From contig JAFRRN010000013.1 of assembly GCA_017428055.1 (NCBI GenBank), forward strand, positions 16,733 through 80,732: 64,000 bases of DNA, in the 5' to 3' direction. Below the pieces are notes generated by a model that saw nothing but the letters and a program-made list of their open reading frames with translations, ran no database searches and was not told the origin of the DNA. Positions 1 through 64,000 of this stretch are shown one piece after another. This DNA comes from Prevotella sp. GTDB taxonomy: Bacteria > Bacteroidota > Bacteroidia > Bacteroidales > Bacteroidaceae. A program made the position numbers and the translations under genes. How positions within the stretch are numbered: the first letter of the stretch is position 1; every line of letters starts with the position of its first letter.

Positions 1-39
1 TATTGGGTTAATGGGATGAATGGGGTTATAGGGGAATTA

Positions 40-1425
40 TTAATTGTTTTTATCTTGTTGGATTAATGCCAGGAGCCGTTGCACCGCCTCCTCTTCCGGG
101 ATGTTCTTTTCCACACATACCTTCTTGCGGTAAAGAGAGATTTTGCCAGGTCCTGCACCCACATAGCCGTAATCGGCATCCGCCATCTCACCAGGTCCAT
201 TCACGATACAACCCATGATGCCAATTTTCAATCCGACAAGATGACGGGTGGCTTCCTTGATACGGGCAATGGTGTCTTGCAGGTTGTAGAGTGTCCGTCC
301 ACAGCCTGGGCAAGAGATATATTCGGTCTTCGTAAACTTGATACGTGCCGCCTGTAAGATGCCGTCTGTCAATTCCAACAACTTCTCTTTCTCAAAACCA
401 TCATTACAAATAACGAGTCGGTGCGCTATTTGGTCTATGAAGATGGCACCTACAGCCATGGCTGCTTTCAATTGTAGCGTTTGCCACTCTGTCTCATGTA
501 GGCAGAGTGTCACGGTATCATCAACTATCGATTTTAAGGCTTTTGCCCTCAACTCTGCACATTCATTGATTAAACCCACCAATTGACGTGCCACAGGAAT
601 CTCTGCCTCTGGCTTCTCGCTGAGAGACACGCGAATCGTGTCGCCGATGCCTTCCGTCAGCAAGGCACCAATTCCCACCGCGCTCTTGATGCGTCCGTCC
701 TCTCCCTCGCCCGCTTCCGTCACGCCGAGATGCAAGGGATAGTGCATATCCTCATTATCCATCGCCTCGACAAGCAAACGCACACTGCGCACCATTACCA
801 CTGTATTAGAAGCCTTAATGCTGATGACAACATCATCAAACCTTTCCCTCTTGAAGATACGCAGAAATTCCATGCAACTCTCCACGATACCCGCTGGCGT
901 ATCACCATAACGTGACATGATCCTGTCGGATAGCGAACCATGGTTCACACCTATGCGGACGGCGGTATGATGCTCCTTGCAAATCTTGATAAACGGCATG
1001 AGCCGCTCATCTATCTTCCTCAACTCTGCCGCATACTCCTCATCGGTATAATCCAAATGCTTGAACGTGCGGGCGGGATCCACATAGTTACCAGGATTGA
1101 TACGTACCTTTTCTATATATTGGGCAGCCACATCTGCCACATGGGGATTGAAATGCACATCTGCCACCAAAGGTGTGTCGTACCCCTTGGCACGGAGTGC
1201 ATCACGGATATTTTTCATGTTCTCCGCCTCACGCACTCCTTGTGTCGTCAGTCTCACCAACTCCCCACCCGCCTGGATGATGCGTTCTGCTTGTGCCACG
1301 CAAGCATCGGTGTCGTTGGTATTGGTCGTCGTCATCGACTGAATGCGAATGGGATGGTCTCCACCCATCACAATGCTTCCCACCTTCACTTCCGATGACC
1401 TACGTCTATGATAACTATATGACAT
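40..1425 (-). CDS. ispG: 4-hydroxy-3-methylbut-2-enyl diphosphate synthase (IspG/GcpE), shortened hybrid form
   Basis: Catalyses the penultimate step of the MEP isoprenoid pathway, reducing MEcPP to HMBPP with a [4Fe-4S] cluster. An N-terminal TIM-barrel (roughly residues 8-290 counted from the longer ATG at 1446) carries the family block around HPIRIQSMT. The C-terminal cluster domain has CPGC (C379, C382), the third cysteine in GIMGCIVNGPGE (C413) and the ligand Glu E420. Bacteroidota enzymes normally have a third, inserted A* domain and exceed 600 residues. Here only about 80 residues separate barrel and cluster domain, and they resemble the end of A* (ILQA.R.K..KTEYISCP). The start at 1425 directly follows the purE stop and gives the family-like MSYSYHRRRS. 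An upstream ATG at 1446 would overlap purE by 20 bp. Last gene of a five-gene operon. Function sure; start moderate. Confidence 0.95.
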   Translation of the reverse strand: MSYSYHRRRSSEVKVGSIVMGGDHPIRIQSMTTTNTNDTDACVAQAERIIQAGGELVRLTTQGVREAENMKNIRDALRAKGYDTPLVADVHFNPHVADVAAQYIEKVRINPGNYVDPARTFKHLDYTDEEYAAELRKIDERLMPFIKICKEHHTAVRIGVNHGSLSDRIMSRYGDTPAGIVESCMEFLRIFKRERFDDVVISIKASNTVVMVRSVRLLVEAMDNEDMHYPLHLGVTEAGEGEDGRIKSAVGIGALLTEGIGDTIRVSLSEKPEAEIPVARQLVGLINECAELRAKALKSIVDDTVTLCLHETEWQTLQLKAAMAVGAIFIDQIAHRLVICNDGFEKEKLLELTDGILQAARIKFTKTEYISCPGCGRTLYNLQDTIARIKEATRHLVGLKIGIMGCIVNGPGEMADADYGYVGAGPGKISLYRKKVCVEKNIPEEEAVQRLLALIQQDKNN

Positions 1426-1426
1426 G

Positions 1427-1933
1427 TCAATTGGTTTTATTATCATATTTGACTTGCGCCAATTCCTCGTTGGCTTTCTCTATCTTCGCACCAAGGCCTT
1501 GTTTATATGCTTCTATCCGCTGGCAGATATCTTCATCAGAGAGAGCCAACATCTCTGCGGCAAGGATAGCAGCATTCATCGCGCCATTGACCCCCACCGT
1601 GGCAACGGGAATGCCTGGAGGCATCTGGATAATGGAAAGCATTGCATCCAAGCCGTCCAACATCCCCTTGATAGGCACACCTATCACGGGCAACGTGGTA
1701 CTGGCGGCGATCACCCCTGGCAAGGCGGCAGCCATCCCCGCCCCGGCAATGATGACTTTAATGCCCCGCTGCCTTGCCCCCTTGGCAAAAGATTCCACAG
1801 CCTCAGGAGTACGATGAGCCGAAAGGGCATTCACCTCAAATGGTATGTGCATCTCATCCAAGAACTTACATGCTTTCTCCATCACGGGTAGGTCACTTGT
1901 GCTACCCATAATAATGCTAACAATTGGTTTCAT
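1427..1933 (-). CDS. purE: N5-carboxyaminoimidazole ribonucleotide mutase PurE (class I)
   Basis: Moves the carboxylate of N5-CAIR to give CAIR in de novo purine synthesis. The protein is 168 residues, typical for class I PurE. It shows the N-terminal GSTSDLPVM phosphate-binding loop, the catalytic SAHRTP motif with His40, the GAGMAAALPG loop, and the late GVNGAMNAAILA segment. The gene lies 13 bp after the PAP2 phosphatase gene, and its stop codon almost touches the ispG start, so translational coupling is likely. Pairing of purE with ispG is common in Bacteroidales. Identification is firm. Confidence 0.96.
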   Translation of the reverse strand: MKPIVSIIMGSTSDLPVMEKACKFLDEMHIPFEVNALSAHRTPEAVESFAKGARQRGIKVIIAGAGMAAALPGVIAASTTLPVIGVPIKGMLDGLDAMLSIIQMPPGIPVATVGVNGAMNAAILAAEMLALSDEDICQRIEAYKQGLGAKIEKANEELAQVKYDNKTN

Positions 1934-1946
1934 ATATCATACTTTT

Positions 1947-2573
1947 TCAAAATCGTAATACCATGTAAAATGCGCAGAAGAACCCTGTGATGAATCCCAC
2001 CACAACCTCAGACAATGAATGCTGGCGCAATATCATTCGAGCCGTGCCTACCATACCGGCGAGTAACAAGACCAAGCAAAGCCACCAAACAGGATTGAAG
2101 GCAAACTTAAAGGAGAATGCCACCAATGCCCCCGCCACACCACCGATGGCTGCCGTATGCGTGGAAATCTTCCACCACACATTTATCAACGCACATAGAA
2201 TCTGTACCGCCATCCCCACCAATACAATTCCCCCAATGACATGCGACACATGGACGGAAACGAGGAAATAATAACATCCGAAATAACAAAGGATGGAAAT
2301 GACGTATGGAACGACACGACGCTCCTTCATGCCCAACTCGATGGGTGACCAGCCTTGATACCGTCGGTACAAATGAATCAGGAATGTGGGCAAGAAGATG
2401 GTGAAAACATATACCACCACCAGCACCGACAACTTATATTGCCAAGGGAACAAATTGAGATAGCTGAAGATAAACAAGGCTATCAACCCTACCATGGGTA
2501 GATAAAATGGCGTGAAAACCATACTTACAATTCTCGCTGCCAATAGTACTAACGATGTACTTTCATCTTTCAC
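1947..2573 (-). CDS. PAP2-family membrane phosphatase
   Basis: A 208-residue polytopic membrane protein with about six hydrophobic segments. The C-terminal half carries a PAP2-like signature: ISTHTAAIGG (motif 2 region) and later the HSLSEVVVGFITG block typical of motif 3, with its His and a nearby Arg. PAP2 membrane enzymes remove phosphate from lipid phosphates such as undecaprenyl pyrophosphate or phosphatidylglycerophosphate. The substrate cannot be told from sequence. Motif 1 (KxxxxxxRP) is weak: the nearest candidate is MKERRVVPYV. The gene sits between rpoN and purE in one transcription unit, 29 and 13 bp from its neighbours. The family call is good; specificity is unknown. Confidence 0.8.
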   Translation of the reverse strand: MKDESTSLVLLAARIVSMVFTPFYLPMVGLIALFIFSYLNLFPWQYKLSVLVVVYVFTIFLPTFLIHLYRRYQGWSPIELGMKERRVVPYVISILCYFGCYYFLVSVHVSHVIGGIVLVGMAVQILCALINVWWKISTHTAAIGGVAGALVAFSFKFAFNPVWWLCLVLLLAGMVGTARMILRQHSLSEVVVGFITGFFCAFYMVLRF

Positions 2574-2602
2574 TCTTTACCCTTCTTCTTTTCATCATGT
2601 TC

Positions 2603-4093
2603 TCACTTCCTCCTTAACCTCGCCACGGGAATCCCCATCTGTTCGCGATACTTAGCCACCGTGCGACGGGCAATGGGAAAGCCAATCTTCTTCATCTCGG
2701 CAGCCAAGGCATCGTCGCTCAAAGGCTTGTTCTTGACCTCCTTGTCAATCAGTTCCTTCAACGACAATTTCACCTTACGCGTGGATGTCTCCTCGCCATC
2801 CTCAGTCACATAGCCATCGCTGAAGAAATGGCGCAAGGGAAAAGTACCCCAATTGGTACGGGCATATTTCTCATTACTCACACGTGAAATCGTGGAAATG
2901 TCAAGTCCTGTCTTCTCGGCAATGTCTTTCAAAATCATCGGTTTCAGGTCTGCCTCATCCCCGTCAAGAAAATAGGGACGCTGCCATTCTATAATGGCCT
3001 TCATGGTGGTGTACAAGGTATGCCTCCGCTGGCGAATGGCATCAATAAACCCTTGCGCCTTGCCAACCTTGTCCTCGTAAAAGGCGAGGCTCTCCTTTTC
3101 CGAGCGGGTCAAGTTTGCCTTGTCTTTCTTATATTCGTCTATCACTTCCAAATAGTCGGGCGACACTTTCAATTCTGGCACATCTGCTTCGTTCAACGTG
3201 AACGTGATAGTCCCATCTTCCGCCGTGTGAATCAAGAAGTCAGGCGTAATCTGCTGGAGGCTTCTCCCGACAGCCTCACCCATTGCGGCACCAGGCTTGG
3301 GATTCAGCCGCCGAACCTCCCGTTGCAAATCTTCCATTGTACCCTCCGAGATTCCCATGGAGACACGAATCTTGTCCCAATGTTTCTTGATAAACTCATC
3401 AAAATATTTGGTTATGAGGGTTCTCAATAGAGAGTCACTACTTTTTCGGTCTATCTGTATCAATAAGCATTCCTGCAACGACCGCGCACCTATACCGGGA
3501 GGATCAAACGACTGGAGGATATGCAAGACCTCCTCCAATTCACCCACCGACATGTCAATATTGTGGTAAATGGCGAGTTCGTCACTAATGTCTTCAAGGC
3601 TCTTGCGCAAATAGCCATCATTATCAAGCGACCCTATGAGGTATTCCATGGCATAACGTTGGGCTTCGGAGAGGTTCTCCTCGCCCATCTGTTCCTTTAA
3701 ACTGTCATGAAAAGAGGTGACATTGCCATAAACAGGCTCGGAATAATCCTCATCTTGTGACCTGCCAGACCGTAACCCAATAGACATCTCCTCGTCCATG
3801 CCAATCTCTTCCAAGGCTTGTTCGTAGCCCTCCTCACGGTCATCATTATTGTCTTCACGCGCCTCCAACCCATCAAAGCCATCACCTATAGGATCAACAT
3901 CACCTCCACCGTCATCGGCGGGTTCAGAAGTCTCCAAGGCGGGATTGTCATAAAGCTCTGCCTTCACCTTCTCTTCCAACTCGGTGATAGACATGCCTAT
4001 AAGTCTCACCTGCAACATCTGTTGCTGAGAGAGCCGTTGTCGTTGCTTAAGCTCTTGTTTGGCTGTCTGTTCTAAATGCTGCGAGTTCCTCAT
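2603..4093 (-). CDS. rpoN: RNA polymerase sigma-54 factor RpoN
   Basis: Directs RNA polymerase to -24/-12 promoters that need an enhancer-binding ATPase. The 496-residue protein has all parts of the family. These are a Gln/Leu-rich region I (residues 10-50, LSQQQMLQVRLI), an acidic region II (about 55-115), the core-binding region III, a helix-turn-helix (DIAEKTGLDISTISRVSN), and the diagnostic RpoN box ARRTVAKYRE near the C-terminus. It starts inside the stop codon of the upstream unknown gene (ATGA overlap), so the two are probably translationally coupled. No sigma-54 activator gene is present in this window. Confidence 0.97.
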   Translation of the reverse strand: MRNSQHLEQTAKQELKQRQRLSQQQMLQVRLIGMSITELEEKVKAELYDNPALETSEPADDGGGDVDPIGDGFDGLEAREDNNDDREEGYEQALEEIGMDEEMSIGLRSGRSQDEDYSEPVYGNVTSFHDSLKEQMGEENLSEAQRYAMEYLIGSLDNDGYLRKSLEDISDELAIYHNIDMSVGELEEVLHILQSFDPPGIGARSLQECLLIQIDRKSSDSLLRTLITKYFDEFIKKHWDKIRVSMGISEGTMEDLQREVRRLNPKPGAAMGEAVGRSLQQITPDFLIHTAEDGTITFTLNEADVPELKVSPDYLEVIDEYKKDKANLTRSEKESLAFYEDKVGKAQGFIDAIRQRRHTLYTTMKAIIEWQRPYFLDGDEADLKPMILKDIAEKTGLDISTISRVSNEKYARTNWGTFPLRHFFSDGYVTEDGEETSTRKVKLSLKELIDKEVKNKPLSDDALAAEMKKIGFPIARRTVAKYREQMGIPVARLRRK

Positions 4094-4734
4094 TTGAAAT
4101 ACTCTTTCATCTGTGCCGCCTGTGCCGCCAACTTCTGGGGGCTGTCATTGCCAAAGCGATTCCACACCTGCCTGAGTGCGTCCAAATAAGGCACATCGCT
4201 CACCGACGTGCGCCTCAAGTAGGGGTCGATGCCTTGGTATGCCTCCATCACCTCCACCACCAACCGTGGGCTGACACCCATCAACTTGGCCAACTCCACA
4301 ATTTCGGGCGTGTCGGCAATCATCACGGGGGGCGTGAGCCTGAAATACAAGTCAAGAATCAAGATAAGCATCAAGGGCGTGAGACCTGTCTCGGAGTCGA
4401 TGGGCTTGAAGTCTCTCTCAAACGACTCGTTCACCTCCACGCCATCATAGAACTCATTGGCATTGCCATAGCCTTGACGCGACCGCAACAACCTGACAGC
4501 CCGGCGCAACTTGTTGGGATTGTCAGCGTATGTCTCCCACAACTTCTCCAATCTCGGCGTATCGATGCTACGCAAGCGAAAACTCTGCTCGTACAAGAAT
4601 TGAGGGGGAATGTGCAACTCCAATGCCAAATCGACCATCGCCTTGGAATAAAGCGGCTTCACGCCCATCGGCTTCTTCAAGTACAGTTGCATGAGCAACA
4701 GCCAATATTCATCAGACCATAAGGGATGTTTCAT
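4090..4734 (-). CDS. Uncharacterised Bacteroidales protein encoded upstream of rpoN
   Basis: A 214-residue, apparently soluble protein without signal peptide or transmembrane segment. I do not recognise a named domain. It is rich in helices and aromatic residues (WSDEYWLLLMQLYLKKP at the N-terminus), has a conserved-looking SETGLTPLMLILILDLYFRL block in the middle, and ends in a helical tail. Its last four bases overlap the rpoN start, and it is the first gene after a good promoter at 4765-4796. Co-translation with sigma-54 suggests a role linked to RpoN or to the cell-envelope operon behind it, but this is inference only. Confidence 0.75.
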   Translation of the reverse strand: MKHPLWSDEYWLLLMQLYLKKPMGVKPLYSKAMVDLALELHIPPQFLYEQSFRLRSIDTPRLEKLWETYADNPNKLRRAVRLLRSRQGYGNANEFYDGVEVNESFERDFKPIDSETGLTPLMLILILDLYFRLTPPVMIADTPEIVELAKLMGVSPRLVVEVMEAYQGIDPYLRRTSVSDVPYLDALRQVWNRFGNDSPQKLAAQAAQMKEYFK

Positions 4735-4764
4735 CGTATCTACTCTTCACGTCCATTCTGATTG

Positions 4765-4796
4765 CAAATATAACAAAAAATCCTTATACAAACAAA
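4765..4796 (-). promoter_or_regulatory. Bacteroidota promoter for the rpoN-purE-ispG operon
   Basis: On the minus strand the -7 box TATATTTG occupies 4765-4772 and a -33 TTTG lies at 4793-4796, 20 bp away. This matches the Bacteroidota housekeeping sigma consensus. It is about 31 bp upstream of the ATG at 4734. Confidence 0.7.
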
Positions 4797-4931
4797 AAAA
4801 GGCAAAAAATGCTTAATCGCCTTTCTTAATAATGGAAAAAGATACAACTTATCTTTATCTTTCACCATGTTAGGCACACTAATGACTTTGTCGAGACATT
4901 AGATAACCCCTTAAGGTGTAATATGCTTATT

Positions 4932-7900
4932 CTATGTCTTAGTTAGTACAATACTTGCCAAACAAACAGCATATTCAATTTCTGAACATTGAGGTCTCCA
5001 TGCTAAAACATAACTCACTTTGGCACTTGTCACTTCATAACCTTTATCATTCCACGTTTTCAGTTTGTCTTTTCCAGATGCAGACAGTGCTGCAATGGTT
5101 GTTCCCTGCCCGTTTAATAAATAGCCATCTTTATATTGCAAGCTATCACCATTTCTAAGACGAAGCACAATATCCTTACGCCCCTTGAAAAAGTCAAGCC
5201 ATACGTCGCGCATGTTCAAAGCTAGCGATATTGACGAATAATGTGTAGGAGAATTCGGAATAAGAAAAAGGTTTCGTTTGGCACGAGTAAGTCCTACATA
5301 ATAGGCTCGCATATCATTGATATCCCTTCCATCTGGTATGGGCGAAAAGAGATAAACGGAGTCGAACTCACGCCCTTTCGCCTTATGAATCGTACTTACG
5401 AATACTGACTTGTCGTCTGCTGCGATGAAGTCTTCGATATTCGACTCGAAAATAAACTCAAGCAAATCACTTCGATAATAGAATTGGTGAGTTACTTCAA
5501 AGTCAGTAAAGAAATTCTTCATAACACTCAAGCAAGTACTGGAAGCATAAGCTTCTAATGTGCGCCGCTTTGCCTCCTGCCATCTATCTTTTGAAATAGC
5601 CACCTCGTCTTTCTTACCTATTTGTTTAAGAAAATAACGAACTTCTGCCAGATTTCCAAAATAGAATCCGCCCATTGATTGTGTAATAGTAGCATGCAGA
5701 CCGCGTTTTTCCAATTCGTATGCCATCTGCATCGTCTCTTCATTGGTACGGGTAAGTATTGCTGTACTCCCTTCAACTTTTATTTCTGCATCAAGTAGAG
5801 ATTTCAATGACATCACTTTACCATCTTCTCTTGTCACCGACTGAATGGAAGTCCGCTTCATACGACCAGGTATTCGTTTTACAAAGCGATTGGCACAATC
5901 AACTACAGATTTCGCAGAACGATAGTTGTCTGTCATCTCGTACAACTTTGCACCATCTTGGCTGACAAGCGATTGCATATAACAGGAATCTGACCCTCGG
6001 AAAGCATAGATGTTCTGATCGTCATCACCCACCGCTATGATGCGCATTTCTTCATTCTGCCGCATCAGAGCCTGAACCAGTCGAAAATCATCCTGCCCCA
6101 TATCCTGTGCCTCGTCTATGACGAGTACGCTCTTGGCTATCTTCGATTGTTCCACTTCACCTCTTTCTATCATCTTGGCAGCTTGTTGTACCACGTCTTT
6201 CGCCTCATCCAGACTCCCTTGTTTTCCAATAAGGTCAAAGCTGTAAGAGTGGAAGGTCTTGATTTCCACATAGTGAGCAGCATTTGAAACCAAATCTATG
6301 AGTCGTTTTTTGAACTCGGTGGCAGCAGCTCTTGAGAATGTAAGCATCAACAGTTGCTCATGCTTTACATCTTCTAATAACAGCAGCGAAGCCAGCTTGT
6401 GAACCAATACCCGTGTCTTACCACTGCCAGGTCCTGCCGCTACTACAATATATTTTGATACCTTGTCATCGATAATCTCTCGTTGACATTTGGAGAGTTC
6501 ACCAAAGAGTTTGTTGTATTTGACAGGTGTGATGTTTTGGTCTATCTGGGTACGGCGTTCCTCCTTGAAATACTGGTTAATGAACTTGCGGAAGTCCATG
6601 GTAAAGTAGTCATTGACGAAATGCTGCGCCGCCTGATAGTCACGTACCATCAGGTTAGCATATTCGCCCACAATATGAATTTGGCGTATCCGTTGTTTGT
6701 AGAATTCGTCTAACATGCGATATTGCTCCTTACCATAACGTGTACGACGGTCAGCAATACGACCTATCTGCATGGTATTATAGATAACGATGAACCCACC
6801 TTCAATTTTCATCAGTTCTGTCTTCGTAAGATAAAGCAAAGTTTCCTCTATGTCGGCGATTGTGAGTTTCATTCCCGAGTAAAGCCTTTCATGGTCAACA
6901 AACATCATTTCATGTCGGTAAGAAATGAATTGCTGGAGCAGCTCAACGATAGAAAAGTTCACAAGCGTCATCTCTTTGCTGTTGTCTCGTTTAGCGCTAA
7001 GCGTTTCCACGATAAAGCGACCGATGTCCGTCCGTCGCTTAAACCGAGCCATCGTGACTTCTTTCGAGGCTTGAAGACGGACACTTACACTTTCGCTAAA
7101 GACATGCTCCTGTTTGTGGATATAGCTCTTTAACGACAGGAAATGGAGCAACATCCTCATTCGCTTGACATTTGAGAATGTAAGCCCGGCCTTTTGCGCC
7201 TCCTCATTCAGTTCTTTATAATTGATCCTTTGTGCCTCTTCACTAAATCGTTGCAGGAGAAATTGCTCCAGTCTTAAGATGATATCAAGATTACGTTGGG
7301 AAGTACTTTTGGAAATCCATGCTTGCATGTCGCGGCAGTCTGCCAATAATCCATCCTGCCGCATCAAGTTGATGTTCCTAATAACAGCCGCCTTGCTCAT
7401 TCCAAGGATGTCTGCCAGATAGTCCACACGGCTTTCAGCTTCTGCCCCTCGACCTTCCGCAGTACTGCGAGCACTAATGAGCGACTTAATGATACGTGCA
7501 GCTTCCTCGCGCGACTGCTCATCAAAGAGCGGAGAGACTGTCAATTTACGGCGAGCCTCATCCATGTTATTTACAGATATGCCTGTCGCAAATATGTGTG
7601 GAGAGTTACTGCCTCGTTGTACGAATCCAGCTTCCTCCAATGCAGCTAAAGCGGCTTTAACGCGTGTCTCTATGTCTCCCACGTCATCACCCCATCCAGC
7701 CTGCCTCGCAATATCCAATGGCGAGCAACTTACTTGATCGCGTTTAACCGTAAGATCCTTGATTGCTTTCCAAACCTGCTGAATCTCATTAATGCTCAAT
7801 TTTGTCTGATTGAGGAGAATAAAGTGCTTGTCGAGGTCGTTGTCAGAATACAGCACAAAGCAATCTGCCTGCATTTCAGGGTCTCGCCCTGCACGACCAG

Positions 7901-9641
7901 CCTCCTGTACATAGTTTTCCAACGAGTCGCTGATATTATAGTGTACTACGAGTCCAACATCTTTCTTGTCAACACCCATACCAAAGGCTGAAGTAGCTAC
8001 AATTACTTGTGCCTGACCACTCATAAAAGCATTCTGGTTTTTCACCTTATCAGCAGCCTCCATCTTACCATTGAATGGTAAAGCGCGTATGCCATCCCTA
8101 ACCAGATGTTCTGCCAATTCGCGTGTACGTCGAGTTCGTGATACATATACAATTGAAGGGCAATTATGTCCGAGTATCAGCGAACGCAACAGATTGTATT
8201 TCTCATCGGCAGTATCAGCATGGAGAACGGAGAAACGCAGATTCTTTCTCTCCGCATTGGCAGCAAACAACTTTAGTTCCAAACCAAGCTTCGACCTGAA
8301 GTAATCGCAAATATCGCTGATAACTTTCTGCTTTGCCGTGGCTGTAAAACACGAAACGGCTATAGGCTGGCTAAGTTGCTTCCTCTCTTGTAACTCGCGA
8401 ATGAAATCACCAATATACAGATAGTCCACACGAAAATCGTGTCCCCATGCTGAAAAGCAATGAGCCTCGTCAATTACAAAGCGGACAACATTCCTATCGA
8501 TTAGTAGTCGCTCAATAGTTTTACTGCGAAGCATTTCAGGTGCTATGTACAGAAGGTTGGCGGTACCATCAATCACCTGTTGAATGGCTATCGATCGCTC
8601 GATAGGGTCAAGCAGGCCATTGATGGTCACAGCATTACTGATGCCTCGTGCGACCAAGTTGTCCACTTGATCCTTCATGAGGGACTGTAGCGGAGAGATA
8701 ACAACCGTCAAGCCATGCGTATTCCGCCCCGCCATCAAGGCAGGTAATTGGAAAGTGAGACTTTTACCGCCACCTGTTGGGAATATGGTCAGCAAGGATT
8801 CTCCACGAACAGCAGACTCTACTGCTTGTTGCTGCATAGGAACACCGTCAAAGGTACGAAACCCGCCATAGCCAAAAAACTCTTTCAGACCACTATAAGC
8901 GTCTAAACGGCTATGGCAATAGTCACAATCTCCGCAAGATGTATTGCATAGCAGGTTCAACACATTGGTCACCTGCGGATAATTGCGTATCACCCAAGCT
9001 GGTGTAATGGAGAAAATGTCGTCAGCACCAATTACAGCCAAACAATATGCCAACTCTATCGGATATTGCTTGACCAACATATTGAAATCAGCGTTACTGC
9101 AAATTTTACCCTTATACTCCTTAAGAATTTTTCGCACCCAATCAGGTTGAACCCTTAAGATTCTGTCAAGAAAAGACTGCTGATTAGAAAGGGAATAACC
9201 AATATATTTGAAGAATCCTTCAAATTCCTGTGTTTGATGCAGCAGTTGGTAATAGATTTCCTGTCTTGCCGATGACAATTGATTCCATGCTGCCACCTCA
9301 TCATTCAACAAATCGCGAGCTTTCATGGAGTCATTCACAGGATTGTTAAGTTCATCTACCTGTAACTTGTCATCTTTCACCAAATGATGATAAGGTCGTT
9401 TGGGAAACAATAAAGGTGATAGAAACAATGTGTCAACAACTATTGGATTACCCTTCAAGGCGGTATATTTTAAGTCGTGATTGATGATATTATGACCACA
9501 TATCGTGTCGCACGTCAACACAAAGGCATCAAAGTCGGCTTTGGAATGAGAGTGCAATACAGCACCATCTTCCCTTACCACTCCGTAATCTGCAACTTTT
9601 TTGGTCTGCGGATTAACCTCAGTATCAATGAACGCTATCAT
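4932..9641 (-). CDS. Giant fusion helicase: DEDD-exonuclease-like, RecQ and UvrD/Rep domains
   Basis: A 1569-residue protein combining three nucleic-acid modules. Residues 1-115 look like a DnaQ/DEDD 3'-5' exonuclease: FIDTEV with D6 and E8, GHNIINHDL with D56, a later D104/D110 pair. A four-cysteine cluster (C232, C236, C239, C242) precedes a RecQ helicase with Walker A FPTGGGKS (about 287-294), DEAH box (VIDEAHCFSAWGHDFR, about 385-400) and the arginine-finger motif GRAGRDP (about 583). A second SF1 helicase of UvrD type follows: Walker A AAGPGSGKT (about 1067), VIDEAQDM (about 1175), GDDDQNIYAFRG, STIHKAKGREFDSVYL (about 1415) and YVGLTRAKR. It acts on DNA, probably by unwinding and trimming. 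A genome-maintenance or phage-defence role is inference. Single gene with a long leader from the promoter at 9958. Confidence 0.9.
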   Translation of the reverse strand: MIAFIDTEVNPQTKKVADYGVVREDGAVLHSHSKADFDAFVLTCDTICGHNIINHDLKYTALKGNPIVVDTLFLSPLLFPKRPYHHLVKDDKLQVDELNNPVNDSMKARDLLNDEVAAWNQLSSARQEIYYQLLHQTQEFEGFFKYIGYSLSNQQSFLDRILRVQPDWVRKILKEYKGKICSNADFNMLVKQYPIELAYCLAVIGADDIFSITPAWVIRNYPQVTNVLNLLCNTSCGDCDYCHSRLDAYSGLKEFFGYGGFRTFDGVPMQQQAVESAVRGESLLTIFPTGGGKSLTFQLPALMAGRNTHGLTVVISPLQSLMKDQVDNLVARGISNAVTINGLLDPIERSIAIQQVIDGTANLLYIAPEMLRSKTIERLLIDRNVVRFVIDEAHCFSAWGHDFRVDYLYIGDFIRELQERKQLSQPIAVSCFTATAKQKVISDICDYFRSKLGLELKLFAANAERKNLRFSVLHADTADEKYNLLRSLILGHNCPSIVYVSRTRRTRELAEHLVRDGIRALPFNGKMEAADKVKNQNAFMSGQAQVIVATSAFGMGVDKKDVGLVVHYNISDSLENYVQEAGRAGRDPEMQADCFVLYSDNDLDKHFILLNQTKLSINEIQQVWKAIKDLTVKRDQVSCSPLDIARQAGWGDDVGDIETRVKAALAALEEAGFVQRGSNSPHIFATGISVNNMDEARRKLTVSPLFDEQSREEAARIIKSLISARSTAEGRGAEAESRVDYLADILGMSKAAVIRNINLMRQDGLLADCRDMQAWISKSTSQRNLDIILRLEQFLLQRFSEEAQRINYKELNEEAQKAGLTFSNVKRMRMLLHFLSLKSYIHKQEHVFSESVSVRLQASKEVTMARFKRRTDIGRFIVETLSAKRDNSKEMTLVNFSIVELLQQFISYRHEMMFVDHERLYSGMKLTIADIEETLLYLTKTELMKIEGGFIVIYNTMQIGRIADRRTRYGKEQYRMLDEFYKQRIRQIHIVGEYANLMVRDYQAAQHFVNDYFTMDFRKFINQYFKEERRTQIDQNITPVKYNKLFGELSKCQREIIDDKVSKYIVVAAGPGSGKTRVLVHKLASLLLLEDVKHEQLLMLTFSRAAATEFKKRLIDLVSNAAHYVEIKTFHSYSFDLIGKQGSLDEAKDVVQQAAKMIERGEVEQSKIAKSVLVIDEAQDMGQDDFRLVQALMRQNEEMRIIAVGDDDQNIYAFRGSDSCYMQSLVSQDGAKLYEMTDNYRSAKSVVDCANRFVKRIPGRMKRTSIQSVTREDGKVMSLKSLLDAEIKVEGSTAILTRTNEETMQMAYELEKRGLHATITQSMGGFYFGNLAEVRYFLKQIGKKDEVAISKDRWQEAKRRTLEAYASSTCLSVMKNFFTDFEVTHQFYYRSDLLEFIFESNIEDFIAADDKSVFVSTIHKAKGREFDSVYLFSPIPDGRDINDMRAYYVGLTRAKRNLFLIPNSPTHYSSISLALNMRDVWLDFFKGRKDIVLRLRNGDSLQYKDGYLLNGQGTTIAALSASGKDKLKTWNDKGYEVTSAKVSYVLAWRPQCSEIEYAVCLASIVLTKT

Positions 9642-9957
9642 ATCTTCATTTATTAAATGTCCAAAAGCTCATACAATTTCTGTCTTAACACTTCACCTCT
9701 CTCAAACTCAAACAAGAACTTCTCTCAATTGACCCTCGGATTGTTCCTATGTGTAATCCAAGTAGTAATTGAGACTTATGATTATGATGTTAGCGGAATC
9801 GTTGTTCTGCGAATGGGAAAGGAAGTGATTTGGGTGAAACCCATCACATTGTTAACCAAAAGGCTCAACTTTTCTCCCAAATGTGTTGTGCCGACTTACA
9901 ATGTGTTACGAATCATCGCTTTCCCTTCTGGTCAGCATTCCTGAACAGATGCAAGTG
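9642..9957 (-). other. About 300-nt non-coding leader upstream of the fusion helicase
   Basis: This stretch lies between the minus-strand promoter at 9958-9988 and the helicase ATG at 9641. On the minus strand only very short reading frames occur, including a 10-codon and a 20-codon ATG frame. Just before the helicase start, a 22-codon open frame without an ATG ends at about 9658 and reads like a protein tail (FEFERGEVLRQKLYELLDI), possibly a gene remnant. A 95-codon plus-strand frame (9657-9944) has no recognisable features, and I do not call it a gene. Confidence 0.35.
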
Positions 9958-9988
9958 CAAAGGTATAAAAAAACGTCCATAAAACAAA
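9958..9988 (-). promoter_or_regulatory. Consensus promoter reading towards the fusion helicase
   Basis: Minus-strand -7 box TACCTTTG at 9958-9965 and -33 TTTG at 9985-9988, spaced 19 bp, one of the best consensus matches in the window. It would give a leader of roughly 310 nt before the helicase gene. Confidence 0.65.
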
Positions 9989-10049
9989 GGAAGACATCGA
10001 TTTATTTTTTATTGAACCATGAATATGATTTATGGATGTGGCATTTGGG

Positions 10050-10074
10050 TTTGGTATATGCGGCATATACCAAA
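10050..10074. promoter_or_regulatory. Perfect 11-bp palindrome, likely autoregulatory operator of the XRE protein
   Basis: TTTGGTATATG, a 3-bp centre (cgg), then CATATACCAAA. The perfect inverted repeat overlaps the candidate start codon at 10058. Dyad operators of this size at the start of antitoxin genes are usual binding sites for the antitoxin itself. Confidence 0.6.
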
Positions 10075-10381
10075 TGCAACCGATACCTTCGAGAAACATA
10101 AAGTCATTGCCGTATCAGAACTTCTCGATGAGAAATACGATTCCCAGGGCTCTCCCTCGCGCGAGGAATTTGAGGCGCGTGCCGAGGCTTGGTATTATGC
10201 CGAGCTGCTCAAGGAGGAGCGCAAGCGTCAAAAACTCACCCAAAAGCAATTGGGCGAGCGCATCGGGAAGAAGCGGGAGTATATCTCGGCATTGGAGAGG
10301 GGCAAGACCGACATGCAACTATCCACGTTCTTGCTCATCGCCAATGCCTTGGGATTGCGGTTTTCATTGGTGGTAGGGTGA
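10058..10381 (+). CDS. XRE-family regulator, HigA-type antitoxin without a visible toxin
   Basis: A small DNA-binding protein of about 107 residues. The C-terminal half is a classical Cro/C1 helix-turn-helix (LTQKQLGERIGKKREYISALERGKTDM). The N-terminal half (FEKHKVIAVSELLDEKYD then SREEFEARAEAWYYAELLKEE) is typical of HigA-like antitoxins encoded behind RelE/HigB toxins in Bacteroidota. An in-frame ATG at 10019 would add 13 unusual residues. I prefer 10058, which gives MRHIPNATDTF and lies in the operator palindrome. No toxin frame is found upstream (9642-10018) or downstream, where the S9 peptidase gene converges and overlaps by 18 bp. Probably an orphan antitoxin or a solitary regulator, perhaps of the neighbouring helicase. 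Confidence 0.8.
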   Translation: MRHIPNATDTFEKHKVIAVSELLDEKYDSQGSPSREEFEARAEAWYYAELLKEERKRQKLTQKQLGERIGKKREYISALERGKTDMQLSTFLLIANALGLRFSLVVG

Positions 10382-12448
10382 GCCAGGCCATTCGTTCCTG
10401 ACCATCTTCTCACTGTCCCACGGGGCTGGGTCGCCGCCTAACCACTGGTGAAACCACTCCAAATGTGCATTGTAATAGAGCGGCATGGAATGCAAGTTGC
10501 TCGGCCAATGCCCGTCATTGTCATAGACGATGAGTCGCGAGGGGATGCCCAATGTCTGCAAGGTGGAGAAATATTGCAAGCTTTGCGTATAGCTCACACG
10601 GTAGTCCCGCTCTCCCGTGATGATGAGCGTGGGCGTGGAGAAGTTCTTGACATATTCCGAAGGACTCCATTTCTTGTACAATTCCGAATTCCAAGGCTGC
10701 CCTTCCAAGTCAAAGTTGGGGAACCACAGCTCCTCGGTAGCACCCCACATCGAGCGCAGGTCATAGAGTCCCATCATCGAGGCGAGGCACTTGAACCGCT
10801 TGGTCTGCCCTTGTAGCCAGTTCATGAAATAGCCCCCATACGACCATCCCATCGCTCCCATGCGGTCTTTGTCAACGTATGGCAACTTTTCCAACATGTC
10901 CGTCACCGCCATCACGTCCTCATACGGGCTGCCACCCCAATCCCCAGAGATGTCGCGGCAGAACTTCTGCCCCCTTCCCGTAGACCCATGCGGGTTGGGA
11001 TAAGCCACCACATAACCCGCCCCGGGGTACACTTGCCAGTCGGCACGATAGGAGTCCATCCATTGCATCTGCGGTCCGCCGTGAACGTTAATGACCAAAG
11101 GGTATTTCTTCTGTGGGTCAAAGCCATGTGGCTTCACCACGAAAACTTGCACGGAGTCGCCATGCGCTCCCTTTACCCACATCGCCTCGCTTGGGCGGAA
11201 GTCTACCTCCGCCTCCAAAGCGGCATTATAGAATGTGACTTGTTGCTCGCTTTGCGGTTTTTTCATGGTGCAGCGATAGAGTGCAGACGGTTTTCCCGTG
11301 GTGCTATACGTATAGTAGATGGTGCCTTTGGGGCTGATTTGGAACGATGAGAGAGCCTTCCCGCCCAAGACTTTCTTGATATTTTGCTTTTTCAAATCCA
11401 CGTTGTAAAGGGGAACATATCCCGACTCGGGTGCCAGGAAATAAATGGACCTGGAGTCTGTTGCCCATTCAAAATCCTCTACCCAATTGTCAAACGTTGC
11501 TGTCAAGACAGTCTTCTCACCCGTTTTCCGATTGATGAGTCCCAAGCGGAAGCGGTCGCTCTCATAGCAAGGAACCTCCTGGAAACGGTAAGCGATATAA
11601 TTGCCGTCGGGCGAATATTGGGGGCTACCGTCCCAAGCCTCGTTGTCGGCCGTCAGGCATCGCGCCTCGCCACCTGTGACGGGTATCACCCAAAGGTCGC
11701 TATTGGTGTTCTCGGCTTGGCGGTCGGTACGGTTTGACGTGAAGCAAAGCTCCTTAGAGTCGGGCGAGAAGACAAACCCCTCTGGACCCGATGGCGAGAA
11801 CACGGGAGAATGGAATTTGCCCGGTGTCACGTCAGTATAGGTATTCTCCTCCGTATCATATACGATGATGTGCATATACTTGCCGTCTGCGTAGCTTGTC
11901 CAATGGCGATAAAGCAGCTCATTGGCGATATGTGCATGTAGCGGACCATTGGATTTCTTCTCCCTGGCTGCGACATTCGCCTTGCCATCTGCCCCCAATT
12001 CGGGGTATACCTCCACAGCAAAGGCAATATAACGGCCATCGGGAGAGATGACGGCATTGTCTACATCCATCTCATAGTCGGTAATCTGTTCACATTTCCC
12101 TGCCGTAAAGTCATAACGGCAAACCTGTGAAGTCCCCGACGCATAACATGTCAGGAAGAGTCCCTTACCCTCCTTGTCCCACTTGGGACCATAGCTCTTG
12201 CCGTCTGTCGTAATGGTGTCTACCCGTCCTGTGAGGCAGTCCATCACGCAGACATAGTTCTTGTTTGTCGTGGTAGGCAGGTCGCTCTGGCTCAACGTAT
12301 AGGCAAGCCGCTTGCCATCGGGCGACAACGTGACGCCGGAAATGTTTTTCACCCGGTAAATGTCGGCGATGGTAAACGCCCGTTTCTGCGCAAAAGTTGG
12401 CACCAGCATCATGACGGTGGCTGCCAACAAGTTAAAAAATCTCTTCAT
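10364..12448 (-). CDS. Secreted S9-family prolyl oligopeptidase / dipeptidyl-peptidase (DPP5-like)
   Basis: An exported serine peptidase that removes dipeptides or acylated residues from peptides. From the ATG at 12448 the protein begins with a clear signal peptide (MKRFFNLLAATVMMLVPTFA). An ATG at 12469 is less likely. Residues about 30-400 form a beta-propeller with repeated SPDGKxxAY / SPDGRYIAF motifs. The C-terminal alpha/beta-hydrolase domain has the nucleophile elbow GWSYGG (Ser about 545 counted from 12469), an Asp in ITGERDYRVS (about 623) and a His in DNDGHWPSN (about 652), so the triad looks intact. Oligopeptide scavenging in the periplasm fits an asaccharolytic or mixed-feeding Prevotella. 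Convergent with the XRE gene. Confidence 0.93.
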   Translation of the reverse strand: MKRFFNLLAATVMMLVPTFAQKRAFTIADIYRVKNISGVTLSPDGKRLAYTLSQSDLPTTTNKNYVCVMDCLTGRVDTITTDGKSYGPKWDKEGKGLFLTCYASGTSQVCRYDFTAGKCEQITDYEMDVDNAVISPDGRYIAFAVEVYPELGADGKANVAAREKKSNGPLHAHIANELLYRHWTSYADGKYMHIIVYDTEENTYTDVTPGKFHSPVFSPSGPEGFVFSPDSKELCFTSNRTDRQAENTNSDLWVIPVTGGEARCLTADNEAWDGSPQYSPDGNYIAYRFQEVPCYESDRFRLGLINRKTGEKTVLTATFDNWVEDFEWATDSRSIYFLAPESGYVPLYNVDLKKQNIKKVLGGKALSSFQISPKGTIYYTYSTTGKPSALYRCTMKKPQSEQQVTFYNAALEAEVDFRPSEAMWVKGAHGDSVQVFVVKPHGFDPQKKYPLVINVHGGPQMQWMDSYRADWQVYPGAGYVVAYPNPHGSTGRGQKFCRDISGDWGGSPYEDVMAVTDMLEKLPYVDKDRMGAMGWSYGGYFMNWLQGQTKRFKCLASMMGLYDLRSMWGATEELWFPNFDLEGQPWNSELYKKWSPSEYVKNFSTPTLIITGERDYRVSYTQSLQYFSTLQTLGIPSRLIVYDNDGHWPSNLHSMPLYYNAHLEWFHQWLGGDPAPWDSEKMVRNEWPGSPYHQ

Positions 12449-12556
12449 ATCTATATTCATTTGCCTCAAACGGCTGTTTTTATCTGTGACACATGTAAAA
12501 AAATAAAAAGGTAGAAAAAGTAAAAGAACGATATGCTACAGCCTTTTTTAACTTTT

Positions 12557-12607
12557 AACCCTTTTATTTTTTCAACATTTTTGTAACCCTTTTAATTTTT
12601 CAACATT
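12557..12607. repeat. Direct repeat pair, period 28 bp
   Basis: Two nearly identical T-rich copies at 12557-12579 and 12585-12607, each beginning AACCCTTTTA and ending TTTTTCAACATT. They lie between the S9 peptidase and the preceding secreted-protein gene, just after the latter's stop region. Purpose unknown. Confidence 0.6.
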
Positions 12608-12611
12608 CTAA

Positions 12612-13469
12612 CTATTTATTGTCATATCTTATCACGTAGCCTTCAATACCATAAGCACGGTATTCACCATTGATGAACATCACTCGCCAGGGATGATAGG
12701 CCTTCATTGCTTCAGCCATCTCGGCGGCAAGGCGAGGATTGTCGCCAGGACGAACCACCTTTACCTCGCACTCCACAAGATGACCCTGCGCATTGACACG
12801 CGCCCGCTTGATGTGGAACATGATACGCTTGACATCAGCCAGTTCAGGATACTGCTCAAGGTGCAAAGGGAACATCTCACGAAGATTGGCGCTGATGTTG
12901 TTGAGATAGTTTTGACCTTGTGGGCGAGTTGGATGGTCGAAAGAGAAGCCGTCCACAACATAGTTCTGATAATCTTTCACATTGCAGACCTTCCCATGCT
13001 CAATGCTGATGAACCTCTCGTTCTCATAATTTCTCTCATAGCCCGAATGCTGATAGTAAATCACTTTCCCAGAAGCCATGCGGATGTCACCATTGAGCCA
13101 TGTGGCAACGATACGATTTCCGTCTACGTATTTCTTGAACATGCGAAACAGGACATCTGCGGAGAGACATTCCGTTCTACTTTTCTTGGGGTCGGCATCA
13201 TAGACAGTGTATTGGATGCTGTCCAAACAAAGCTTTTCTTGCTGAATGCTCCAAAATGCCGTGTAACCTGACCAGTTCGCCGTAGTCCAGCCACGGTCTT
13301 TAGGTAGTGCTTCCTTCAGTTCACGACTTAATACGGAGTCCGCATAGACGGGCTTACCTAATAATTCCCATTTCTCACCATCCATATAGATGACGTCACC
13401 CTCCTGACCTGTGGCATACAGGGTCAAGGTCATGAGCGTAAGCGTAAAGAATAATAAGAACCTCTCCAT
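12612..13469 (-). CDS. Secreted protein of unknown function, TonB-C-like C-terminus
   Basis: A 285-residue exported protein with a hydrophobic N-terminal signal (MERFLLFFTLTLMTLTLYATG). No catalytic motif is recognised. The C-terminal 80 residues (RIMFHIKRARVNAQGHLVE, then a helix AAEMAEAMKAYHPW) have the strand-helix-strand pattern of a TonB C-terminal-like fold, as seen in several Bacteroidota periplasmic proteins without TonB function. This is a weak structural guess. A TACTTTTG promoter box at 13474-13481 lies only 4 bp from the ATG, so the mRNA may be nearly leaderless. The gene is separated from the S9 peptidase gene by about 160 bp. Confidence 0.75.
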   Translation of the reverse strand: MERFLLFFTLTLMTLTLYATGQEGDVIYMDGEKWELLGKPVYADSVLSRELKEALPKDRGWTTANWSGYTAFWSIQQEKLCLDSIQYTVYDADPKKSRTECLSADVLFRMFKKYVDGNRIVATWLNGDIRMASGKVIYYQHSGYERNYENERFISIEHGKVCNVKDYQNYVVDGFSFDHPTRPQGQNYLNNISANLREMFPLHLEQYPELADVKRIMFHIKRARVNAQGHLVECEVKVVRPGDNPRLAAEMAEAMKAYHPWRVMFINGEYRAYGIEGYVIRYDNK

Positions 13470-13473
13470 CGTG

Positions 13474-13481
13474 CAAAAGTA
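13474..13481 (-). promoter_or_regulatory. TAnnTTTG promoter box almost touching the start codon
   Basis: Minus-strand TACTTTTG followed by four bases and the ATG at 13469. No clear -33 TTTG is present. The spacing predicts a transcription start at or next to the ATG. Confidence 0.5.
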
Positions 13482-13604
13482 TTAGTTGTTCATTGATAAA
13501 ACGAAAAGAATGTGGATATATTGCACAATAACACACACCTTTCGACACATATTGCTATATTTTATGACAGAGTTTCTGCCATCATCCATCAAATCGTTTA
13601 TGGT

Positions 13605-13639
13605 TTTGTTCGTCAAAGATAAAATATTTCCTATATTTG
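13605..13639 (+). promoter_or_regulatory. Promoter of the GH95 gene
   Basis: TTTG at 13605-13608 and TATATTTG at 13632-13639, 23 bp apart, leaving a leader of about 15 nt before the ATG at 13659. Confidence 0.6.
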
Positions 13640-13658
13640 CGAAATAATATCAACTATC

Positions 13659-16600
13659 ATGAAAAAGCTTTATACCATCATTTACTTTTTGGGGAGCATG
13701 ATGCCACTCTTGGCACAAGCCACATTCCCCTCCGTCAGCAATGGAACATCGGAGTATTGGTACTACATCCAAATGCAAAATGGCATGGGAGTACTGACAG
13801 CGCAAGGCGAAGGCCAGAACCTCATGACAGCCGAAGCGGTGGAGAACAAGGCGGCAAGCCAGCAATGGAAAGTCGTCGCTGCCACGGGCGACCGATACCA
13901 ACTCGTGAGTCGCAGCGGGCAAGTGATGTATTACCATGGTGACAGATTCAAGACATCGACATCACCGACGAGTGGCTATTCGGCATTCAAGATCGTAACT
14001 ACCACACATGGCTCCTACCAAGGTTATGAGATCTACGTAGACCAACTGGGCAGCGGCAGTGCCTACCTCAACCAATGGGGAGGCGCGGGCTATGGCAGGG
14101 AACTGGGTTGCTGGACAAAAGGCGACCCCAACAATCCCTTGGCTTTCATCGCCGTCGGCGACATGGCGTTTACAGACGTCCTCCCCGATGCGGTGAGTGA
14201 GGTGAGCATACAGGGCACGACTTCATGGATGCCATCACACAAACACACGCTTTGGTACACCTCGCCTGGCACTACGTGGATGTCGCAAGCCCTACCCATC
14301 GGCAATGGGCAATTTGGCGCAACCATCCTCGGCGGCATCCACAGAGATGAGATACAATTCAATGACAAGACACTATGGCGAGGGCATGTGGGAAATGTGG
14401 TCGGCAATGGTGAATATGGCTGTTACCTGAACTTCGGACATCTATACATCACCACCACGGATGCCACGGCAGCCACAGACTATCGGCGGTATCTCGATTT
14501 GGAAGAGGGATGTGCGGGGGTAGAATATTCGTCTGGCGGTGTAGCCTATAAACGTGAATACATTGCCTCCTACCCCGATGATGTCGTTGCCATCAGATAC
14601 CAAGCATCGGAAGCAAGGCATATCAATACCCACATTATTCTATATAATGCCAATGGCACCAAGCCCTCCTATTCCCTCGACAATGGCGCGGGAACAGCAT
14701 CATTCAGCGGCACGGTGGCACGGACAGGCACCGCCGCCCCCGAGAGTTTCCATTGCGAGGCAAGGGTGGTGACAAAGGGAGGCACCATCACGGCAACAGA
14801 CGCGGGCATCCAGGTAGCCGATGCCGACGAGATGTATGTGTATCTGCGAGGGGCAACCAACTTCACTCCCGAAAACGACAACTACATCTTCGCGGCAGAA
14901 GCACTGCCGCCCATTGTGGCAAACACCGTGAAAGCGGCCCAAGAAAAAGGCTATGATGCCATCCGCGCGAGTTCTACGGCAGACTACCAAGCCTTAGAGA
15001 GACGTTGCCAATTATCCCTCACAGAGACAGGAAACACCCTTCCCACACCTCGGCTCATATCGGCATTCAAGAACAGTCCCGCACAAAACCTCCTCTTGGA
15101 AGAACTCTATTTCGCATACGGACGCTATTTGCTCATCGCCAGCAGCCGGGGCGTGACGCTCCCCGCCAACCTCCAAGGCATCTGGAACAACAGCAACTCG
15201 CCCGCTTGGAATAGCGACATCCATTCCAACATCAATGTGCAGATGAACTACTGGCCAGCCGAAGTGACCAACCTGAGCGAACTGCACACGGCATATACCG
15301 ATTATATCTACCGCGAGGCTTGCGTCCGTCCGCAGTGGAGAAAGAACGCACAGCAAATCGCGGGGCAGACGAAGGGCTGGACGCTCACCACAGAGAACAA
15401 CATCTACGGCTCCGGCTCCAACTGGATGCAAAACTACACCATCGCCAACGCTTGGTATTGTATGCACCTGTGGCAACACTACCAGTACACGCTCGACACG
15501 GAATACCTCCGCCAGACAGCCCTGCCCGCCATGGTCTCCTGCTGTGAGTATTGGCTTGAACGGCTCGTGTTAGCAAAGGACGGCACGTATGAGTGTCCCA
15601 AGGAATACTCCCCCGAGCATGGGCCAGGGTCAGAGAATGCCACGGCACACTCGCAACAATTGGTTTGGGACCTCTTCAACAACACGTTGCAAGCCATTGA
15701 CGTGCTGGGGAGCGACTGCATGGAAACGGCTTTCATGGATGACTTGACCCTCAAATTCAACAAGTTGGACAAGGGCATTGCCACGGAGGTTGTCAACGGG
15801 ACAACCCTCCTACGCGAATGGAAATACACCTCGCAATCCACCGTCAGCACTTACAACTCCCACCGACACCTCTCACACCTGATGGGACTGTACCCCGGAA
15901 GCCAGATCTCGCAAGACATAGACCCCAAAATATATGCCGCCGCCAAAAACTCCCTGAACGCAAGAGGGTATGCAGGCACGGGGTGGTCGCTGGGATGGAA
16001 AGTAAACCTCCACGCCCGATGCCACGATGGCGAGCGTTGTGAGAGCCTCATCGAGAAGGCTTTGTCACAGACAACGGTAACATACAACGACGGCTCGGAG
16101 CGGGGTGGCATCTATGAGAACCTATGGGATGCGCACCCGCCTTTCCAGATTGACGGCAATTTCGGCGTGACAGCGGGCATGGCAGAGATGCTTTTGCAAA
16201 GCCATCAAGGAAAACTGGAGTTGCTTCCCGCCCTTCCTGCCAATACGTGGAAGAAAGGAGAAGTGAAAGGCTTACGGGCCGTGGGTGCCTTCACCGTAGA
16301 CATGGCATGGGAAGACGGCAAGGCGACAACCGTCCGTGTCACATCACACGCCAGTCGGACAGCCATCGTCAAGCACCCCGATGCCTCCTGTTGCTTTGAC
16401 ATAACCGACGAAGGGGGCAACGCCGTTGCCTTTGACATCCTTGGAGACAACGAGATACGGTTTGAGACGGAGGCGGGAAAGATCTATACGCTCACCAACA
16501 ACGGCCAAACAAACATCCTGCAATGCGACAACATCGAGGGGGGAGATTACTACATCTCCTTCCCGAATGATGAAAGCCCCCTTTATCTAAGGCAGATTTC

Positions 16601-17144
16601 CGCCCGCTCGGGCAATATCGGGCTGTCATTAGACAAGGAAGAGAAGGGAACAGTCTGGACCATCACCCCCTACCCTGCCACGTCTCCCCAAAACGCATAC
16701 AACAACTCCGACCTGTTTGTTACCACGGGAAATGTCTATTATCTCAACAACCGTGAATATAACTATGGGTTGCGCAACCTCTTCATCCGCACGACAACAG
16801 TCAATGCCCAGTCGCTCCATCCCATCTACAAGCACCAGAACAATGGCCTCTATGCCATCCGTGCCTCCAACATCGATAGCGACCAAAGCAATAATAGTTG
16901 TTGGTACGGCATTGATAACGGTACCGTTTCCGCCAAAATAGAGGACATTTCATGTTGCTGGCAATTAGAACTCGCACCCACGAATGGCATTTCCACTCAT
17001 GACACATCTACTACTGCCACAAACATCCAATACTATTCCATCAGCGGCACCAAAACCGCCAACACTTTGAGAAAAGGCATATACATCATACAACAACAAA
17101 AGGTTGACGGCACCATGCTACACGAGAAACGGGTCGTCAAATAG
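13659..17144 (+). CDS. Secreted GH95 alpha-L-fucosidase (or galactosidase) with ricin-like N-terminus
   Basis: An 1161-residue exported glycosidase. After a signal peptide (MKKLYTIIYFLGSMMPLLAQA) comes a region of about 170 residues with repeated QW and YY patterns that resembles a beta-trefoil or other carbohydrate-binding module. The GH95 catalytic part begins near residue 205 (MSQALPIGNGQFGATILGG). It contains NVQMNYWPAE with the two Asn of the family active site, WSLGWKVNLHARCHDGE and PFQIDGNFGVT, so the core looks complete. GH95 enzymes release terminal alpha-1,2-L-fucose from host glycans or galactose from plant xyloglucan; which one applies is not visible. The last 60 residues end in a short sorting-like tail (YYSISGTK, then RKGIYII). 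Convergent with the acyltransferase gene, 14 bp apart. Confidence 0.93.
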   Translation: MKKLYTIIYFLGSMMPLLAQATFPSVSNGTSEYWYYIQMQNGMGVLTAQGEGQNLMTAEAVENKAASQQWKVVAATGDRYQLVSRSGQVMYYHGDRFKTSTSPTSGYSAFKIVTTTHGSYQGYEIYVDQLGSGSAYLNQWGGAGYGRELGCWTKGDPNNPLAFIAVGDMAFTDVLPDAVSEVSIQGTTSWMPSHKHTLWYTSPGTTWMSQALPIGNGQFGATILGGIHRDEIQFNDKTLWRGHVGNVVGNGEYGCYLNFGHLYITTTDATAATDYRRYLDLEEGCAGVEYSSGGVAYKREYIASYPDDVVAIRYQASEARHINTHIILYNANGTKPSYSLDNGAGTASFSGTVARTGTAAPESFHCEARVVTKGGTITATDAGIQVADADEMYVYLRGATNFTPENDNYIFAAEALPPIVANTVKAAQEKGYDAIRASSTADYQALERRCQLSLTETGNTLPTPRLISAFKNSPAQNLLLEELYFAYGRYLLIASSRGVTLPANLQGIWNNSNSPAWNSDIHSNINVQMNYWPAEVTNLSELHTAYTDYIYREACVRPQWRKNAQQIAGQTKGWTLTTENNIYGSGSNWMQNYTIANAWYCMHLWQHYQYTLDTEYLRQTALPAMVSCCEYWLERLVLAKDGTYECPKEYSPEHGPGSENATAHSQQLVWDLFNNTLQAIDVLGSDCMETAFMDDLTLKFNKLDKGIATEVVNGTTLLREWKYTSQSTVSTYNSHRHLSHLMGLYPGSQISQDIDPKIYAAAKNSLNARGYAGTGWSLGWKVNLHARCHDGERCESLIEKALSQTTVTYNDGSERGGIYENLWDAHPPFQIDGNFGVTAGMAEMLLQSHQGKLELLPALPANTWKKGEVKGLRAVGAFTVDMAWEDGKATTVRVTSHASRTAIVKHPDASCCFDITDEGGNAVAFDILGDNEIRFETEAGKIYTLTNNGQTNILQCDNIEGGDYYISFPNDESPLYLRQISARSGNIGLSLDKEEKGTVWTITPYPATSPQNAYNNSDLFVTTGNVYYLNNREYNYGLRNLFIRTTTVNAQSLHPIYKHQNNGLYAIRASNIDSDQSNNSCWYGIDNGTVSAKIEDISCCWQLELAPTNGISTHDTSTTATNIQYYSISGTKTANTLRKGIYIIQQQKVDGTMLHEKRVVK

Positions 17145-17158
17145 GGACAGATATGATA

Positions 17159-18205
17159 TCATCTGCCACCAATGAGGATAGCAAGAAATTTGGGCATGGT
17201 TTTCTTCATGATGCCAAATACAAAGAGGCAAATACAGACATTGGTTGCTATCGTGGCAAAGAAGACGAAGAAAGCCAATGGGTCGTTCCAATGGATGGGA
17301 AGCCTTGCGTAAACATCGAAGAACGCCTGTGAAATGAAAGCGTGAAAAGCGAAGATGAAGAAGGATGTGGATTGAAGATGGAGGATTGTCGTACATTTAT
17401 CCTTCCACGCACATGCCATCGAAAGTACGAGCAAGACGTATGCCGTGCAATATAGAACGCTGAATTCTGGAATCCATTGCATGGCAACCCACAAGGCAAT
17501 CCAACAAAGAGCCAATACCCAGGGATGGGTAAGCACTTTCCATAAACCCTTGTGAAGACGGAAATACACTCCCATGACAAAGAAGAAGAATGCATCCATC
17601 TTAATCCCGGCATACTCTCGATAGGGATAAATGACCAACAAGACACCCAGCAACACCACAAATAGCCACCCCAACCGTTTCAATCCCAACCAAAGAAGGG
17701 GTGAAAGAAGCATGGAAACCATGAGGCATTGAACAAACCAAAACTGCATCATCAAGGGACCATGGAAGTCTGTTGGTATTCCCGTGACCAATTGCTTGTC
17801 CCAAAACACCAATAGATAGTCGTACCAATGGAAATCCACGACGGCCTTTCGCAACAATGGCATGTAACCCGTGAATGCCTGACAGAGGCAAACGGCAATG
17901 AATGTCATGCCATTCCATAACAGATAGGGTATCAATAGCGACTTACAACGTTTCCGCAATTTCGTTTCATACAAGGTTCTATCAAAGCGACATTCCTTGA
18001 AGAAATAAAAACCGGCGATGAAAAAGAATATGTCAAGGACTGGAAAGCAGATGTCATTCTTGAAAACATAAATGAAAGGACCGAACATGGACAGTGTCCC
18101 TGTCACGGGACAAGGGATGCGGAGGTCTGTGTGTATACACACGATACCCACCATCAAGGGGAATCGCAACAGGGCTACAGCTTGATTGATCGTTTTCTCA
18201 TTCAT
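17159..18205 (-). CDS. Acyltransferase 3 family membrane protein
   Basis: A polytopic protein of about 348 residues with some ten hydrophobic segments. It matches the acyltransferase 3 (OafA/YrhL-like) family: an early His in VGIVCIHTD, the FFFIAGFYFF segment, and a typical topology. Such proteins add acetyl or succinyl groups to surface polysaccharides or lipids. The substrate cannot be predicted here. The ATG at 18205 overlaps the stop of the AlkD-type gene (ATGA), indicating coupling; an in-frame ATG at 18217 is less likely. No polysaccharide cluster surrounds it. Confidence 0.85.
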   Translation of the reverse strand: MNEKTINQAVALLRFPLMVGIVCIHTDLRIPCPVTGTLSMFGPFIYVFKNDICFPVLDIFFFIAGFYFFKECRFDRTLYETKLRKRCKSLLIPYLLWNGMTFIAVCLCQAFTGYMPLLRKAVVDFHWYDYLLVFWDKQLVTGIPTDFHGPLMMQFWFVQCLMVSMLLSPLLWLGLKRLGWLFVVLLGVLLVIYPYREYAGIKMDAFFFFVMGVYFRLHKGLWKVLTHPWVLALCWIALWVAMQWIPEFSVLYCTAYVLLVLSMACAWKDKCTTILHLQSTSFFIFAFHAFISQAFFDVYARLPIHWNDPLAFFVFFATIATNVCICLFVFGIMKKTMPKFLAILIGGR

Positions 18206-18981
18206 CGCTCCATCCACATTTTCCGTTCACCTTCATCCATCAGTTCAATGGCATAACGCAAGGTGGTGCGTGACATCTCATGGACATGCTGGCGCAGGAA
18301 ATCCCGCAACAAGTCCATGCTGACACGCTTTCCCATCTCCCGCAACATCCATCCTACCGCCTTGTGCATCAGGTCATGCTGATGATGGAGATGCCTCTCC
18401 GCGTAGCGAAGGCAATAAGACGGGTCGCCTTGTTGTGATGTCTTCCACGTACAGACCATGCTCATCCTTTGCAACCATAGGTCTGAACTATCAGCAAGGT
18501 CATCAAGAACCTTGAGCTTGTATTCTTGGCGTAAGCCAATTTCCCTTCCGCCAAGACCTGTTGGCAACAACAGCCAATGCCCAATAATCTTATGTACTGA
18601 CAAATCCACCAAGTCCCAATTATTCGCCTGTTTTGCGTATTTCAAATACATCTCTACGATTCCATCCCGATGGCGGATGGCTATCTCATCATACTCCAAT
18701 CGTTGCTTGGCTTGTCTTTCAAACTTATCCACCAATATCAACAGACCACACAAACGTACTTCATGCCAACGATTCATCAATAATTCTGGCACTTCATGAA
18801 GTGGCATGTCCTTCGCCACAGCCTTTACCACCACTCGCGTCTGTGGAACTTTCAGTCCCAAGAACTCGTCGCCATATCCATATTCGCCCTTTTCCGTCTT
18901 GAAAAAACGCATGAGTATTTGTCGCTGCTCCTCATTGCGCAATGTTTCCATGTACGAAATGACTTCCTTTGCCGTCTCCAT
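18202..18981 (-). CDS. AlkD-type DNA alkylation repair protein
   Basis: DNA glycosylase-like protein built of HEAT-like helical repeats that recognises alkylated bases. The chosen ATG at 18981 gives METAKEVISYMETL, a normal family start and about 259 residues. The open frame extends upstream to 19182, but that part is AT-rich and not protein-like. The family features WHEVRLCGLLIL and NNWDLVDLSVHKIIG are present, with the Trp-Asp pair used for base handling. A TACCTTTG promoter box (19007-19014) lies 25 bp upstream of this start and supports it. First gene of a pair with the acyltransferase. Confidence 0.9.
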   Translation of the reverse strand: METAKEVISYMETLRNEEQRQILMRFFKTEKGEYGYGDEFLGLKVPQTRVVVKAVAKDMPLHEVPELLMNRWHEVRLCGLLILVDKFERQAKQRLEYDEIAIRHRDGIVEMYLKYAKQANNWDLVDLSVHKIIGHWLLLPTGLGGREIGLRQEYKLKVLDDLADSSDLWLQRMSMVCTWKTSQQGDPSYCLRYAERHLHHQHDLMHKAVGWMLREMGKRVSMDLLRDFLRQHVHEMSRTTLRYAIELMDEGERKMWMER

Positions 18982-19006
18982 AATCCAATTGATGTTGATA
19001 ATGCCA

Positions 19007-19014
19007 CAAAGGTA
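19007..19014 (-). promoter_or_regulatory. TAnnTTTG promoter box of the AlkD-type gene
   Basis: Minus-strand TACCTTTG, 25 bp upstream of the ATG at 18981. No clear -33 partner. Confidence 0.45.
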
Positions 19015-19155
19015 CGAATTAATTTCGTAACTTTGAAACCAAGACCACATATAATTAACAAATTGAAAATCATGACTTTTTGATACAAATCCAACTGAAT
19101 TGTTAAACATTATTATAGGATGATTATTATAGTATGATAATTGAAAGATAATAAT

Positions 19156-19163
19156 TATCTTTG
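19156..19163 (+). promoter_or_regulatory. TAnnTTTG promoter box of the AAA ATPase gene
   Basis: TATCTTTG, 17 bp before the ATG at 19181. The preceding 60 bp are very AT-rich, with several interrupted TATTATAG/TATGATAA-like stretches. Confidence 0.45.
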
Positions 19164-19180
19164 CCAAAAAATCTATTTCC

Positions 19181-20302
19181 ATGGTGAAGAATCCTTTTAT
19201 CCTTTATGGCTATGAGTCGGAAAAATACTTTTGCGACCGTCAAGAAGAGACCAAAGACTTGTTGCGACTGGTGGAAAATGGTAACAACGTGACATTAACG
19301 GCACCGAGGCGAATCGGCAAGACGGGACTTATTGAGAACCTTTTCCACCAAAAGAAAGTGCAAAGCCAATATTACACGTTCCTTATAGACATCTATGCCA
19401 CCAAGAGCATCGAAGAATTAGTGATGGCGATGGGGGCATCCATGCTCTCCTCCTTGCGTCCTTTTGGCTCGAAAGCCATCCAAAAGTTTACTAATATATT
19501 GGCATCGTTACGTTCTGGCATATCATTCGACCCTTTCGGTAATCCGTCATGGAACGTGGAAATTGGTGATATACGCCACCCACAAGCCACGCTTGACGAG
19601 ATCTTCCATTTTATCCAAGAATCAAACAAGCCTTGTTTGGTTGCCATTGACGAATTTCAAACGATAGCCTCCTACCGTGATGACAATGTGGAGGCACTCC
19701 TTCGTACACATATCCAACATTGCCGCAATGCCCGTTTCATATTTTCTGGTTCGCAACGAACCATGATGGGTGAGATGTTTCTTTCTCCATCGAGGCCATT
19801 CTATCAAAGCACGGCAATGATGAGCATTGGATGTATTCCCATTGACAAATACGCCGCTTTCGCCATGTCACACTTCAAGGAAGCGGGCAAAGACCTCCCC
19901 AAAGAGGTTTTCTTGGGACTCTACGACCGTTTTGAGGGCATCACTTGGTACATACAGCGCGTGTTGAACGAGTTGTTCTCATACACTTCCACAGGGCAAT
20001 CATGTGATGAGAAGATGGTTCATCTGGCTATAGACAACATCCTTCGCGCCAATGAATTTACGTATCAGTCGTTATTGTTCCAACTTCCTCCTAAGCAGAA
20101 GGAATTGTTAGTGGCTATCTGTAAGGCGGAGAAAGCCAAATCCATCACGTCTTCCGCATTCGTCAGACGTTATCATTTGTCTTCAACCAGCAGCGTCCAG
20201 TCGGCAGTCAAAGGACTCATGGAAAAGAATTTCATCACGTCAACGCTTGGTGTTTATGAAGTTTATGACAAATTCTTCGCACTATGGTTATTAAGGAAAT
20301 AA
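19181..20302 (+). CDS. AAA family ATPase of the archaeal/Bacteroidota 'ATP-binding protein' type
   Basis: A 373-residue P-loop ATPase. The N-terminus carries the family opening NPFILYGYESEKYFCDR, the Walker A-like TAPRRIGKTGL, Walker B CLVAIDEFQTI and a sensor-like IFSGSQRTMM. The last 100 residues form a winged-helix-like domain (KELLVAICKAEKAKSITSSA). This STAND-like group is widespread in Bacteroidales, often as strain-variable single genes of unknown role. DNA binding and a link to mobile elements or defence have been suggested for the group but cannot be shown here. It heads a small plus-strand group with the two following genes. Confidence 0.85.
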   Translation: MVKNPFILYGYESEKYFCDRQEETKDLLRLVENGNNVTLTAPRRIGKTGLIENLFHQKKVQSQYYTFLIDIYATKSIEELVMAMGASMLSSLRPFGSKAIQKFTNILASLRSGISFDPFGNPSWNVEIGDIRHPQATLDEIFHFIQESNKPCLVAIDEFQTIASYRDDNVEALLRTHIQHCRNARFIFSGSQRTMMGEMFLSPSRPFYQSTAMMSIGCIPIDKYAAFAMSHFKEAGKDLPKEVFLGLYDRFEGITWYIQRVLNELFSYTSTGQSCDEKMVHLAIDNILRANEFTYQSLLFQLPPKQKELLVAICKAEKAKSITSSAFVRRYHLSSTSSVQSAVKGLMEKNFITSTLGVYEVYDKFFALWLLRK

Positions 20303-20368
20303 GAAACATGTGATGCGCCGACTCTATGACAAGTGAGATGTAATCAATATGAACCATTAAGCATAAAA

Positions 20369-21265
20369 ATGAAATCGACATTTAGCAAAGCATATTTGAG
20401 AACTACATTTCTCATTATTTCATTCGTTGCCATAGTTATTGTGATTGTCTTTCTTTTCCAACGTTCTTGGATTTACTCCTTTTTGATGGGATTCTACGGT
20501 TTTGTTTTCCTCATGGTATGGGAGTTATTTACGTTGAAGACCATCACGATTGAGAGAGAAGGATTGGAAATAAAACGAACCTTCTTGCCTTTTATCAAAC
20601 GTTATTATCGATTCAATGAGTTTGATTACGCCCAAACCAACAAATCAAGTGGTTACGAAAAATACCAACTTATTCGAAATGGTGAGCGTGTCGTTACTAT
20701 CTCTTCCGAACCTTATTCCAACTATGCCGCACTCAAGAAAGCCATACCCGTGCGAAACAAGAAGCATTTTTCGCCAAGAACACAAGAAGCCGTGGCCTCA
20801 TTATACAATAAAACAAGGCTGTGGTGCTTAGGGGGATTGTACGGTATAACAACATTATTTGTGTCAATAGGATGCATCGCAATGGATATTCCTCTTGTTA
20901 TTGTCGCAATGTCGTTTCTTGCTTTGATATGTTGGTTGACTCTTTTGCTTTTCCTTTCACATTATAAAAAGATTGTCATTTGGAACGGGCAAATAGAAGT
21001 GCGGCGGCTACTGTGGCCTTTTAAGCTACACATCTATAAAATATCAGAGATTGATGGATATTATCGTGTAACTGTCTATAATGGAAGGCAAGATGAAGAA
21101 AGGTGGTGGTTGGTGAAAAGCAACAAACTCTTATTATCCATTTCGCAATCCGTCTATAAGAATTATGATGCGCTGACATCCGCAACCCAAACCAAATGTT
21201 TAGGAAGTTTAGAAATAAGTGACTTCCAATCACTGAAATACCGTCTATTCAACAAAAAGCTATAA
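20369..21265 (+). CDS. Membrane protein of unknown function with two PH-like halves
   Basis: A 298-residue protein of two similar halves. Each has a pair of hydrophobic helices (residues about 12-55 and 150-195) followed by a beta-rich stretch (TITIEREGLEIKRTFLPF; IVIWNGQIEVRRLLWPF) ending in SSEPYSNYAALKKA or ISQSVYKNYDALTSA. This internal repeat resembles bacterial PH-like membrane proteins. The ATG at 20369 gives MKSTFSKAYLR before the first helix; an ATG at 20333 adds 12 residues and is less likely. The next gene begins 3 bp after the stop. Function unknown. Confidence 0.7.
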   Translation: MKSTFSKAYLRTTFLIISFVAIVIVIVFLFQRSWIYSFLMGFYGFVFLMVWELFTLKTITIEREGLEIKRTFLPFIKRYYRFNEFDYAQTNKSSGYEKYQLIRNGERVVTISSEPYSNYAALKKAIPVRNKKHFSPRTQEAVASLYNKTRLWCLGGLYGITTLFVSIGCIAMDIPLVIVAMSFLALICWLTLLLFLSHYKKIVIWNGQIEVRRLLWPFKLHIYKISEIDGYYRVTVYNGRQDEERWWLVKSNKLLLSISQSVYKNYDALTSATQTKCLGSLEISDFQSLKYRLFNKKL

Positions 21266-21268
21266 ACG

Positions 21269-21568
21269 ATGAACAAAGTCAGAATCACCGCCATGCGCCA
21301 AACGGTTTACGCCGACTTGATGGAACAATACGAAAACCCCATAGAGCATACGTGTGATGTAAGCATGGGCGAGCAATGGGTTTCCATCGACGGCCAACGA
21401 CCCCAAGGTTTATGCCCTTCCGCATGGGAATCCATGCGAGGGTTCGTTGAGGCTCTTGCCCGTGGCGAAGGTAACTTCTACGATGGTTGGATGCAGAATC
21501 CCATGAGTGCGATGATCAGTTGCAACGACGGGTTCCGTCCTGTCAGTTTCTATCTCGAAGTCATCTAA
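21269..21568 (+). CDS. TIGR04076-like small protein
   Basis: A 99-residue protein resembling the TIGR04076 family: KVRITAMRQTVYADLMEQY at the start, a central PQGLCPSAWESM segment, and a C-terminal ISCNDGFRPVSFYLE block. Members are short cytoplasmic proteins with conserved Cys and Trp residues and no known activity. It follows the membrane protein gene by 3 bp and converges with the next gene 12 bp later. Confidence 0.75.
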   Translation: MNKVRITAMRQTVYADLMEQYENPIEHTCDVSMGEQWVSIDGQRPQGLCPSAWESMRGFVEALARGEGNFYDGWMQNPMSAMISCNDGFRPVSFYLEVI

Positions 21569-21580
21569 TCATCCATCATT

Positions 21581-23065
21581 TCAATAATTGTTTCTGCGGA
21601 AGCTGCGGGCGATGAAGTCCAGATTTTCCTGCGCCAATTGCCTTCCACGTTCTTTACCCCTGTGGTCGTCGAAGGAGGCATCGGGCAACATGCCATGTTC
21701 TATGAGATAACGAGCCATCGTATCTTCCGACAACTCGGGGTTGACGATCAACTCCAGGCTGTCTTCCCCTTTCTCATCCTTGACATAGAAGGGGTTGCGC
21801 GGGTCGCAGATGGCAGACGTGCAGCCAAAGCTGAAGAACGGTCCGTCGTCACAATTGGGTACCCAAGCCACGATTTCTTTCTCGTTGTCTAATTTCGACG
21901 GTTGCATCAGATGTTTGGGAATGCCAATCCCATCCATCAAGAAGTGGCGCACCTCCTCGCCATCATGAAGATACACCAAGGGGCTTCCGCCCGTCTTCTT
22001 CATGATTTTCTTGAGGTTCTTCTCGGAGAAACCACTCCTATAGTGAGCCCGTTGTTCCTTTCCCTCCTTAAACGACTTCCCGTATTGCCCCCAAGAGGTC
22101 ATGCCATTGGGATTCCATTCGCCCTTATAACGAACAAACGAGCCGATACAACCCTCGGTGTCCTTTAACGTGTCGGTGTTTAGATGACCAAAACCATCCA
22201 GCCGAATCGACAAGACCTCATCATCCATACTCCTAATCCGCATAGCCTCATCATTGTAATCATCCAAGAGATAAACCTGATAGTCACGAAACTCTATCGC
22301 CCTTAACGTCTCTGCATGATGGGAATTGCCGTTTGCCTCCATCAACATGGCGAGCCATTCCTGTGGAAGCAATGCCAGCATTCCTATCTTCGCCTTAAAA
22401 ATCACCTGGTTCGTGGAGGCATAAATGGCACGGTTGTCCTCCTCATCCATTTGAAACATCTTGGCAAGACTGGTATTATATTCTATGAAATAATCCTCAT
22501 TCAGCTCATGCCTTGTGATGTAACAATTGGCGAAAAGCCACTGTAGGGTAACGCGCATCCTAATGAAATCATCCATGAATGCCGCCTCCTCGTAGTAACG
22601 TTTCATGTCCTCATTGATGGGGGCATTCTCAAATTCTGCCTCCAACACCTCATAGAAAGCATCCGCCAAGTCCATGATCACGTCCTCCTCAGGGTGTATT
22701 ATCTCACCCAGGTTCTGCCCAGCAAGCGCGTCCCATATCAACAGGCGGATGTCTTCCACATGGGGTTCATCGGCTAAATAGTCCTCTTCCACATCATAGA
22801 AGGGCAGCGGCTTGCCATATAGCTCCTGGTGTTTATTGACGAATGCCCGCCAAAGGCCCCCGTCGCAGATGATGTCCTCGAAATAAAGGACAACCTTGAC
22901 CACCACGTCGTGCAACTCGGTGGGTGACAGTGTCCATGACATACGACACCCAAACGCCTCATTCAACAACATGTTACCCACTTTGGCATAATACATATCC
23001 GTCGTTGACTTCATATCCACGGGATGACCCTCCTTGATATCCCTCGCAACAATTTTCTTTGCCAT
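21581..23065 (-). CDS. Large uncharacterised protein, possibly DUF3843-like
   Basis: A 494-residue acidic soluble protein without signal peptide. The opening (KIVARDIKEGHPVDM, then TDMYYAKVGNMLLNEAF) resembles Bacteroidota DUF3843 proteins, but I cannot confirm this. The C-terminal third contains a cysteine-bearing block (VPNCDDGPFFSFGCTSAIC) and ends RSFRRNNY. No nucleotide-binding or catalytic motif is recognised. A TATCTTTG promoter box lies at 23150-23157, leaving an 85-nt leader. It stands alone on the minus strand. Confidence 0.7.
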   Translation of the reverse strand: MAKKIVARDIKEGHPVDMKSTTDMYYAKVGNMLLNEAFGCRMSWTLSPTELHDVVVKVVLYFEDIICDGGLWRAFVNKHQELYGKPLPFYDVEEDYLADEPHVEDIRLLIWDALAGQNLGEIIHPEEDVIMDLADAFYEVLEAEFENAPINEDMKRYYEEAAFMDDFIRMRVTLQWLFANCYITRHELNEDYFIEYNTSLAKMFQMDEEDNRAIYASTNQVIFKAKIGMLALLPQEWLAMLMEANGNSHHAETLRAIEFRDYQVYLLDDYNDEAMRIRSMDDEVLSIRLDGFGHLNTDTLKDTEGCIGSFVRYKGEWNPNGMTSWGQYGKSFKEGKEQRAHYRSGFSEKNLKKIMKKTGGSPLVYLHDGEEVRHFLMDGIGIPKHLMQPSKLDNEKEIVAWVPNCDDGPFFSFGCTSAICDPRNPFYVKDEKGEDSLELIVNPELSEDTMARYLIEHGMLPDASFDDHRGKERGRQLAQENLDFIARSFRRNNY

Positions 23066-23149
23066 AATCGTTCTATTCCCTTTATGTCTTTTTTCGTTAA
23101 ACCCACATTACGCTCTGCCAAGAAACGTCGTATCTGTTCTTGGCAGATG

Positions 23150-23157
23150 CAAAGATA
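23150..23157 (-). promoter_or_regulatory. TAnnTTTG promoter box
   Basis: Minus-strand TATCTTTG, 85 bp upstream of the large unknown gene starting at 23065. Confidence 0.45.
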
Positions 23158-23321
23158 TGAAGAAATCCGAAAAACACCATTCTTTAGCAAGGGAAAAACA
23201 CCACCGCCTTGGGTTTTTGCCGCTTTTTTTCATGCTCAAGGCGGCATGGTGAAAAGGGGTCGCATGTATCTATCACAAACCAAAAGGCGACAAAGGGGCT
23301 GCCTACGGATGGCAAGCAAAC

Positions 23322-23384
23322 GTTTTCCGTATGGGAAAACACTGTTTTCTGCAAGGGAAAACGATATTTTCCGTATAGGAAAAC
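23322..23384. repeat. Three 19-bp palindromes at an exact 22-bp period
   Basis: Units at 23322-23340, 23344-23362 and 23366-23384, each of the form NTTTTCY-core-GGAAAAC and separated by 3-bp spacers (act, gat). Each unit is an imperfect inverted repeat (GTTTTCC...GGAAAAC). A fourth, degraded unit may follow. It lies in the 364-bp gene-free space 23066-23429, which otherwise holds only the promoter box at 23150 and short spurious frames. Confidence 0.75.
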
Positions 23385-23429
23385 GATCGGAAACAACACG
23401 CAGGCCCTTGGCGGGTGCGTTGTATGATG

Positions 23430-23825
23430 TCATCTTGCATCCTTGATCTTGACGATGATGGTACACTTCCCCGTCCGATAAGCCGTGCTTCCGCTGAGGC
23501 GCAACATATAGAGGCGTGACTGCCGGGACTGCTCCACGGTCAGCATATACGTCTCTTCCCCGTCTTGGTGGCTCTCCCTGAACGTGCCTGTCTCCGCCTC
23601 CTCCTTGAATGCCTTTTTCAGTTCCGAGGCATGTTTCCCTTTGATGGTAAGCGACTTTACTACCTTTTGCACCTTCCGTGTCTGTTGGTTCCTGTCCACG
23701 ATCGATGTAAACGTGCTTGACCCCAGCGTGGAATAGGTCTCCACAAGTTGGTCTATCTTGTTCTGGGAATAGGCGCCGACAGACAAGAAGAGTGTCATGG
23801 CAATTGTGAGAAATAATGGTTTCAT
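23430..23825 (-). CDS. Small secreted protein, DUF5024-like
   Basis: A 131-residue exported protein with a clear signal peptide (MKPLFLTIAMTLFLSVGAYS). The mature part (IVDRNQQTRKVQKVVKSL, then a Glu/Lys-rich helix and a beta-rich tail) resembles the small periplasmic proteins found behind ECF sigma genes in Bacteroidales (DUF5024/DUF4252 neighbourhood). The exact family is uncertain. It starts 6 bp after the sigma-factor gene and so is co-transcribed. Probably part of an envelope-stress operon. Confidence 0.7.
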   Translation of the reverse strand: MKPLFLTIAMTLFLSVGAYSQNKIDQLVETYSTLGSSTFTSIVDRNQQTRKVQKVVKSLTIKGKHASELKKAFKEEAETGTFRESHQDGEETYMLTVEQSRQSRLYMLRLSGSTAYRTGKCTIIVKIKDAR

Positions 23826-23831
23826 ACGGCG

Positions 23832-24596
23832 TTAGTCATTTAAGAATTGTTGGATGCGCTGCCTCTCCTCAGGGTCGTCGATGCTTTGCAAGAGGTCGCT
23901 TTCTATCTCCTCCATGGCGGCTTGCGGCATCGACTCCTGCTCGATGCGCCGCGCCTCGGCAAGCGTCTGCTCAATCTGTGGGCGGATCTGCCGAAGGTTG
24001 TCGTTACGCTGGCCGTCGATGATGACATACGACCCCTCATACTGGCGGCGCCATTGGTAGTCTTGGTAGACGCGAAGAGTGAAGGTTGCCACCACCACGA
24101 GGGCAACGAGGGCTGAGAGAGCCGCTATCAGGCGTATGCGAAGCGTGTGGCGTGTGCGGCTGAGGGTCTTTCGGATGGTGGGTTCGTTGATACCCGTGAG
24201 GGTGGAGATTTGCTGGTAGTCCATCCCCTCCATGTCTCTCATCTTGAGGATGACCTGCTTCGACGGCGGCAGGGAGTCCACCAGGCTCATCAATTGGTCG
24301 ATGCGCTCGTCTTGCCGCTCGTCGGAAACCTCGTCTTCGATGTCTATATGAGAGAGAGAAACTGGTTTGCGGCGTTTCCGCAGGTGGCTGACGGCGAGGT
24401 TTCTGACGAGAACGGAGGCGAGCGCATCGATGGGTTTTTGCAGGTCGTCGTGTAGGAACCAGAGCTTGAGCATCGCATCTTGCACGATGTCTTCCGCCTC
24501 CGCGCTATCATCGAGCATCATTTGGGCTTGGCGCATCAGGCGCGGGCGCAAACGGACAGCCTCTTTCTGGAATTCCTCTGGCGACATGGCAGTCAA
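23832..24596 (-). CDS. ECF sigma factor fused to a transmembrane segment and C-terminal domain
   Basis: A 254-residue protein. Residues 1-154 are a complete ECF-type sigma-70 factor: region 2 with DSAEAEDIVQDAMLKLW, region 4 with MEGMDYQQISTLTGINEPTIRKTLSRTRHTLR. Without a stop the frame continues into a hydrophobic helix (about 156-173, AALSALVALVVVATF). A 75-residue tail follows (RRQYEGSYVIIDGQR, then a Glu-rich helix) of the kind usually encoded as a separate membrane protein next to such sigma factors. The polypeptide may therefore be a membrane-tethered sigma factor released by proteolysis. Lies between a GIN-domain lipoprotein gene and a small secreted protein gene. Confidence 0.88.
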   Translation of the reverse strand: MTAMSPEEFQKEAVRLRPRLMRQAQMMLDDSAEAEDIVQDAMLKLWFLHDDLQKPIDALASVLVRNLAVSHLRKRRKPVSLSHIDIEDEVSDERQDERIDQLMSLVDSLPPSKQVILKMRDMEGMDYQQISTLTGINEPTIRKTLSRTRHTLRIRLIAALSALVALVVVATFTLRVYQDYQWRRQYEGSYVIIDGQRNDNLRQIRPQIEQTLAEARRIEQESMPQAAMEEIESDLLQSIDDPEERQRIQQFLND

Positions 24597-24683
24597 AAAA
24601 ATGGCTTTTATCCCGAATTAGATGGTCGAGTATGAGGGTGTTATCATCCTCTTATCCTTTCACTTGGGACTGATACAGAATGG

Positions 24684-25469
24684 TCAGATCTTGTTGAGTT
24701 CCGACGTGTTGACCTTCGACACGCCGCTCCCTTCTATCTTCACCTCGTCGGCGGTGCCGCTGATATTCAGCTTGCCGGCACCGCTGTTGTCGGCTTTCAA
24801 CCGCTTGCAATCCACGTCGAGTTGCACCTTGGCGGCACCGCTGTTGTCCACCTTGACGCTGTTCCCATGGATGGAGGCGTTGACCTTTGCCGCCCCGCTG
24901 ATGTCGATGTCGGCATCCTGCGCTTTCATGCTGCCCTCCAACTTGGCAGCACCGCTCACGTCAAGGTCGAAGTCGCGGCAGGTAACCTGTTGCAGGCTGA
25001 CCTTCGCCGCCCCGCTGATGTCCACATCGAGGTTGCCCGTCTCCAACTTCTTGGTGGTGAAATATGCCACCCCGCTGATGTCGATGTCTGAAAGCCGCGG
25101 CGCAGAGACATACACCCTCGGCAACTGGTCTTTATTCAGCGTGAGCGAATGCCTCTTTTTTGACTCGTTACTGATGTCAAGGGTGTTCCCCTTGAGCTTG
25201 ACGATGGTCTTGATGCGCGGGCTTTCCACCACTCGCACGGAGTAATCCTTGCCCTGCGTGAACGTCACCACCGCCACCCCACTTACCGAAATGGACGAGA
25301 AGTCGCGGAAGGAGTAGTTGGTGGTGTTGGCATTCCCCTTCGTGCCAGTCCCCTCAAAACTCTCTCTGGCATCGGCATAGTCGCGGACGAAAACCGTCTC
25401 ATTGGGGTTACACGCTATGGTCATGGCCGATAGCATGAACATGGAAAGAACAGAAAATACTTGTTTCAT
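24684..25469 (-). CDS. GIN-domain (DUF2807) lipoprotein
   Basis: A 261-residue exported protein. The signal peptide ends in MTIAC, a plausible lipobox. The mature protein is a right-handed beta-solenoid of the head-GIN/DUF2807 type: FRDFSSISVSGVAVVTFTQG opens the domain, then DISGAAKV-like strands recur about eight times with roughly 20-residue spacing (DISGVAYF, DISGAAKV, DVSGAAKL, DNSGAAKV, DNSGAGKL). Members are outer-surface or periplasmic proteins of unknown function, often near ECF sigma genes. It is first in a three-gene operon, with a TAAATTTG promoter box at 25508-25515. Confidence 0.88.
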   Translation of the reverse strand: MKQVFSVLSMFMLSAMTIACNPNETVFVRDYADARESFEGTGTKGNANTTNYSFRDFSSISVSGVAVVTFTQGKDYSVRVVESPRIKTIVKLKGNTLDISNESKKRHSLTLNKDQLPRVYVSAPRLSDIDISGVAYFTTKKLETGNLDVDISGAAKVSLQQVTCRDFDLDVSGAAKLEGSMKAQDADIDISGAAKVNASIHGNSVKVDNSGAAKVQLDVDCKRLKADNSGAGKLNISGTADEVKIEGSGVSKVNTSELNKI

Positions 25470-25507
25470 AATGTTATTGTTGATGTTATTCTTCTATATA
25501 TAATACG

Positions 25508-25515
25508 CAAATTTA
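25508..25515 (-). promoter_or_regulatory. TAnnTTTG promoter box of the GIN-domain/ECF operon
   Basis: Minus-strand TAAATTTG, 38 bp upstream of the ATG at 25469. No clear -33 TTTG is seen. Confidence 0.5.
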
Positions 25516-25611
25516 CTTGTTTTGTGACATTTTCATCTATGAAAAACGCTTAAATTCTCCCTCTTCATGATAAAAAACGGGGTTTCATGCCATTATCAAG
25601 CCATATTTTCG

Positions 25612-25619
25612 TATTTTTG
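25612..25619 (+). promoter_or_regulatory. TAnnTTTG promoter box of the glycosyltransferase gene
   Basis: TATTTTTG, 82 bp upstream of the ATG at 25702. Confidence 0.45.
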
Positions 25620-25701
25620 CAAGAAATCAATATCACCATACTGACATGTCAAAGTATTTCTTCCCAAATGTCATAGCTGCCATTCGTGAATTTGTTAGAC
25701 A

Positions 25702-26691
25702 ATGAAACAACTCAGCATTCTTATTCCAATACATAATGTAGAGAAATATGTAAGGGATTTCTTTGAGAGCATTTCCCGCCAAGGGCTTGACGATATTTGC
25801 CATGAAATCATCATCATCAATGACGGGTCAACAGACCGAAGCATGGACATGATAGATGACATCATTCACCAACACGACAACATCACCGTCATTACACAAG
25901 AAAACCAAGGGCTGTCGGTTACCCGTAACATGGGATTGGAAAGGGCAAAAGGCGAGTATGTTCTATTCCTTGACTCCGACGATTTACTCATTGACGGCAG
26001 TCTGCCCGTCTTACTCAATAAGGCATTAGTATCAAGGGCTGACATGATTGTTGCAGATTTCATGAAAATGAATGACGAAGAGATAGATCATTTTCATGGT
26101 TATCAACAACAGGACGTCGAATGGAAAGAAAAAACAGGCAGACAATTCTTCGTAGAAGACCTCAATCCGTACCAATGCTACGTCTGGCGTACGCTATTTA
26201 AGAGGCAATTCCTCATTGACAACCATATCAGGTTTTTCCCTGGCATCAATTACCAAGATATTCCATTCACTCATGAATGCTATCTAAAGGCAGGGAAATG
26301 TCTGGTGACTTCATGGAAATTAAATATCTATAGAAGATGGGAAGGGTCTGCCACAAATAGGTTCAACTTGGGTAAAACCAAGAGTTTTGCCACTGCCATC
26401 GCCAAGACCTGGGAACTGAGAGGACTGGAAGGGCTTGGGAAGCAAGAGTACAAGAAGTTGCAGGATGATGTCTTCACATCGTTTTCAACTTGCTTAAACC
26501 TGGCGCACCAACACATCCATGGCTTTTCAAATCAAATGAAAGTAATTGACAACATATCCAAATTAGCTCCAAACCTCATTTTTACCAATGGGATCAAGCA
26601 AATAACAACTACAATCTTTTATCGCATATCCCCACACCTTTTTATGGCTTTACGATTCATAAGATGGAAACTCTGTAGAATATTGTATTGA
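25702..26691 (+). CDS. Glycosyltransferase family 2
   Basis: A 329-residue cytoplasmic or membrane-associated sugar transferase. The GT-A fold is clear: ILIPIHNVEKYVRDFF, IIINDGSTDRSMDMI, and the metal/nucleotide-binding FLDSDDLL. The C-terminal region has hydrophobic and basic segments (FYRISPHLFMALRFIRWK) that may sit on the membrane. GT2 enzymes of this length build surface polysaccharides or modify lipids. Here it is isolated from any polysaccharide cluster and is followed directly by a histidine phosphatase gene. Confidence 0.9.
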   Translation: MKQLSILIPIHNVEKYVRDFFESISRQGLDDICHEIIIINDGSTDRSMDMIDDIIHQHDNITVITQENQGLSVTRNMGLERAKGEYVLFLDSDDLLIDGSLPVLLNKALVSRADMIVADFMKMNDEEIDHFHGYQQQDVEWKEKTGRQFFVEDLNPYQCYVWRTLFKRQFLIDNHIRFFPGINYQDIPFTHECYLKAGKCLVTSWKLNIYRRWEGSATNRFNLGKTKSFATAIAKTWELRGLEGLGKQEYKKLQDDVFTSFSTCLNLAHQHIHGFSNQMKVIDNISKLAPNLIFTNGIKQITTTIFYRISPHLFMALRFIRWKLCRILY

Positions 26692-26717
26692 AAGATTCAC
26701 CTATTATATATATAATC

Positions 26718-28031
26718 ATGAATATCAAAAGAACATTCCAAACACGGCGCAAGCCCCTTTTCCTTTTTGCATTGCTGATAACGGCCCTGACCGTTTCGGC
26801 CCAGACGGCACGACAGGAAATCAAAGAGAACATCTACAGGTCGGGGAGCAACTACTATGCCTATCCCGGACCCAAGCAACAAACACTCACCGAAGCCCCC
26901 AAGGGCTATGTACCTTACTACATCAGCCACTACGGAAGGCACGGCAGCCGACACCTGATAGGCGACGGCGACTACAACAACGCCTTGAAACCACTGATGC
27001 GCGCCGACTCGTTAGGCAAGTTGACGGCATTCGGAAAAGATGTGCTGCGCCGCGTGAGAATCATTGACCGTGAAGCAGACCAACGTCATGGAGAACTGAC
27101 CCTCCTTGGCGCACAGCAGCACCAAGGCATAGGTCGTCGTATGTATGAGCGTTTCCCCGAGGTATTCAAGGGAAAGACCAACATCGATGCCAAGAGTACG
27201 GTGGTCATCCGCTGCATCCTCTCGATGGAGAATGCCCTGCAAGAACTGAAAAGCCTCAATCCACAATTGCAAATCCGCCACGATGCGAGCGAGCATGACA
27301 TGTGGTACCTGAACTTCAACGACCGCAAACTGAACCGGAAGAAGATGCCCGAGGAGGTGAAGAAGGCTTACGACGAGTTCTGCAAGCGGCATGAAAAGCA
27401 CGACCGCGTGATGAATCTCATCTTCAACGACGAGAACTATTGGAAGAATGAGGTGAATGCGCAAAGCCTGAATTACCACCTCTTCAAGTTGGCAAGCAAC
27501 CTCCAAAGCACGGAGCTGCGCCACACGATGACGCTCTACGACATCTTCAACGAGGAAGAAGTATACGAGAACTGGCTCCAGACGAATGCGTGGTGGTACA
27601 TCAACTATGGCCCCTGCCCCTTGAACGGTGGCATCTCGCCCTACTCGCAGCGCAACCTCCTGCGCATGATGATCCAAGAGGCTGACAGTTGCCTGAAACT
27701 CTCCCACCCCGGCGCAACACTCCGCTATGGCCATGAGGTATGCGTGATGCCGTTGGCTTGCCTCTTGGAAATGGATAATTGCGGCAAGCAGGTAGCCGAC
27801 CTGGAGCGACTGGCCGACGAGGGGTGGCATAATTACGACATCTTCCCCATGGCTTGCAACGTGCAACTCATCTTCTACAAACCGAAGAAAGGCAAGGGAG
27901 ACATCCTCGTGAAAGCCCTGCTCAACGAAAACGAGACAACCCTGCCGCTGAAAGCCGTAACGGGACCGTATTACAAATGGACGGACTTCCGCGACTACTT
28001 CATGCGGAAACTCGACCAATATACGGAATGA
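26718..28031 (+). CDS. Secreted histidine-acid phosphatase, MINPP/phytase-like
   Basis: An exported phosphatase of 437 residues. The ATG at 26718 gives a basic N-terminus and signal peptide (FLFALLITALTVSAQ). An earlier in-frame ATG at 26688 is unlikely. The catalytic RHGSRH lies at residues 74-79, preceded by YYISHYG, and a late GHEVCVMPL provides the second-half His-Glu proton donor, as in the branch that includes multiple inositol-polyphosphate phosphatases. It may release phosphate from phytate or other phosphate monoesters in the periplasm. The substrate is inferred. The stop overlaps an ATG (ATGA) of the next frame, so coupling with the TPR regulator is possible. Confidence 0.88.
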   Translation: MNIKRTFQTRRKPLFLFALLITALTVSAQTARQEIKENIYRSGSNYYAYPGPKQQTLTEAPKGYVPYYISHYGRHGSRHLIGDGDYNNALKPLMRADSLGKLTAFGKDVLRRVRIIDREADQRHGELTLLGAQQHQGIGRRMYERFPEVFKGKTNIDAKSTVVIRCILSMENALQELKSLNPQLQIRHDASEHDMWYLNFNDRKLNRKKMPEEVKKAYDEFCKRHEKHDRVMNLIFNDENYWKNEVNAQSLNYHLFKLASNLQSTELRHTMTLYDIFNEEEVYENWLQTNAWWYINYGPCPLNGGISPYSQRNLLRMMIQEADSCLKLSHPGATLRYGHEVCVMPLACLLEMDNCGKQVADLERLADEGWHNYDIFPMACNVQLIFYKPKKGKGDILVKALLNENETTLPLKAVTGPYYKWTDFRDYFMRKLDQYTE

Positions 28032-28069
28032 CAAGGGCCGACTCCCGATTTTCCCCTCCACTAAAAAGC

Positions 28070-29734
28070 ATGAAACGGGTCTTGGCCATCATTTCCGTCT
28101 TGCTCGCCCTCGCATCATGCTCCCACGATAAGGGGGCGATGCGGGAGCGGATGGACTACGTGAGCCAGTGCAACCGCGCCGATACGGTGTTCACCGAGGC
28201 GTGGCTACCCACGGTGGACTCACTGGTTCGCTTCTTCGACCGCCACGGCAACGCCAACGAGCGGATGATGGCACACTACCTCCAAGGGCGCGTACACCAC
28301 GACATGGGCGAGGCGCCGATAGCCCTCGAATGCTACCAGAAGGCAACGGAAGTGGCGGACACCACCCGCAAGGATTGCGACCTCCACACCCTCGCCGCCA
28401 TATACGGGCAGATGGCAGACCTCTTTGACTTACAATTTTTACCTGAAGACGGAATGAATGCCCAATTGAAGGCAGAGCATTTTTTCTTAAAAGACAATGA
28501 TACCCTTTCCGCCATCAAGGCATACGAGTTGAGAATTAAACCTTATTTTCTCATGGGCGAAATTGACAGCATGATTCTTATCATGAATAATGCACGGGAT
28601 AATTTCCTACATTTCGGTGATACGGCGAAAGCTGCAGTGGCAATTTATCCCATGATAAGCATCTCCCTTGACCGCAACCAACTGGATGAGGCGAAACATT
28701 ATCTTGACATTTACGAAAACGAGTCAAATAACTTCGATGAAAACGGAAATCTCATATTCGGGGGACATTACTATTGTGACAAGGGTAGGTATTTGTTGTG
28801 TGAAGGAAAGGTCGATTCGGCAAGGAATTACTTTTTCAAGGCGATTGAACGTGGTGTTTATGAGGGGGGATATAAAGGGCTGTTGTCTGTCTATAAGGAA
28901 AAACAGATTCCAGACTCCATCGTCAAATATGCTGAACTCTTTGCCAAAGCCAACGACTCTTCATACTTGCATGTCAACCAGGAAAGAGTCCACCAAGTCA
29001 GTGCCATGTACAATTATTCCCGCAACGAGAAAGTAGCAAGACAGAAGGAGAAGCAGGCATCTGACTTGTGGCATTTCATCATCTTCATGGTGTTGTCTGT
29101 AATGGCAATCCTATTTTTCTTGGCATACTTGTTTTACCGTTATCGAGAAAAGCTATTCACACAGCTAAATCGTCTGAAAGACAGGAAAGATGCCCTGGAG
29201 GAAATCGTTCGGGAAAAGGAACGGGAGATAAAGCTTGTCTTGGAACACAGGGAATCCTATATTGATAAAAACATATTGGAGAAACAAACCACCATTGACT
29301 CCGTCAACAAGGAACTGGAAAAATTGAAACAACAAATTGCCACGCTCCAAAGTAAGGCGGAAAGATTCCAACATGACAAATTGGAGGACGATTTTTATTC
29401 CATAGGGTTCATAGAGGAGTTTGAAGCCAGATTCAAGGAATATGGAAAAGACTATAAACCTCCAACGACAAGGGAATGGTTACGACTTGAAAAGGTATTC
29501 TCCATCCATTTTCCCACCTATTACCAAAAGATTACCTGCAAGGACGAAATCACCAAGGAACATGTCCGTATCTGTATGCTCATCAGGATGGATTTCAAGG
29601 AGAGGATGATGGCAATAGCCTTGAAGACCGATGGCAAGCGCATAGACCGCTCTAAGCGTCAGGCGAACAGAATCCTTTTCGGCGAGGATAATGCTAGTAC
29701 CCTTAAAAGCAACCTAAAGCGGTTTTTTCAATAA
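28070..29734 (+). CDS. Membrane TPR regulator with C-terminal HTH-like domain
   Basis: A 554-residue one-component regulator candidate. It starts with a lipoprotein-like signal (MKRVLAIISVLLALASC), followed by a TPR-like helical sensor region of about 320 residues. Then come a transmembrane helix (FIIFMVLSVMAILFFLAYLF), a coiled coil (VNKELEKLKQQIATLQSK) and a C-terminal DNA-binding-like domain (REWLRLEKVFSIHFPTYY, ITKEHVRICMLIRM, then RSKRQANRILFGED). This layout, with periplasmic TPRs and a cytoplasmic HTH, is known from Bacteroidota carbohydrate and stress regulators. A coupled ATG at 28028 is an alternative start. The C-terminal domain is clearly homologous to the protein at 32689-33153. 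Direct repeats just after the stop are its likely binding site. Confidence 0.85.
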   Translation: MKRVLAIISVLLALASCSHDKGAMRERMDYVSQCNRADTVFTEAWLPTVDSLVRFFDRHGNANERMMAHYLQGRVHHDMGEAPIALECYQKATEVADTTRKDCDLHTLAAIYGQMADLFDLQFLPEDGMNAQLKAEHFFLKDNDTLSAIKAYELRIKPYFLMGEIDSMILIMNNARDNFLHFGDTAKAAVAIYPMISISLDRNQLDEAKHYLDIYENESNNFDENGNLIFGGHYYCDKGRYLLCEGKVDSARNYFFKAIERGVYEGGYKGLLSVYKEKQIPDSIVKYAELFAKANDSSYLHVNQERVHQVSAMYNYSRNEKVARQKEKQASDLWHFIIFMVLSVMAILFFLAYLFYRYREKLFTQLNRLKDRKDALEEIVREKEREIKLVLEHRESYIDKNILEKQTTIDSVNKELEKLKQQIATLQSKAERFQHDKLEDDFYSIGFIEEFEARFKEYGKDYKPPTTREWLRLEKVFSIHFPTYYQKITCKDEITKEHVRICMLIRMDFKERMMAIALKTDGKRIDRSKRQANRILFGEDNASTLKSNLKRFFQ

Positions 29735-29745
29735 AAGATAGGGGT

Positions 29746-29836
29746 TGCAGATAAATGTAGATTATTTCTGCAAGTCAAAGATTAACAAATACTTACAAAC
29801 ATAAATTACCGCAAGGTGTAGATAAATGTAGATTTT
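29746..29836. promoter_or_regulatory. Paired TGYAGRTAAA direct repeats, candidate operator
   Basis: Two 20-bp sites 71 bp apart. Each is two tandem 10-bp units: 29746-29755/29756-29765 and 29817-29826/29827-29836 (TGTAGATAAA then TGTAGATTTT in the second). The units are one helical turn apart. The last unit starts 49 bp upstream of the TATATTTG box at 29876. The same motif recurs at 33149-33181. Confidence 0.6.
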
Positions 29837-29875
29837 TTCTGTTTGCAAAATTCGTCGCAAATCCTTTTTGTATGA

Positions 29876-29883
29876 TATATTTG
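29876..29883 (+). promoter_or_regulatory. TAnnTTTG promoter box of the DUF3244 gene
   Basis: TATATTTG, 29 bp before the ATG at 29913. There is no TTTG at the usual -33 spacing, as expected if an activator is needed. Confidence 0.5.
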
Positions 29884-29912
29884 CAAGCACAATAACATTT
29901 AACAAAAAAAGC

Positions 29913-30290
29913 ATGAAAAAACATCAAATCACTTTCATTACCCTTGCATGTGTGTGTTTGGCATTTGCGTTGCCTCAAATCGCAAAGTCAGACACCAATC
30001 CTATTTGCTTACAGGCTTCCATTTACAACCCTACAGGCCAAAATGGCGGGAATCCTAAATCTCCTATCCTCATTCCCTCCGTCTCTCTCGACGACCACAC
30101 ATTGTACTTCGACACCCCCTGCGACGGCTGTACATTGAATATCGTGGATGGTAACAACATTGTGGTCTACACGTTGGTAATCCCTACGGGTACTACCTCG
30201 TTGGTGCTTCCCGCAACCCTCTCTGGCGAGTACGAGCTGCAAATCATTCGTGGCAACTACCTCTTCTACGGCACGATCGACTTGCCGTAA
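29913..30290 (+). CDS. Secreted DUF3244 protein
   Basis: A 125-residue exported protein. The ATG at 29913 yields a signal peptide (MKKHQITFITLACVCLAFALP). The open frame to 29868 lies in the promoter. The mature part is a single beta-sandwich-like domain: SPILIPSVSLDDHTLYFDTPCDGCTLNIVD and, at the end, SGEYELQIIRGNYLFYGTIDL. This matches DUF3244, small proteins that recur near TPR regulators in Prevotella and Bacteroides. The two cysteines may form a disulfide. Role unknown. Probably controlled by the upstream regulator through the repeats at 29746-29836. Confidence 0.82.
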   Translation: MKKHQITFITLACVCLAFALPQIAKSDTNPICLQASIYNPTGQNGGNPKSPILIPSVSLDDHTLYFDTPCDGCTLNIVDGNNIVVYTLVIPTGTTSLVLPATLSGEYELQIIRGNYLFYGTIDLP

Positions 30291-30311
30291 CTACTTACAG
30301 ACATATTATTA

Positions 30312-30352
30312 AAATGTCCCGGCGGGAGCGTGCCGACATTTATGTTCATGTC
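30312..30352 (+). terminator. Two mutually exclusive hairpins behind the DUF3244 gene
   Basis: Strand GCCGACATT (30332-30340) can pair upstream with AATGTC-C-CGGC (30313-30322, one bulge) or downstream with ATGTCGG (30348-30354 region; perfect CCGACAT/ATGTCGG, 8-nt loop). No T-run follows. It could be a terminator/antiterminator or a processing site between this gene and the beta-helix gene 70 bp downstream. Confidence 0.45.
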
Positions 30353-30422
30353 GGACAATAGTCGGCCCCCACTTGAAAACCTAACAATAATCACAAAACC
30401 TACCATTTAAACATTTACAACT

Positions 30423-32699
30423 ATGCCTAATTCCATTTTATTTACTGACAATTATCGCCAAGCGAACTCTTTTCTGAAGGAAATATATATCGGTGCTAAA
30501 TGGGCAGATCTTGCCTCTGGCGACGAGATGGTGCTTTGGCAAGCCAACAACAACGTACCCCAAGCAGACTACCTTATCGGTATTGGGTTGAGAAGCACTT
30601 TTGATCCCGTGGAAGGAGTCAAAGACGGTTTCCTGATAGCACATAACGGTTCTTCGGAACCCATCAAGATGGATACCTTTGGAATCTTCAAGGGGGTGGA
30701 TTGCTATGTGGTGGTTGACTGGGAGACCCCTTGGACGCTTCCCGTGAGCCAGACTGGTCAGGTAAACGGTGTGATATGCTTTGGTGCTGTGGTCAACATG
30801 AATCTCGCCGCCGACATCAATAATTCTCCCACCATCAAGAAATATGTCTACAATCAGGCTTTGGCTAACGTCGCTTCCATCCCTATTCCCTCCTATGATT
30901 TCAGGAGGATAAGGCCTACATCGCCGAGCGTAACGAGTACAACGGTCAATGCAAGTACCAAGATAGAATTAATTAATGCCATCAAGAACAACAACAATGT
31001 CACCATAAACCTGCTATCGGACATTGCCTTGTCAAGGGACGAATCGGCAACTGGCAGCCTGACAACGCAAAGGGCCAACGGTGCGAGCCTTGATACGCTC
31101 ATCAACATCAACAACAAGAACCTCATCATCGATGGAGGAACCAACAAATACAGTATTTACGAATATGAGAAAAGCGACGAGATTCTGACCACATTGGACA
31201 ATGGTTGGTATAGTGCCAACTATGGTGAGGATAACGTCACGGGGGAGGAGGCTTTCATGACAGAAGACGGTACCATCCTTACGTTAGCGAAAAGTGGCAT
31301 GTACAGGGCTGGCGGTTGGATCACATTCGGCAATAACTCAAACAGATATGGTCTTACCTTGCCTCCCAATCTTGTCAATCTTTACAACATTGATATGGAC
31401 AATGTTTTTATCTGTTATAGGCTATCCTACCACCGATACATGAAAAAAATAGTAGAGGCACATCAAGGAATTGTCATCTTTGAGGTTACCGACAATAATG
31501 ATGATACAAGCAATGCATATTTTCGCAACACATTGACACCCCAGCCGGACTTTTTCCTTGTAAACTATGCAGGCGATGGCAATGGCATTCTTATCAAGGA
31601 CGGTAAGCTGTCCTATCCTGCCAGTTTTGGCGTTAATAAGATTAGCCCCTGTTGGGCAGAACACCTGTTCCGCATCAAGGAGAACGCGCATGTGGAATTT
31701 CGGAATGTGTCATTCGTTGGTGGTACTGACCATACATTGAGAAACGATGGTCAATTAAATGTGGCTGGTTGTGATTTCACGAATTGCATCGCTGGCGGCA
31801 TCTATAATTTAAGAGAGTTGTTTGTCGATCAGTGCTTATTTATGGACATGATGACCACCGCCGTCCGCTTTGACCATATACACGGTACGTATTCCATTGC
31901 CCCATATATGGAAGTGACCAACTGCACATTCAGGAATATTGGTCATTATGCTTCTGATGTGTTCGCTATAAAGAACAACGGTAAGGCATATATTGCCAAC
32001 AATGAGTTTATCGACACCAACTATGGAGCAGTATATACGGGTGTCTGCAATTGCGACCATGAGGATAAACTGCATAGCGAGTGCTTAGTGGAACGTAACT
32101 ACGTCCACTATACCTCGGAATGGATAGAAAGGCGGAAGACGATGGGGTTGCAGGACTCTGGTGACATCTATATCTCCACGAACAACAAAAAGGCAATTAT
32201 CCGCTTCAACAGGATAGTCGGAACGGGTGGGATAGGTGGAACAAGCCCATATAGGAAGAACAACGCTATCTACGGGGACGATGGGGCGTATAATATGGAG
32301 ATATTTTGCAATGTCATCTCTGACGTTGAAAACTTTTATGACATCGATTGTAGGGATGTCAGCAATCATGTCATAAGGACCATTCCAGGCAACAAGCATG
32401 TAAATACCTGCAACTTTATCCAATATAACGTATGTAACGGCTATGTCAGGATTCAGGAGAATTCCCATGATGAGATAAGCAACGAGGAAAAGTGTAAGTT
32501 TGTCGACAATTTCATATTAGAGAAAACAGAGAATCCTGGGATTCTAAGTTGTGTGCCATCTGGTAACATTTACAATGAAGTAGTATATTGTAAAGACAGT
32601 GATGGCATCATGGCCGATGGCACTGGGATAGTTGCGGCGGCAACATTGGTTAAGGTAATGGGTGACTTAATCCATGTCAAATACGTTGATGAAGAGTAA
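30423..32699 (+). CDS. Right-handed parallel beta-helix protein without signal peptide
   Basis: A 758-residue protein. Residues 1-180 form a beta-rich N-terminal module (GDEMVLWQANNNVPQADYLI; FGIFKGVDCYVVVDWETPW). The rest shows the short-strand pattern of a parallel beta-helix (VEFRNVSFVGGTDHTLRN, LNVAGCDFTNCIAGGIYN, AYIANNEFIDTNYGAVYT, AIIRFNRIVGTGG), as in pectate-lyase-like or adhesin folds. No export signal is visible: the N-terminus is MPNSILFTDNY. No recognisable promoter lies in the 130 bp upstream, so it may be read from the DUF3244 promoter. Residues 582-758 have a truncated homologue at 34901-35431. Role unknown; adhesin or polysaccharide lyase are possible. Confidence 0.8.
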   Translation: MPNSILFTDNYRQANSFLKEIYIGAKWADLASGDEMVLWQANNNVPQADYLIGIGLRSTFDPVEGVKDGFLIAHNGSSEPIKMDTFGIFKGVDCYVVVDWETPWTLPVSQTGQVNGVICFGAVVNMNLAADINNSPTIKKYVYNQALANVASIPIPSYDFRRIRPTSPSVTSTTVNASTKIELINAIKNNNNVTINLLSDIALSRDESATGSLTTQRANGASLDTLININNKNLIIDGGTNKYSIYEYEKSDEILTTLDNGWYSANYGEDNVTGEEAFMTEDGTILTLAKSGMYRAGGWITFGNNSNRYGLTLPPNLVNLYNIDMDNVFICYRLSYHRYMKKIVEAHQGIVIFEVTDNNDDTSNAYFRNTLTPQPDFFLVNYAGDGNGILIKDGKLSYPASFGVNKISPCWAEHLFRIKENAHVEFRNVSFVGGTDHTLRNDGQLNVAGCDFTNCIAGGIYNLRELFVDQCLFMDMMTTAVRFDHIHGTYSIAPYMEVTNCTFRNIGHYASDVFAIKNNGKAYIANNEFIDTNYGAVYTGVCNCDHEDKLHSECLVERNYVHYTSEWIERRKTMGLQDSGDIYISTNNKKAIIRFNRIVGTGGIGGTSPYRKNNAIYGDDGAYNMEIFCNVISDVENFYDIDCRDVSNHVIRTIPGNKHVNTCNFIQYNVCNGYVRIQENSHDEISNEEKCKFVDNFILEKTENPGILSCVPSGNIYNEVVYCKDSDGIMADGTGIVAAATLVKVMGDLIHVKYVDEE

Positions 32700-33153
32700 T
32701 TTGGACAATGCGATTAGTGTCTTGGCAAAGTTGCGCCAATGTGCCGAGACGATGCTTTCGTTGGTAGGGCAACTTCAAGCATCAATCGGCGTCAGAGATG
32801 CCAAAAGGCAGGAGGAGCTGTTCGGGAGTGATGTCTATGCCCGCTTCCATGCCTTCACAAGCGATGGGCATCATGCCGAGCCACCGTCAGACGGCGAGTG
32901 GCGTGAATTGGAAAGTCTGTTCCGTGCCGCTTTTCCAAGGTTATATCAATTGGTTGCCATTGACCATGACCTGACACGTGACCAGTTGCGCCTCTGCTTG
33001 CTGGTTGGCCTATCTTTTCGCCACCATGTGATTATGCGGGTGATGGATGTTGACAGCAACAGGGTGTCCCGTTTGAAGTCGCAAGCCAACAAGAGGTTGT
33101 TTGGCGATAAGTTGGCGAGTACGTTGGCAGTCCGTCTTAAAGATTATGTGTAG
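32689..33153 (+). CDS. Sensor-less copy of the TPR regulator's C-terminal HTH-like domain
   Basis: A 154-residue soluble protein. Its last 90 residues align closely with the C-terminus of the membrane regulator at 28070-29734. Shared landmarks are EW..LE..F...FP..Y, then LT....R.C.L, then K.QAN..LFG...ASTL...L. The N-terminal 60 residues are a helical segment comparable to the coiled coil that precedes this domain in the large regulator. TPRs and membrane helix are absent. It overlaps the 3' end of the beta-helix gene by 11 bp (an ATG at 32674 would overlap by 26). Phased TGTAGG repeats begin at its stop codon. Likely a DNA-binding protein acting on that site. Confidence 0.75.
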   Translation: MKSNLDNAISVLAKLRQCAETMLSLVGQLQASIGVRDAKRQEELFGSDVYARFHAFTSDGHHAEPPSDGEWRELESLFRAAFPRLYQLVAIDHDLTRDQLRLCLLVGLSFRHHVIMRVMDVDSNRVSRLKSQANKRLFGDKLASTLAVRLKDYV

Positions 33154-33181
33154 GTATAGGTGTAGGCAAAATGTAGGTAAA
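33149..33181. promoter_or_regulatory. Three phased TGTAGGYAWA direct repeats, candidate operator
   Basis: Units at 33149-33158 (TGTAGGTATA), 33161-33170 (TGTAGGCAAA) and 33172-33181 (TGTAGGTAAA), 11-12 bp apart. The last unit starts 48 bp upstream of the TATATTTG box at 33220, the same distance as at the 29.8-kb operator. Confidence 0.65.
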
Positions 33182-33196
33182 TTTTGCATCTATTAT

Positions 33197-33227
33197 TTTG
33201 AAGATAAATGGAATCATGTTATATTTG
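33197..33227 (+). promoter_or_regulatory. Consensus promoter of the first LRR gene
   Basis: TTTG at 33197-33200 and TATATTTG at 33220-33227, spaced 19 bp. The leader to the ATG at 33294 is about 60 nt. Confidence 0.7.
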
Positions 33228-33293
33228 CAAAAGAATGCTGGTCATCTATGTTAAAGGAAGGATAATATTGGTATAAATATAAATTCATAGCTT

Positions 33294-34856
33294 ATGAAAA
33301 CGTACGACAATGACAAAAAGAAAAAGGGTGGACATGTTCTCAAATCCATGTTTGCCGTATGCGCTTTCCTGTCCATGAGCTGTAATGTGGCTTGGGCGGA
33401 AGTTTGGGAGTATCGCATCATGGGGCATGTTTATGAATTTAACGATGACACCAAGACGGGACGATTGTTAAGCATTGAAGACAAGTCCTTAATAAACACA
33501 TTCGTTATCGAAAGCATAACACATGTAGAGCATCCTAATGGGGCTTATTATGTGACGGGTATTGCTGACGACTGTTTTGTGGGCTGCGACAAGTTGGAAG
33601 AAGTTTCCATCCCTGAAAGCGTCTTGACATTGGGCGACAGATGCTTTGCTGGATGTTCGAGCTTGAAGTCAATCTCTCTTCACAAGAGCTTCGAGAAATT
33701 AGGGAAAGAATGCTTCAAGGGCTGTTCCTCGCTAAGCTCCGTCGAAATTAAGTCGGAGAAGATGGAGGGGCTGCCCGAGGGCTGCTTCAATGGTTGCACA
33801 AGCTTGCGCCAGATGATTATCCGCATGAAGACCCCACCCGTGGCGGTTCTCTCGGAGTCGGGGCTTGACCAGTTCGCTGGTGCGGGTCTCATGACATCCC
33901 TGTATGTTCCCAAGGAGTCAGCCGATGCCTATAAGGAGTCAAGCCTGTGGAGTCAGTGGGAGACCATCATCCCTACGGACTTTGCGGCGATGGATAATTA
34001 CGAGACGAAAGCACTCAAGAAGTTGGGGGATGGCAGGTTTGTCGAAAACAACGCCGAACATGGTAACTCCCACTATTATTCCTTAGACCATGAAAACTTG
34101 GCGGCAACGTTCTTGAACGCCCGACCTAACCAAACGGGCAAAGGTGAATGGTACGAGTACTTACATCAAGTGACGATACCGGAGTTTGTCCTATATGACC
34201 ATAAGGTATACACCGTATCCGCCATGGGAGACGGGTGCTTTAGGGATTGCTGGTACCTGAATGAGGTCAACATTCCCATGACGGTCAAGGAATTGGGAAG
34301 AGGCTGTTTCACCTTCAGTATGCCCTCGGCATCCCTCGTCTTGCCAGAGGGAGTGGCGACACTTGGGGCAGGGTGCTTTCAGGAGACTTACATATCGAAG
34401 ATAGACTTGCCGGCATCACTGGCATTCCTTGGAAGCCGTTGCTTTGCCGAAAGTTCGCAGTTGACGAGTGTCATCCTGCGGTCGGGCGACCTGTCTACCA
34501 TCAGTTTGGGCTGCTTTGAGTCGTGTTACCAGTTATCGGAATTGGTCTGTTATGCCAACGAGGTACCCAAGCTTGAATACGACGGCGACAACAGCCCGTT
34601 CTATGGCACCAAGGCAAGTGAGGGGAAGCTCTACGTTCAGAAGGACTTGGTGGAGGCATACAAGGCAACGCCCGGATGGAACGAGTGGAAGGAAATCCTG
34701 CCCATCGATGCCTATGGCTCTGTCAACGGCATTGAGAATGTGAAAGACGGCAAGGCGGTGGACGCTGCCATCTATGACCTGCAAGGTCGCAAGGTGCAGA
34801 CTCCCCAGCGCAGTGGGCTGTACATCCAAGGCGGCAGGAAATTCATCTATCGGTAA
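33294..34856 (+). CDS. Secreted BspA-like leucine-rich-repeat protein, copy 1
   Basis: A 520-residue surface-protein candidate. The signal peptide ends near AWA|EVW (residues about 18-36). Two blocks of LRR_5 (BspA/TpLRR) repeats of about 23 residues follow, each with a Cys-Phe pair: DDCFVGCDKLEEVSIPESV, DRCFAGCSSLKSISLHKSF, KECFKGCSSLSSVEIKSEK, EGCFNGCTSLRQMIIRMK, and a second set after residue 300. The C-terminus GIENVKDGKAVDAAIYDLQG...GLYIQGGRKFIYR is the short sorting-like tail common in secreted Prevotella proteins. BspA relatives bind host matrix or other bacteria; that role is inferred. Its final 316 coding bases and 44 following bases are nearly identical to those of copy 2. Confidence 0.88.
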   Translation: MKTYDNDKKKKGGHVLKSMFAVCAFLSMSCNVAWAEVWEYRIMGHVYEFNDDTKTGRLLSIEDKSLINTFVIESITHVEHPNGAYYVTGIADDCFVGCDKLEEVSIPESVLTLGDRCFAGCSSLKSISLHKSFEKLGKECFKGCSSLSSVEIKSEKMEGLPEGCFNGCTSLRQMIIRMKTPPVAVLSESGLDQFAGAGLMTSLYVPKESADAYKESSLWSQWETIIPTDFAAMDNYETKALKKLGDGRFVENNAEHGNSHYYSLDHENLAATFLNARPNQTGKGEWYEYLHQVTIPEFVLYDHKVYTVSAMGDGCFRDCWYLNEVNIPMTVKELGRGCFTFSMPSASLVLPEGVATLGAGCFQETYISKIDLPASLAFLGSRCFAESSQLTSVILRSGDLSTISLGCFESCYQLSELVCYANEVPKLEYDGDNSPFYGTKASEGKLYVQKDLVEAYKATPGWNEWKEILPIDAYGSVNGIENVKDGKAVDAAIYDLQGRKVQTPQRSGLYIQGGRKFIYR

Positions 34857-34900
34857 TTGGTCGTTTGGTGTTTTGGTCGTTTAGGGATTGAAGGGGCAAT
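34541..34900. repeat. Near-identical 360-bp segment, copy A
   Basis: Aligns without gaps to 36750-37109. The last 88 bp (34813-34900) are identical, including 44 bp beyond the LRR stop codon. The non-coding part contains a copy of the last seven codons, stop included, of the HAD phosphatase gene (34880-34900). Confidence 0.85.
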
Positions 34901-35431
34901 ATCTACATAAGGGCAAATAATGGCAAAACAACCGTTCGTTTCAATAGGATTCTTGACTGTGGGGGAAAAGGAAAAAACAATGCAATCTACGCAGATGATG
35001 GGGCATATAATGTCGAGATATATGGAAATGTCATCTCTGGTACGGAAAACCACTTTGACATTGATAGCAGGGATGTCAGTTCTTGGGTAACAAGCGATGA
35101 CCCTGACAATCAATATCCTTGGAATCTTCCCAATGGTACTCATGTCAGTACGAACAATTATATTGCCTACAATATTTGTGACGGTTATTTGAGGATGCAG
35201 GAGAACACGGAGGAAGATGTTTCCCAGACATATTGCGTGTTCCTATCGAATTTTATCGTTCCGAGGCATTCCAGTAGGACTGAAAATGCCATAAGGAGTA
35301 TTGTCAACAAACTTAAAGATTATAACAATGGTGAGGCTATAGTAACTGATGGAACAGGAGTCGTGGCAGCTGCCACTCTCATCGCCTTACAGGATGGTAA
35401 TGATGGTATTGAAAATGTTTCTGGGGATTAA
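34901..35431 (+). pseudogene. 5'-truncated second beta-helix gene
   Basis: An open frame of 176 codons without a usable start. The translation begins IYIRANNGKTTVRFNRI and parallels residues 582-758 of the intact beta-helix protein (IYISTNNKKAIIRFNRI...), through NNAIYADDGAYNVEIYGNVIS and the closing DGTGVVAAATLI. Homology starts at exactly the base after copy A of the 360-bp repeat ends. The gene was therefore cut by a recombination joint, not by decay. No internal stop or frameshift occurs. An internal ATG at 35189 would give 80 residues, but no promoter is apparent. The end (NDGIENVSGD) includes a short GIEN tail element. Confidence 0.75.
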
Positions 35432-35444
35432 TTTATTCATCGAA

Positions 35445-35478
35445 TTTGTCTATCAATACATTATTTTTCGTATATTTG
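35445..35478 (+). promoter_or_regulatory. Promoter of the second LRR gene
   Basis: TTTG at 35445-35448 and TATATTTG at 35471-35478, 22 bp apart; leader of about 35 nt. No TGTAGG repeats precede it, unlike the promoter of copy 1. Confidence 0.6.
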
Positions 35479-35517
35479 CAAGGAAGATTATGTAATAATG
35501 TTTAACAATATAGAATT

Positions 35518-37065
35518 ATGAAAACGTATATGAATTGCAATCCTAATTTGGGATATCAAACTTTTATGAGATATTGTGGCATAGTAGTTCTTCTTGCCAT
35601 TGGTGGAAACGTTGCGTGGTCAGAGACTTTAACGCTTGACAATATCGTATATGAGCTTAACGAAAAAACAAAGACGGCAGAAGTCATCAGGATTTGCGAC
35701 AAGGGTATGGTAGAAACCGAGATTTCTCAGGAGTTCACAATTTTTAGTGGGACTTACTTTGTGACAGGAATCGCACCTAAATGCTTCGAAGATTGCAAGA
35801 AGTTGGAAACAGTTTTTATTCCGCGATATACCAAGATAATTGGTGACGAATGCTTCAAAGGCTGCTCCTCCTTGAAGTCCGTGAAGATACCATCCGATGT
35901 GGAAAGGTTAGGAAAGTTATGCTTTGCGGATTGCTCCCAATTGTCAGAAGTGGTGATAGACACCGAGAAGTTGGAGGGCATCCCCGAGGGTTGCTTTTCT
36001 GGCTGTACCAACTTAAGCCAGATGACCATCCGCATGAATACCCCACCTGCAAGGGTTCTCTCGACCACTGGCCATGACCAGTTCGCAGGTGCTGGCCCCA
36101 TGAACTATTTGTATGTCCCGCAAGGGTGTGAGGATGCTTATAGGGAATCAGACTTGTGGAAGGGTTGGGAAAACATCCTCCCGTTTGACTTCGAGGCGAT
36201 GGACGAGTATGATAAAAAGAAGCTAGTAGACTTAGGGAATGGTAAATACTTCAGCCATGAGAATGGTTTTTCCTATTCCTTAGACCATGAGCGGCTCACT
36301 GCGACATTCTTGGGCTTGAACTCTACTTATTTTGTCCCTTCTGGGGGTAAGGTTGACAACCCCAATTCTTTTGTTGTGAAAGTGGATATTCCCGACTACG
36401 TCTTGTTTGGCCAAAAGTTGTATACCGTGACCCGTTTAGGTAATAACTGCCTGAGCGACTATATGAATTTGAGCAGCGTCAGGTATCCTTCCGCATTGAA
36501 GGAACTGGGCGATGGATGTTTCCAGTTTAGTGGTACTGCTTATGTCAATTTACCGGAGGGTGTTGAAAAACTTGGAGCTTATTGTTTTGGAAGTAGTGAT
36601 GTTTTTTATGTCGACCTTCCCTCCTCGTTGTCTACCATTGGCAAGGGTTGTTTTTCCAGTTGTAATTATTTGAGGAGGGTAATCATCCGTTCAGGTGACT
36701 TGAAAACAGTCAGCGAGAAGTGCTTTGCCAATAGTTGGCAATTGTCAGAGCTGGTGTGTTATGCCAACGAGATTCCCGAGCTTGAATACGACGGCGACAA
36801 GAGCCCGTTCTACATGACGAATGCCAAGGAGGGAAAGCTTTATGTGCAGAAAGACTTGGTGGAGGCATACAAGGCTACCCCAGGGTGGAACGAGTGGAAG
36901 GATATCCTGCCTATCGATGCCTACGGCTCTGCCAACGGCATTGAGAATGTGAAAGACGGCAAGGCGGTGGACGCTGCCATCTATGACCTACAAGGTCGCA
37001 AGGTGCAGACTCCCCAGCGCGGTGGGCTGTACATCCAAGGCGGCAGGAAATTCATCTATCGGTAA
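35518..37065 (+). CDS. Secreted BspA-like leucine-rich-repeat protein, copy 2
   Basis: A 515-residue paralogue of the protein at 33294-34856. The signal peptide ends near AWS|ETL. LRR_5 repeats again fall in two blocks (PKCFEDCKKLETVFIPRYT, DECFKGCSSLKSVKIPSDV, KLCFADCSQLSEVVIDTEK; later CFQFSGTAYVNLPEGVEKL and CFSSCNYLRRVIIRSGD). The N-terminal two thirds have diverged strongly from copy 1, but the last 105 residues differ at only about nine positions. It carries the same sorting-like tail (IYDLQGRKVQ...GLYIQGGRKFIYR). The 3' end converges with the HAD phosphatase gene, 24 bp apart. Surface exposure and adhesion are inferred. Confidence 0.88.
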   Translation: MKTYMNCNPNLGYQTFMRYCGIVVLLAIGGNVAWSETLTLDNIVYELNEKTKTAEVIRICDKGMVETEISQEFTIFSGTYFVTGIAPKCFEDCKKLETVFIPRYTKIIGDECFKGCSSLKSVKIPSDVERLGKLCFADCSQLSEVVIDTEKLEGIPEGCFSGCTNLSQMTIRMNTPPARVLSTTGHDQFAGAGPMNYLYVPQGCEDAYRESDLWKGWENILPFDFEAMDEYDKKKLVDLGNGKYFSHENGFSYSLDHERLTATFLGLNSTYFVPSGGKVDNPNSFVVKVDIPDYVLFGQKLYTVTRLGNNCLSDYMNLSSVRYPSALKELGDGCFQFSGTAYVNLPEGVEKLGAYCFGSSDVFYVDLPSSLSTIGKGCFSSCNYLRRVIIRSGDLKTVSEKCFANSWQLSELVCYANEIPELEYDGDKSPFYMTNAKEGKLYVQKDLVEAYKATPGWNEWKDILPIDAYGSANGIENVKDGKAVDAAIYDLQGRKVQTPQRGGLYIQGGRKFIYR

Positions 37066-37109
37066 TTGGTCGTTTGGTGTTTTGGTCGTTTAGGGATTGA
37101 AGGGGCAAT
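36750..37109. repeat. Near-identical 360-bp segment, copy B
   Basis: Counterpart of 34541-34900. This copy is in its original setting: the non-coding part runs into the true 3' end of the HAD gene, whose stop codon is at 37090-37092. Confidence 0.85.
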
Positions 37110-37773
37110 CTCCTAAAGCGCCAAATAATATCCTGGGGGAAAGCAATTCCCTCAAGTCGTTGATAATCATGTCGGCATGGCACTCTTGCAATTCGGCGAG
37201 GGTGCCGTTTCCGTAAGTGACACCTACGGTTTGCGCCCCTGCCCGTTGCCCCATGAGGATGTCAAACGACATGTCTCCCACCACCAAGGTGTCCCCAGGC
37301 TTGAACCCTAACTCATTCATTGTCTTCAAAACGGGGAAGGGGTCGGGCTTGGCACGTTCCACATCGTCTGCGCCAAGGATATAAGTGATGTATTTATCCA
37401 ACGCGAAATCCCGAAGGAACTGTGTTACTGACTGATGGCTTCTACTTGTGGCAATGGTCAACACGCACCCTCTTTCGTATAGTTGCTGGACGGTTTCGTA
37501 AACATGGGGAAACAACTGCACGGCACCCGACACATTGTTTACATCAAACAACCTTCGATAAGTCTGGGCGCAAACCTCGCCCATCTCATCCGAGATGGGA
37601 AACAACACCTTGAAGCACTCTGCCAACGGAAGGCCTATACACTTGGCACATTGCTCACGGGTGCGCTTTTCCAAACCCAGTTCGTTGATGGTCATCATCA
37701 TCGTCTTGGTGATGAGGGCGTTGGTGTCGGCAAGCGTGCCATCGAAATCAAATATGATGAGGCGTTTATTCAT
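37090..37773 (-). CDS. HAD-family phosphatase (phosphoglycolate phosphatase-like)
   Basis: A 227-residue cytoplasmic phosphatase of HAD subfamily IA. The nucleophile motif FDFDGTLAD (D9, D11) is followed by a helical cap, motif II in IATSRSHQSVTQ and motifs III/IV in KPDPFPVLKTM with GDMSFDILMGQRAGA. The closest functional type is Gph/PpaX-like; the substrate is not certain. It overlaps the end of the upstream protease gene by 8 bp and is co-transcribed with it. Its last codons lie inside the repeat shared with the LRR region. Confidence 0.9.
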   Translation of the reverse strand: MNKRLIIFDFDGTLADTNALITKTMMMTINELGLEKRTREQCAKCIGLPLAECFKVLFPISDEMGEVCAQTYRRLFDVNNVSGAVQLFPHVYETVQQLYERGCVLTIATSRSHQSVTQFLRDFALDKYITYILGADDVERAKPDPFPVLKTMNELGFKPGDTLVVGDMSFDILMGQRAGAQTVGVTYGNGTLAELQECHADMIINDLRELLSPRILFGALGDCPFNP

Positions 37774-38809
37774 TCTTTACGATGACAAGGATGGTTTTCA
37801 TTCGGATATAGTCTTCTGACATATACATAAAGCCGCCGTATGGGTTGTTGTCGCCCCAAGAGTTCTTGGCGATGTAATATTTCTTCCCTCTTGGTGAATG
37901 GGCGATGCCCATCAGCTCCAAGCAATGGTCATCGGTGGTGGCAAACCGCTCAAAGGCCTGTTGGCGCAACGCCATCGTGTCTTTGGCCTGCGACAACTCA
38001 CGAGCCTGTTGCTTGGTGAGTGCGGCGATGCCCCAAGCAAAAGAGTAGCCGGGCTCGGTAGTGTCACCCTCCCAGCAGACGGGATGCCCTGCGCGAATTG
38101 ACGTGTCTATCCGTTGCATCAATGTGTCTATAGGAACATTCAGTGCCTTTTCCCGCGTCTGGTTATCGGGCAGTTCCAATACAAACTCCTGTCCAAAAGG
38201 ATGATGGGTGAAACTGGTCAATGCCACATATTCACGGGGGCGGCACACGCTATGGCCAAATTCCACCGGCGTATATTCCGCTCCTGCCATGAAAACAAAA
38301 CGCGGCATAAAGTCAATCTCCCCATCCAGGAAGTCGCCCGTATCCTTGTCAAGACGCTGCAAACCCCATTGCCTATGGGCTGCGTTGCGGGCGATGACCC
38401 TCAACTTGTTGCAGACCACATGGTAATTGACATCCTCCCTTTGGTGAAAAGAAGCGTATGGCTCCACCCCGTATGTGTCCAACAGGCGCAACGCCATGGG
38501 GGCGATGCCTCGCATGTCTACCATCTTGACTCCCTTGGAGAAATAGCTATCACGGGTGGCTTGTTGCAGCCACATCCTCGCCACATAGTCCTCTGACAGA
38601 CACACGGAGTCGCCTTGCATCAGATGCTCGGTCTCGATGGTTGCCAACATGGCATAAACCCAGCAAAACTGGCTGTTGCCTTGGTTCTTGACTGGCGTGG
38701 TCTCCAACCGCACCTCATCGACGAATATTCTCTTAGGGACGTTATGCTTCTTTGCGCACGACGAGAAAAGAAGCAAGGTGACAATGGTGTAATAAATCGT
38801 TTTATTCAT
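37766..38809 (-). CDS. C1-family papain-like cysteine peptidase, lipoprotein
   Basis: A 347-residue exported protease of the bleomycin-hydrolase/papain clan. The ATG at 38809 gives a lipoprotein signal with FSSC (Cys18). The open frame further upstream (to 39205) is antisense to the U32 gene and is not coding. The catalytic Cys49 sits in VKNQGNSQFCWVYAML, the His in TDDHCLELMGIAH, and the Asn in YIAKNSWGDNNPYGG, so all three papain residues are present. Likely anchored at the periplasmic or outer face and acting on peptides. Forms an operon with the HAD phosphatase. Confidence 0.88.
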   Translation of the reverse strand: MNKTIYYTIVTLLLFSSCAKKHNVPKRIFVDEVRLETTPVKNQGNSQFCWVYAMLATIETEHLMQGDSVCLSEDYVARMWLQQATRDSYFSKGVKMVDMRGIAPMALRLLDTYGVEPYASFHQREDVNYHVVCNKLRVIARNAAHRQWGLQRLDKDTGDFLDGEIDFMPRFVFMAGAEYTPVEFGHSVCRPREYVALTSFTHHPFGQEFVLELPDNQTREKALNVPIDTLMQRIDTSIRAGHPVCWEGDTTEPGYSFAWGIAALTKQQARELSQAKDTMALRQQAFERFATTDDHCLELMGIAHSPRGKKYYIAKNSWGDNNPYGGFMYMSEDYIRMKTILVIVKNE

Positions 38810-38838
38810 TTGTTGTGCAAAAATAATCAATATTTTCG

Positions 38839-38846
38839 TAACTTTG
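38839..38846 (+). promoter_or_regulatory. TAnnTTTG promoter box 5 bp before the U32 start codon
   Basis: TAACTTTG followed by CACCC and ATG at 38852. The predicted transcription start falls at the start codon, so the mRNA is probably leaderless. Confidence 0.6.
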
Positions 38847-38851
38847 CACCC

Positions 38852-40126
38852 ATGATTCCACAAAATATCAAAGATTATGAGATAATGGCTCCCGTGGGTT
38901 CCCGCGAGTCGTTGATGGCGGCGATCCAAGCTGGTGCCGACTCCGTCTATTTCGGCATCGGGCAACTGAACATGCGTTCGCATTCCGCCAACCACTTCAC
39001 CATCGATGACTTGCATGAGATTGCCACGATTTGCCAAGCCCACGACACCAAGACATACCTCACGGTCAACACCATCATTTACGATGACGACATCAAGGTG
39101 ATGCAACAGATATGCGATGCGGCACTGGAGGCAAACATCACTGCCGTGATCGCTTGCGACGTGGCGGTGATGAACTATTGCAACCGCATCGGGTTGGAAG
39201 TACACCTAAGCACCCAACTGAACATTTCCAATATCGAGGCATTGAAATTCTATGCGCAGTTTGCCGACGTGGTGGTATTGGCGCGGGAATTGCAGATGGA
39301 ACAAGTGGCACACATCTACCAACAAATCCAAGAACAAGACATTCGCGGACCGAAAGGCAACCCCATCCGCATCGAGATGTTTTGCCACGGCGCACTCTGC
39401 ATGGCGGTATCTGGGAAATGCTACATGAGCCTGGCAGATGCCAACCGCTCCGCCAACCGTGGCGAGTGCATCCAGATCTGCCGCCGCAGCTATATCCTCA
39501 CGGATGCGGAGACGGGCAACGAGATAGAGGTTGACAACAAATACCTGATGAGTCCCAAGGACTTGAAGACCATCCGTTTCATCAACCGCTTGATGGAGAG
39601 CGGTGTGCGGGTGTTTAAGATTGAGGGACGCGCACGGGGACCCGAATATGTCTATACCGTGGTGAAAGCCTACAAGGAGGCGATTGTCTCAGTCCTTGAC
39701 GGCACTTTCACCGAGGAGAAGAAAGACGAATGGGACCAGCGGCTTGCCACGGTGTTCAATCGCGGCTTTTGGGATGGCTACTACCAAGGGCAACGTCTCG
39801 GCGAATGGAACAAGAACTACGGTTCGAATGCCACGGAAAGGAAAGTGCTTGTGGGCAAGGTCGTTAAGTATTTCTCCAAACTTAACGTGGCAGAGGTGGC
39901 AGTGGAAGCCACAACGTTCTCCCTTGGCGAGAGGCTCCTCATCACGGGACCCACCACGGGGGCGATGTGGCTCACCGCCGACGAGATACGATATGACCTG
40001 AAACCCGTGGAGACGGCATTGCAGAAACAACTCGTTTCCATCCCTGTCCCTAACAAGGTACGACCCAATGATAAGTTGTTCAAGATTGTCCCCTCCCCCA
40101 ATAACCTTACAACAACACCTTTATAA
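38852..40126 (+). CDS. Peptidase U32 family protein (RlhA/TrhP-like RNA hydroxylation factor)
   Basis: A 424-residue U32 protein. The ATG at 38852 gives MIPQNIKDYEIMAPVGSRES, the normal opening; the earlier open frame is antisense. The TIM-barrel-like N-terminal part has GADSVYFGIGQLNMR and EVHLSTQLNISN. The Cys-rich block FCHGALCMAVSGKCYMS followed by RGECIQICRRSY supplies the cluster-binding cysteines of this family. E. coli relatives act in rRNA or tRNA hydroxylation rather than in proteolysis, so that function is more likely. Heads an operon with sufE and an SPOUT methyltransferase; the link to an iron-sulfur donor fits. Confidence 0.92.
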   Translation: MIPQNIKDYEIMAPVGSRESLMAAIQAGADSVYFGIGQLNMRSHSANHFTIDDLHEIATICQAHDTKTYLTVNTIIYDDDIKVMQQICDAALEANITAVIACDVAVMNYCNRIGLEVHLSTQLNISNIEALKFYAQFADVVVLARELQMEQVAHIYQQIQEQDIRGPKGNPIRIEMFCHGALCMAVSGKCYMSLADANRSANRGECIQICRRSYILTDAETGNEIEVDNKYLMSPKDLKTIRFINRLMESGVRVFKIEGRARGPEYVYTVVKAYKEAIVSVLDGTFTEEKKDEWDQRLATVFNRGFWDGYYQGQRLGEWNKNYGSNATERKVLVGKVVKYFSKLNVAEVAVEATTFSLGERLLITGPTTGAMWLTADEIRYDLKPVETALQKQLVSIPVPNKVRPNDKLFKIVPSPNNLTTTPL

Positions 40127-40131
40127 ATAAT

Positions 40132-40560
40132 ATGCAAACTATCAACGAAATACAAGACGAGATCATCGAAGAGTTCTCCGAACTCGACGACTGGATGGAC
40201 AAATACCAAATGCTCATCGACCTGGGCAATGACCTTGCCCCATTGGACGAGCAATACAAGACACCTCAAAACCTCATCGACGGTTGCCAAAGCCGCGTGT
40301 GGCTGCAATGCGACTACGCCGATGGCAAGCTGCATTTCCAAGCGGAGAGTGATGCACTCATCGTGAAAGGCATCATCGCACTCCTCATCCGTGTGTTGGA
40401 CGACCACACACCGCAGGAAATCCTTGATGCAGACCTCTATTTCATCGACCGAATAGGGCTGAAAGAACATCTTTCTCCCACCCGTTCCAATGGCCTGCTT
40501 GCCATGGTGAAACAAATCCGCATGTACGCATTGGCCTTCAAGACAAAAGAGGATGCGTAA
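40132..40560 (+). CDS. sufE: SufE-family cysteine desulfurase activator
   Basis: A 142-residue sulfur-acceptor protein. It takes persulfide from a cysteine desulfurase (SufS) on its loop cysteine, Cys52 in LIDGCQSRVW, and passes it to iron-sulfur cluster assembly. Further family marks are the N-terminal EEFSELDDWMDKYQMLIDLG and IVKGIIALLIRVLDDHTPQEI. Length is standard. It starts 5 bp after the U32 gene, and the next gene begins within its last codons. No SufS is encoded in this window. Confidence 0.93.
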   Translation: MQTINEIQDEIIEEFSELDDWMDKYQMLIDLGNDLAPLDEQYKTPQNLIDGCQSRVWLQCDYADGKLHFQAESDALIVKGIIALLIRVLDDHTPQEILDADLYFIDRIGLKEHLSPTRSNGLLAMVKQIRMYALAFKTKEDA

Positions 40561-41092
40561 ACTACGTACCATCGAAATGAACCGCCTCTCCATCGAGGAG
40601 TTCAAACAGGCCGACAAACTTCCGCTCATCGTCGTTCTCGACGACGTGCGCTCACTCTACAATGTTGGCTCCGTGTTCCGCACCTGTGACGCCTTCCGCG
40701 TGGAAGCCATCTACCTCTGTGGCATCACCGCCACGCCACCAAGCAACGAAATCCACAAGACTGCCCTCGGAGCGGAAGACTCCGTGGACTGGAAATACTT
40801 CAAGACTGCCGAGGAAGCCGTACACGACTTACACCAAAACGGCTACTTTGTCTATAGTGTTGAACAAGCGGAGGGAAGCACCAAGCTGAATGATGTGGGA
40901 TGGAGGATGGAGAATTTACGACCATCAAAATTTGCCATCGTCTTAGGCAACGAGGTGAAGGGCGTTCACCAAAGCGTCATCGACCTCTCCGACGGTTGCC
41001 TTGAAATCCCACAATTCGGCACCAAGCACTCGATGAACGTCGCCGTCACCGCCGGCATCGTCATTTGGGAATTCGCCAAACATTGCATCTAA
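40553..41092 (+). CDS. TrmH/SpoU-family RNA 2'-O-methyltransferase
   Basis: A 179-residue SPOUT methyltransferase that methylates ribose 2'-OH in tRNA or rRNA using SAM bound in a trefoil knot. Motif 1 is NVGSVFRTCDAFRVEAIYLCG, motif 2 FAIVLGNEVKGV, and motif 3 CLEIPQFGTKHSMNVAVTAGI. It lacks the N-terminal substrate-binding extension of RlmB, so the target RNA is uncertain. It overlaps sufE by 8 bp. Confidence 0.92.
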   Translation: MRKLRTIEMNRLSIEEFKQADKLPLIVVLDDVRSLYNVGSVFRTCDAFRVEAIYLCGITATPPSNEIHKTALGAEDSVDWKYFKTAEEAVHDLHQNGYFVYSVEQAEGSTKLNDVGWRMENLRPSKFAIVLGNEVKGVHQSVIDLSDGCLEIPQFGTKHSMNVAVTAGIVIWEFAKHCI

Positions 41093-41159
41093 AGGCCGCC
41101 ATTTAGGCAGCGTATTAGTTCCCGTTAGGCTATGTCCATGTCGGACAAAGAATCGCAAA

Positions 41160-41187
41160 GGCCGCATATCCTTTCGGTTATGCGACC
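41160..41187 (+). terminator. Hairpin between convergent genes
   Basis: GGCCGCATA pairs with TATGCGACC over a 10-nt loop, with one mismatch. It lies in the 207-bp gap between the methyltransferase and the anti-sigma gene. No strong T-run follows, so this is a weak terminator call. Confidence 0.4.
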
Positions 41188-41299
41188 TTGCTGCCTTTAG
41201 TATGTTATGAAAATTTTGAGAGAATAGCGAAACCTCACGGCTTCTTGTTTGTTTTACAAATGATTGTTACTGTTATAAATAGAAAGCATAGAAAAATTA

Positions 41300-41791
41300 T
41301 CAATTGGTAGTGGGTGTAACCATCTCAATCGGCGTTGCCTGTAAGTTGCTCTGCTTCATGGAGTCTACAACGGTGGAGTCTTTGGCAAGTGCCACTGTGG
41401 TGCCTTGGACTGTTTGTTCGACGGTCGCCATGTTGGCATTGTAGTCACTCTCGTTATTGAATGCCACTTGTGCCGCATTACCCAGTGTGAGGATAATGGC
41501 TACAATAGCGGCCGCCCTGAATAATGGCATTAGCCTTGTAGCGAGTGTCACTGTATGCGCCTTGACGGTGGTAGGTTCATCGATGGCAGCGAAAACCTTG
41601 TCATCAAATTCGTCTCCCAGTTTATTGCTCTTGCGCTCCACCTGTTCATAGAGGAACAGCGGGCGGAATGCCTCCATTTCTCTGGGGATGTCGATTTGGC
41701 TGAAGAACGCACGGAGGATTTCCTCTTCCTCGAGGGTTGTCTCGCCGTTCCAATAGCGTTCGAGCAGTTGGTCGATGTATTTATAGTCCAT
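41300..41791 (-). CDS. Membrane protein, probable anti-sigma partner of the ECF factor
   Basis: A 163-residue single-pass membrane protein. The cytoplasmic N-terminus (residues 1-85, DYKYIDQLLERYWNGETTLEEEEILRAFF) has the short helical pattern of Bacteroidota anti-sigma-like proteins encoded behind ECF genes. A transmembrane helix (FRAAAIVAIILTLGNAAQVAF) and a low-complexity periplasmic tail rich in Thr and Val follow. It overlaps the ECF gene by 11 bp. Homologues in Prevotella are sometimes misnamed; no enzymatic motif is present. Confidence 0.78.
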   Translation of the reverse strand: MDYKYIDQLLERYWNGETTLEEEEILRAFFSQIDIPREMEAFRPLFLYEQVERKSNKLGDEFDDKVFAAIDEPTTVKAHTVTLATRLMPLFRAAAIVAIILTLGNAAQVAFNNESDYNANMATVEQTVQGTTVALAKDSTVVDSMKQSNLQATPIEMVTPTTN

Positions 41792-42290
41792 AGTTGTCTA
41801 TTTCTTGAAACTTTTGTTTGATGGCTTGTCGCGCCCTAAATATGTTGACTTTCACTTGTTGCTCTGTGATGTCGAGGATGGTGGCGATTTCCTTGTATGC
41901 CTTACCCTCAAAATCCCGCAGCTGAACACAGCTTCTCTGTTTCTCTGGCAAAGAGTCGATGATGGTCTTGACGGCTTGCACCCTGTCTTTCTGTATGATA
42001 TGCTCGTAGGGGTTGAGCGACTTATCTGGGGTCTCATTGTCCATCTGTTCCACATCTCCCCTTTTTTCCTTTTTTTTGAGAAAGTCGAGCGATAGGTTTC
42101 TACAAATGGTGAGGGTGAATGCCTCGATAGACTCTATCTGTTCCCATTGTTCTCGCCGATTCCAGACCTTGATGAGCGTCTCCTGCACGATGTCCTCCGA
42201 TTCTGTACTGTCAAGTGTAATGCGCAATGCCAGACGGTAGAGCATGTCCTTTAATGGCAGTATATCGTTACGGAAACTGACTTTTTTCAT
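41781..42290 (-). CDS. ECF-type RNA polymerase sigma factor
   Basis: A 169-residue extracytoplasmic-function sigma factor. Region 2 shows DSTESEDIVQETLIKVWNR and the -10 recognition helix (AFTLTICRNLSLDFLKKK). Region 4 shows LPEKQRSCVQLRDFEGKAYKEIATIL and a helix-turn-helix ending NIFRARQAIKQKF. It is encoded ahead of and overlapping a membrane protein gene that is probably its anti-sigma partner. Its own promoter is not evident. Target genes are unknown. Confidence 0.93.
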   Translation of the reverse strand: MKKVSFRNDILPLKDMLYRLALRITLDSTESEDIVQETLIKVWNRREQWEQIESIEAFTLTICRNLSLDFLKKKEKRGDVEQMDNETPDKSLNPYEHIIQKDRVQAVKTIIDSLPEKQRSCVQLRDFEGKAYKEIATILDITEQQVKVNIFRARQAIKQKFQEIDNYGL

Positions 42291-42360
42291 CTTCTCTCTA
42301 TAATGAACGACGACTATGTTGGAGAAAAGTTACAATTGTAGGGTTAATAATTATTAATTC

Positions 42361-42368
42361 TACTTTTG
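42361..42368 (+). promoter_or_regulatory. Promoter-like TAnnTTTG box facing argB antisense
   Basis: TACTTTTG on the plus strand with TTG at 42336-42338, 22 bp upstream. No plus-strand gene follows before the opposing argB. It could be a small or antisense RNA promoter, or chance. Confidence 0.3.
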
Positions 42369-42513
42369 CAAGAAAGGGTTGAAAAGGAAAGAAGGGAGCT
42401 GCATGAATGTAAAGGGAATAAGAACGACTATCGTCCATGATAAGAGAGGAACGCATACAACGTTCCACCATTCCCCTTCATCCTCCATTCATTTTACTTG
42501 AAAACTCGCGGAA

Positions 42514-43266
42514 TCAACTACCAGAACATACGACCGTTCCATTGATGATGACTTCTTTCACCCCGGCATCTATAGCGGCAAAAGCATTCTCCATCTTGGG
42601 AATCATGCCGCCAGAGATAATGCCTTCATCAAGGAGTCGCTTAAAGGAAGCTCGGGTAATGATAGGGATGACACTGTTTTCGTCATCGGGATTACTTAAC
42701 ACTCCTTTTTTTTCAAAACTGAAGGTGAGAGACACATCGTAACAGGTCGCAAGAGCCTTGGCAACCTCTGAGGCGATAGTGTCGGCATTTGTGTTAAGGA
42801 CATTTCCTTGTCCGTCATGAGTGAGTGGTGCCATAACAGGCGTTAGGCCCGACTCTATGAGAGTGCGTAAAGCATTGCCATCAACACGTTCCACATCTCC
42901 CACGAAACCAAAATCCACTCCATCCTTGATGGGTCGCTTGTGGCTATGAATAACATCCATGTCCGCACCTGTAAGCCCAATGGCATTAATGCCACGTGCC
43001 TGAAGTAATGCCACGAGGTTTTTATTGACCAATCCACCATAGACCATCGTCACCACTTCGAGCATTTGGGCATCGGTAATGCGGCGACCATTCACCATCT
43101 GACTCTCTATACCTAATGCGGCAGCTATCTTAGTGGCTTTCCGTCCGCCCCCATGAATCAAGACTTTCTTGCCCTCGATGGCGCAAAAAGTGTCTAACAA
43201 CCGAGAGAGCTGTGACTCGTCTTCCACCACAGCTCCTCCCACTTTCAGTATTGTAATTTTATCCAT
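42514..43266 (-). CDS. argB: Acetylglutamate kinase
   Basis: Phosphorylates N-acetylglutamate in arginine synthesis. The 250-residue amino-acid-kinase fold protein shows ITILKVGGAVVEDE, the glycine-rich HGGGRKATKIAAALG, NARITDA-like NGRRITDAQM, and the late SGGMIPKMENAFAAID. It lies 1 bp after speA, so arginine synthesis and breakdown genes share a transcript. No other arg genes are nearby. Confidence 0.95.
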   Translation of the reverse strand: MDKITILKVGGAVVEDESQLSRLLDTFCAIEGKKVLIHGGGRKATKIAAALGIESQMVNGRRITDAQMLEVVTMVYGGLVNKNLVALLQARGINAIGLTGADMDVIHSHKRPIKDGVDFGFVGDVERVDGNALRTLIESGLTPVMAPLTHDGQGNVLNTNADTIASEVAKALATCYDVSLTFSFEKKGVLSNPDDENSVIPIITRASFKRLLDEGIISGGMIPKMENAFAAIDAGVKEVIINGTVVCSGS

Positions 43267-43267
43267 A

Positions 43268-45160
43268 TTATTCTAAATAGGTGTAGCCATATAAGCCTGA
43301 ACGATAGTTTGACAGGAATTCCTTGCCCTCTTCAAGCGAGATCTTGCCCTGCTTAACGCTCTTGGCAACCCAAATCTCCAACTGTCGCACCAACCTCTTG
43401 GGATTGTACTGCACATAATCAAGTACTTCCTCGACCGTCTCCCCGTCAAAGATCTGGTCTATGTGGTAATGTCCATCTTTCACCGAGACGTGTACGGCAT
43501 TGGTGTCGCCAAAGAGATTGTGCATATCGCCGAGGATTTCTTGATATGCACCGACAAGAAACACGCCCAGATAATAATCCTCGTTGCGTTTTAGCGAGTG
43601 TACGGGTAGGACATGCCCGATATGGCGGTTGGTAACAAAATTGGCAATCTTACCATCGGAGTCACAGGTAATGTCTTGCAGCGTGGCGTTGCGAGTGGGT
43701 CTCTCGTCGAGCCGCTGGATGGGAACGATAGGGAAGAGTTGGTCGATGGCCCATGAGTCTGGTAGACTTTGGAATAGCGAGAAATTGCAGAAATACTTGT
43801 CTGCAAGCAGTTTATCCATGTTTTTCAACTCTTCCGGCACGTGCTTGAGCGACTTGGCAATAGAGTTTATCTCACGGCATACGCTCCAGAACATGCTCTC
43901 TATTTCGGCTCTTGTCTTGAGGTCTATCAACCCGTGAGAGAAAAGTTCAAGTGCCTCCTCGCGTATTTGCTCGGCATCGTGCCAATCCTCCAACATAGAG
44001 CGTGAGTTGATGTTATCCCAAATGTCATAGAGGTCTTTCACCAATTGATGATCAGACTCTTTCGCCTCAAACTCCTCTGACATCTCGGGGAGGCTTGCCG
44101 TCTCCAACACGTCAATGACCAATACGCTATGGTGTGCCGCCAACGAGCGTCCACTCTCTGTTATTAGATTAGGATGCGGGATGCCATTCTTGTTTGCCGC
44201 CTCTACGAATTGGTAGATGCAGTCGTTGACGTATTCCTGGATAGAATAGTTGACGGAACTCTCGCTACTCGATGATCGAGTGCCGTCATAATCAACGCCG
44301 AGTCCTCCGCCACAGTCTACGAAATCGACGTTATAGCCCATCTTATGCAACTGGATATAGAATTGTGCCGCCTCGCGCAAGGCGGTTTGAATACGTCGTA
44401 TCTTGGTGATTTGGCTTCCAATATGGAAATGAATAAGCCGAAGGCTATCGTGCATACCCTTGTCATCAAGTATCTGGAGGGCGCGAAGAAGCTCTGCGCT
44501 CGTCAGGCCGAACTTGGAGGCATCCCCCCCGCTCTCTTCCCATTTGCCCGACCCGCTCGACGCGAGTTTGATGCGAATGCCGAGGTTGGGCTTCACATTG
44601 AGTTTCTTGGCAGCCTTGGCTATGATTTCCAACTCATTGAGTTTTTCCACAACGATGAAGATGCGTTTACCCATCTTTTGCGCCAACAATGCCAACTCAA
44701 TATAACTCTGGTCTTTGTAACCATTGCAGATGATGAGCGAGTCGCTTTGGCATTGCACGGCAATAACGGCATGTAACTCAGGCTTGGAACCTGCCTCCAA
44801 GCCGAGGTTGAACTTTCGTCCATGCGAGATGATTTCCTCTACCACAGGTTGCATCTGGTTCACCTTGATGGGATAAATGATGAAGTTCTCCCCTTTGTAA
44901 CCATATTCCTCCTTGGCTTTCTTGAAACAACTCGCCGTCTTCTCTATGCGATTGTCAAGGATATCAGAGAAGCGCAACAATACGGGCGACTGCACATCGC
45001 GGAGGGACAATTCATCCATGACCTCACGTAGGTCTATTTGCGTATCGTCCTTACAAGGTGTGACAAAGATATTGCCTTTCTCGTTAATACCAAAATACGA
45101 AGTTCCCCAACCATTGATGTTATAGAGTTCCTTCGAGTCTTCAATCGTCCATTTCTTCAT
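43268..45160 (-). CDS. speA: Biosynthetic arginine decarboxylase
   Basis: Makes agmatine from arginine for polyamine synthesis, using PLP. The 630-residue length matches SpeA. The PLP lysine is in NFIIYPIKVNQMQPVVEE. Further marks are the glycine-rich phosphate loop in DCGGGLGVDYDGT and the C-terminal PLP-site region SLFQSLPDSWAIDQLFPIVP. An insertion with helices typical of SpeA is present. Follows aroK by 18 bp. Confidence 0.96.
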   Translation of the reverse strand: MKKWTIEDSKELYNINGWGTSYFGINEKGNIFVTPCKDDTQIDLREVMDELSLRDVQSPVLLRFSDILDNRIEKTASCFKKAKEEYGYKGENFIIYPIKVNQMQPVVEEIISHGRKFNLGLEAGSKPELHAVIAVQCQSDSLIICNGYKDQSYIELALLAQKMGKRIFIVVEKLNELEIIAKAAKKLNVKPNLGIRIKLASSGSGKWEESGGDASKFGLTSAELLRALQILDDKGMHDSLRLIHFHIGSQITKIRRIQTALREAAQFYIQLHKMGYNVDFVDCGGGLGVDYDGTRSSSSESSVNYSIQEYVNDCIYQFVEAANKNGIPHPNLITESGRSLAAHHSVLVIDVLETASLPEMSEEFEAKESDHQLVKDLYDIWDNINSRSMLEDWHDAEQIREEALELFSHGLIDLKTRAEIESMFWSVCREINSIAKSLKHVPEELKNMDKLLADKYFCNFSLFQSLPDSWAIDQLFPIVPIQRLDERPTRNATLQDITCDSDGKIANFVTNRHIGHVLPVHSLKRNEDYYLGVFLVGAYQEILGDMHNLFGDTNAVHVSVKDGHYHIDQIFDGETVEEVLDYVQYNPKRLVRQLEIWVAKSVKQGKISLEEGKEFLSNYRSGLYGYTYLE

Positions 45161-45178
45161 AATAGTTAGGTTAGTTTG

Positions 45179-45706
45179 TTAGATATTGATTAATTCACGT
45201 ACTTTCTGAACGGAAATCTTGATTTTCTCAAAATTATCCAACAGATTGACATCGAGCGTCTTTTTTGCCTTTGAGTAAAAGGCTTCTCGATATTCTAACT
45301 GTTCACGAATAAAAACCTGCACCTCTTCGGGGGTCTTGTTAAGCAATAAGGGGCGCACGGATTTTCCTATCTTGAGATGCCCATACAGCACTTCTGGCGT
45401 CGCTTTGAGATAAACGGTCTCACCTTGTTGGTTCATATAATCCATATTATCAAAAAAACAAGGGGTACCTCCACCGCAACTCAGCACAACATCCTCAAAT
45501 TCAGCGACTTCATGCAGCATGTTACGTTCAATAAGACGAAACCCCTCCTCCCCACGCTCATCAAAAATTTGCTTGACCGTCTTTCGCATACGGTTCTGTA
45601 TGTACCAGTCCAAGTCATAAAAGGGAATGCCCAAGTCTTTAGCGAGAGCCTTGCCTACGGTGGTCTTGCCCGCACCCATGTATCCGATGATGATAATCCT
45701 GATCAA
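45179..45706 (-). CDS. aroK: Shikimate kinase
   Basis: Phosphorylates shikimate in aromatic amino-acid synthesis. The 175-residue protein shows the P-loop GYMGAGKTTVGKALAKDL, the shikimate-binding FYDLDWYIQNR and the RGEEGFRLIERN segment, plus VLSCGGGTPCF and the lid Arg in KSVRPLL. Lies between topA (21 bp) and speA. Another shikimate enzyme (AroQ) is at 51005. Confidence 0.95.
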   Translation of the reverse strand: MIRIIIIGYMGAGKTTVGKALAKDLGIPFYDLDWYIQNRMRKTVKQIFDERGEEGFRLIERNMLHEVAEFEDVVLSCGGGTPCFFDNMDYMNQQGETVYLKATPEVLYGHLKIGKSVRPLLLNKTPEEVQVFIREQLEYREAFYSKAKKTLDVNLLDNFEKIKISVQKVRELINI

Positions 45707-45727
45707 TGTTGTCGCCTGTTGAAGGAG

Positions 45728-48058
45728 TTATTTCTTCGATTTTTCCACTATATCCATACACTCTTGATAAGTCAAATCCTTTACTTTCGAGTGCAATGTC
45801 TTTGGGATGCGATAGTTCTTATCGTCATAAACGATATAAGGACCATACCTACCGTTGAGGATTTCCATCTTGGGATTCTCTTCGAACGTCTTGAGATGGC
45901 GTTCCTTGTCCTGTTGGCGCTTCTCATTGATAAGCGAGATGGCGGTTTCCAAAGTAACCTTCATGGGGTCTTCGGTCTTGGGCAGCGAAACGTATTTACG
46001 GTCGTGCATAATGTATGGACCAAACTTTCCCTTACCAATGACAACAGGAATTCCTTCAAAGAGGCCAACGGTGCGTGGTAGTTTAAACAACTCCAAGGCT
46101 TCCTCTATGGTGATAGTCTCCATGCTCTTGTCGGAAGGAATCTGGGCAAACTCCGGCTTCCGGTTATCATCGGCATCACCAATCTGGATAACGGGGCCAA
46201 ATCGCCCGATCTTGGCATATACTGGTCTTCCTGTCTTAGGCTCGACCCCCACCTTCCTTTCGCCTGCCTTATGTTCGGAGCGGGCATTAATCACATTCTC
46301 CACCTCTGGCTCAAAGTGCTGGTAGAACCCCCTAATAACACTGTTCCATTCAGACTTCCCTGCCGCGATGCTGTCAAACTCCTCTTCGATGTTGGCGGTA
46401 AAGTGATAATCCATGATGTTAGGGAAATTCTGCATAAGGAAATCATTTACCACAATACCGATGTCTGTGGGGAGGAGCTTCCCCTTTTCATTGCCAACAA
46501 TCTCTTTCTTTGTCTTTGTCACCATGTTCTCGCCTTGGAGGGTGTCAATGGTAAAAGTGCGCTCTTCGCCTTTCTTGTCACCTTTCTGTACATATTCACG
46601 CTGCTGGATTGTGCTGATGGTAGGTGCGTATGTAGAAGGACGACCTATGCCTAACTCTTCCAACTTATGCACAAGACTTGCCTCCGTATATCTGATAGGA
46701 CCTTGGCTGAATCGTTCTATGGCACTGATTTCCTTTCTCTGAAGGATGTCTCCCTCATGTATGTCGGGCAAAACATGTGAAAACTCCTCATTGCCATTGT
46801 CTTCATCATCGGTTGACTCACGATAGACTTTCAGGAACCCATCGAATGTAATGACCTCACCATTGGCGATGAAAAGGTATTTACTCTTATCCTTTCTTGA
46901 CTTTGAAGAAGCATTGGACAAGGATATTTCCACCGTCGTCTTCTCAATCTTCGCATCAGACATCTGCGAGGCGGCAGTACGTTTCCAAATCAACTCATAA
47001 AGACGCTTCTCCTGTGCTACACCATTGATGGTCGTTGCCGACATGTCAGTAGGTCGAATGGCTTCATGTGCCTCCTGCGCACCTTTGGTCTTAGTATGGA
47101 AATTGCGTACCTGGCTGTATTCCTTGCCATAGAGGTTGGTGACTTCCTCCTTGCTGGTCGCAAGGCAAAGCTTGGAAAGGTTTACACTATCCGTCCTCAT
47201 ATAAGTTATATATCCGTTTTCATATAGACGTTGGGCAACCATCATGGTCTGGCTAACAGAAAACCCCAATTTCCTGGCTGCCTCTTGCTGCAAGGTGGAA
47301 GTGGTGAAAGGAGGGGCAGGAACCCGTTTCAAAGGCTTCTTGCTGACGGAAGAAACCTCGAAAGTAGAGTCTTTGCACTTTTCCAAGAATGCCAAAGCCT
47401 CTTCATGTGTCTTGAAACGAGTATCTAATTCAGCCTTCACCTCTGCTTCAGAACCATTAGCAGACATGGTGAAAAGAGCATGGACGCGGAAATATGATTC
47501 GCTATGGAACGCCTGAATGTCACGCTCGCGCTCAACGATAAGACGCACGGCAACACTTTGCACACGACCCGCAGAAAGGGATGGTTTCACCTTACGCCAA
47601 AGCACAGGAGAAAGTTTGAAACCCACCAAACGGTCGAGTACGCGGCGTGCTTGCTGGGCATTGACAAGATTCATGTCTATATGGCGTGGATGTTCAATGG
47701 CAGCCAATATGGCAGGTTTAGTGATTTCATGGAAAACGATACGGTTGGTAACACTTTCATCCAACCCCAACACCTCACACAAATGCCAGGAGATAGCCTC
47801 TCCCTCACGGTCTTCATCGGATGCCAGCCACACTTGCTTGGCTTTCTTTGCCTTCGCCTTGAGGTCCGCTACCAACTTTTGCTTCTCATCGGGAATTTCA
47901 TAGTTTGGACTCAACTTGTCTAAATCAATGCTGATCTCCTTCTTCTTTAAATCGCGGATATGCCCGTATGAAGACATAACCTTAAAATCATTACCCAAAA
48001 ACTTCTCTATTGTCTTTGCCTTTGCAGGACTTTCTACAATAACTAAATTCTCTTGCAT
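45728..48058 (-). CDS. topA: DNA topoisomerase I
   Basis: Type IA topoisomerase that relaxes negative supercoils. The 776-residue protein has the Toprim domain (LVIVESPAKAKTIEKFLG, and DEDREGEAISWHL), the domain with the catalytic Tyr in GYITYMRTDS, and the central gate (STYAPTISTIQQR). At the C-terminus are two repeats of the topoisomerase C-terminal type (GKFGPYIMHDRKYVSLPK; NGRYGPYIVYDDKNYRIPK) instead of zinc fingers, as usual in Bacteroidota. First gene of the topA-aroK-speA-argB unit, with a promoter box at 48086. Confidence 0.97.
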   Translation of the reverse strand: MQENLVIVESPAKAKTIEKFLGNDFKVMSSYGHIRDLKKKEISIDLDKLSPNYEIPDEKQKLVADLKAKAKKAKQVWLASDEDREGEAISWHLCEVLGLDESVTNRIVFHEITKPAILAAIEHPRHIDMNLVNAQQARRVLDRLVGFKLSPVLWRKVKPSLSAGRVQSVAVRLIVERERDIQAFHSESYFRVHALFTMSANGSEAEVKAELDTRFKTHEEALAFLEKCKDSTFEVSSVSKKPLKRVPAPPFTTSTLQQEAARKLGFSVSQTMMVAQRLYENGYITYMRTDSVNLSKLCLATSKEEVTNLYGKEYSQVRNFHTKTKGAQEAHEAIRPTDMSATTINGVAQEKRLYELIWKRTAASQMSDAKIEKTTVEISLSNASSKSRKDKSKYLFIANGEVITFDGFLKVYRESTDDEDNGNEEFSHVLPDIHEGDILQRKEISAIERFSQGPIRYTEASLVHKLEELGIGRPSTYAPTISTIQQREYVQKGDKKGEERTFTIDTLQGENMVTKTKKEIVGNEKGKLLPTDIGIVVNDFLMQNFPNIMDYHFTANIEEEFDSIAAGKSEWNSVIRGFYQHFEPEVENVINARSEHKAGERKVGVEPKTGRPVYAKIGRFGPVIQIGDADDNRKPEFAQIPSDKSMETITIEEALELFKLPRTVGLFEGIPVVIGKGKFGPYIMHDRKYVSLPKTEDPMKVTLETAISLINEKRQQDKERHLKTFEENPKMEILNGRYGPYIVYDDKNYRIPKTLHSKVKDLTYQECMDIVEKSKK

Positions 48059-48085
48059 AATCGCGAAGCCTTAATATTTAGGGCG

Positions 48086-48093
48086 CAAAAGTA
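48086..48093 (-). promoter_or_regulatory. TAnnTTTG promoter box of topA
   Basis: Minus-strand TACTTTTG, 27 bp upstream of the ATG at 48058. The upstream 50 bp are AT-rich. Confidence 0.5.
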
Positions 48094-48160
48094 ATGATTT
48101 CTTTCGCTTATACATTATTTATATATTTAAATTGTGCGATTTTTCAAAATTATTTGTGTT

Positions 48161-48697
48161 TTATTTAGATATTTTAAGAAAACCGTTTAGATACATATTG
48201 AGTCCTTCGCGAATCGAATCGAGTCCGAAATCTTCTACCTTGATGCTATCAAGTGCCATCCATATACATGCCTCCGCATCATCGGAAGCATGTGCCGTGC
48301 TATAATCTTTGACTTCACATAGGAAAAACAAGTCAAGCGTCGGAATCTGAAGGCCGCTATATAAATAAAGATTCTCATGGCTGAATAGGTATTTGACTGA
48401 CGTGACATCGAGTCCTGTTTCCTCTTTCACCTCCCTGATGACACCATCCTCGGCATTTTCTCCAATGTCGGCAAAGCCCCCTGGGAGGTCAAGCGTACCC
48501 ATGGCAGGGTCGTTCTTTCTCCTCACTACAAGCATTTCCCTCCTGTCGTTGAGGATGATGGCGACATTGGCAGAGCTGGGATTCATGAAATATTCAAATC
48601 CACAATCCTTGCATTGCTTGCTTTTCACACTACGCGGCACAAAGTCTCTACTGCCACAGACAGGGCAATAAAGGAATTTATCTAATGGATGTACCAT
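48161..48697 (-). CDS. Nudix hydrolase with N-terminal zinc ribbon
   Basis: A 178-residue nucleotide-diphosphate hydrolase. The N-terminus has a Cys4 zinc ribbon (YCPVCGSRDF, then KQCKDCGFEYF), as in NudC-like enzymes. The Nudix box is complete: GFADIGENAEDGVIREVKEETGL, matching Gx5Ex7REUxEExGU (quoted in part: GFADIGENAE then REVKEETG). The substrate is unknown; NAD(H) or damaged nucleotides are possible. It follows the sialate esterase gene by 9 bp. Confidence 0.9.
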   Translation of the reverse strand: MVHPLDKFLYCPVCGSRDFVPRSVKSKQCKDCGFEYFMNPSSANVAIILNDRREMLVVRRKNDPAMGTLDLPGGFADIGENAEDGVIREVKEETGLDVTSVKYLFSHENLYLYSGLQIPTLDLFFLCEVKDYSTAHASDDAEACIWMALDSIKVEDFGLDSIREGLNMYLNGFLKISK

Positions 48698-48706
48698 GCG
48701 AGCTTC

Positions 48707-50137
48707 TTACCAATCATCACTTCTAAATGGGAACAAAGGAAGACCCGCCGCATTCTTCACGTTGCCCAATTGAAAGTTCTTAAAACAATAGCGTACGGCG
48801 ACAGGCTCTTTCACCTCGGGCGAAGTGACAATAATCCCTTGCGTCCAATAATAATAGGCATTGGCCTTATGGAACACCTTGTCGGCTCCCGCCAACTCAA
48901 AACCTTGGATATCCTCGTATCTGCTAATGGCACCATAATCATTCTGAAGTTGCACGAAGCATGTGTCACCACTAAACTTCCATTCTTTCACGCTCGGACT
49001 CTCACATAAAATCCCTTCCATCCCATAATCCCTGTGAAGGGCATGAAAAGCCAACCGCTCACCTACTTGCCGCTTTTGGCAAGGATGGATTTGTTGTGTC
49101 TCCCATGGATAAACCAAATCATTTGTACTGACAAGTGCACTATTGGGGATGACACGTTGCGCATTAAATTGTTGCTCACGCAATCGTGCCCCCCAATCGC
49201 CATCCACATTGTCATAATAATAAGGGGCTATTTCCACGAAATAGAAAGGAATGTCGCCCAGGGCGAAATCGCGCCGCCATTGCTCCACCAAGAGCTTCAA
49301 CCTATTAGTATATTGACCGGCGGGATCGCCAACATTGGAGCATCCCTGATAATACAGAATGCCTTTAACGGTGTAATTGAGGATTGGATGGAAAGTGCCG
49401 TTGCCCCACATCAGTGGACGATGATAATCCCAAGGAAACTTTCGCACGTTTTCCGTTGAGTCAAGGCTCTCTGTTGTATACCGCTGCAAGTTATCGGCAT
49501 CCAGCCAACTCTCCACACGCGTACCTCCTTTGTTTGCCACCACCAAGCCCACGGGAATGTCAAGAGCCTTATTCACCATACGGGCAAAGAAATAACCCGT
49601 CGCTGAGCAATCGCCAATGGTGGAGGCATCTATCGCCTTCCATTGACAGTCTGCATCGTCTAATGGTTTCATCGACATCACACTGGGCACCTTCACATAA
49701 TGAATGCCTTGGAAAGAGCGGGCTTCCGCCACATAGTCATTATAGTTTTCCACGGGGCAATTGCCAAACCCTTTCACAGGCATCTCCATATTTGACTGTC
49801 CGGCGCAAACCCACACCTCTCCACAAAGAATGTTATTCAACGTGGTCTTCTCACCGTCGTCAAAAGTAATCGTATAAGGATCGTAACTTGCCTTGGGGGT
49901 TTTCACGCTTATTATCCAAAACCCATCGTTGCCAGCCTTAGTGGCTTGTGTCTTGTTGTCCCACGAAGTGGTCACTTTCACTTGTTTCCCCGGTACATCC
50001 CATCCCCATAGGCGAACAGAGGTGTTTTGTTGTAATACCATGCCATCACCCATCAGGTGTGGAAGACGCACTTTACCAATAACCACAACAGGTAAAACCA
50101 TCAAAACTGACAAAAGGAAAAAAACTTTCTTCATCAT
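48707..50137 (-). CDS. Secreted sialate O-acetylesterase (SASA family)
   Basis: Removes O-acetyl groups from sialic acids or other acetylated glycans so that glycosidases can act. The 476-residue protein starts with a signal peptide (FFLLSVLMVLPVVVIG). The SGNH-like fold has the nucleophile in VWVCAGQSNMEMP, VVANKGGTRVESW as the oxyanion block, GILYYQGCSNVGD as the third block, and the His in WETQQIHPCQKRQVG. Together with the secreted GH95 and GH106 enzymes this points to host-mucin or plant-glycan use. Promoter box at 50162; repeated motif upstream. Confidence 0.92.
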   Translation of the reverse strand: MMKKVFFLLSVLMVLPVVVIGKVRLPHLMGDGMVLQQNTSVRLWGWDVPGKQVKVTTSWDNKTQATKAGNDGFWIISVKTPKASYDPYTITFDDGEKTTLNNILCGEVWVCAGQSNMEMPVKGFGNCPVENYNDYVAEARSFQGIHYVKVPSVMSMKPLDDADCQWKAIDASTIGDCSATGYFFARMVNKALDIPVGLVVANKGGTRVESWLDADNLQRYTTESLDSTENVRKFPWDYHRPLMWGNGTFHPILNYTVKGILYYQGCSNVGDPAGQYTNRLKLLVEQWRRDFALGDIPFYFVEIAPYYYDNVDGDWGARLREQQFNAQRVIPNSALVSTNDLVYPWETQQIHPCQKRQVGERLAFHALHRDYGMEGILCESPSVKEWKFSGDTCFVQLQNDYGAISRYEDIQGFELAGADKVFHKANAYYYWTQGIIVTSPEVKEPVAVRYCFKNFQLGNVKNAAGLPLFPFRSDDW

Positions 50138-50161
50138 CCTTATTATTTATATGTTATTATG

Positions 50162-50169
50162 CAAAAATA
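50162..50169 (-). promoter_or_regulatory. TAnnTTTG promoter box of the sialate esterase gene
   Basis: Minus-strand TATTTTTG, 24 bp upstream of the ATG at 50137. Confidence 0.5.
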
Positions 50170-50289
50170 AATAATGTTTAGTGATTAGTAGCGAGTAATG
50201 TGTGTTTTTATGTTTTTTTAATCTTTAAACTTCGTACTACCTATCTCTTTCAAAGCCATCCTTGGTGCAATCTGATTCACGCATCCACG

Positions 50290-50336
50290 TTTTGTACATG
50301 CGCTATGTACGAAAAGTATATGTGGTATGTACAAAA
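50290..50336. promoter_or_regulatory. Three ATGTACRAAA elements, possible operator
   Basis: Inverted copy TTTTGTACAT at 50290-50299, direct copies ATGTACGAAA at 50305-50314 and ATGTACAAAA at 50327-50336. The first two form a palindrome with a 5-bp centre. It lies about 120 bp upstream of the esterase promoter box, in a 251-bp gene-free space. Confidence 0.45.
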
Positions 50337-50388
50337 GCCAAACCATAAAGATAGATAAAGTTTTAGTGGTGTTGCTTGTGGTTAGAGA

Positions 50389-51015
50389 TTAGGTGATTCT
50401 CATGATTGTCAACCCATCCCTGACGGGGAGGATCACTTGTTCCACCCTTGGGTCTTGCTTCACATGGTCATTGAAGAGGCGGATGCCTTCTGTTTGCTGG
50501 TCGTGGCAATATGTGGGGTCGCACAGATGACCGTCCCAAAGGGTGTTATCCGCTATGATGAATCCCCCTCTTCCCATGATTCCCATAGCCATTTCGTATG
50601 TCTCGATGTACGTGCGTTTGTCGCCATCGATGAAAGCCATGTCAAATTGGATTCCCAGCTTGGGCGCCTCGATGATGGCATCGCCAAAGATGAGATTGAT
50701 CTTGCCTGCCACTGGCGACTGCTCTATCCAAGGGCGCGTGAAGTCTTCCATCTCGTCGTTTATCTCAAAGGTCCACACTTTCCCATCCGCAGGAAGTCCC
50801 TCTGCCAGACAGATAGCAGAATAACCACTGAAAGCACCCACCTCAAGGATGTTGTGTGGGCGAATCATCTCCACGAGCATCTTCAACAACCTACCTTGCA
50901 AATGCCCACTTGCCATGTGTCCGTGGATGGTGTGGATATTCGTTGCCCGCCAAAGCCGATACAAATAATCGGGCTCTGGGGAGATGTGGCTCAATATGTA
51001 CTCGTCAACGGCCAA
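50389..51015 (-). CDS. Class I SAM-dependent O-methyltransferase (catechol/caffeoyl-CoA type)
   Basis: A 208-residue cytoplasmic methyltransferase of the metal-dependent O-methyltransferase group. SAM-binding motif I is ILEVGAFSGYSAICLAEGL. The metal-binding and catalytic blocks are MAFIDGDKRTYIETYE and GFIIADNTLWDGHL. The substrate is not known in Bacteroidota. It overlaps aroQ by 11 bp and is co-transcribed with it. Confidence 0.9.
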   Translation of the reverse strand: MAVDEYILSHISPEPDYLYRLWRATNIHTIHGHMASGHLQGRLLKMLVEMIRPHNILEVGAFSGYSAICLAEGLPADGKVWTFEINDEMEDFTRPWIEQSPVAGKINLIFGDAIIEAPKLGIQFDMAFIDGDKRTYIETYEMAMGIMGRGGFIIADNTLWDGHLCDPTYCHDQQTEGIRLFNDHVKQDPRVEQVILPVRDGLTIMRIT

Positions 51016-51427
51016 CGCAGAATGCCTCTAATGCGAGTCGATAGCTGTCAAGACCGAAGCCACAGATGACCCCCTTGCAAGCGGCAGAGATCATGGAATG
51101 GTGGCGGAACTCCTCGCGTTGGTGGACATTGGAGATATGCACCTCAATGACGGGCGACGTGATGGCACGGATACAATCGTGCAGAGCCACGCTGGTGTGC
51201 GTGTATGCGCCGGCGTTGAGGATGATTCCATCGACGGTAAAACCCGCTTCGTGCATCTTGTTGATAAGCTCGCCCTCAATATTGCTTTGGAAATAGTCAA
51301 TCTCCACATTTGGGAACTTGGCGCGTAGAGAGGGCAGGTAACTGTCGAAAGACGATTTGCCATAGATGCCCGGCTCGCGTTTCCCAAGGAGATTAAGGTT
51401 GGGTCCGTTAATAATCAGTATCTTCAT
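51005..51427 (-). CDS. aroQ: Type II 3-dehydroquinate dehydratase
   Basis: Third step of the shikimate pathway. The ATG at 51427 gives MKILIINGPNLNLLGKREP, the invariant start with the catalytic-loop Arg and Tyr (REPGIYG). It overlaps the stop of the DUF1893 gene (ATGA). The in-frame ATG at 51451 is unlikely. Other marks are NAGAYTHTSVALHDC and VEVHISN-like IEVHISNVHQREEFR with its His. About 140 residues, standard for the family. Confidence 0.95.
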   Translation of the reverse strand: MKILIINGPNLNLLGKREPGIYGKSSFDSYLPSLRAKFPNVEIDYFQSNIEGELINKMHEAGFTVDGIILNAGAYTHTSVALHDCIRAITSPVIEVHISNVHQREEFRHHSMISAACKGVICGFGLDSYRLALEAFCVGR

Positions 51428-51765
51428 GAGAACTCCCCCAGCATGACCCATATTTCCAAGAAGCGTTCATGGTCAACCTTCTTGCCGTATGAAATCTTGA
51501 CACCGGCGGCGGTAAGTGTGTCGTATGCCTGTTCGCTCAGATAGTCGGCATAGACTTCACAAACGCCCCCACTTACTAATAGTTGCGAGGCAGACAGCCC
51601 TACGGCCTTGCTGGCCACCTTGGATTTGAGGAAAAGTTCGGGTTCATCGTTCATCAAGTTGTAAAGTTTGCGAACACCTTTACCCTTGAAAGTCCGGATG
51701 TTTCCATCATGTAAGACCACCAACGACCAAGGTCCCGTATGCAAGCGGTCTATCAATTCATTCAT
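51424..51765 (-). CDS. DUF1893 protein
   Basis: A 113-residue cytoplasmic protein matching the DUF1893 pattern: SLVVLHDGNIRTFKGKGVRKL, SKVASKAVGLSASQLLVSGG, then EVYADYLSEQAYDTLTAAGV. The family is related to cytidine-deaminase-like folds, but most members lack a clear active site. Coupled to aroQ by an ATGA overlap. Starts 41 bp after the Na/Pi transporter gene and is probably in the same unit. Confidence 0.85.
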   Translation of the reverse strand: MNELIDRLHTGPWSLVVLHDGNIRTFKGKGVRKLYNLMNDEPELFLKSKVASKAVGLSASQLLVSGGVCEVYADYLSEQAYDTLTAAGVKISYGKKVDHERFLEIWVMLGEFS

Positions 51766-51808
51766 CATGACTGTTTAAATATGTTATTAAGTTATTAAGT
51801 TAATGAGT

Positions 51809-53560
51809 TTATACTTCCTTTTGCCTTGTTCCCATACGCGCTTCCACCACGTTGACGACATAGTCGCCCAGCTTTTCACATTCGTTTACCAAGTCCATGT
51901 AGATGGTGCCCACGGCATATGTGTATTCGTGGTTGTTCACGTCGTTGATGTTTTGCGACTTCAGTTGGTTGCGATAGTTGTTGATTTCGTTCTCGATATT
52001 GAATGTCCTGTTGACATCGAACGACTCCTTGCGTCCGCTCATCAGTTGGTTCATTTGGGAGAGGGCGTTCTCCGTCAGTTCCATCATCTGATGTAGGTGT
52101 TGGTATTGTTTTTCCGTGAAATGGTCTTGCTTACCCTGGTACTTGCGTGAGATGGTGCGCGCCATGTTGAAGCAGGAGTCGCCGATGGACTCCAATTCCG
52201 ATATTTCCCTCAGCATGGCACGGATCTTGGCCTTGGTCTCGTCGCTCAAATGTGCATCGGACACTTGGTCGAGATAGTTGGCTATCTCGATTTCCATATT
52301 GTCGGAAATGCCCTCATATTTTTCAATCCGAGAAAAGAGTTTGTTGAATTCCTCAACATTCTTGTCACCTTTCTTGCCAGCTGTAATGGTGGACGACTCG
52401 TTAAGCAATTCCCTGACCATGACAAACATCCGTTGCATACGGTCGGCAAACGACTCTATCTCCTTATGGGCTTCAAGGACGGAAAGCTCGGGGGTCTTCA
52501 TGATACCCGATGTGATGAAGTGTAAGCGGAAGTCTTCCTCCTCATCCACCTTCTTGGGTTTGATGACCCAACAGACAAACTTCTTGATTTGCGGCACGAA
52601 CCAGATGAGCAGGAAGGTGTTGGTGATGTTAAATGTCGAGTGGAAAGTTGCCAGTACAATGGAAATCTTCGCCAAGTTAGCGGCATATCCGGGGTCGCCC
52701 AATTGGATGTTTCGGTCGAAGCCTACAAACCCACACACCAAGTTGACGAACGGTTGCAACAAGATCAAGGCCCATGTCACGCCAAGCACGTTGATGGAGA
52801 GGTGGGCAAAGGCGGCTCGCCGTGCCGACGTGTTGGCTCCCATCGCCACAATATTGGCGGTGATGGTGGTGCCGATGTTCTCGCCCAAGACGAGCATAAT
52901 GCCCTGGTCAATATGCAATACGCCCGTAGAACACAAGATCATCGTGATGGCCATGATGGCTGCCGACGATTGTACGCATAGCGTCAGCACCGTTCCCATG
53001 ACGAGGAAGAAGAGCGAATTCCAAAAGTTCGGCTCGTTGAAGTTGGCAAAGAAAGTGCTGATGGCTTGCGATGCCTCGGGGTCTTGCACCAAGCTGAATC
53101 CCGTCTCTTTCAATGTTCCCAGTCCTAAGAACAAGAATGCCACGCCAAAGAGGAAGTCGCCGATGATGCGCTTGCTCTTCATGTAGATAAGGATGATACC
53201 TAAGAAAAAAGCGGGATAGACGAAATCGGTGATGTTGAACGAGAACCCTAATGACATAATCCATGCCGTGACCGTCGTTCCGATATGCGCTCCCATGATG
53301 ACAGAGATGGCTTGCACAAGGGTGAGCAAGCCAGCGGACACAAACGAGACGGTCATCAAGGTGGTGGCGGTGGATGACTGCACGGCTGCGGTGACAAACA
53401 TACCTGTCAGCATCCCCGTGAATCGGTTGGTGGTCATGGCACCGAGGACGTGGCGCAGTTGTGGACCTGCCATTTTCTGCAAGGCCTCACTCATCGACTT
53501 CATACCAAACATAAGAAGTGCGAGCGAGCCAAGCAGTTTGAAAATTACCAAAATCGACAT
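51809..53560 (-). CDS. Na/Pi cotransporter family protein with PhoU-like C-terminus
   Basis: A 583-residue inner-membrane phosphate transporter. Residues 1-320 hold eight or more hydrophobic segments with the two inverted QSS repeats of the NptA/SLC34 family (QSSTATTLMTVSF and QSSAAIMAITMIL). A soluble domain with PhoU-like helices (about residues 340-560) follows: SFADRMQRMFVMVRELL, and IGDSCFNMARTISRKY. Imports or exports phosphate driven by sodium. Divergent from the nucleoside kinase gene. Confidence 0.93.
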   Translation of the reverse strand: MSILVIFKLLGSLALLMFGMKSMSEALQKMAGPQLRHVLGAMTTNRFTGMLTGMFVTAAVQSSTATTLMTVSFVSAGLLTLVQAISVIMGAHIGTTVTAWIMSLGFSFNITDFVYPAFFLGIILIYMKSKRIIGDFLFGVAFLFLGLGTLKETGFSLVQDPEASQAISTFFANFNEPNFWNSLFFLVMGTVLTLCVQSSAAIMAITMILCSTGVLHIDQGIMLVLGENIGTTITANIVAMGANTSARRAAFAHLSINVLGVTWALILLQPFVNLVCGFVGFDRNIQLGDPGYAANLAKISIVLATFHSTFNITNTFLLIWFVPQIKKFVCWVIKPKKVDEEEDFRLHFITSGIMKTPELSVLEAHKEIESFADRMQRMFVMVRELLNESSTITAGKKGDKNVEEFNKLFSRIEKYEGISDNMEIEIANYLDQVSDAHLSDETKAKIRAMLREISELESIGDSCFNMARTISRKYQGKQDHFTEKQYQHLHQMMELTENALSQMNQLMSGRKESFDVNRTFNIENEINNYRNQLKSQNINDVNNHEYTYAVGTIYMDLVNECEKLGDYVVNVVEARMGTRQKEV

Positions 53561-53650
53561 ATTTTATTAATTTATTAATCAAGTGCTAAAAAGTTTCAAA
53601 AAAAATGTGTACCTTTACACCTTGTTTTCATGAAAGCCCTTTTTACGCCT

Positions 53651-55312
53651 ATGGAACAAACAATACAAATACGTTGCAAAAATAATAAAAAAACTCAAAA
53701 AGTAGCAATTGGGAGTTCACTTTCTGATGTTTTTCGTGAATTTAACTTAAAGATGCCGTGGGGACCCATCAGTGCAAAAGTGAATAACAAGGTGGAGGGA
53801 TTGGACTACCGCCTCTACCATAACAAGGATGTAGAGTTTTTAGACCTACAGACCTCCTCGGGGTCGAGGGCATATACACGCACATTGTTCTTTGTGCTAT
53901 GCAAAGCCGTCCACGACCTTTACCCCCAAGGGTCGGTGGTGATAGACATTCCTGTCTCCAACGGTTATTATTGTAACTTGAAGATTGGGCGTGAAGTGAC
54001 CATGTGGGATGTGGTAGACATCCGCCGACGTATGCAGGAAATCATCGATGCTGCCATGCCCATCTGTCGCCATGAGGTTCCCACAGAAGAGGCTATCCGC
54101 CTATTCAGCCAGCTGGGTACGCATTCCAAGGTGAAGTTGCTCGAAACGATGGGTGCCCTCTATACCACCTATTATGACTTGGATGGATATGTGGACTATT
54201 TCTATGGGGCATTGCTCACCAACACAAGCCAACTCAATCTTTTCGGCTTGGAGAATTACTATGAAGGAATGTTATTGCGCATCCCGTCGATGAGCGACCC
54301 ATCCAAACTGGGTGAGATGATTCGACAAGACAAGATGTTCGAGGTGTTCAAGGAACACCACAAGTGGCAACAAATCCTTCGCGTGGGAACAGTGGGGGAA
54401 CTCAATGCTGCCATCCAGAAAGGGTATGCACGTGAAATCATCAATGTCTCAGAAGCATTGCAAGAAAAGAAGATCGCCTATATCGCTGACGAGATTGCCA
54501 ACCGCAAGGATGTGAAGATGGTATTGATAGCAGGGCCATCGTCAAGCGGCAAGACCACCACATGCAAACGCCTATCCATACAATTGATTACCAATGCCAT
54601 CCGCCCTGTACAGATCTCATTGGACGATTATTTCGTGAATAGGGAACAGACACCGAAGGACGAGAAAGGAGAATACGATTACGAAAGCCTTTATGCCCTC
54701 AACATTCCGCTGTTCAACCAACAGCTCACAGCCCTCTTCAAGGGAGAGGAAGTGGAACTGCCACGATACAATTTCCAAACGGGGAAGAGTGAAAGCAGTG
54801 GGAAGAAACTTAGGTTAAGCGAAAATGACATCCTTGTAATAGAGGGCATCCATGCCCTCAATCCCGAATTAACGGCACAAATCCCCGACGAGCAGAAGTT
54901 CCGTATCTATGCTTCTGCCTTGACCACCATCCTCCTCGATACACATAATTATATACCTACGACCGATAACAGGCTGCTTCGCCGAATCATTCGCGACGTG
55001 AAGTACCGAGGTTGCTCGGCAGCCGACACCATCCATCGTTGGCCTTCTGTCCGTGCGGGGGAGAACAAATGGATTTTCCCCTACCAGGAAAACGCGGATG
55101 CGATGTTCAACACGGCGATGATTTATGAACTTGCAGTCATCAAGTCACAGGCGATTTCCGCTCTTGAGCAAGTGCCTGAGAACTGTGAAGAGTATGCCGA
55201 AGCATACCGCTTGAGCAAGTTCTTGAAGTATTTTGTCTCCATCCCCTTCGACACTTTGCCTCACATATCCTTGTTGAGGGAGTTCTTGGGAGGGAGTTCT
55301 TTCTCTTATTGA
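53651..55312 (+). CDS. Uridine-kinase-like nucleoside kinase with TGS-like N-terminus
   Basis: A 553-residue protein of the Bacteroidota 'nucleoside kinase' type. The N-terminal 60 residues are TGS-like (QIRCKNNKKTQKVAIGSSL). A region similar to the threonyl-tRNA synthetase second domain follows. The C-terminal kinase has the P-loop IAGPSSSGKTTTCKRL (about residue 295), ISLDDYFVNREQTPKD and VIEGIHALNPEL, as in uridine and phosphoribulokinases. The true substrate is unclear. The ATG at 53651 gives MEQTIQIRCKN; one at 53630 adds seven residues. A variant box TACCTTTA lies at 53610-53617. Confidence 0.88.
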   Translation: MEQTIQIRCKNNKKTQKVAIGSSLSDVFREFNLKMPWGPISAKVNNKVEGLDYRLYHNKDVEFLDLQTSSGSRAYTRTLFFVLCKAVHDLYPQGSVVIDIPVSNGYYCNLKIGREVTMWDVVDIRRRMQEIIDAAMPICRHEVPTEEAIRLFSQLGTHSKVKLLETMGALYTTYYDLDGYVDYFYGALLTNTSQLNLFGLENYYEGMLLRIPSMSDPSKLGEMIRQDKMFEVFKEHHKWQQILRVGTVGELNAAIQKGYAREIINVSEALQEKKIAYIADEIANRKDVKMVLIAGPSSSGKTTTCKRLSIQLITNAIRPVQISLDDYFVNREQTPKDEKGEYDYESLYALNIPLFNQQLTALFKGEEVELPRYNFQTGKSESSGKKLRLSENDILVIEGIHALNPELTAQIPDEQKFRIYASALTTILLDTHNYIPTTDNRLLRRIIRDVKYRGCSAADTIHRWPSVRAGENKWIFPYQENADAMFNTAMIYELAVIKSQAISALEQVPENCEEYAEAYRLSKFLKYFVSIPFDTLPHISLLREFLGGSSFSY

Positions 55313-55329
55313 CGTTGTGATGCAACGTC
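55311..55329 (+). terminator. Perfect 7-bp hairpin after the nucleoside kinase gene
   Basis: GACGTTG (55311-55317), 5-nt loop, CAACGTC (55323-55329), then a weak T stretch. It may attenuate transcription between the kinase gene and korA. Confidence 0.45.
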
Positions 55330-55380
55330 TTTCGACTCTTATACGAACATGATGAATCAATGAGTTTTAAGTTTTATACA

Positions 55381-57228
55381 ATGGCAGAACAATTAGAAGT
55401 AAAAGAATTAGACCAAGTAGTAGTACGTTTCTCGGGAGATTCGGGAGACGGAATGCAATTAGCTGGTAGTATTTTCTCTACCGTATCGGCAAGCGTGGGC
55501 AACGGTATCTCCACGTTTCCCGATTATCCTGCTGACATCCGTGCACCACAGGGGTCGTTGACGGGTGTCTCTGGTTTTCAGGTACACATTGGTGAAGGAC
55601 GCGTCTATACCCCTGGCGACCTTTGCGACGTGCTTGTAGCTATGAATGCGGCAGCACTGAAGACACAATATCGATATGCCAAGCCACAGGCTACCATCAT
55701 CATTGACACCGACAGCTTCGGCCCCAATGACTTGCGCAAGGCAGAATTTCAAACAGATGATTATCTTGCGGAGATGAATATCGACCCTGACCGTGTGGTG
55801 GCTTGTCCCATTACGAAGATGGTAAAGGACTGTCTTGCCGAGAGTGGATTGGATAACAAGGCGATATTGAAATGCAGAAACATGTTTGCGCTGGGGCTTG
55901 TTTGCTGGCTCTTTAACCGTGATTTAGGTTTGGTAGCAAACTTCCTCCGTGAGAAATTCGCCAAGAAGCCCGCCATCGCCGAAAACAACATCAAGGTGGT
56001 ACAGGCTGGTTTTAACTATGGGCATAACGTCCACGCCTCTGTTCCCGCCACCTATCGCATCGAGTCTAAAGACAAAGTACCCGGGCGATACATGGACATC
56101 ACGGGCAACAAGGCGACGGCCAACGGCTTGATAGCGGCGGCAGAAAAGGCAGGATTGAAACTATACCTCGGCTCCTATCCCATCACGCCCGCCACAGACA
56201 TCCTGCATGAGTTGTCGAAACACAAGTCTTGTGGCGTCATTACCGTGCAATGCGAGGATGAAATATCTGGTTGCGCCAGTGCCGTTGGTGCAGCTTTCGC
56301 CGGTGCCTTGGCAGCAACATCGACCTCCGGACCAGGCATTTGCTTGAAGTCGGAGGCTATCAACCTTGCCGTCATCGACGAATTGCCATTGGTCGTTATA
56401 GATGTCCAGCGCGGCGGACCCTCCACAGGGCTCCCCACCAAGAGCGAACAGACCGACCTTTTACAGGCTCTCTATGGCAGAAATGGCGAGAGTCCGATGC
56501 CCGTCATTGCCGCCACCAGCCCCACCAATTGCTTTGAGGCTGTCTATATGGCATCAAAGATTGCCCTTGAACACCTCACTCCTGTCATCCTTCTGACGGA
56601 TGCGTTTGTCGCCAATGGCTCTGCCGCATGGAAACTACCTACGATGGAGGAGTTGCCAGAGATACATCCGCACTATGTAACGGAGGAACAAAAATATAAG
56701 TACACGCCATACGTCCGCGATGAGAAGGGTGTCCGCTATTGGGCGATACCGGGACAAGAGGGCTATACCCATATCCTTGGAGGCTTGGAAAAAGACGGTA
56801 AGACGGGAGCCATCTCCACCAACCCCGAGAATCATCATGACATGGTCATCCAACGTTATGCGAAAATAGCCAACATCCCCGTACCCGACCTTGAGGTGGA
56901 AGGTGACGTGGAGGATGCCGAGTTGTTGATTGTCGGTTTCGGAAGCACCTACGGCCACCTCTATTCTGCCATGCAAGAGTTGCAGAAGAAAGGACACAAG
57001 GTTGCCTTGGCACAGTTCCAGTATATCAACCCATTGCCCAAGAACACCTCGATGGTGTTGAAACGCTACAAGAAAGTGGTGGTGGCAGAACAAAACCTCG
57101 GCCAATTCCGTGCCTACTTGCGCATCCGTGTCAATGGGTTCGTGCCAGAGAAGTTCAACCAAGTGAAAGGCCAGCCTTTCGTGGTCAGTGAGTTGGTAAC
57201 TGCATTTGAGAAAATCATTAATGAATAA
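55381..57228 (+). CDS. korA: 2-oxoacid:ferredoxin oxidoreductase, alpha (gamma-alpha fused) subunit
   Basis: Part of the 2-oxoglutarate:ferredoxin oxidoreductase that makes or uses succinyl-CoA in anaerobes. The 615-residue protein joins a gamma domain (residues 1-190, VVRFSGDSGDGMQLAGSIF) and the alpha/pyrimidine domain (SYPITPATDILHELS, RGGPSTGLPTKSEQTDLLQA). The ATG at 55381 (MAEQLEVKELDQ) is preferred to 55360. korB begins 5 bp after the stop. Specificity for 2-oxoglutarate rather than pyruvate follows from the two-subunit layout. Confidence 0.94.
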   Translation: MAEQLEVKELDQVVVRFSGDSGDGMQLAGSIFSTVSASVGNGISTFPDYPADIRAPQGSLTGVSGFQVHIGEGRVYTPGDLCDVLVAMNAAALKTQYRYAKPQATIIIDTDSFGPNDLRKAEFQTDDYLAEMNIDPDRVVACPITKMVKDCLAESGLDNKAILKCRNMFALGLVCWLFNRDLGLVANFLREKFAKKPAIAENNIKVVQAGFNYGHNVHASVPATYRIESKDKVPGRYMDITGNKATANGLIAAAEKAGLKLYLGSYPITPATDILHELSKHKSCGVITVQCEDEISGCASAVGAAFAGALAATSTSGPGICLKSEAINLAVIDELPLVVIDVQRGGPSTGLPTKSEQTDLLQALYGRNGESPMPVIAATSPTNCFEAVYMASKIALEHLTPVILLTDAFVANGSAAWKLPTMEELPEIHPHYVTEEQKYKYTPYVRDEKGVRYWAIPGQEGYTHILGGLEKDGKTGAISTNPENHHDMVIQRYAKIANIPVPDLEVEGDVEDAELLIVGFGSTYGHLYSAMQELQKKGHKVALAQFQYINPLPKNTSMVLKRYKKVVVAEQNLGQFRAYLRIRVNGFVPEKFNQVKGQPFVVSELVTAFEKIINE

Positions 57229-57232
57229 TAAT

Positions 57233-58240
57233 ATGGAACAATATACAGCACAAGATTTCAAGAAAGGGCAACCACGGTGGTGCCCAGGTTGTGGCGACCA
57301 CTTTTTCCTTGCCTCCCTGCATAAGGCGATGGCAGAACTGGGGGTTCCACCCTACGAGACAGCGGTCATTAGCGGCATCGGATGCTCCAGCCGCTTGCCC
57401 TATTATGTCAATGCGTACGCCATGCAGACCATCCACGGTCGTGCTGCAGCAATTTCCACGGGAGTAAAAGTAACCAATCCTAACCTCACGGTGTGGCAAA
57501 TCAGCGGCGACGGAGACGGCCTTGCCATTGGCGGAAACCATTTTATCCATGCCATGCGGCGCAACGTAGACCTCAATATGGTCTTGCTTAACAACCGTAT
57601 TTATGGATTGACCAAAGGGCAATACAGCCCCACAAGCCCCCGAGGGTTCGTCTCCAAGTCAAGTCCTTACGGCACAGTGGAGGATCCTTTCCGCCCGGCA
57701 GAGCTTTGTTTTGGTGCCCGTGGGCATTTCTTCGCTCGTTCCGTGGCTAACGACGGAGCGGAAACCGTCAACATCCTCAAGGCTGCTTACCAGCACAAAG
57801 GGGCTTCGGTGTGCGAGATTTTGCAGAATTGTGTCATCTTCAACAACGGTGCTTACGACCCCATTTATACCAAAGACGGACGGAAGAAGAATGCCATCTA
57901 CGTACGTCATGGCGAGCCTTTGGTGTTTGGCGAGAATAATGAATTCGGCTTAAAACAGGAAGGCTTTGGCATCAAGGTGGTGAAAATCGGCGAGAATGGC
58001 ATTACGATGGACGACATTCTCGTGCATGATGCACATTGTGAAGACAATACACTCCAGTTGAAACTTGCCATGATGGGCGATGGGGATGGCTTCCCCGTGG
58101 CTCTTGGTGTGATTCGTGATGTGCCGGCACCCACCTACGACGAGTCTGTCAATGCCCAGATTGAGGAATTGAAAGCCAAGAAGAGCTATCACTCCTTTGC
58201 CGAATTATTGGAAACAAATGATACATGGGAAGTAAAATAA
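57233..58240 (+). CDS. korB: 2-oxoacid:ferredoxin oxidoreductase, beta subunit
   Basis: Thiamine-diphosphate-binding partner of KorA. The 335-residue protein begins MEQYTAQDFKK. The cluster cysteines are in PRWCPGCGDHFF, the conserved SGIGCSSRLPYY follows, and the ThDP motif is SGDGDGLAIGGNHFIHAMRRN with NNRIYGLTKGQYSPTS. In-frame ATGs at 57206 and 57221 overlap korA and are less likely. The transporter gene starts 7 bp after the stop, so all three are co-transcribed. Confidence 0.94.
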   Translation: MEQYTAQDFKKGQPRWCPGCGDHFFLASLHKAMAELGVPPYETAVISGIGCSSRLPYYVNAYAMQTIHGRAAAISTGVKVTNPNLTVWQISGDGDGLAIGGNHFIHAMRRNVDLNMVLLNNRIYGLTKGQYSPTSPRGFVSKSSPYGTVEDPFRPAELCFGARGHFFARSVANDGAETVNILKAAYQHKGASVCEILQNCVIFNNGAYDPIYTKDGRKKNAIYVRHGEPLVFGENNEFGLKQEGFGIKVVKIGENGITMDDILVHDAHCEDNTLQLKLAMMGDGDGFPVALGVIRDVPAPTYDESVNAQIEELKAKKSYHSFAELLETNDTWEVK

Positions 58241-58246
58241 AAGACA

Positions 58247-59752
58247 ATGTTTAATAATTATAGAGGATTTCACCTTGTAGAGACATTGCACCATGCACAT
58301 GTCAATCGAATTTTTCATCCCAATAAAGTAATCAAGAAATGGTACGAGGCGGCATTTGTCGCCATCGTAACGCTCCTTTTGTGGAACATGCCCACGGAAT
58401 GGTACGGCATAGCCAACCTAACGATTGTGCAGCAACGTATCATTGCCATTTTCGCCTTTGCCACGTTAATGTGGATTTTGGAGGTTGTGCCGTCATGGGC
58501 AACATCCGTCGCCATCATCGTGTTGATGTTGCTGTTTACGTCGGATAGCGGTATCGCGCCAATGGTCAATGAGGACGAGGTGGGTAAACTGCTCTCTTAC
58601 AAGGCGGTCATGGCAACATTTGCTGACCCTGTCATCATGCTTTTCATCGGTGGATTTATCCTTGCCATCGCTGCAACCAAGACCGGACTCGATGCCCAAT
58701 TGGCAAAAGCCCTGCTCAAACCCTTCGGCAAAAAGAGTGAGATGGTACTTCTGGGATTCCTGTTGATTACGGGTCTTTTCTCCATGTTCGTGTCAAATAC
58801 CGCCACCGCCGCCATGATGCTGACGTTCCTTACGCCAGTCTTCAAGCAATTGCCCCCAGAAGGGAAAGGACGCATCTCTATGGCCATGGCGATTCCCATT
58901 GCCGCCAACCTTGGTGGCATTGGCACTCCCATCGGCACACCGCCGAACACCATTGCCTTGAAATATCTCAATGACCCAGAGGGGCTGAACCTTGGCTTGG
59001 GTTTTGGGCAGTGGATGATGTTCATGTTCCCACTCGTCATCGTGCTGTTGCTCATCAGTTGGCGCATCTTACTATGGCTGTTCCCCTTCACGCAGAAAAC
59101 GGTAGAGTTGCATATAGAGGGCGAGATGAAGAAGGACGTGCGGACATATATCGTCATCGTGACATTCTTCCTTACCGTTGCCTTGTGGCTCTTGGACACC
59201 GTGACGGGCATCAATTCCTATACCGTGGCACTGATACCATTCATGGTCTTTGCCTTGACAGGAATAATTGACAGACGCGACCTGGAGCAAATCAACTGGA
59301 GCGTCATCTGGATGGTGGCGGGAGGCTTTGCCCTGGGTTATGGATTGAATGCTTCCGGCTTGGCAGAGAATGCCGTGGAGACCATTCCCTTTGGGGAGTT
59401 CTCTCCCATCCTCATCCTACTCTTGGGTGGATTGATTTGCTATGGTCTGTCCAACTTCATCTCCAACTCCGCCACGGCAGCCCTGCTCATGCCTATCCTG
59501 GCATTCGTCTGTGGGGCAATGGGCGACAAGCTCGCACCCATCGGCGGTACGCCTACGATATTGATAGGCATTGCCATCGCCGCATCGAGTGCCATGGTGC
59601 TGCCCATCTCCACCCCACCGAATGCCCTTGCTTATGCCACAAACCTTGTGGAACAGAAGGACATGTCAAAGATTGGGCTTATCGTCGGCATTATCAGCAT
59701 GTTGTTAGGCTTTGCCTTGCTATACGTTATTGGTACGATGCACATGATTTAA
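58247..59752 (+). CDS. DASS/SLC13 sodium:dicarboxylate symporter
   Basis: A 501-residue inner-membrane carrier with about twelve hydrophobic segments. The two SNT-type sodium sites of the family are visible: VSNTATAAMMLTFLTP and ISNSATAALLMPIL. LGGIGTPIGTPPNTIAL and ISTPPNALAYA are the paired substrate loops. It likely moves succinate, fumarate or malate. Position directly after korAB suggests handling of reductive-TCA dicarboxylates such as succinate, a main end product of these bacteria; this is inference. Confidence 0.92.
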   Translation: MFNNYRGFHLVETLHHAHVNRIFHPNKVIKKWYEAAFVAIVTLLLWNMPTEWYGIANLTIVQQRIIAIFAFATLMWILEVVPSWATSVAIIVLMLLFTSDSGIAPMVNEDEVGKLLSYKAVMATFADPVIMLFIGGFILAIAATKTGLDAQLAKALLKPFGKKSEMVLLGFLLITGLFSMFVSNTATAAMMLTFLTPVFKQLPPEGKGRISMAMAIPIAANLGGIGTPIGTPPNTIALKYLNDPEGLNLGLGFGQWMMFMFPLVIVLLLISWRILLWLFPFTQKTVELHIEGEMKKDVRTYIVIVTFFLTVALWLLDTVTGINSYTVALIPFMVFALTGIIDRRDLEQINWSVIWMVAGGFALGYGLNASGLAENAVETIPFGEFSPILILLLGGLICYGLSNFISNSATAALLMPILAFVCGAMGDKLAPIGGTPTILIGIAIAASSAMVLPISTPPNALAYATNLVEQKDMSKIGLIVGIISMLLGFALLYVIGTMHMI

Positions 59753-59758
59753 GCATCC

Positions 59759-62700
59759 ATGAAAAAAGCATTTGTTACGTTATCAATCATCCTGCTTGGT
59801 GTGCTTTCTGCCTGGTCAGAGGGCACACCAAGTTGGCCTTTGCCCCAAAAGGAGGCAAAGGCGGGCACTCGTTGGTGGTGGATGGGTTCTGCCGTCGACG
59901 ATGCCAACCTGGCTTGGAATCTTGCCGAGTATGCCCGAGTGGGACTGGGAACGGTGGAAATCACGCCTATCTATGGGGTTCAAGGGAATGAGGCTCATGA
60001 ATTAAAGTTTCTTGAAACGCCCTGGATGAACGCCTTGAAGAAAACCTACCAAGAGGCAGAAGCTCTTGGCATGGACGTAGACATGAACATGGGTACGGGC
60101 TGGCCATTCGGCGGACCCAGCGTAACGATAGACCAAGCGGCGGGCAAGCTGGAATATGTGCAGCAGACCATCATAGGTGACGGCACATCGGAACAAACGG
60201 TGAGCATCGCATTAGACTCTCCCCATGCTAAATTAAATAAGGTGATGGCCTATCCCATGGATGGAAACGAGGGAGCCGTGACGGAACTAACGGACCATGT
60301 CTCTGGTAAAAGCGTCAAATGGATAGCCCCCACGGGCAAATGGATGCTGCTTGCCATTTACAACGGACATACCCTCCAAGCGGTGAAACGCGCCGCGCCG
60401 GGCGGCGAGGGATATGTCCTCGACCATTTCGATGCCGATGCCGTGAAGGCTTACCTCCAGCGTTTCGAGGATGCCTTTGCCGCCAGCGGCACGCCTTATC
60501 CCCATTGTTTTTTCAACGATTCCTACGAAGTGTACTATGCCGACTGGACTCCCAAGATGTTTGAAGAGTTCGAGAAGTACCGTGGATATAAGTTGGAAGA
60601 ACACATGCACCAGTTGTTAGGTTTCGCCACGGATGACAACAACCAAGTGCTATCCGACTACCGAGCCACTATTAACGACATGCTCATCAACAATTTCACA
60701 CGGCAATGGACGGAATGGGCGCACCGCCATGGCACATTGACGCGCAACCAGGCCCACGGCTCGCCCGCTAACCTGATTGATGTCTATGCCGCCGTGGACA
60801 TCCCAGAGATAGAGGGCTTTGGCCTGACCGACTTCGGCATAAGGGGCTTGCGTACAGACAAGGGATTCACACGTGCCAACTATTCCGACTTCGCCACGTT
60901 GAAATACGCCTCCTCGGCAGCCCATATCACGGGAAAGACATTGACGAGCAGCGAGACATTCACATGGCTCACGGAACATTTCCGCACATCATTGTCGCAG
61001 ATGAAGCCCGATTTGGACCTCATGTTCCTATCGGGAGTCAACCATGTCTTATTCCATGGCACGACCTATTCGCCACAAGAAGCCGCCTGGCCAGGGTGGA
61101 AATTCTATGCCGCCATCGACATGAGCCCCACCAACAGCATCTGGCGCGACGCCCCGGAGCTGATGACCTACATCGAGAGATGCCAGTCGTTCCTCCAAAT
61201 GGGCAAGTCCGACAACGACTTCCTTGTATATGCTCCCTTCACCAACGCTTGGCACAAGGACAAGAAGAAGGGAACCGTGTTTGCCGATAGGCTACTCACA
61301 TTCCCCATCGACAATCTCTCATCGAAGATGCCCGATGTGAAGAACACCACCAACCAAGTGCTTAATGCCGGATTTGACTGCGACTTCATCAGCGACAAAT
61401 TCCTTTTGACCGCCAAAGTGATAGACGGGATGATCGAGACAGAGGGCGGCACAAGGTACAAGGGATTGGTGATACCAGTGACACAAGACATGCCCTCCGA
61501 TGTGAAGAGCCACTTGGAAGAAATGGCGCAACAAGGCGCAAGCATCGTATTCCAATCAGACAGCGAGACATTGGAAGGCATCGGAGCAAAGCCCGAAGCC
61601 ATCAGGACAGAGTTGGGGCTACGAGCCATGAGACGAAGCAATGACACGGGCTATCATTACTTTATCTCCAACCTGACCAGCCATCATGTCTCCGAGTTCG
61701 TTTCCTTGTCTGTTCCCTTTGCCAGCGTAGCGATGTTTGACCCCATGACGGGTGCCATCTTCACCCCTGCCGTGGAAAACGGGAAAATCATGTTGGACTT
61801 AAAGTCAGGCCAGTCCGTCATCTTACAGACGTACACAACACAATATGTGACATGCGACTCCATCTATCGACAAAAGGACGAACTGGGACGAATCACGTTA
61901 GACGGCGCATGGACATTGGCATTTACCGATGACAGTACCCCTGTTGTAACAAAAACCTACGACCTCGGTTCGCTCCAATCGTGGGAGAACCTGGACGACA
62001 AGACAGCCCAACTAATGGGTACGGGTATCTACACCACGACATTCAATGTGCCATCACAACAGATGGAAGCCGCTAATGGGGGATTCAAGATTGACCTCGG
62101 CGATGTTCGTGAAAGTGCGCGCGTCTACCTCAACGATACGTATGTGGGATGTGCATGGTGCGCGCCGTTCATCCTTGACCTTGGAAACTTGGTGAAAGAG
62201 GGCGAGAACACGCTACGCATCGAGGTGACCAACCTCCCCGCCAACCGCATCCGACAGATGGATATCGACCAAGTGAAATGGCGCATCTTCGAGGATGTCA
62301 ACATCCTCGACATCCTCAATGGCAACATCGGCGTGAGCGGTGTCACCTCCTTCGCCAACTGGGACAAGATGCCATCAGGCCTTGCCTCCTCAGTCTCGCT
62401 GATTCCTACATCCATCCACGGCACACAAATGAACGCCATCATCTCTGCCATGCAGAAGGATGAGGTGAACGACACACTCTATTATCCCCTCTATAAGCTG
62501 TCAATGCCCAACGGCAAGGCGATCTCCCACGTATCAGCACAAGACGGCGAAAAGAAGCCTTTCCATGACTTCACGGTCACCTACCAGGATGACGGAACAG
62601 CATTATTGCTCCTGAGAGGACAAGCCAATGGTGGAATCATGCTTACAGCGAATGGGCAAGAGAAATGCTACATACCCGTCAGCGGTGCCTACCACTTAAA

Positions 62701-63250
62701 GAAATCATGGAATTTCGCAGGAGACACATTCCCCGTAGACGACTGGACTCGCACCGTGGTACCCGTGTCCATCAAGGGATTTATCGACAAATACCAACAA
62801 TACAGCACCATGAAGTCCTCTGTACAGGGTTTTAACGGCTTGGCTTTCTCCTATTCGGGAACCCAGTCGTTCTATCTCTATACAGGATGTGGCATGTACA
62901 CCCTCCGCGACGACGAGGTCTCCGTGGCAGGCACAGGCGACCATGACATTGGCGAATGGGCATACGTGATGGGTACACAAGAGGGAATCGACTACCGTGC
63001 CGCAGACTCCGTGACCGTCTACAAGATGGGCGACATCGCTTTCCCCTTACGCAATCGGGACAACCTTACCGTCTATCGCTCATTGAATGTTTACGAGCCT
63101 CTCCACGACACCGCTCTTTCGACAATCCGCACCATAGCCATTCCCACTGCCAACGAGGATTGCTATACATTGCAAGGCATCCGCATCAATGGGCCAAAGG
63201 CCAAGGGCATCTATATCTATAGAGGCAAGAAATATGTACAGACGGAATAA
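59759..63250 (+). CDS. Secreted GH106-like alpha-L-rhamnosidase
   Basis: An 1163-residue exported glycosidase with signal peptide (KKAFVTLSIILLGVLSAWS). The N-terminal catalytic region is of GH106 type: GTRWWWMGSAVDDANLAWNL, GLGTVEITPIYG, MDVDMNMGTGWPFGGPSV, later FNDSYEVYYADWTPKMFEEF. A beta-sandwich, galactose-binding-like stretch lies at about residues 700-860 (FKIDLGDVRESARVYLNDTY, NTLRIEVTNLPANRIRQMD). GH106 enzymes remove terminal rhamnose, for example from rhamnogalacturonan. The end (CYTLQGIRINGPKAKGIYIY) is a short sorting-like tail. The gene follows the transporter gene by 6 bp, but a separate promoter cannot be excluded. A strong terminator follows. Confidence 0.9.
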   Translation: MKKAFVTLSIILLGVLSAWSEGTPSWPLPQKEAKAGTRWWWMGSAVDDANLAWNLAEYARVGLGTVEITPIYGVQGNEAHELKFLETPWMNALKKTYQEAEALGMDVDMNMGTGWPFGGPSVTIDQAAGKLEYVQQTIIGDGTSEQTVSIALDSPHAKLNKVMAYPMDGNEGAVTELTDHVSGKSVKWIAPTGKWMLLAIYNGHTLQAVKRAAPGGEGYVLDHFDADAVKAYLQRFEDAFAASGTPYPHCFFNDSYEVYYADWTPKMFEEFEKYRGYKLEEHMHQLLGFATDDNNQVLSDYRATINDMLINNFTRQWTEWAHRHGTLTRNQAHGSPANLIDVYAAVDIPEIEGFGLTDFGIRGLRTDKGFTRANYSDFATLKYASSAAHITGKTLTSSETFTWLTEHFRTSLSQMKPDLDLMFLSGVNHVLFHGTTYSPQEAAWPGWKFYAAIDMSPTNSIWRDAPELMTYIERCQSFLQMGKSDNDFLVYAPFTNAWHKDKKKGTVFADRLLTFPIDNLSSKMPDVKNTTNQVLNAGFDCDFISDKFLLTAKVIDGMIETEGGTRYKGLVIPVTQDMPSDVKSHLEEMAQQGASIVFQSDSETLEGIGAKPEAIRTELGLRAMRRSNDTGYHYFISNLTSHHVSEFVSLSVPFASVAMFDPMTGAIFTPAVENGKIMLDLKSGQSVILQTYTTQYVTCDSIYRQKDELGRITLDGAWTLAFTDDSTPVVTKTYDLGSLQSWENLDDKTAQLMGTGIYTTTFNVPSQQMEAANGGFKIDLGDVRESARVYLNDTYVGCAWCAPFILDLGNLVKEGENTLRIEVTNLPANRIRQMDIDQVKWRIFEDVNILDILNGNIGVSGVTSFANWDKMPSGLASSVSLIPTSIHGTQMNAIISAMQKDEVNDTLYYPLYKLSMPNGKAISHVSAQDGEKKPFHDFTVTYQDDGTALLLLRGQANGGIMLTANGQEKCYIPVSGAYHLKKSWNFAGDTFPVDDWTRTVVPVSIKGFIDKYQQYSTMKSSVQGFNGLAFSYSGTQSFYLYTGCGMYTLRDDEVSVAGTGDHDIGEWAYVMGTQEGIDYRAADSVTVYKMGDIAFPLRNRDNLTVYRSLNVYEPLHDTALSTIRTIAIPTANEDCYTLQGIRINGPKAKGIYIYRGKKYVQTE

Positions 63251-63294
63251 CTTGCCCTAAACATTCGGTTAATACCATCAACAGAAAGACGTGT

Positions 63295-63336
63295 AAAGGA
63301 TTAGAATGATTCCCCCAATCATCATTCTAATCCTTT
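63295..63336 (+). terminator. Strong bidirectional-looking terminator after the GH106 gene
   Basis: A perfect 16-bp stem (AAAGGATTAGAATGAT pairs with ATCATTCTAATCCTTT), 10-nt loop, followed by a short T-run. Its symmetry would also work for transcription from the right. Confidence 0.8.
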
Positions 63337-63504
63337 TCCGTCAGCATTGAATAATGTCAAAATTTTATCACAAAACAAGCGTTCATGACTGCGGTTTTTT
63401 CCATCCATCCCGACTTTAGGCAAAATAATCCCCATTTTTCCTCGTTTTGTAACTTGCTGAATGCTAACACTTTGCGAAACAGAGGCATTGGACTTCGCCT
63501 AAAA

Positions 63505-63613
63505 ATGTGGCATTTTAACATTATTTGGGGGGCATCCGCCATCGATGAATGCCACATCTACGGCCAATAACCCATACGGTTATGCCCGACGGATGCCCCC
63601 CAAAAAATGTTAA
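63505..63613. repeat. Nested and interleaved inverted repeats, structured element or MITE-like remnant
   Basis: A 24-bp inverted repeat with one mismatch: TTAACATT...GGGGGGCATCCG at 63515-63538 and its complement at 63590-63613, 51 bp apart. A second pair, ATGTGGCATT (63505-63514) with AATGCCACAT (63548-63557), interleaves with the first. ATAACC/GGTTAT forms a small hairpin inside. The surrounding 63251-64000 holds no convincing gene, only short frames. Confidence 0.65.
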
Positions 63614-63956
63614 TTGGCAATCTCGGGCAGGAATAACCTGGTTTTTGGGGGCAATTAAGCCCTATTAACATTTCTGATGAAGCTATTTTCCATTCCCGCC
63701 ATGCGTCGTTTTGTCAATATTTTTCGCCATTTTTTAAACCCCGTCTCACTCATATCCAAACGAAATGACAAGCACATTCTTACCCATCACATTGGGAGAA
63801 GAAGGGGCTGTATGGCAGGACATTAACCGTTTGCATTAACAACCTTTTTATTGAATTAACTACACTAGTGTCCACTTAAATCTGTTAACAATTCTCTAAA
63901 ACATCAATAAATAGTAGGCTTTTGAGCATTTTGAGTTACGTGTACATTTATTTTGC

Positions 63957-63964
63957 TACCTTTG
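63957..63964 (+). promoter_or_regulatory. Promoter reading out of the right edge
   Basis: TACCTTTG at 63957-63964 with TTTG at 63930-63933, 23 bp upstream. The downstream gene is outside the window. Confidence 0.5.
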
Positions 63965-64000
63965 CGGTCTGTTATCAAAATGTAAGTATACGGTTTACAA

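Follow-up and report, generated by a model that had tools for sequence, protein, structure and literature searches.

Predicted membrane TPR regulators of Prevotella with locus-specific direct repeats set before the adjoining promoter

The SusR-like regulators of Bacteroides, which serve glycan uptake, combine a periplasmic sensor with a cytoplasmic C-terminal HTH, and their predicted sites are direct repeats with centres 67 or 77 bp from each other; as described, their motif similarity follows regulator similarity and their target genes are neighbouring (PMC3878776). LytTR regulatory systems carry 9-bp repeats separated by 11-13 bp (a period of about 21) at the promoter of the regulator's own operon and employ a separate membrane inhibitor, and in the Bacteroides examples presented the repeats stand before TATCTTTG (PMC6193735). 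Transmembrane transcription regulators are described as one-component, membrane-bound, DNA-binding proteins that are enriched in Bacteroidota (PMC10269533); the available text of that article holds no mention of TPR, LuxR, GerE or operator, and no private-operator pattern appears in its passages. One publication lists DUF3244 among iron-responsive B. thetaiotaomicron genes. We found no publication on DUF6377 or on regulators and operators of the kind reported below in an open full-text library that lacks most subscription papers.

The window analysed here is a stretch of 64,000 nucleotides of Prevotella sp., taken from a host genome of 4.2 Mb in 106 contigs. Its relevant features are as follows.

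28070..29734, + strand: TPR/single-transmembrane regulator of 554 aa (open reading frame, Pfam and hydropathy)
28127..28369, + strand: conserved N-terminal arm of this regulator, about aa 20-100, with synonymous sites homogenised among the own-genome copies
29384..29731, + strand: predicted C-terminal DNA-binding domain, a divergent LuxR/GerE-like HTH, about aa 440-554
29746..29761, + strand: candidate distal operator pair TGCAGATAAATGTAGA; the proximal pair follows 71 bp downstream (distal pairs also occur in relatives)
29817..29832, + strand: candidate proximal operator pair TGTAGATAAATGTAGA, its second unit 49 bp before the box
29876..29883, + strand: TATATTTG, -7 box of the DUF3244 gene
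29913..30290, + strand: small secreted DUF3244-family protein of 125 aa (Pfam match below cut-off; own-genome profile)
30423..32699, + strand: 758-aa cargo protein, weakly matching a pectate-lyase-like adhesive domain
32674..33153, + strand: soluble regulator of 159 aa with the same C-terminal domain, without TPR and without a strong transmembrane segment
33149..33177, + strand: TGTAGG three times, at steps of 12 and 11 bp, the last 48 bp before the box
33220..33227, + strand: TATATTTG, -7 box of the LRR gene, with TTG 22 bp upstream of the box
33294..34856, + strand: BspA-type LRR surface/secreted protein of 520 aa

From N- to C-terminus, the 554-aa regulator consists of a lipoprotein-like start, TPR-like repeats, a predicted transmembrane segment, a charged helical stretch and the HTH domain. 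The transmembrane segment (aa 337-355) is the one strong hydrophobic stretch found by hydropathy, and the lipoprotein-like signal was recognised by inspection. Its TPR matches lie below each model's cut-off (best TPR_2, 23.5 vs 27 bits); TPR_12 is matched by 11 of 15 full-length relatives at E up to 0.01. The DUF6377 model (PF19904) gives the window regulator 19.9 bits against a cut-off of 36.7, over aa 302-428 only, and is matched by two of 15 full-length relatives (E up to 0.01). An NCBIfam scan returned nothing near cut-off for either window regulator, and a PDB sequence search gave no match for the whole regulator, with best E values of 0.009 to 0.9 for the C-terminal domain and 0.029 for DUF3244. 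Judged by profile comparison, the C-terminal domain is probably a divergent LuxR-like HTH: hhalign joined the subfamily domain to order-level TPR/transmembrane/LuxR-like relatives with 99.0% probability (E=5.5e-18). These relatives often match GerE (7/10 fetched order-level tails at E up to 0.01, 4/10 above cut-off), whereas members of the subfamily rarely do so (2/38 at E up to 0.1) and the window domain gives no match.

Compared by description with the SusR-like regulators (as presented in PMC3878776), these loci are alike in having a predicted membrane regulator with a C-terminal HTH, direct repeats, operator motifs whose resemblance goes with that of their regulators, and neighbouring targets. 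They differ in that each site is a tandem pair with units 9-12 bp apart; second pairs stand 54-57 or 71-72 bp away, which is similar in kind but not in value to the SusR-like 67/77. The TPR sensor, the DUF3244 protein with its secreted cargo and a possible recombination between cores and arms are further departures from that account. With the LytTR systems, as far as PMC6193735 portrays them, they have in common the many loci whose direct repeats have diverged in sequence but keep their length and spacing, immediately before a local promoter; no LytTR was found among the Pfam matches, and the period here is 9-12. The predicted one-component, membrane-bound DNA-binding design is also that of the transmembrane transcription regulators outlined in PMC10269533.

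Units of TG[TC]AGR start at 29746, 29756, 29817 and 29827 in the first window locus and at 33149, 33161 and 33172 in the second, where the TGTAGG unit starting at 33149 overlaps the stop codon of the soluble regulator. A preliminary description of this DNA had reported direct repeats of TGTAGRTAAA after both stop codons. Direct repeats are indeed present there as TGTAGR units, but the exact decamer has a single copy per locus (29817 and 33172) and no further one on either strand of the 64 kb; the repeated unit is therefore TGTAGR (TGCAGA at 29746) followed by an A/T-rich tail. The same description placed the last repeat 48-49 bp upstream of the box at both loci, which is correct for TATATTTG boxes starting at 29876 (49 bp) and 33220 (48 bp), and it rightly saw a common C-terminal domain in the TPR regulator and the soluble protein (30% identity, E=4e-23 in a single comparison). 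It had assigned the boxes to a DUF3244 gene and an LRR gene; the boxes and the LRR gene stand, while the DUF3244 (PF11589) match falls short of its gathering cut-off (20.4 vs 25 bits), and this name rests on a profile grown from the five own-genome copies.

On the further claim, that two such loci are unlikely by chance, the strict pattern speaks in favour, and the first locus is not significant as an unspecified repeat. The strict TGTAGR pair TGTAGRNNRNTGTAGR has four matches in the 4.2-Mb genome, compared with none for a backward-pattern control, and three of the four lie beside family regulators (two at C97, one in the window). Scored as tandem repeats of unspecified sequence against 100 dinucleotide shuffles, the first and second window loci reached p=0.168 and p=0.04; the strength of the finding comes from relatives. 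A loose form, TGTAGRN{4,6}TGTAGR, was discarded as evidence and by itself shows nothing, because its backward control is commoner (27 vs 10 genome matches). Five of its matches are at regulator loci; the other five lie inside open frames of at least 421 codons (stop to stop), and none of these has TAnnTTTG within 200 bases from the motif start. A TGACGAA pair, with one mismatch allowed, has four matches in the genome, two of them at the C18 regulator.

Relatives were collected in two sets. The first comprised 60 stretches hand-picked from the top of the genus list, some matches near contig ends being skipped; the held-out set comprised 60, again hand-picked from the top, from genomes unused before, with at least two skipped for little downstream DNA. 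Since both source lists were ranked by likeness to the query, the samples cover the near part of the family. Removal of duplicates by the last 60 residues (70, 59 and 9 kept) gave 135 distinct regulators together, window included. A TAnnTTTG box occurs within 320 bp downstream at 114 of these, and the 21 loci without it were left out of the position counts.

Sequence statistics establish both the repeats and their position. A strong tandem repeat is present at 69 of the 114 boxed loci and missing at 45, and local shuffles gave 9, 4 and 9. At 37/114 loci the lag is 10-11 and the second unit lies 46-53 bp ahead of the box (shuffles 1, 0 and 0). A smaller class has a lag of 9, and its second unit stands roughly one helical turn closer to the box (about -42 to -38); several classes, and at the TGACGAA locus one unit of the two, call for this second geometry. 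When the first set was scored locus by locus against shuffles, 22 of 72 records reached p 0.01 and 39 reached 0.05. The offsets and periods were chosen on this set.

The repeat sequence differs between loci while the geometry stays nearly constant. With the geometry fixed, unit 1 and unit 2 agree in at least eight of nine bases at 27/62 first-set loci, where 2.0 are expected from between-locus pairs, and at 17/48 held-out loci, where 1.7 are expected; none of 10000 pairings reached the within-locus mean agreement in the first or the held-out set. When the proximal pair was searched for in its own stretch, another copy appeared at 24/55 loci; 11 of these copies lie 71-72 bp upstream and five 54-57 bp, and at L035 the pair chosen was the upstream one, its partner lying 71 bp downstream. 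Beyond the own intergenic region, copies appeared only at L039 and L130 (tandem regulators) and, weakly and on the other strand, at L078; the stretches searched reach upstream of the regulator gene in the first set, and the absence of autoregulatory sites applies to that set. A second pair scoring at least 0.55 exists at 15/53 loci, ten of them at 55-58 or 70-73 bp, compared with 0 or 1 in five mismatched-locus controls. The original observation is confirmed as real and as one case of a wider pattern, namely regulators of one family whose phased direct repeats keep a nearly fixed distance to the -7 box in front of neighbouring secreted-protein genes, and the held-out genomes agree.

TTG stands exactly 23 bp before the box in 32/55 loci, which gives the boxes the look of genuine Bacteroidota promoters. 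Among promoters of the form TTG-N19..21-TAnnTTTG, a repeat accompanies 20/39 at regulators and 7/101 elsewhere (Fisher p=2e-8), the 101 control promoters coming from elsewhere in the same stretches and from the window. Adjacency to DUF3244 as the cause of the repeats was ruled out: a repeat at the fixed position is found at 16/36 loci with DUF3244 next door and at 9/21 without it (p=1.0).

We propose, with a probability of roughly 0.8, that these proteins are one-component membrane regulators which control the adjoining operon through private operators located beside their own genes. The TPR part would be exported and might sense a signal or a partner, followed by one membrane segment and a helical linker; the divergent LuxR-like HTH would then read DNA from the membrane, and the soluble version would do so without a sensor. 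The HTH presumably binds two half-sites arranged head to tail, 9-12 bp apart (mostly 10-11 bp), the midpoint of the pair lying some 55 bp upstream of where the next operon's -7 box begins, and a second pair often standing 54-57 or 71-72 bp further up. The bound regulator could thereby activate the promoter of the next operon. The half-site sequence would be private to the regulator subtype and follow the recognition helix, while the geometry would be common to all.

The operator lies upstream of the -33 element. A site upstream of the -33 element is the usual activator position, and the placement suggests activation. It is possible to imagine instead that the operators are real but that the regulator represses, or that the repeats work at the RNA level, as part of the regulator's 3' end; they start at or just after the stop codon and would be transcribed if the mRNA reads through. 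We regard this as unlikely, given that the repeats stand upstream of the -33 TTG and are direct repeats without a paired inverted arm, forming no obvious RNA element.

The operator sequence is statistically linked to the HTH of the adjacent gene. Across 55 extracted operators, a set that mixes first and held-out loci and lacks the first window locus because it fell below the extraction score, HTH identity correlates with operator similarity (Mantel r=0.26, 0/2000 permutations), and controlling for the remainder of the C-terminal domain leaves r at 0.24 (0/2000). For comparison, a spacer segment of the promoter gave r=0.13 (p=0.0075), and the C-terminal domain minus the HTH gave r=0.085 (p=0.03). 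Shared ancestry may account for part of the correlation between HTH and operator, given that the spacer correlates too and that related loci do not count as independent. An Arg at one recognition-helix position goes with TGTAG in 6/8 operators, compared with 1/47 without Arg, and in the two Arg-bearing exceptions Asn precedes Arg and the operator is GGTATA; because the proteins are related, this table is a lead and not a test. The decamer TGTAGRTAAA had been put forward as a family-wide motif, which is ruled out by the presence of TGTAG in only 7/55 operators, following the HTH. As the motif follows the HTH and varies between loci, TGTAGRTAAA marks one HTH subtype and not the family; related regulators lack the exact motif downstream, but not the geometry.

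Alternatively, the repeats might be sites of another factor, for instance an unlinked regulator or the soluble one (32674-33153), which would then serve both promoters of the window; the adjacent TPR regulator would not be the binder. Some cross-talk is plausible, as TGTAGR units occur at both window regulators, and both carry Arg at the same recognition position. However, the motif changes by locus and follows the HTH of the adjacent gene, and one shared factor cannot explain many different motifs. The soluble type is moreover found at few loci, and many TPR loci have repeats with no soluble regulator fetched nearby, which makes this alternative quite improbable. That the repeats are a promoter or UP-like feature general to these bacteria, or arose as a by-product when A/T-rich DNA was duplicated in tandem, is very improbable: 7/101 other promoters score as high and the unit tails are A/T-rich, but the regulator promoters reach 20/39, within-locus agreement is far above between-locus agreement, the HTH correlation exceeds that of the spacer, and the second-pair spacing is fixed.

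The host genome itself holds several copies of the system. Six TPR regulators have the conserved N-terminal part in common (74-100% identity), a seventh being a weak match of 30%, and a DUF3244 relative follows five of the six, the sixth lying at a contig end. A 38-residue fragment was also seen at C27. Each interval between regulator and next gene carries a different tandem repeat: TGTAGATAAG at C97, GTGTAC at C29, GTGTAC/GTGTAT at C51, TGACGAA at C18 and TGATTTACT at the other end of C103. The cargo varies as well, with C25 peptidases at C97 and C29, RHS at C18 and subtilase at C51; the C51 locus also shows a below-cut-off M43 match. Among relatives, 33 of 34 next-gene proteins were scanned for cargo (L079 was left out), and the gene after DUF3244 at these 33 loci encodes a T9SS sorting tail in ten cases, an S74 endosialidase chaperone in four, a radical SAM protein in four, and an M4 thermolysin-type and an RHS protein in one each.

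At third positions of fourfold codons, the N-terminal arms of the six own-genome copies are 79% identical; regulator columns 160-360 are 22-32% identical, and those beyond 17-47% (few sites). In DUF3244, the corresponding values are 22-24% for the first 50 columns and 48, 66 and 75% further on. Synonymous identity of the regulator arm is 0.76 and 0.82 within this genome and within G127, and 0.50 between them; the DUF3244 arm shows little contrast (0.67 and 0.61 vs 0.55). Arm pairs taken from different genomes have a mean of 0.42 (n=75, amino-acid identity 60% or more). Single pairs show the arm signal clearly in G081 (0.80) and G094 (0.84); it is unclear in G140 (0.47) and G072 (0.55), and synonymous-site pairs showed no arm homogenisation in G128 and G108. 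At L079, a G127 copy, the arm protein is similar and its synonymous sites are 0.41-0.58 identical in the pairs shown. The G116 pair is a recent duplicate throughout.

The DNA-binding domain behaves differently from the arm in being closest between species: that of the window regulator and that of G127:C29 are 75% identical in amino acids, with saturated synonymous sites. The cargo order of the window recurs in G127:C7, where the 758-aa protein (45%), the soluble regulator (49%) and the LRR protein (41%) all have counterparts, but the core there is 44.5% identical to that of C29 and 24% to that of the window, and its operator is GTGTAC. The G127 counterpart of the window core (63%), which carries TGTAGATAAATGTAGA, has a subtilase-like gene downstream. 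Cores and cargo thus appear reassorted between this genome and G127, as might be expected if loci had exchanged their cores. Gene conversion confined to the arms would explain the synonymous signal, but not the reassortment. The HTH and the operator may have been exchanged together.

It is conceivable, at slightly less than even odds in our judgement, that the loci are regulatory cassettes with constant arms and a variable core, in which recombination between the arms swaps the whole core as one unit. The arms would be the first TPRs and the C-terminal half of DUF3244, and the core would comprise the remainder of the sensor, the HTH, the operator and the promoter, moved together. Since the HTH is C-terminal and no more than about 150 bp separate the stop codon from the operator, such a swap would replace specificity and site at once. 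Through joint swaps a genome could hold several mutually insulated channels, each reattached to new secreted cargo, and the natural HTH-operator pairs could represent a ready-made recognition code.

If the proposed regulation through private operators is correct, dozens of natural HTH-operator pairs in one geometry would make the recognition code of membrane LuxR-like regulators readable and testable, and would supply orthogonal promoter-regulator pairs for Bacteroidota genetics. Duplicated regulators would avoid cross-talk because the DNA-binding domain and its site adjoin and travel together. Our proposal also predicts control of secreted peptidases (C25, S8), T9SS-tailed proteins and LRR proteins in Prevotella.

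Profile matches were obtained in 103 of 150 genus genomes (E up to 1e-6), and a broader profile matched 250/398 genomes (E up to 1e-14); at order level, 24 of 295 genomes match, the window's own included (E up to 1e-12). Outside the genus, 19/27 loci have the box; when these 19 were scored over a wider range of positions and without a control, six reached a repeat score of 11 or more. DUF3244 is directly next to the regulator in 38/72 first-set records. In named records, 17 loci with a DUF3244 neighbour come from Prevotella sp. or uncultured Prevotellaceae, several of them from rumen, omasum and abomasum.

Tandem repeats of candidate operator units precede the box, the TAnnTTTG -7 element, at loci of remoter, non-Prevotella relatives from other families of the order (L219, L231, L211, L214 and L236), and the repeat-before-box pattern may therefore extend past Prevotella. 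Within the window, two BspA-type LRR genes adjoin each other:

33294-34856, first BspA-type LRR gene
35518-37065, second BspA-type LRR gene

The TGTAGR repeats precede only the first of these. Three regulators are arranged in tandem at L130 on a contig of a relative (G145:C11), where DUF3244 was not detected, and an identical TTTTGTTACATTTTGTTACA repeat follows every one of them.

The same assembly as the window carries a DUF3244 remnant on another contig, C27 (locus L038):

59226-59339 (contig coordinates), DUF3244 fragment of 38 residues

This fragment is 74% identical, and the open frame that contains it has 79 codons; L038 is perhaps a decayed cassette. RHS-like reading frames lie close to it.

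At L079 in another relative (G127:C22), a 441-aa reading frame runs on from a DUF3244-like leader, replacing the usual C-terminal half, and the DUF3244 HMM match is weak (2e-12). At 4 of 33 loci, the gene that follows DUF3244 encodes a radical SAM protein and so adjoins the small secreted protein gene; a 4Fe-4S match was likewise found at 4 loci.
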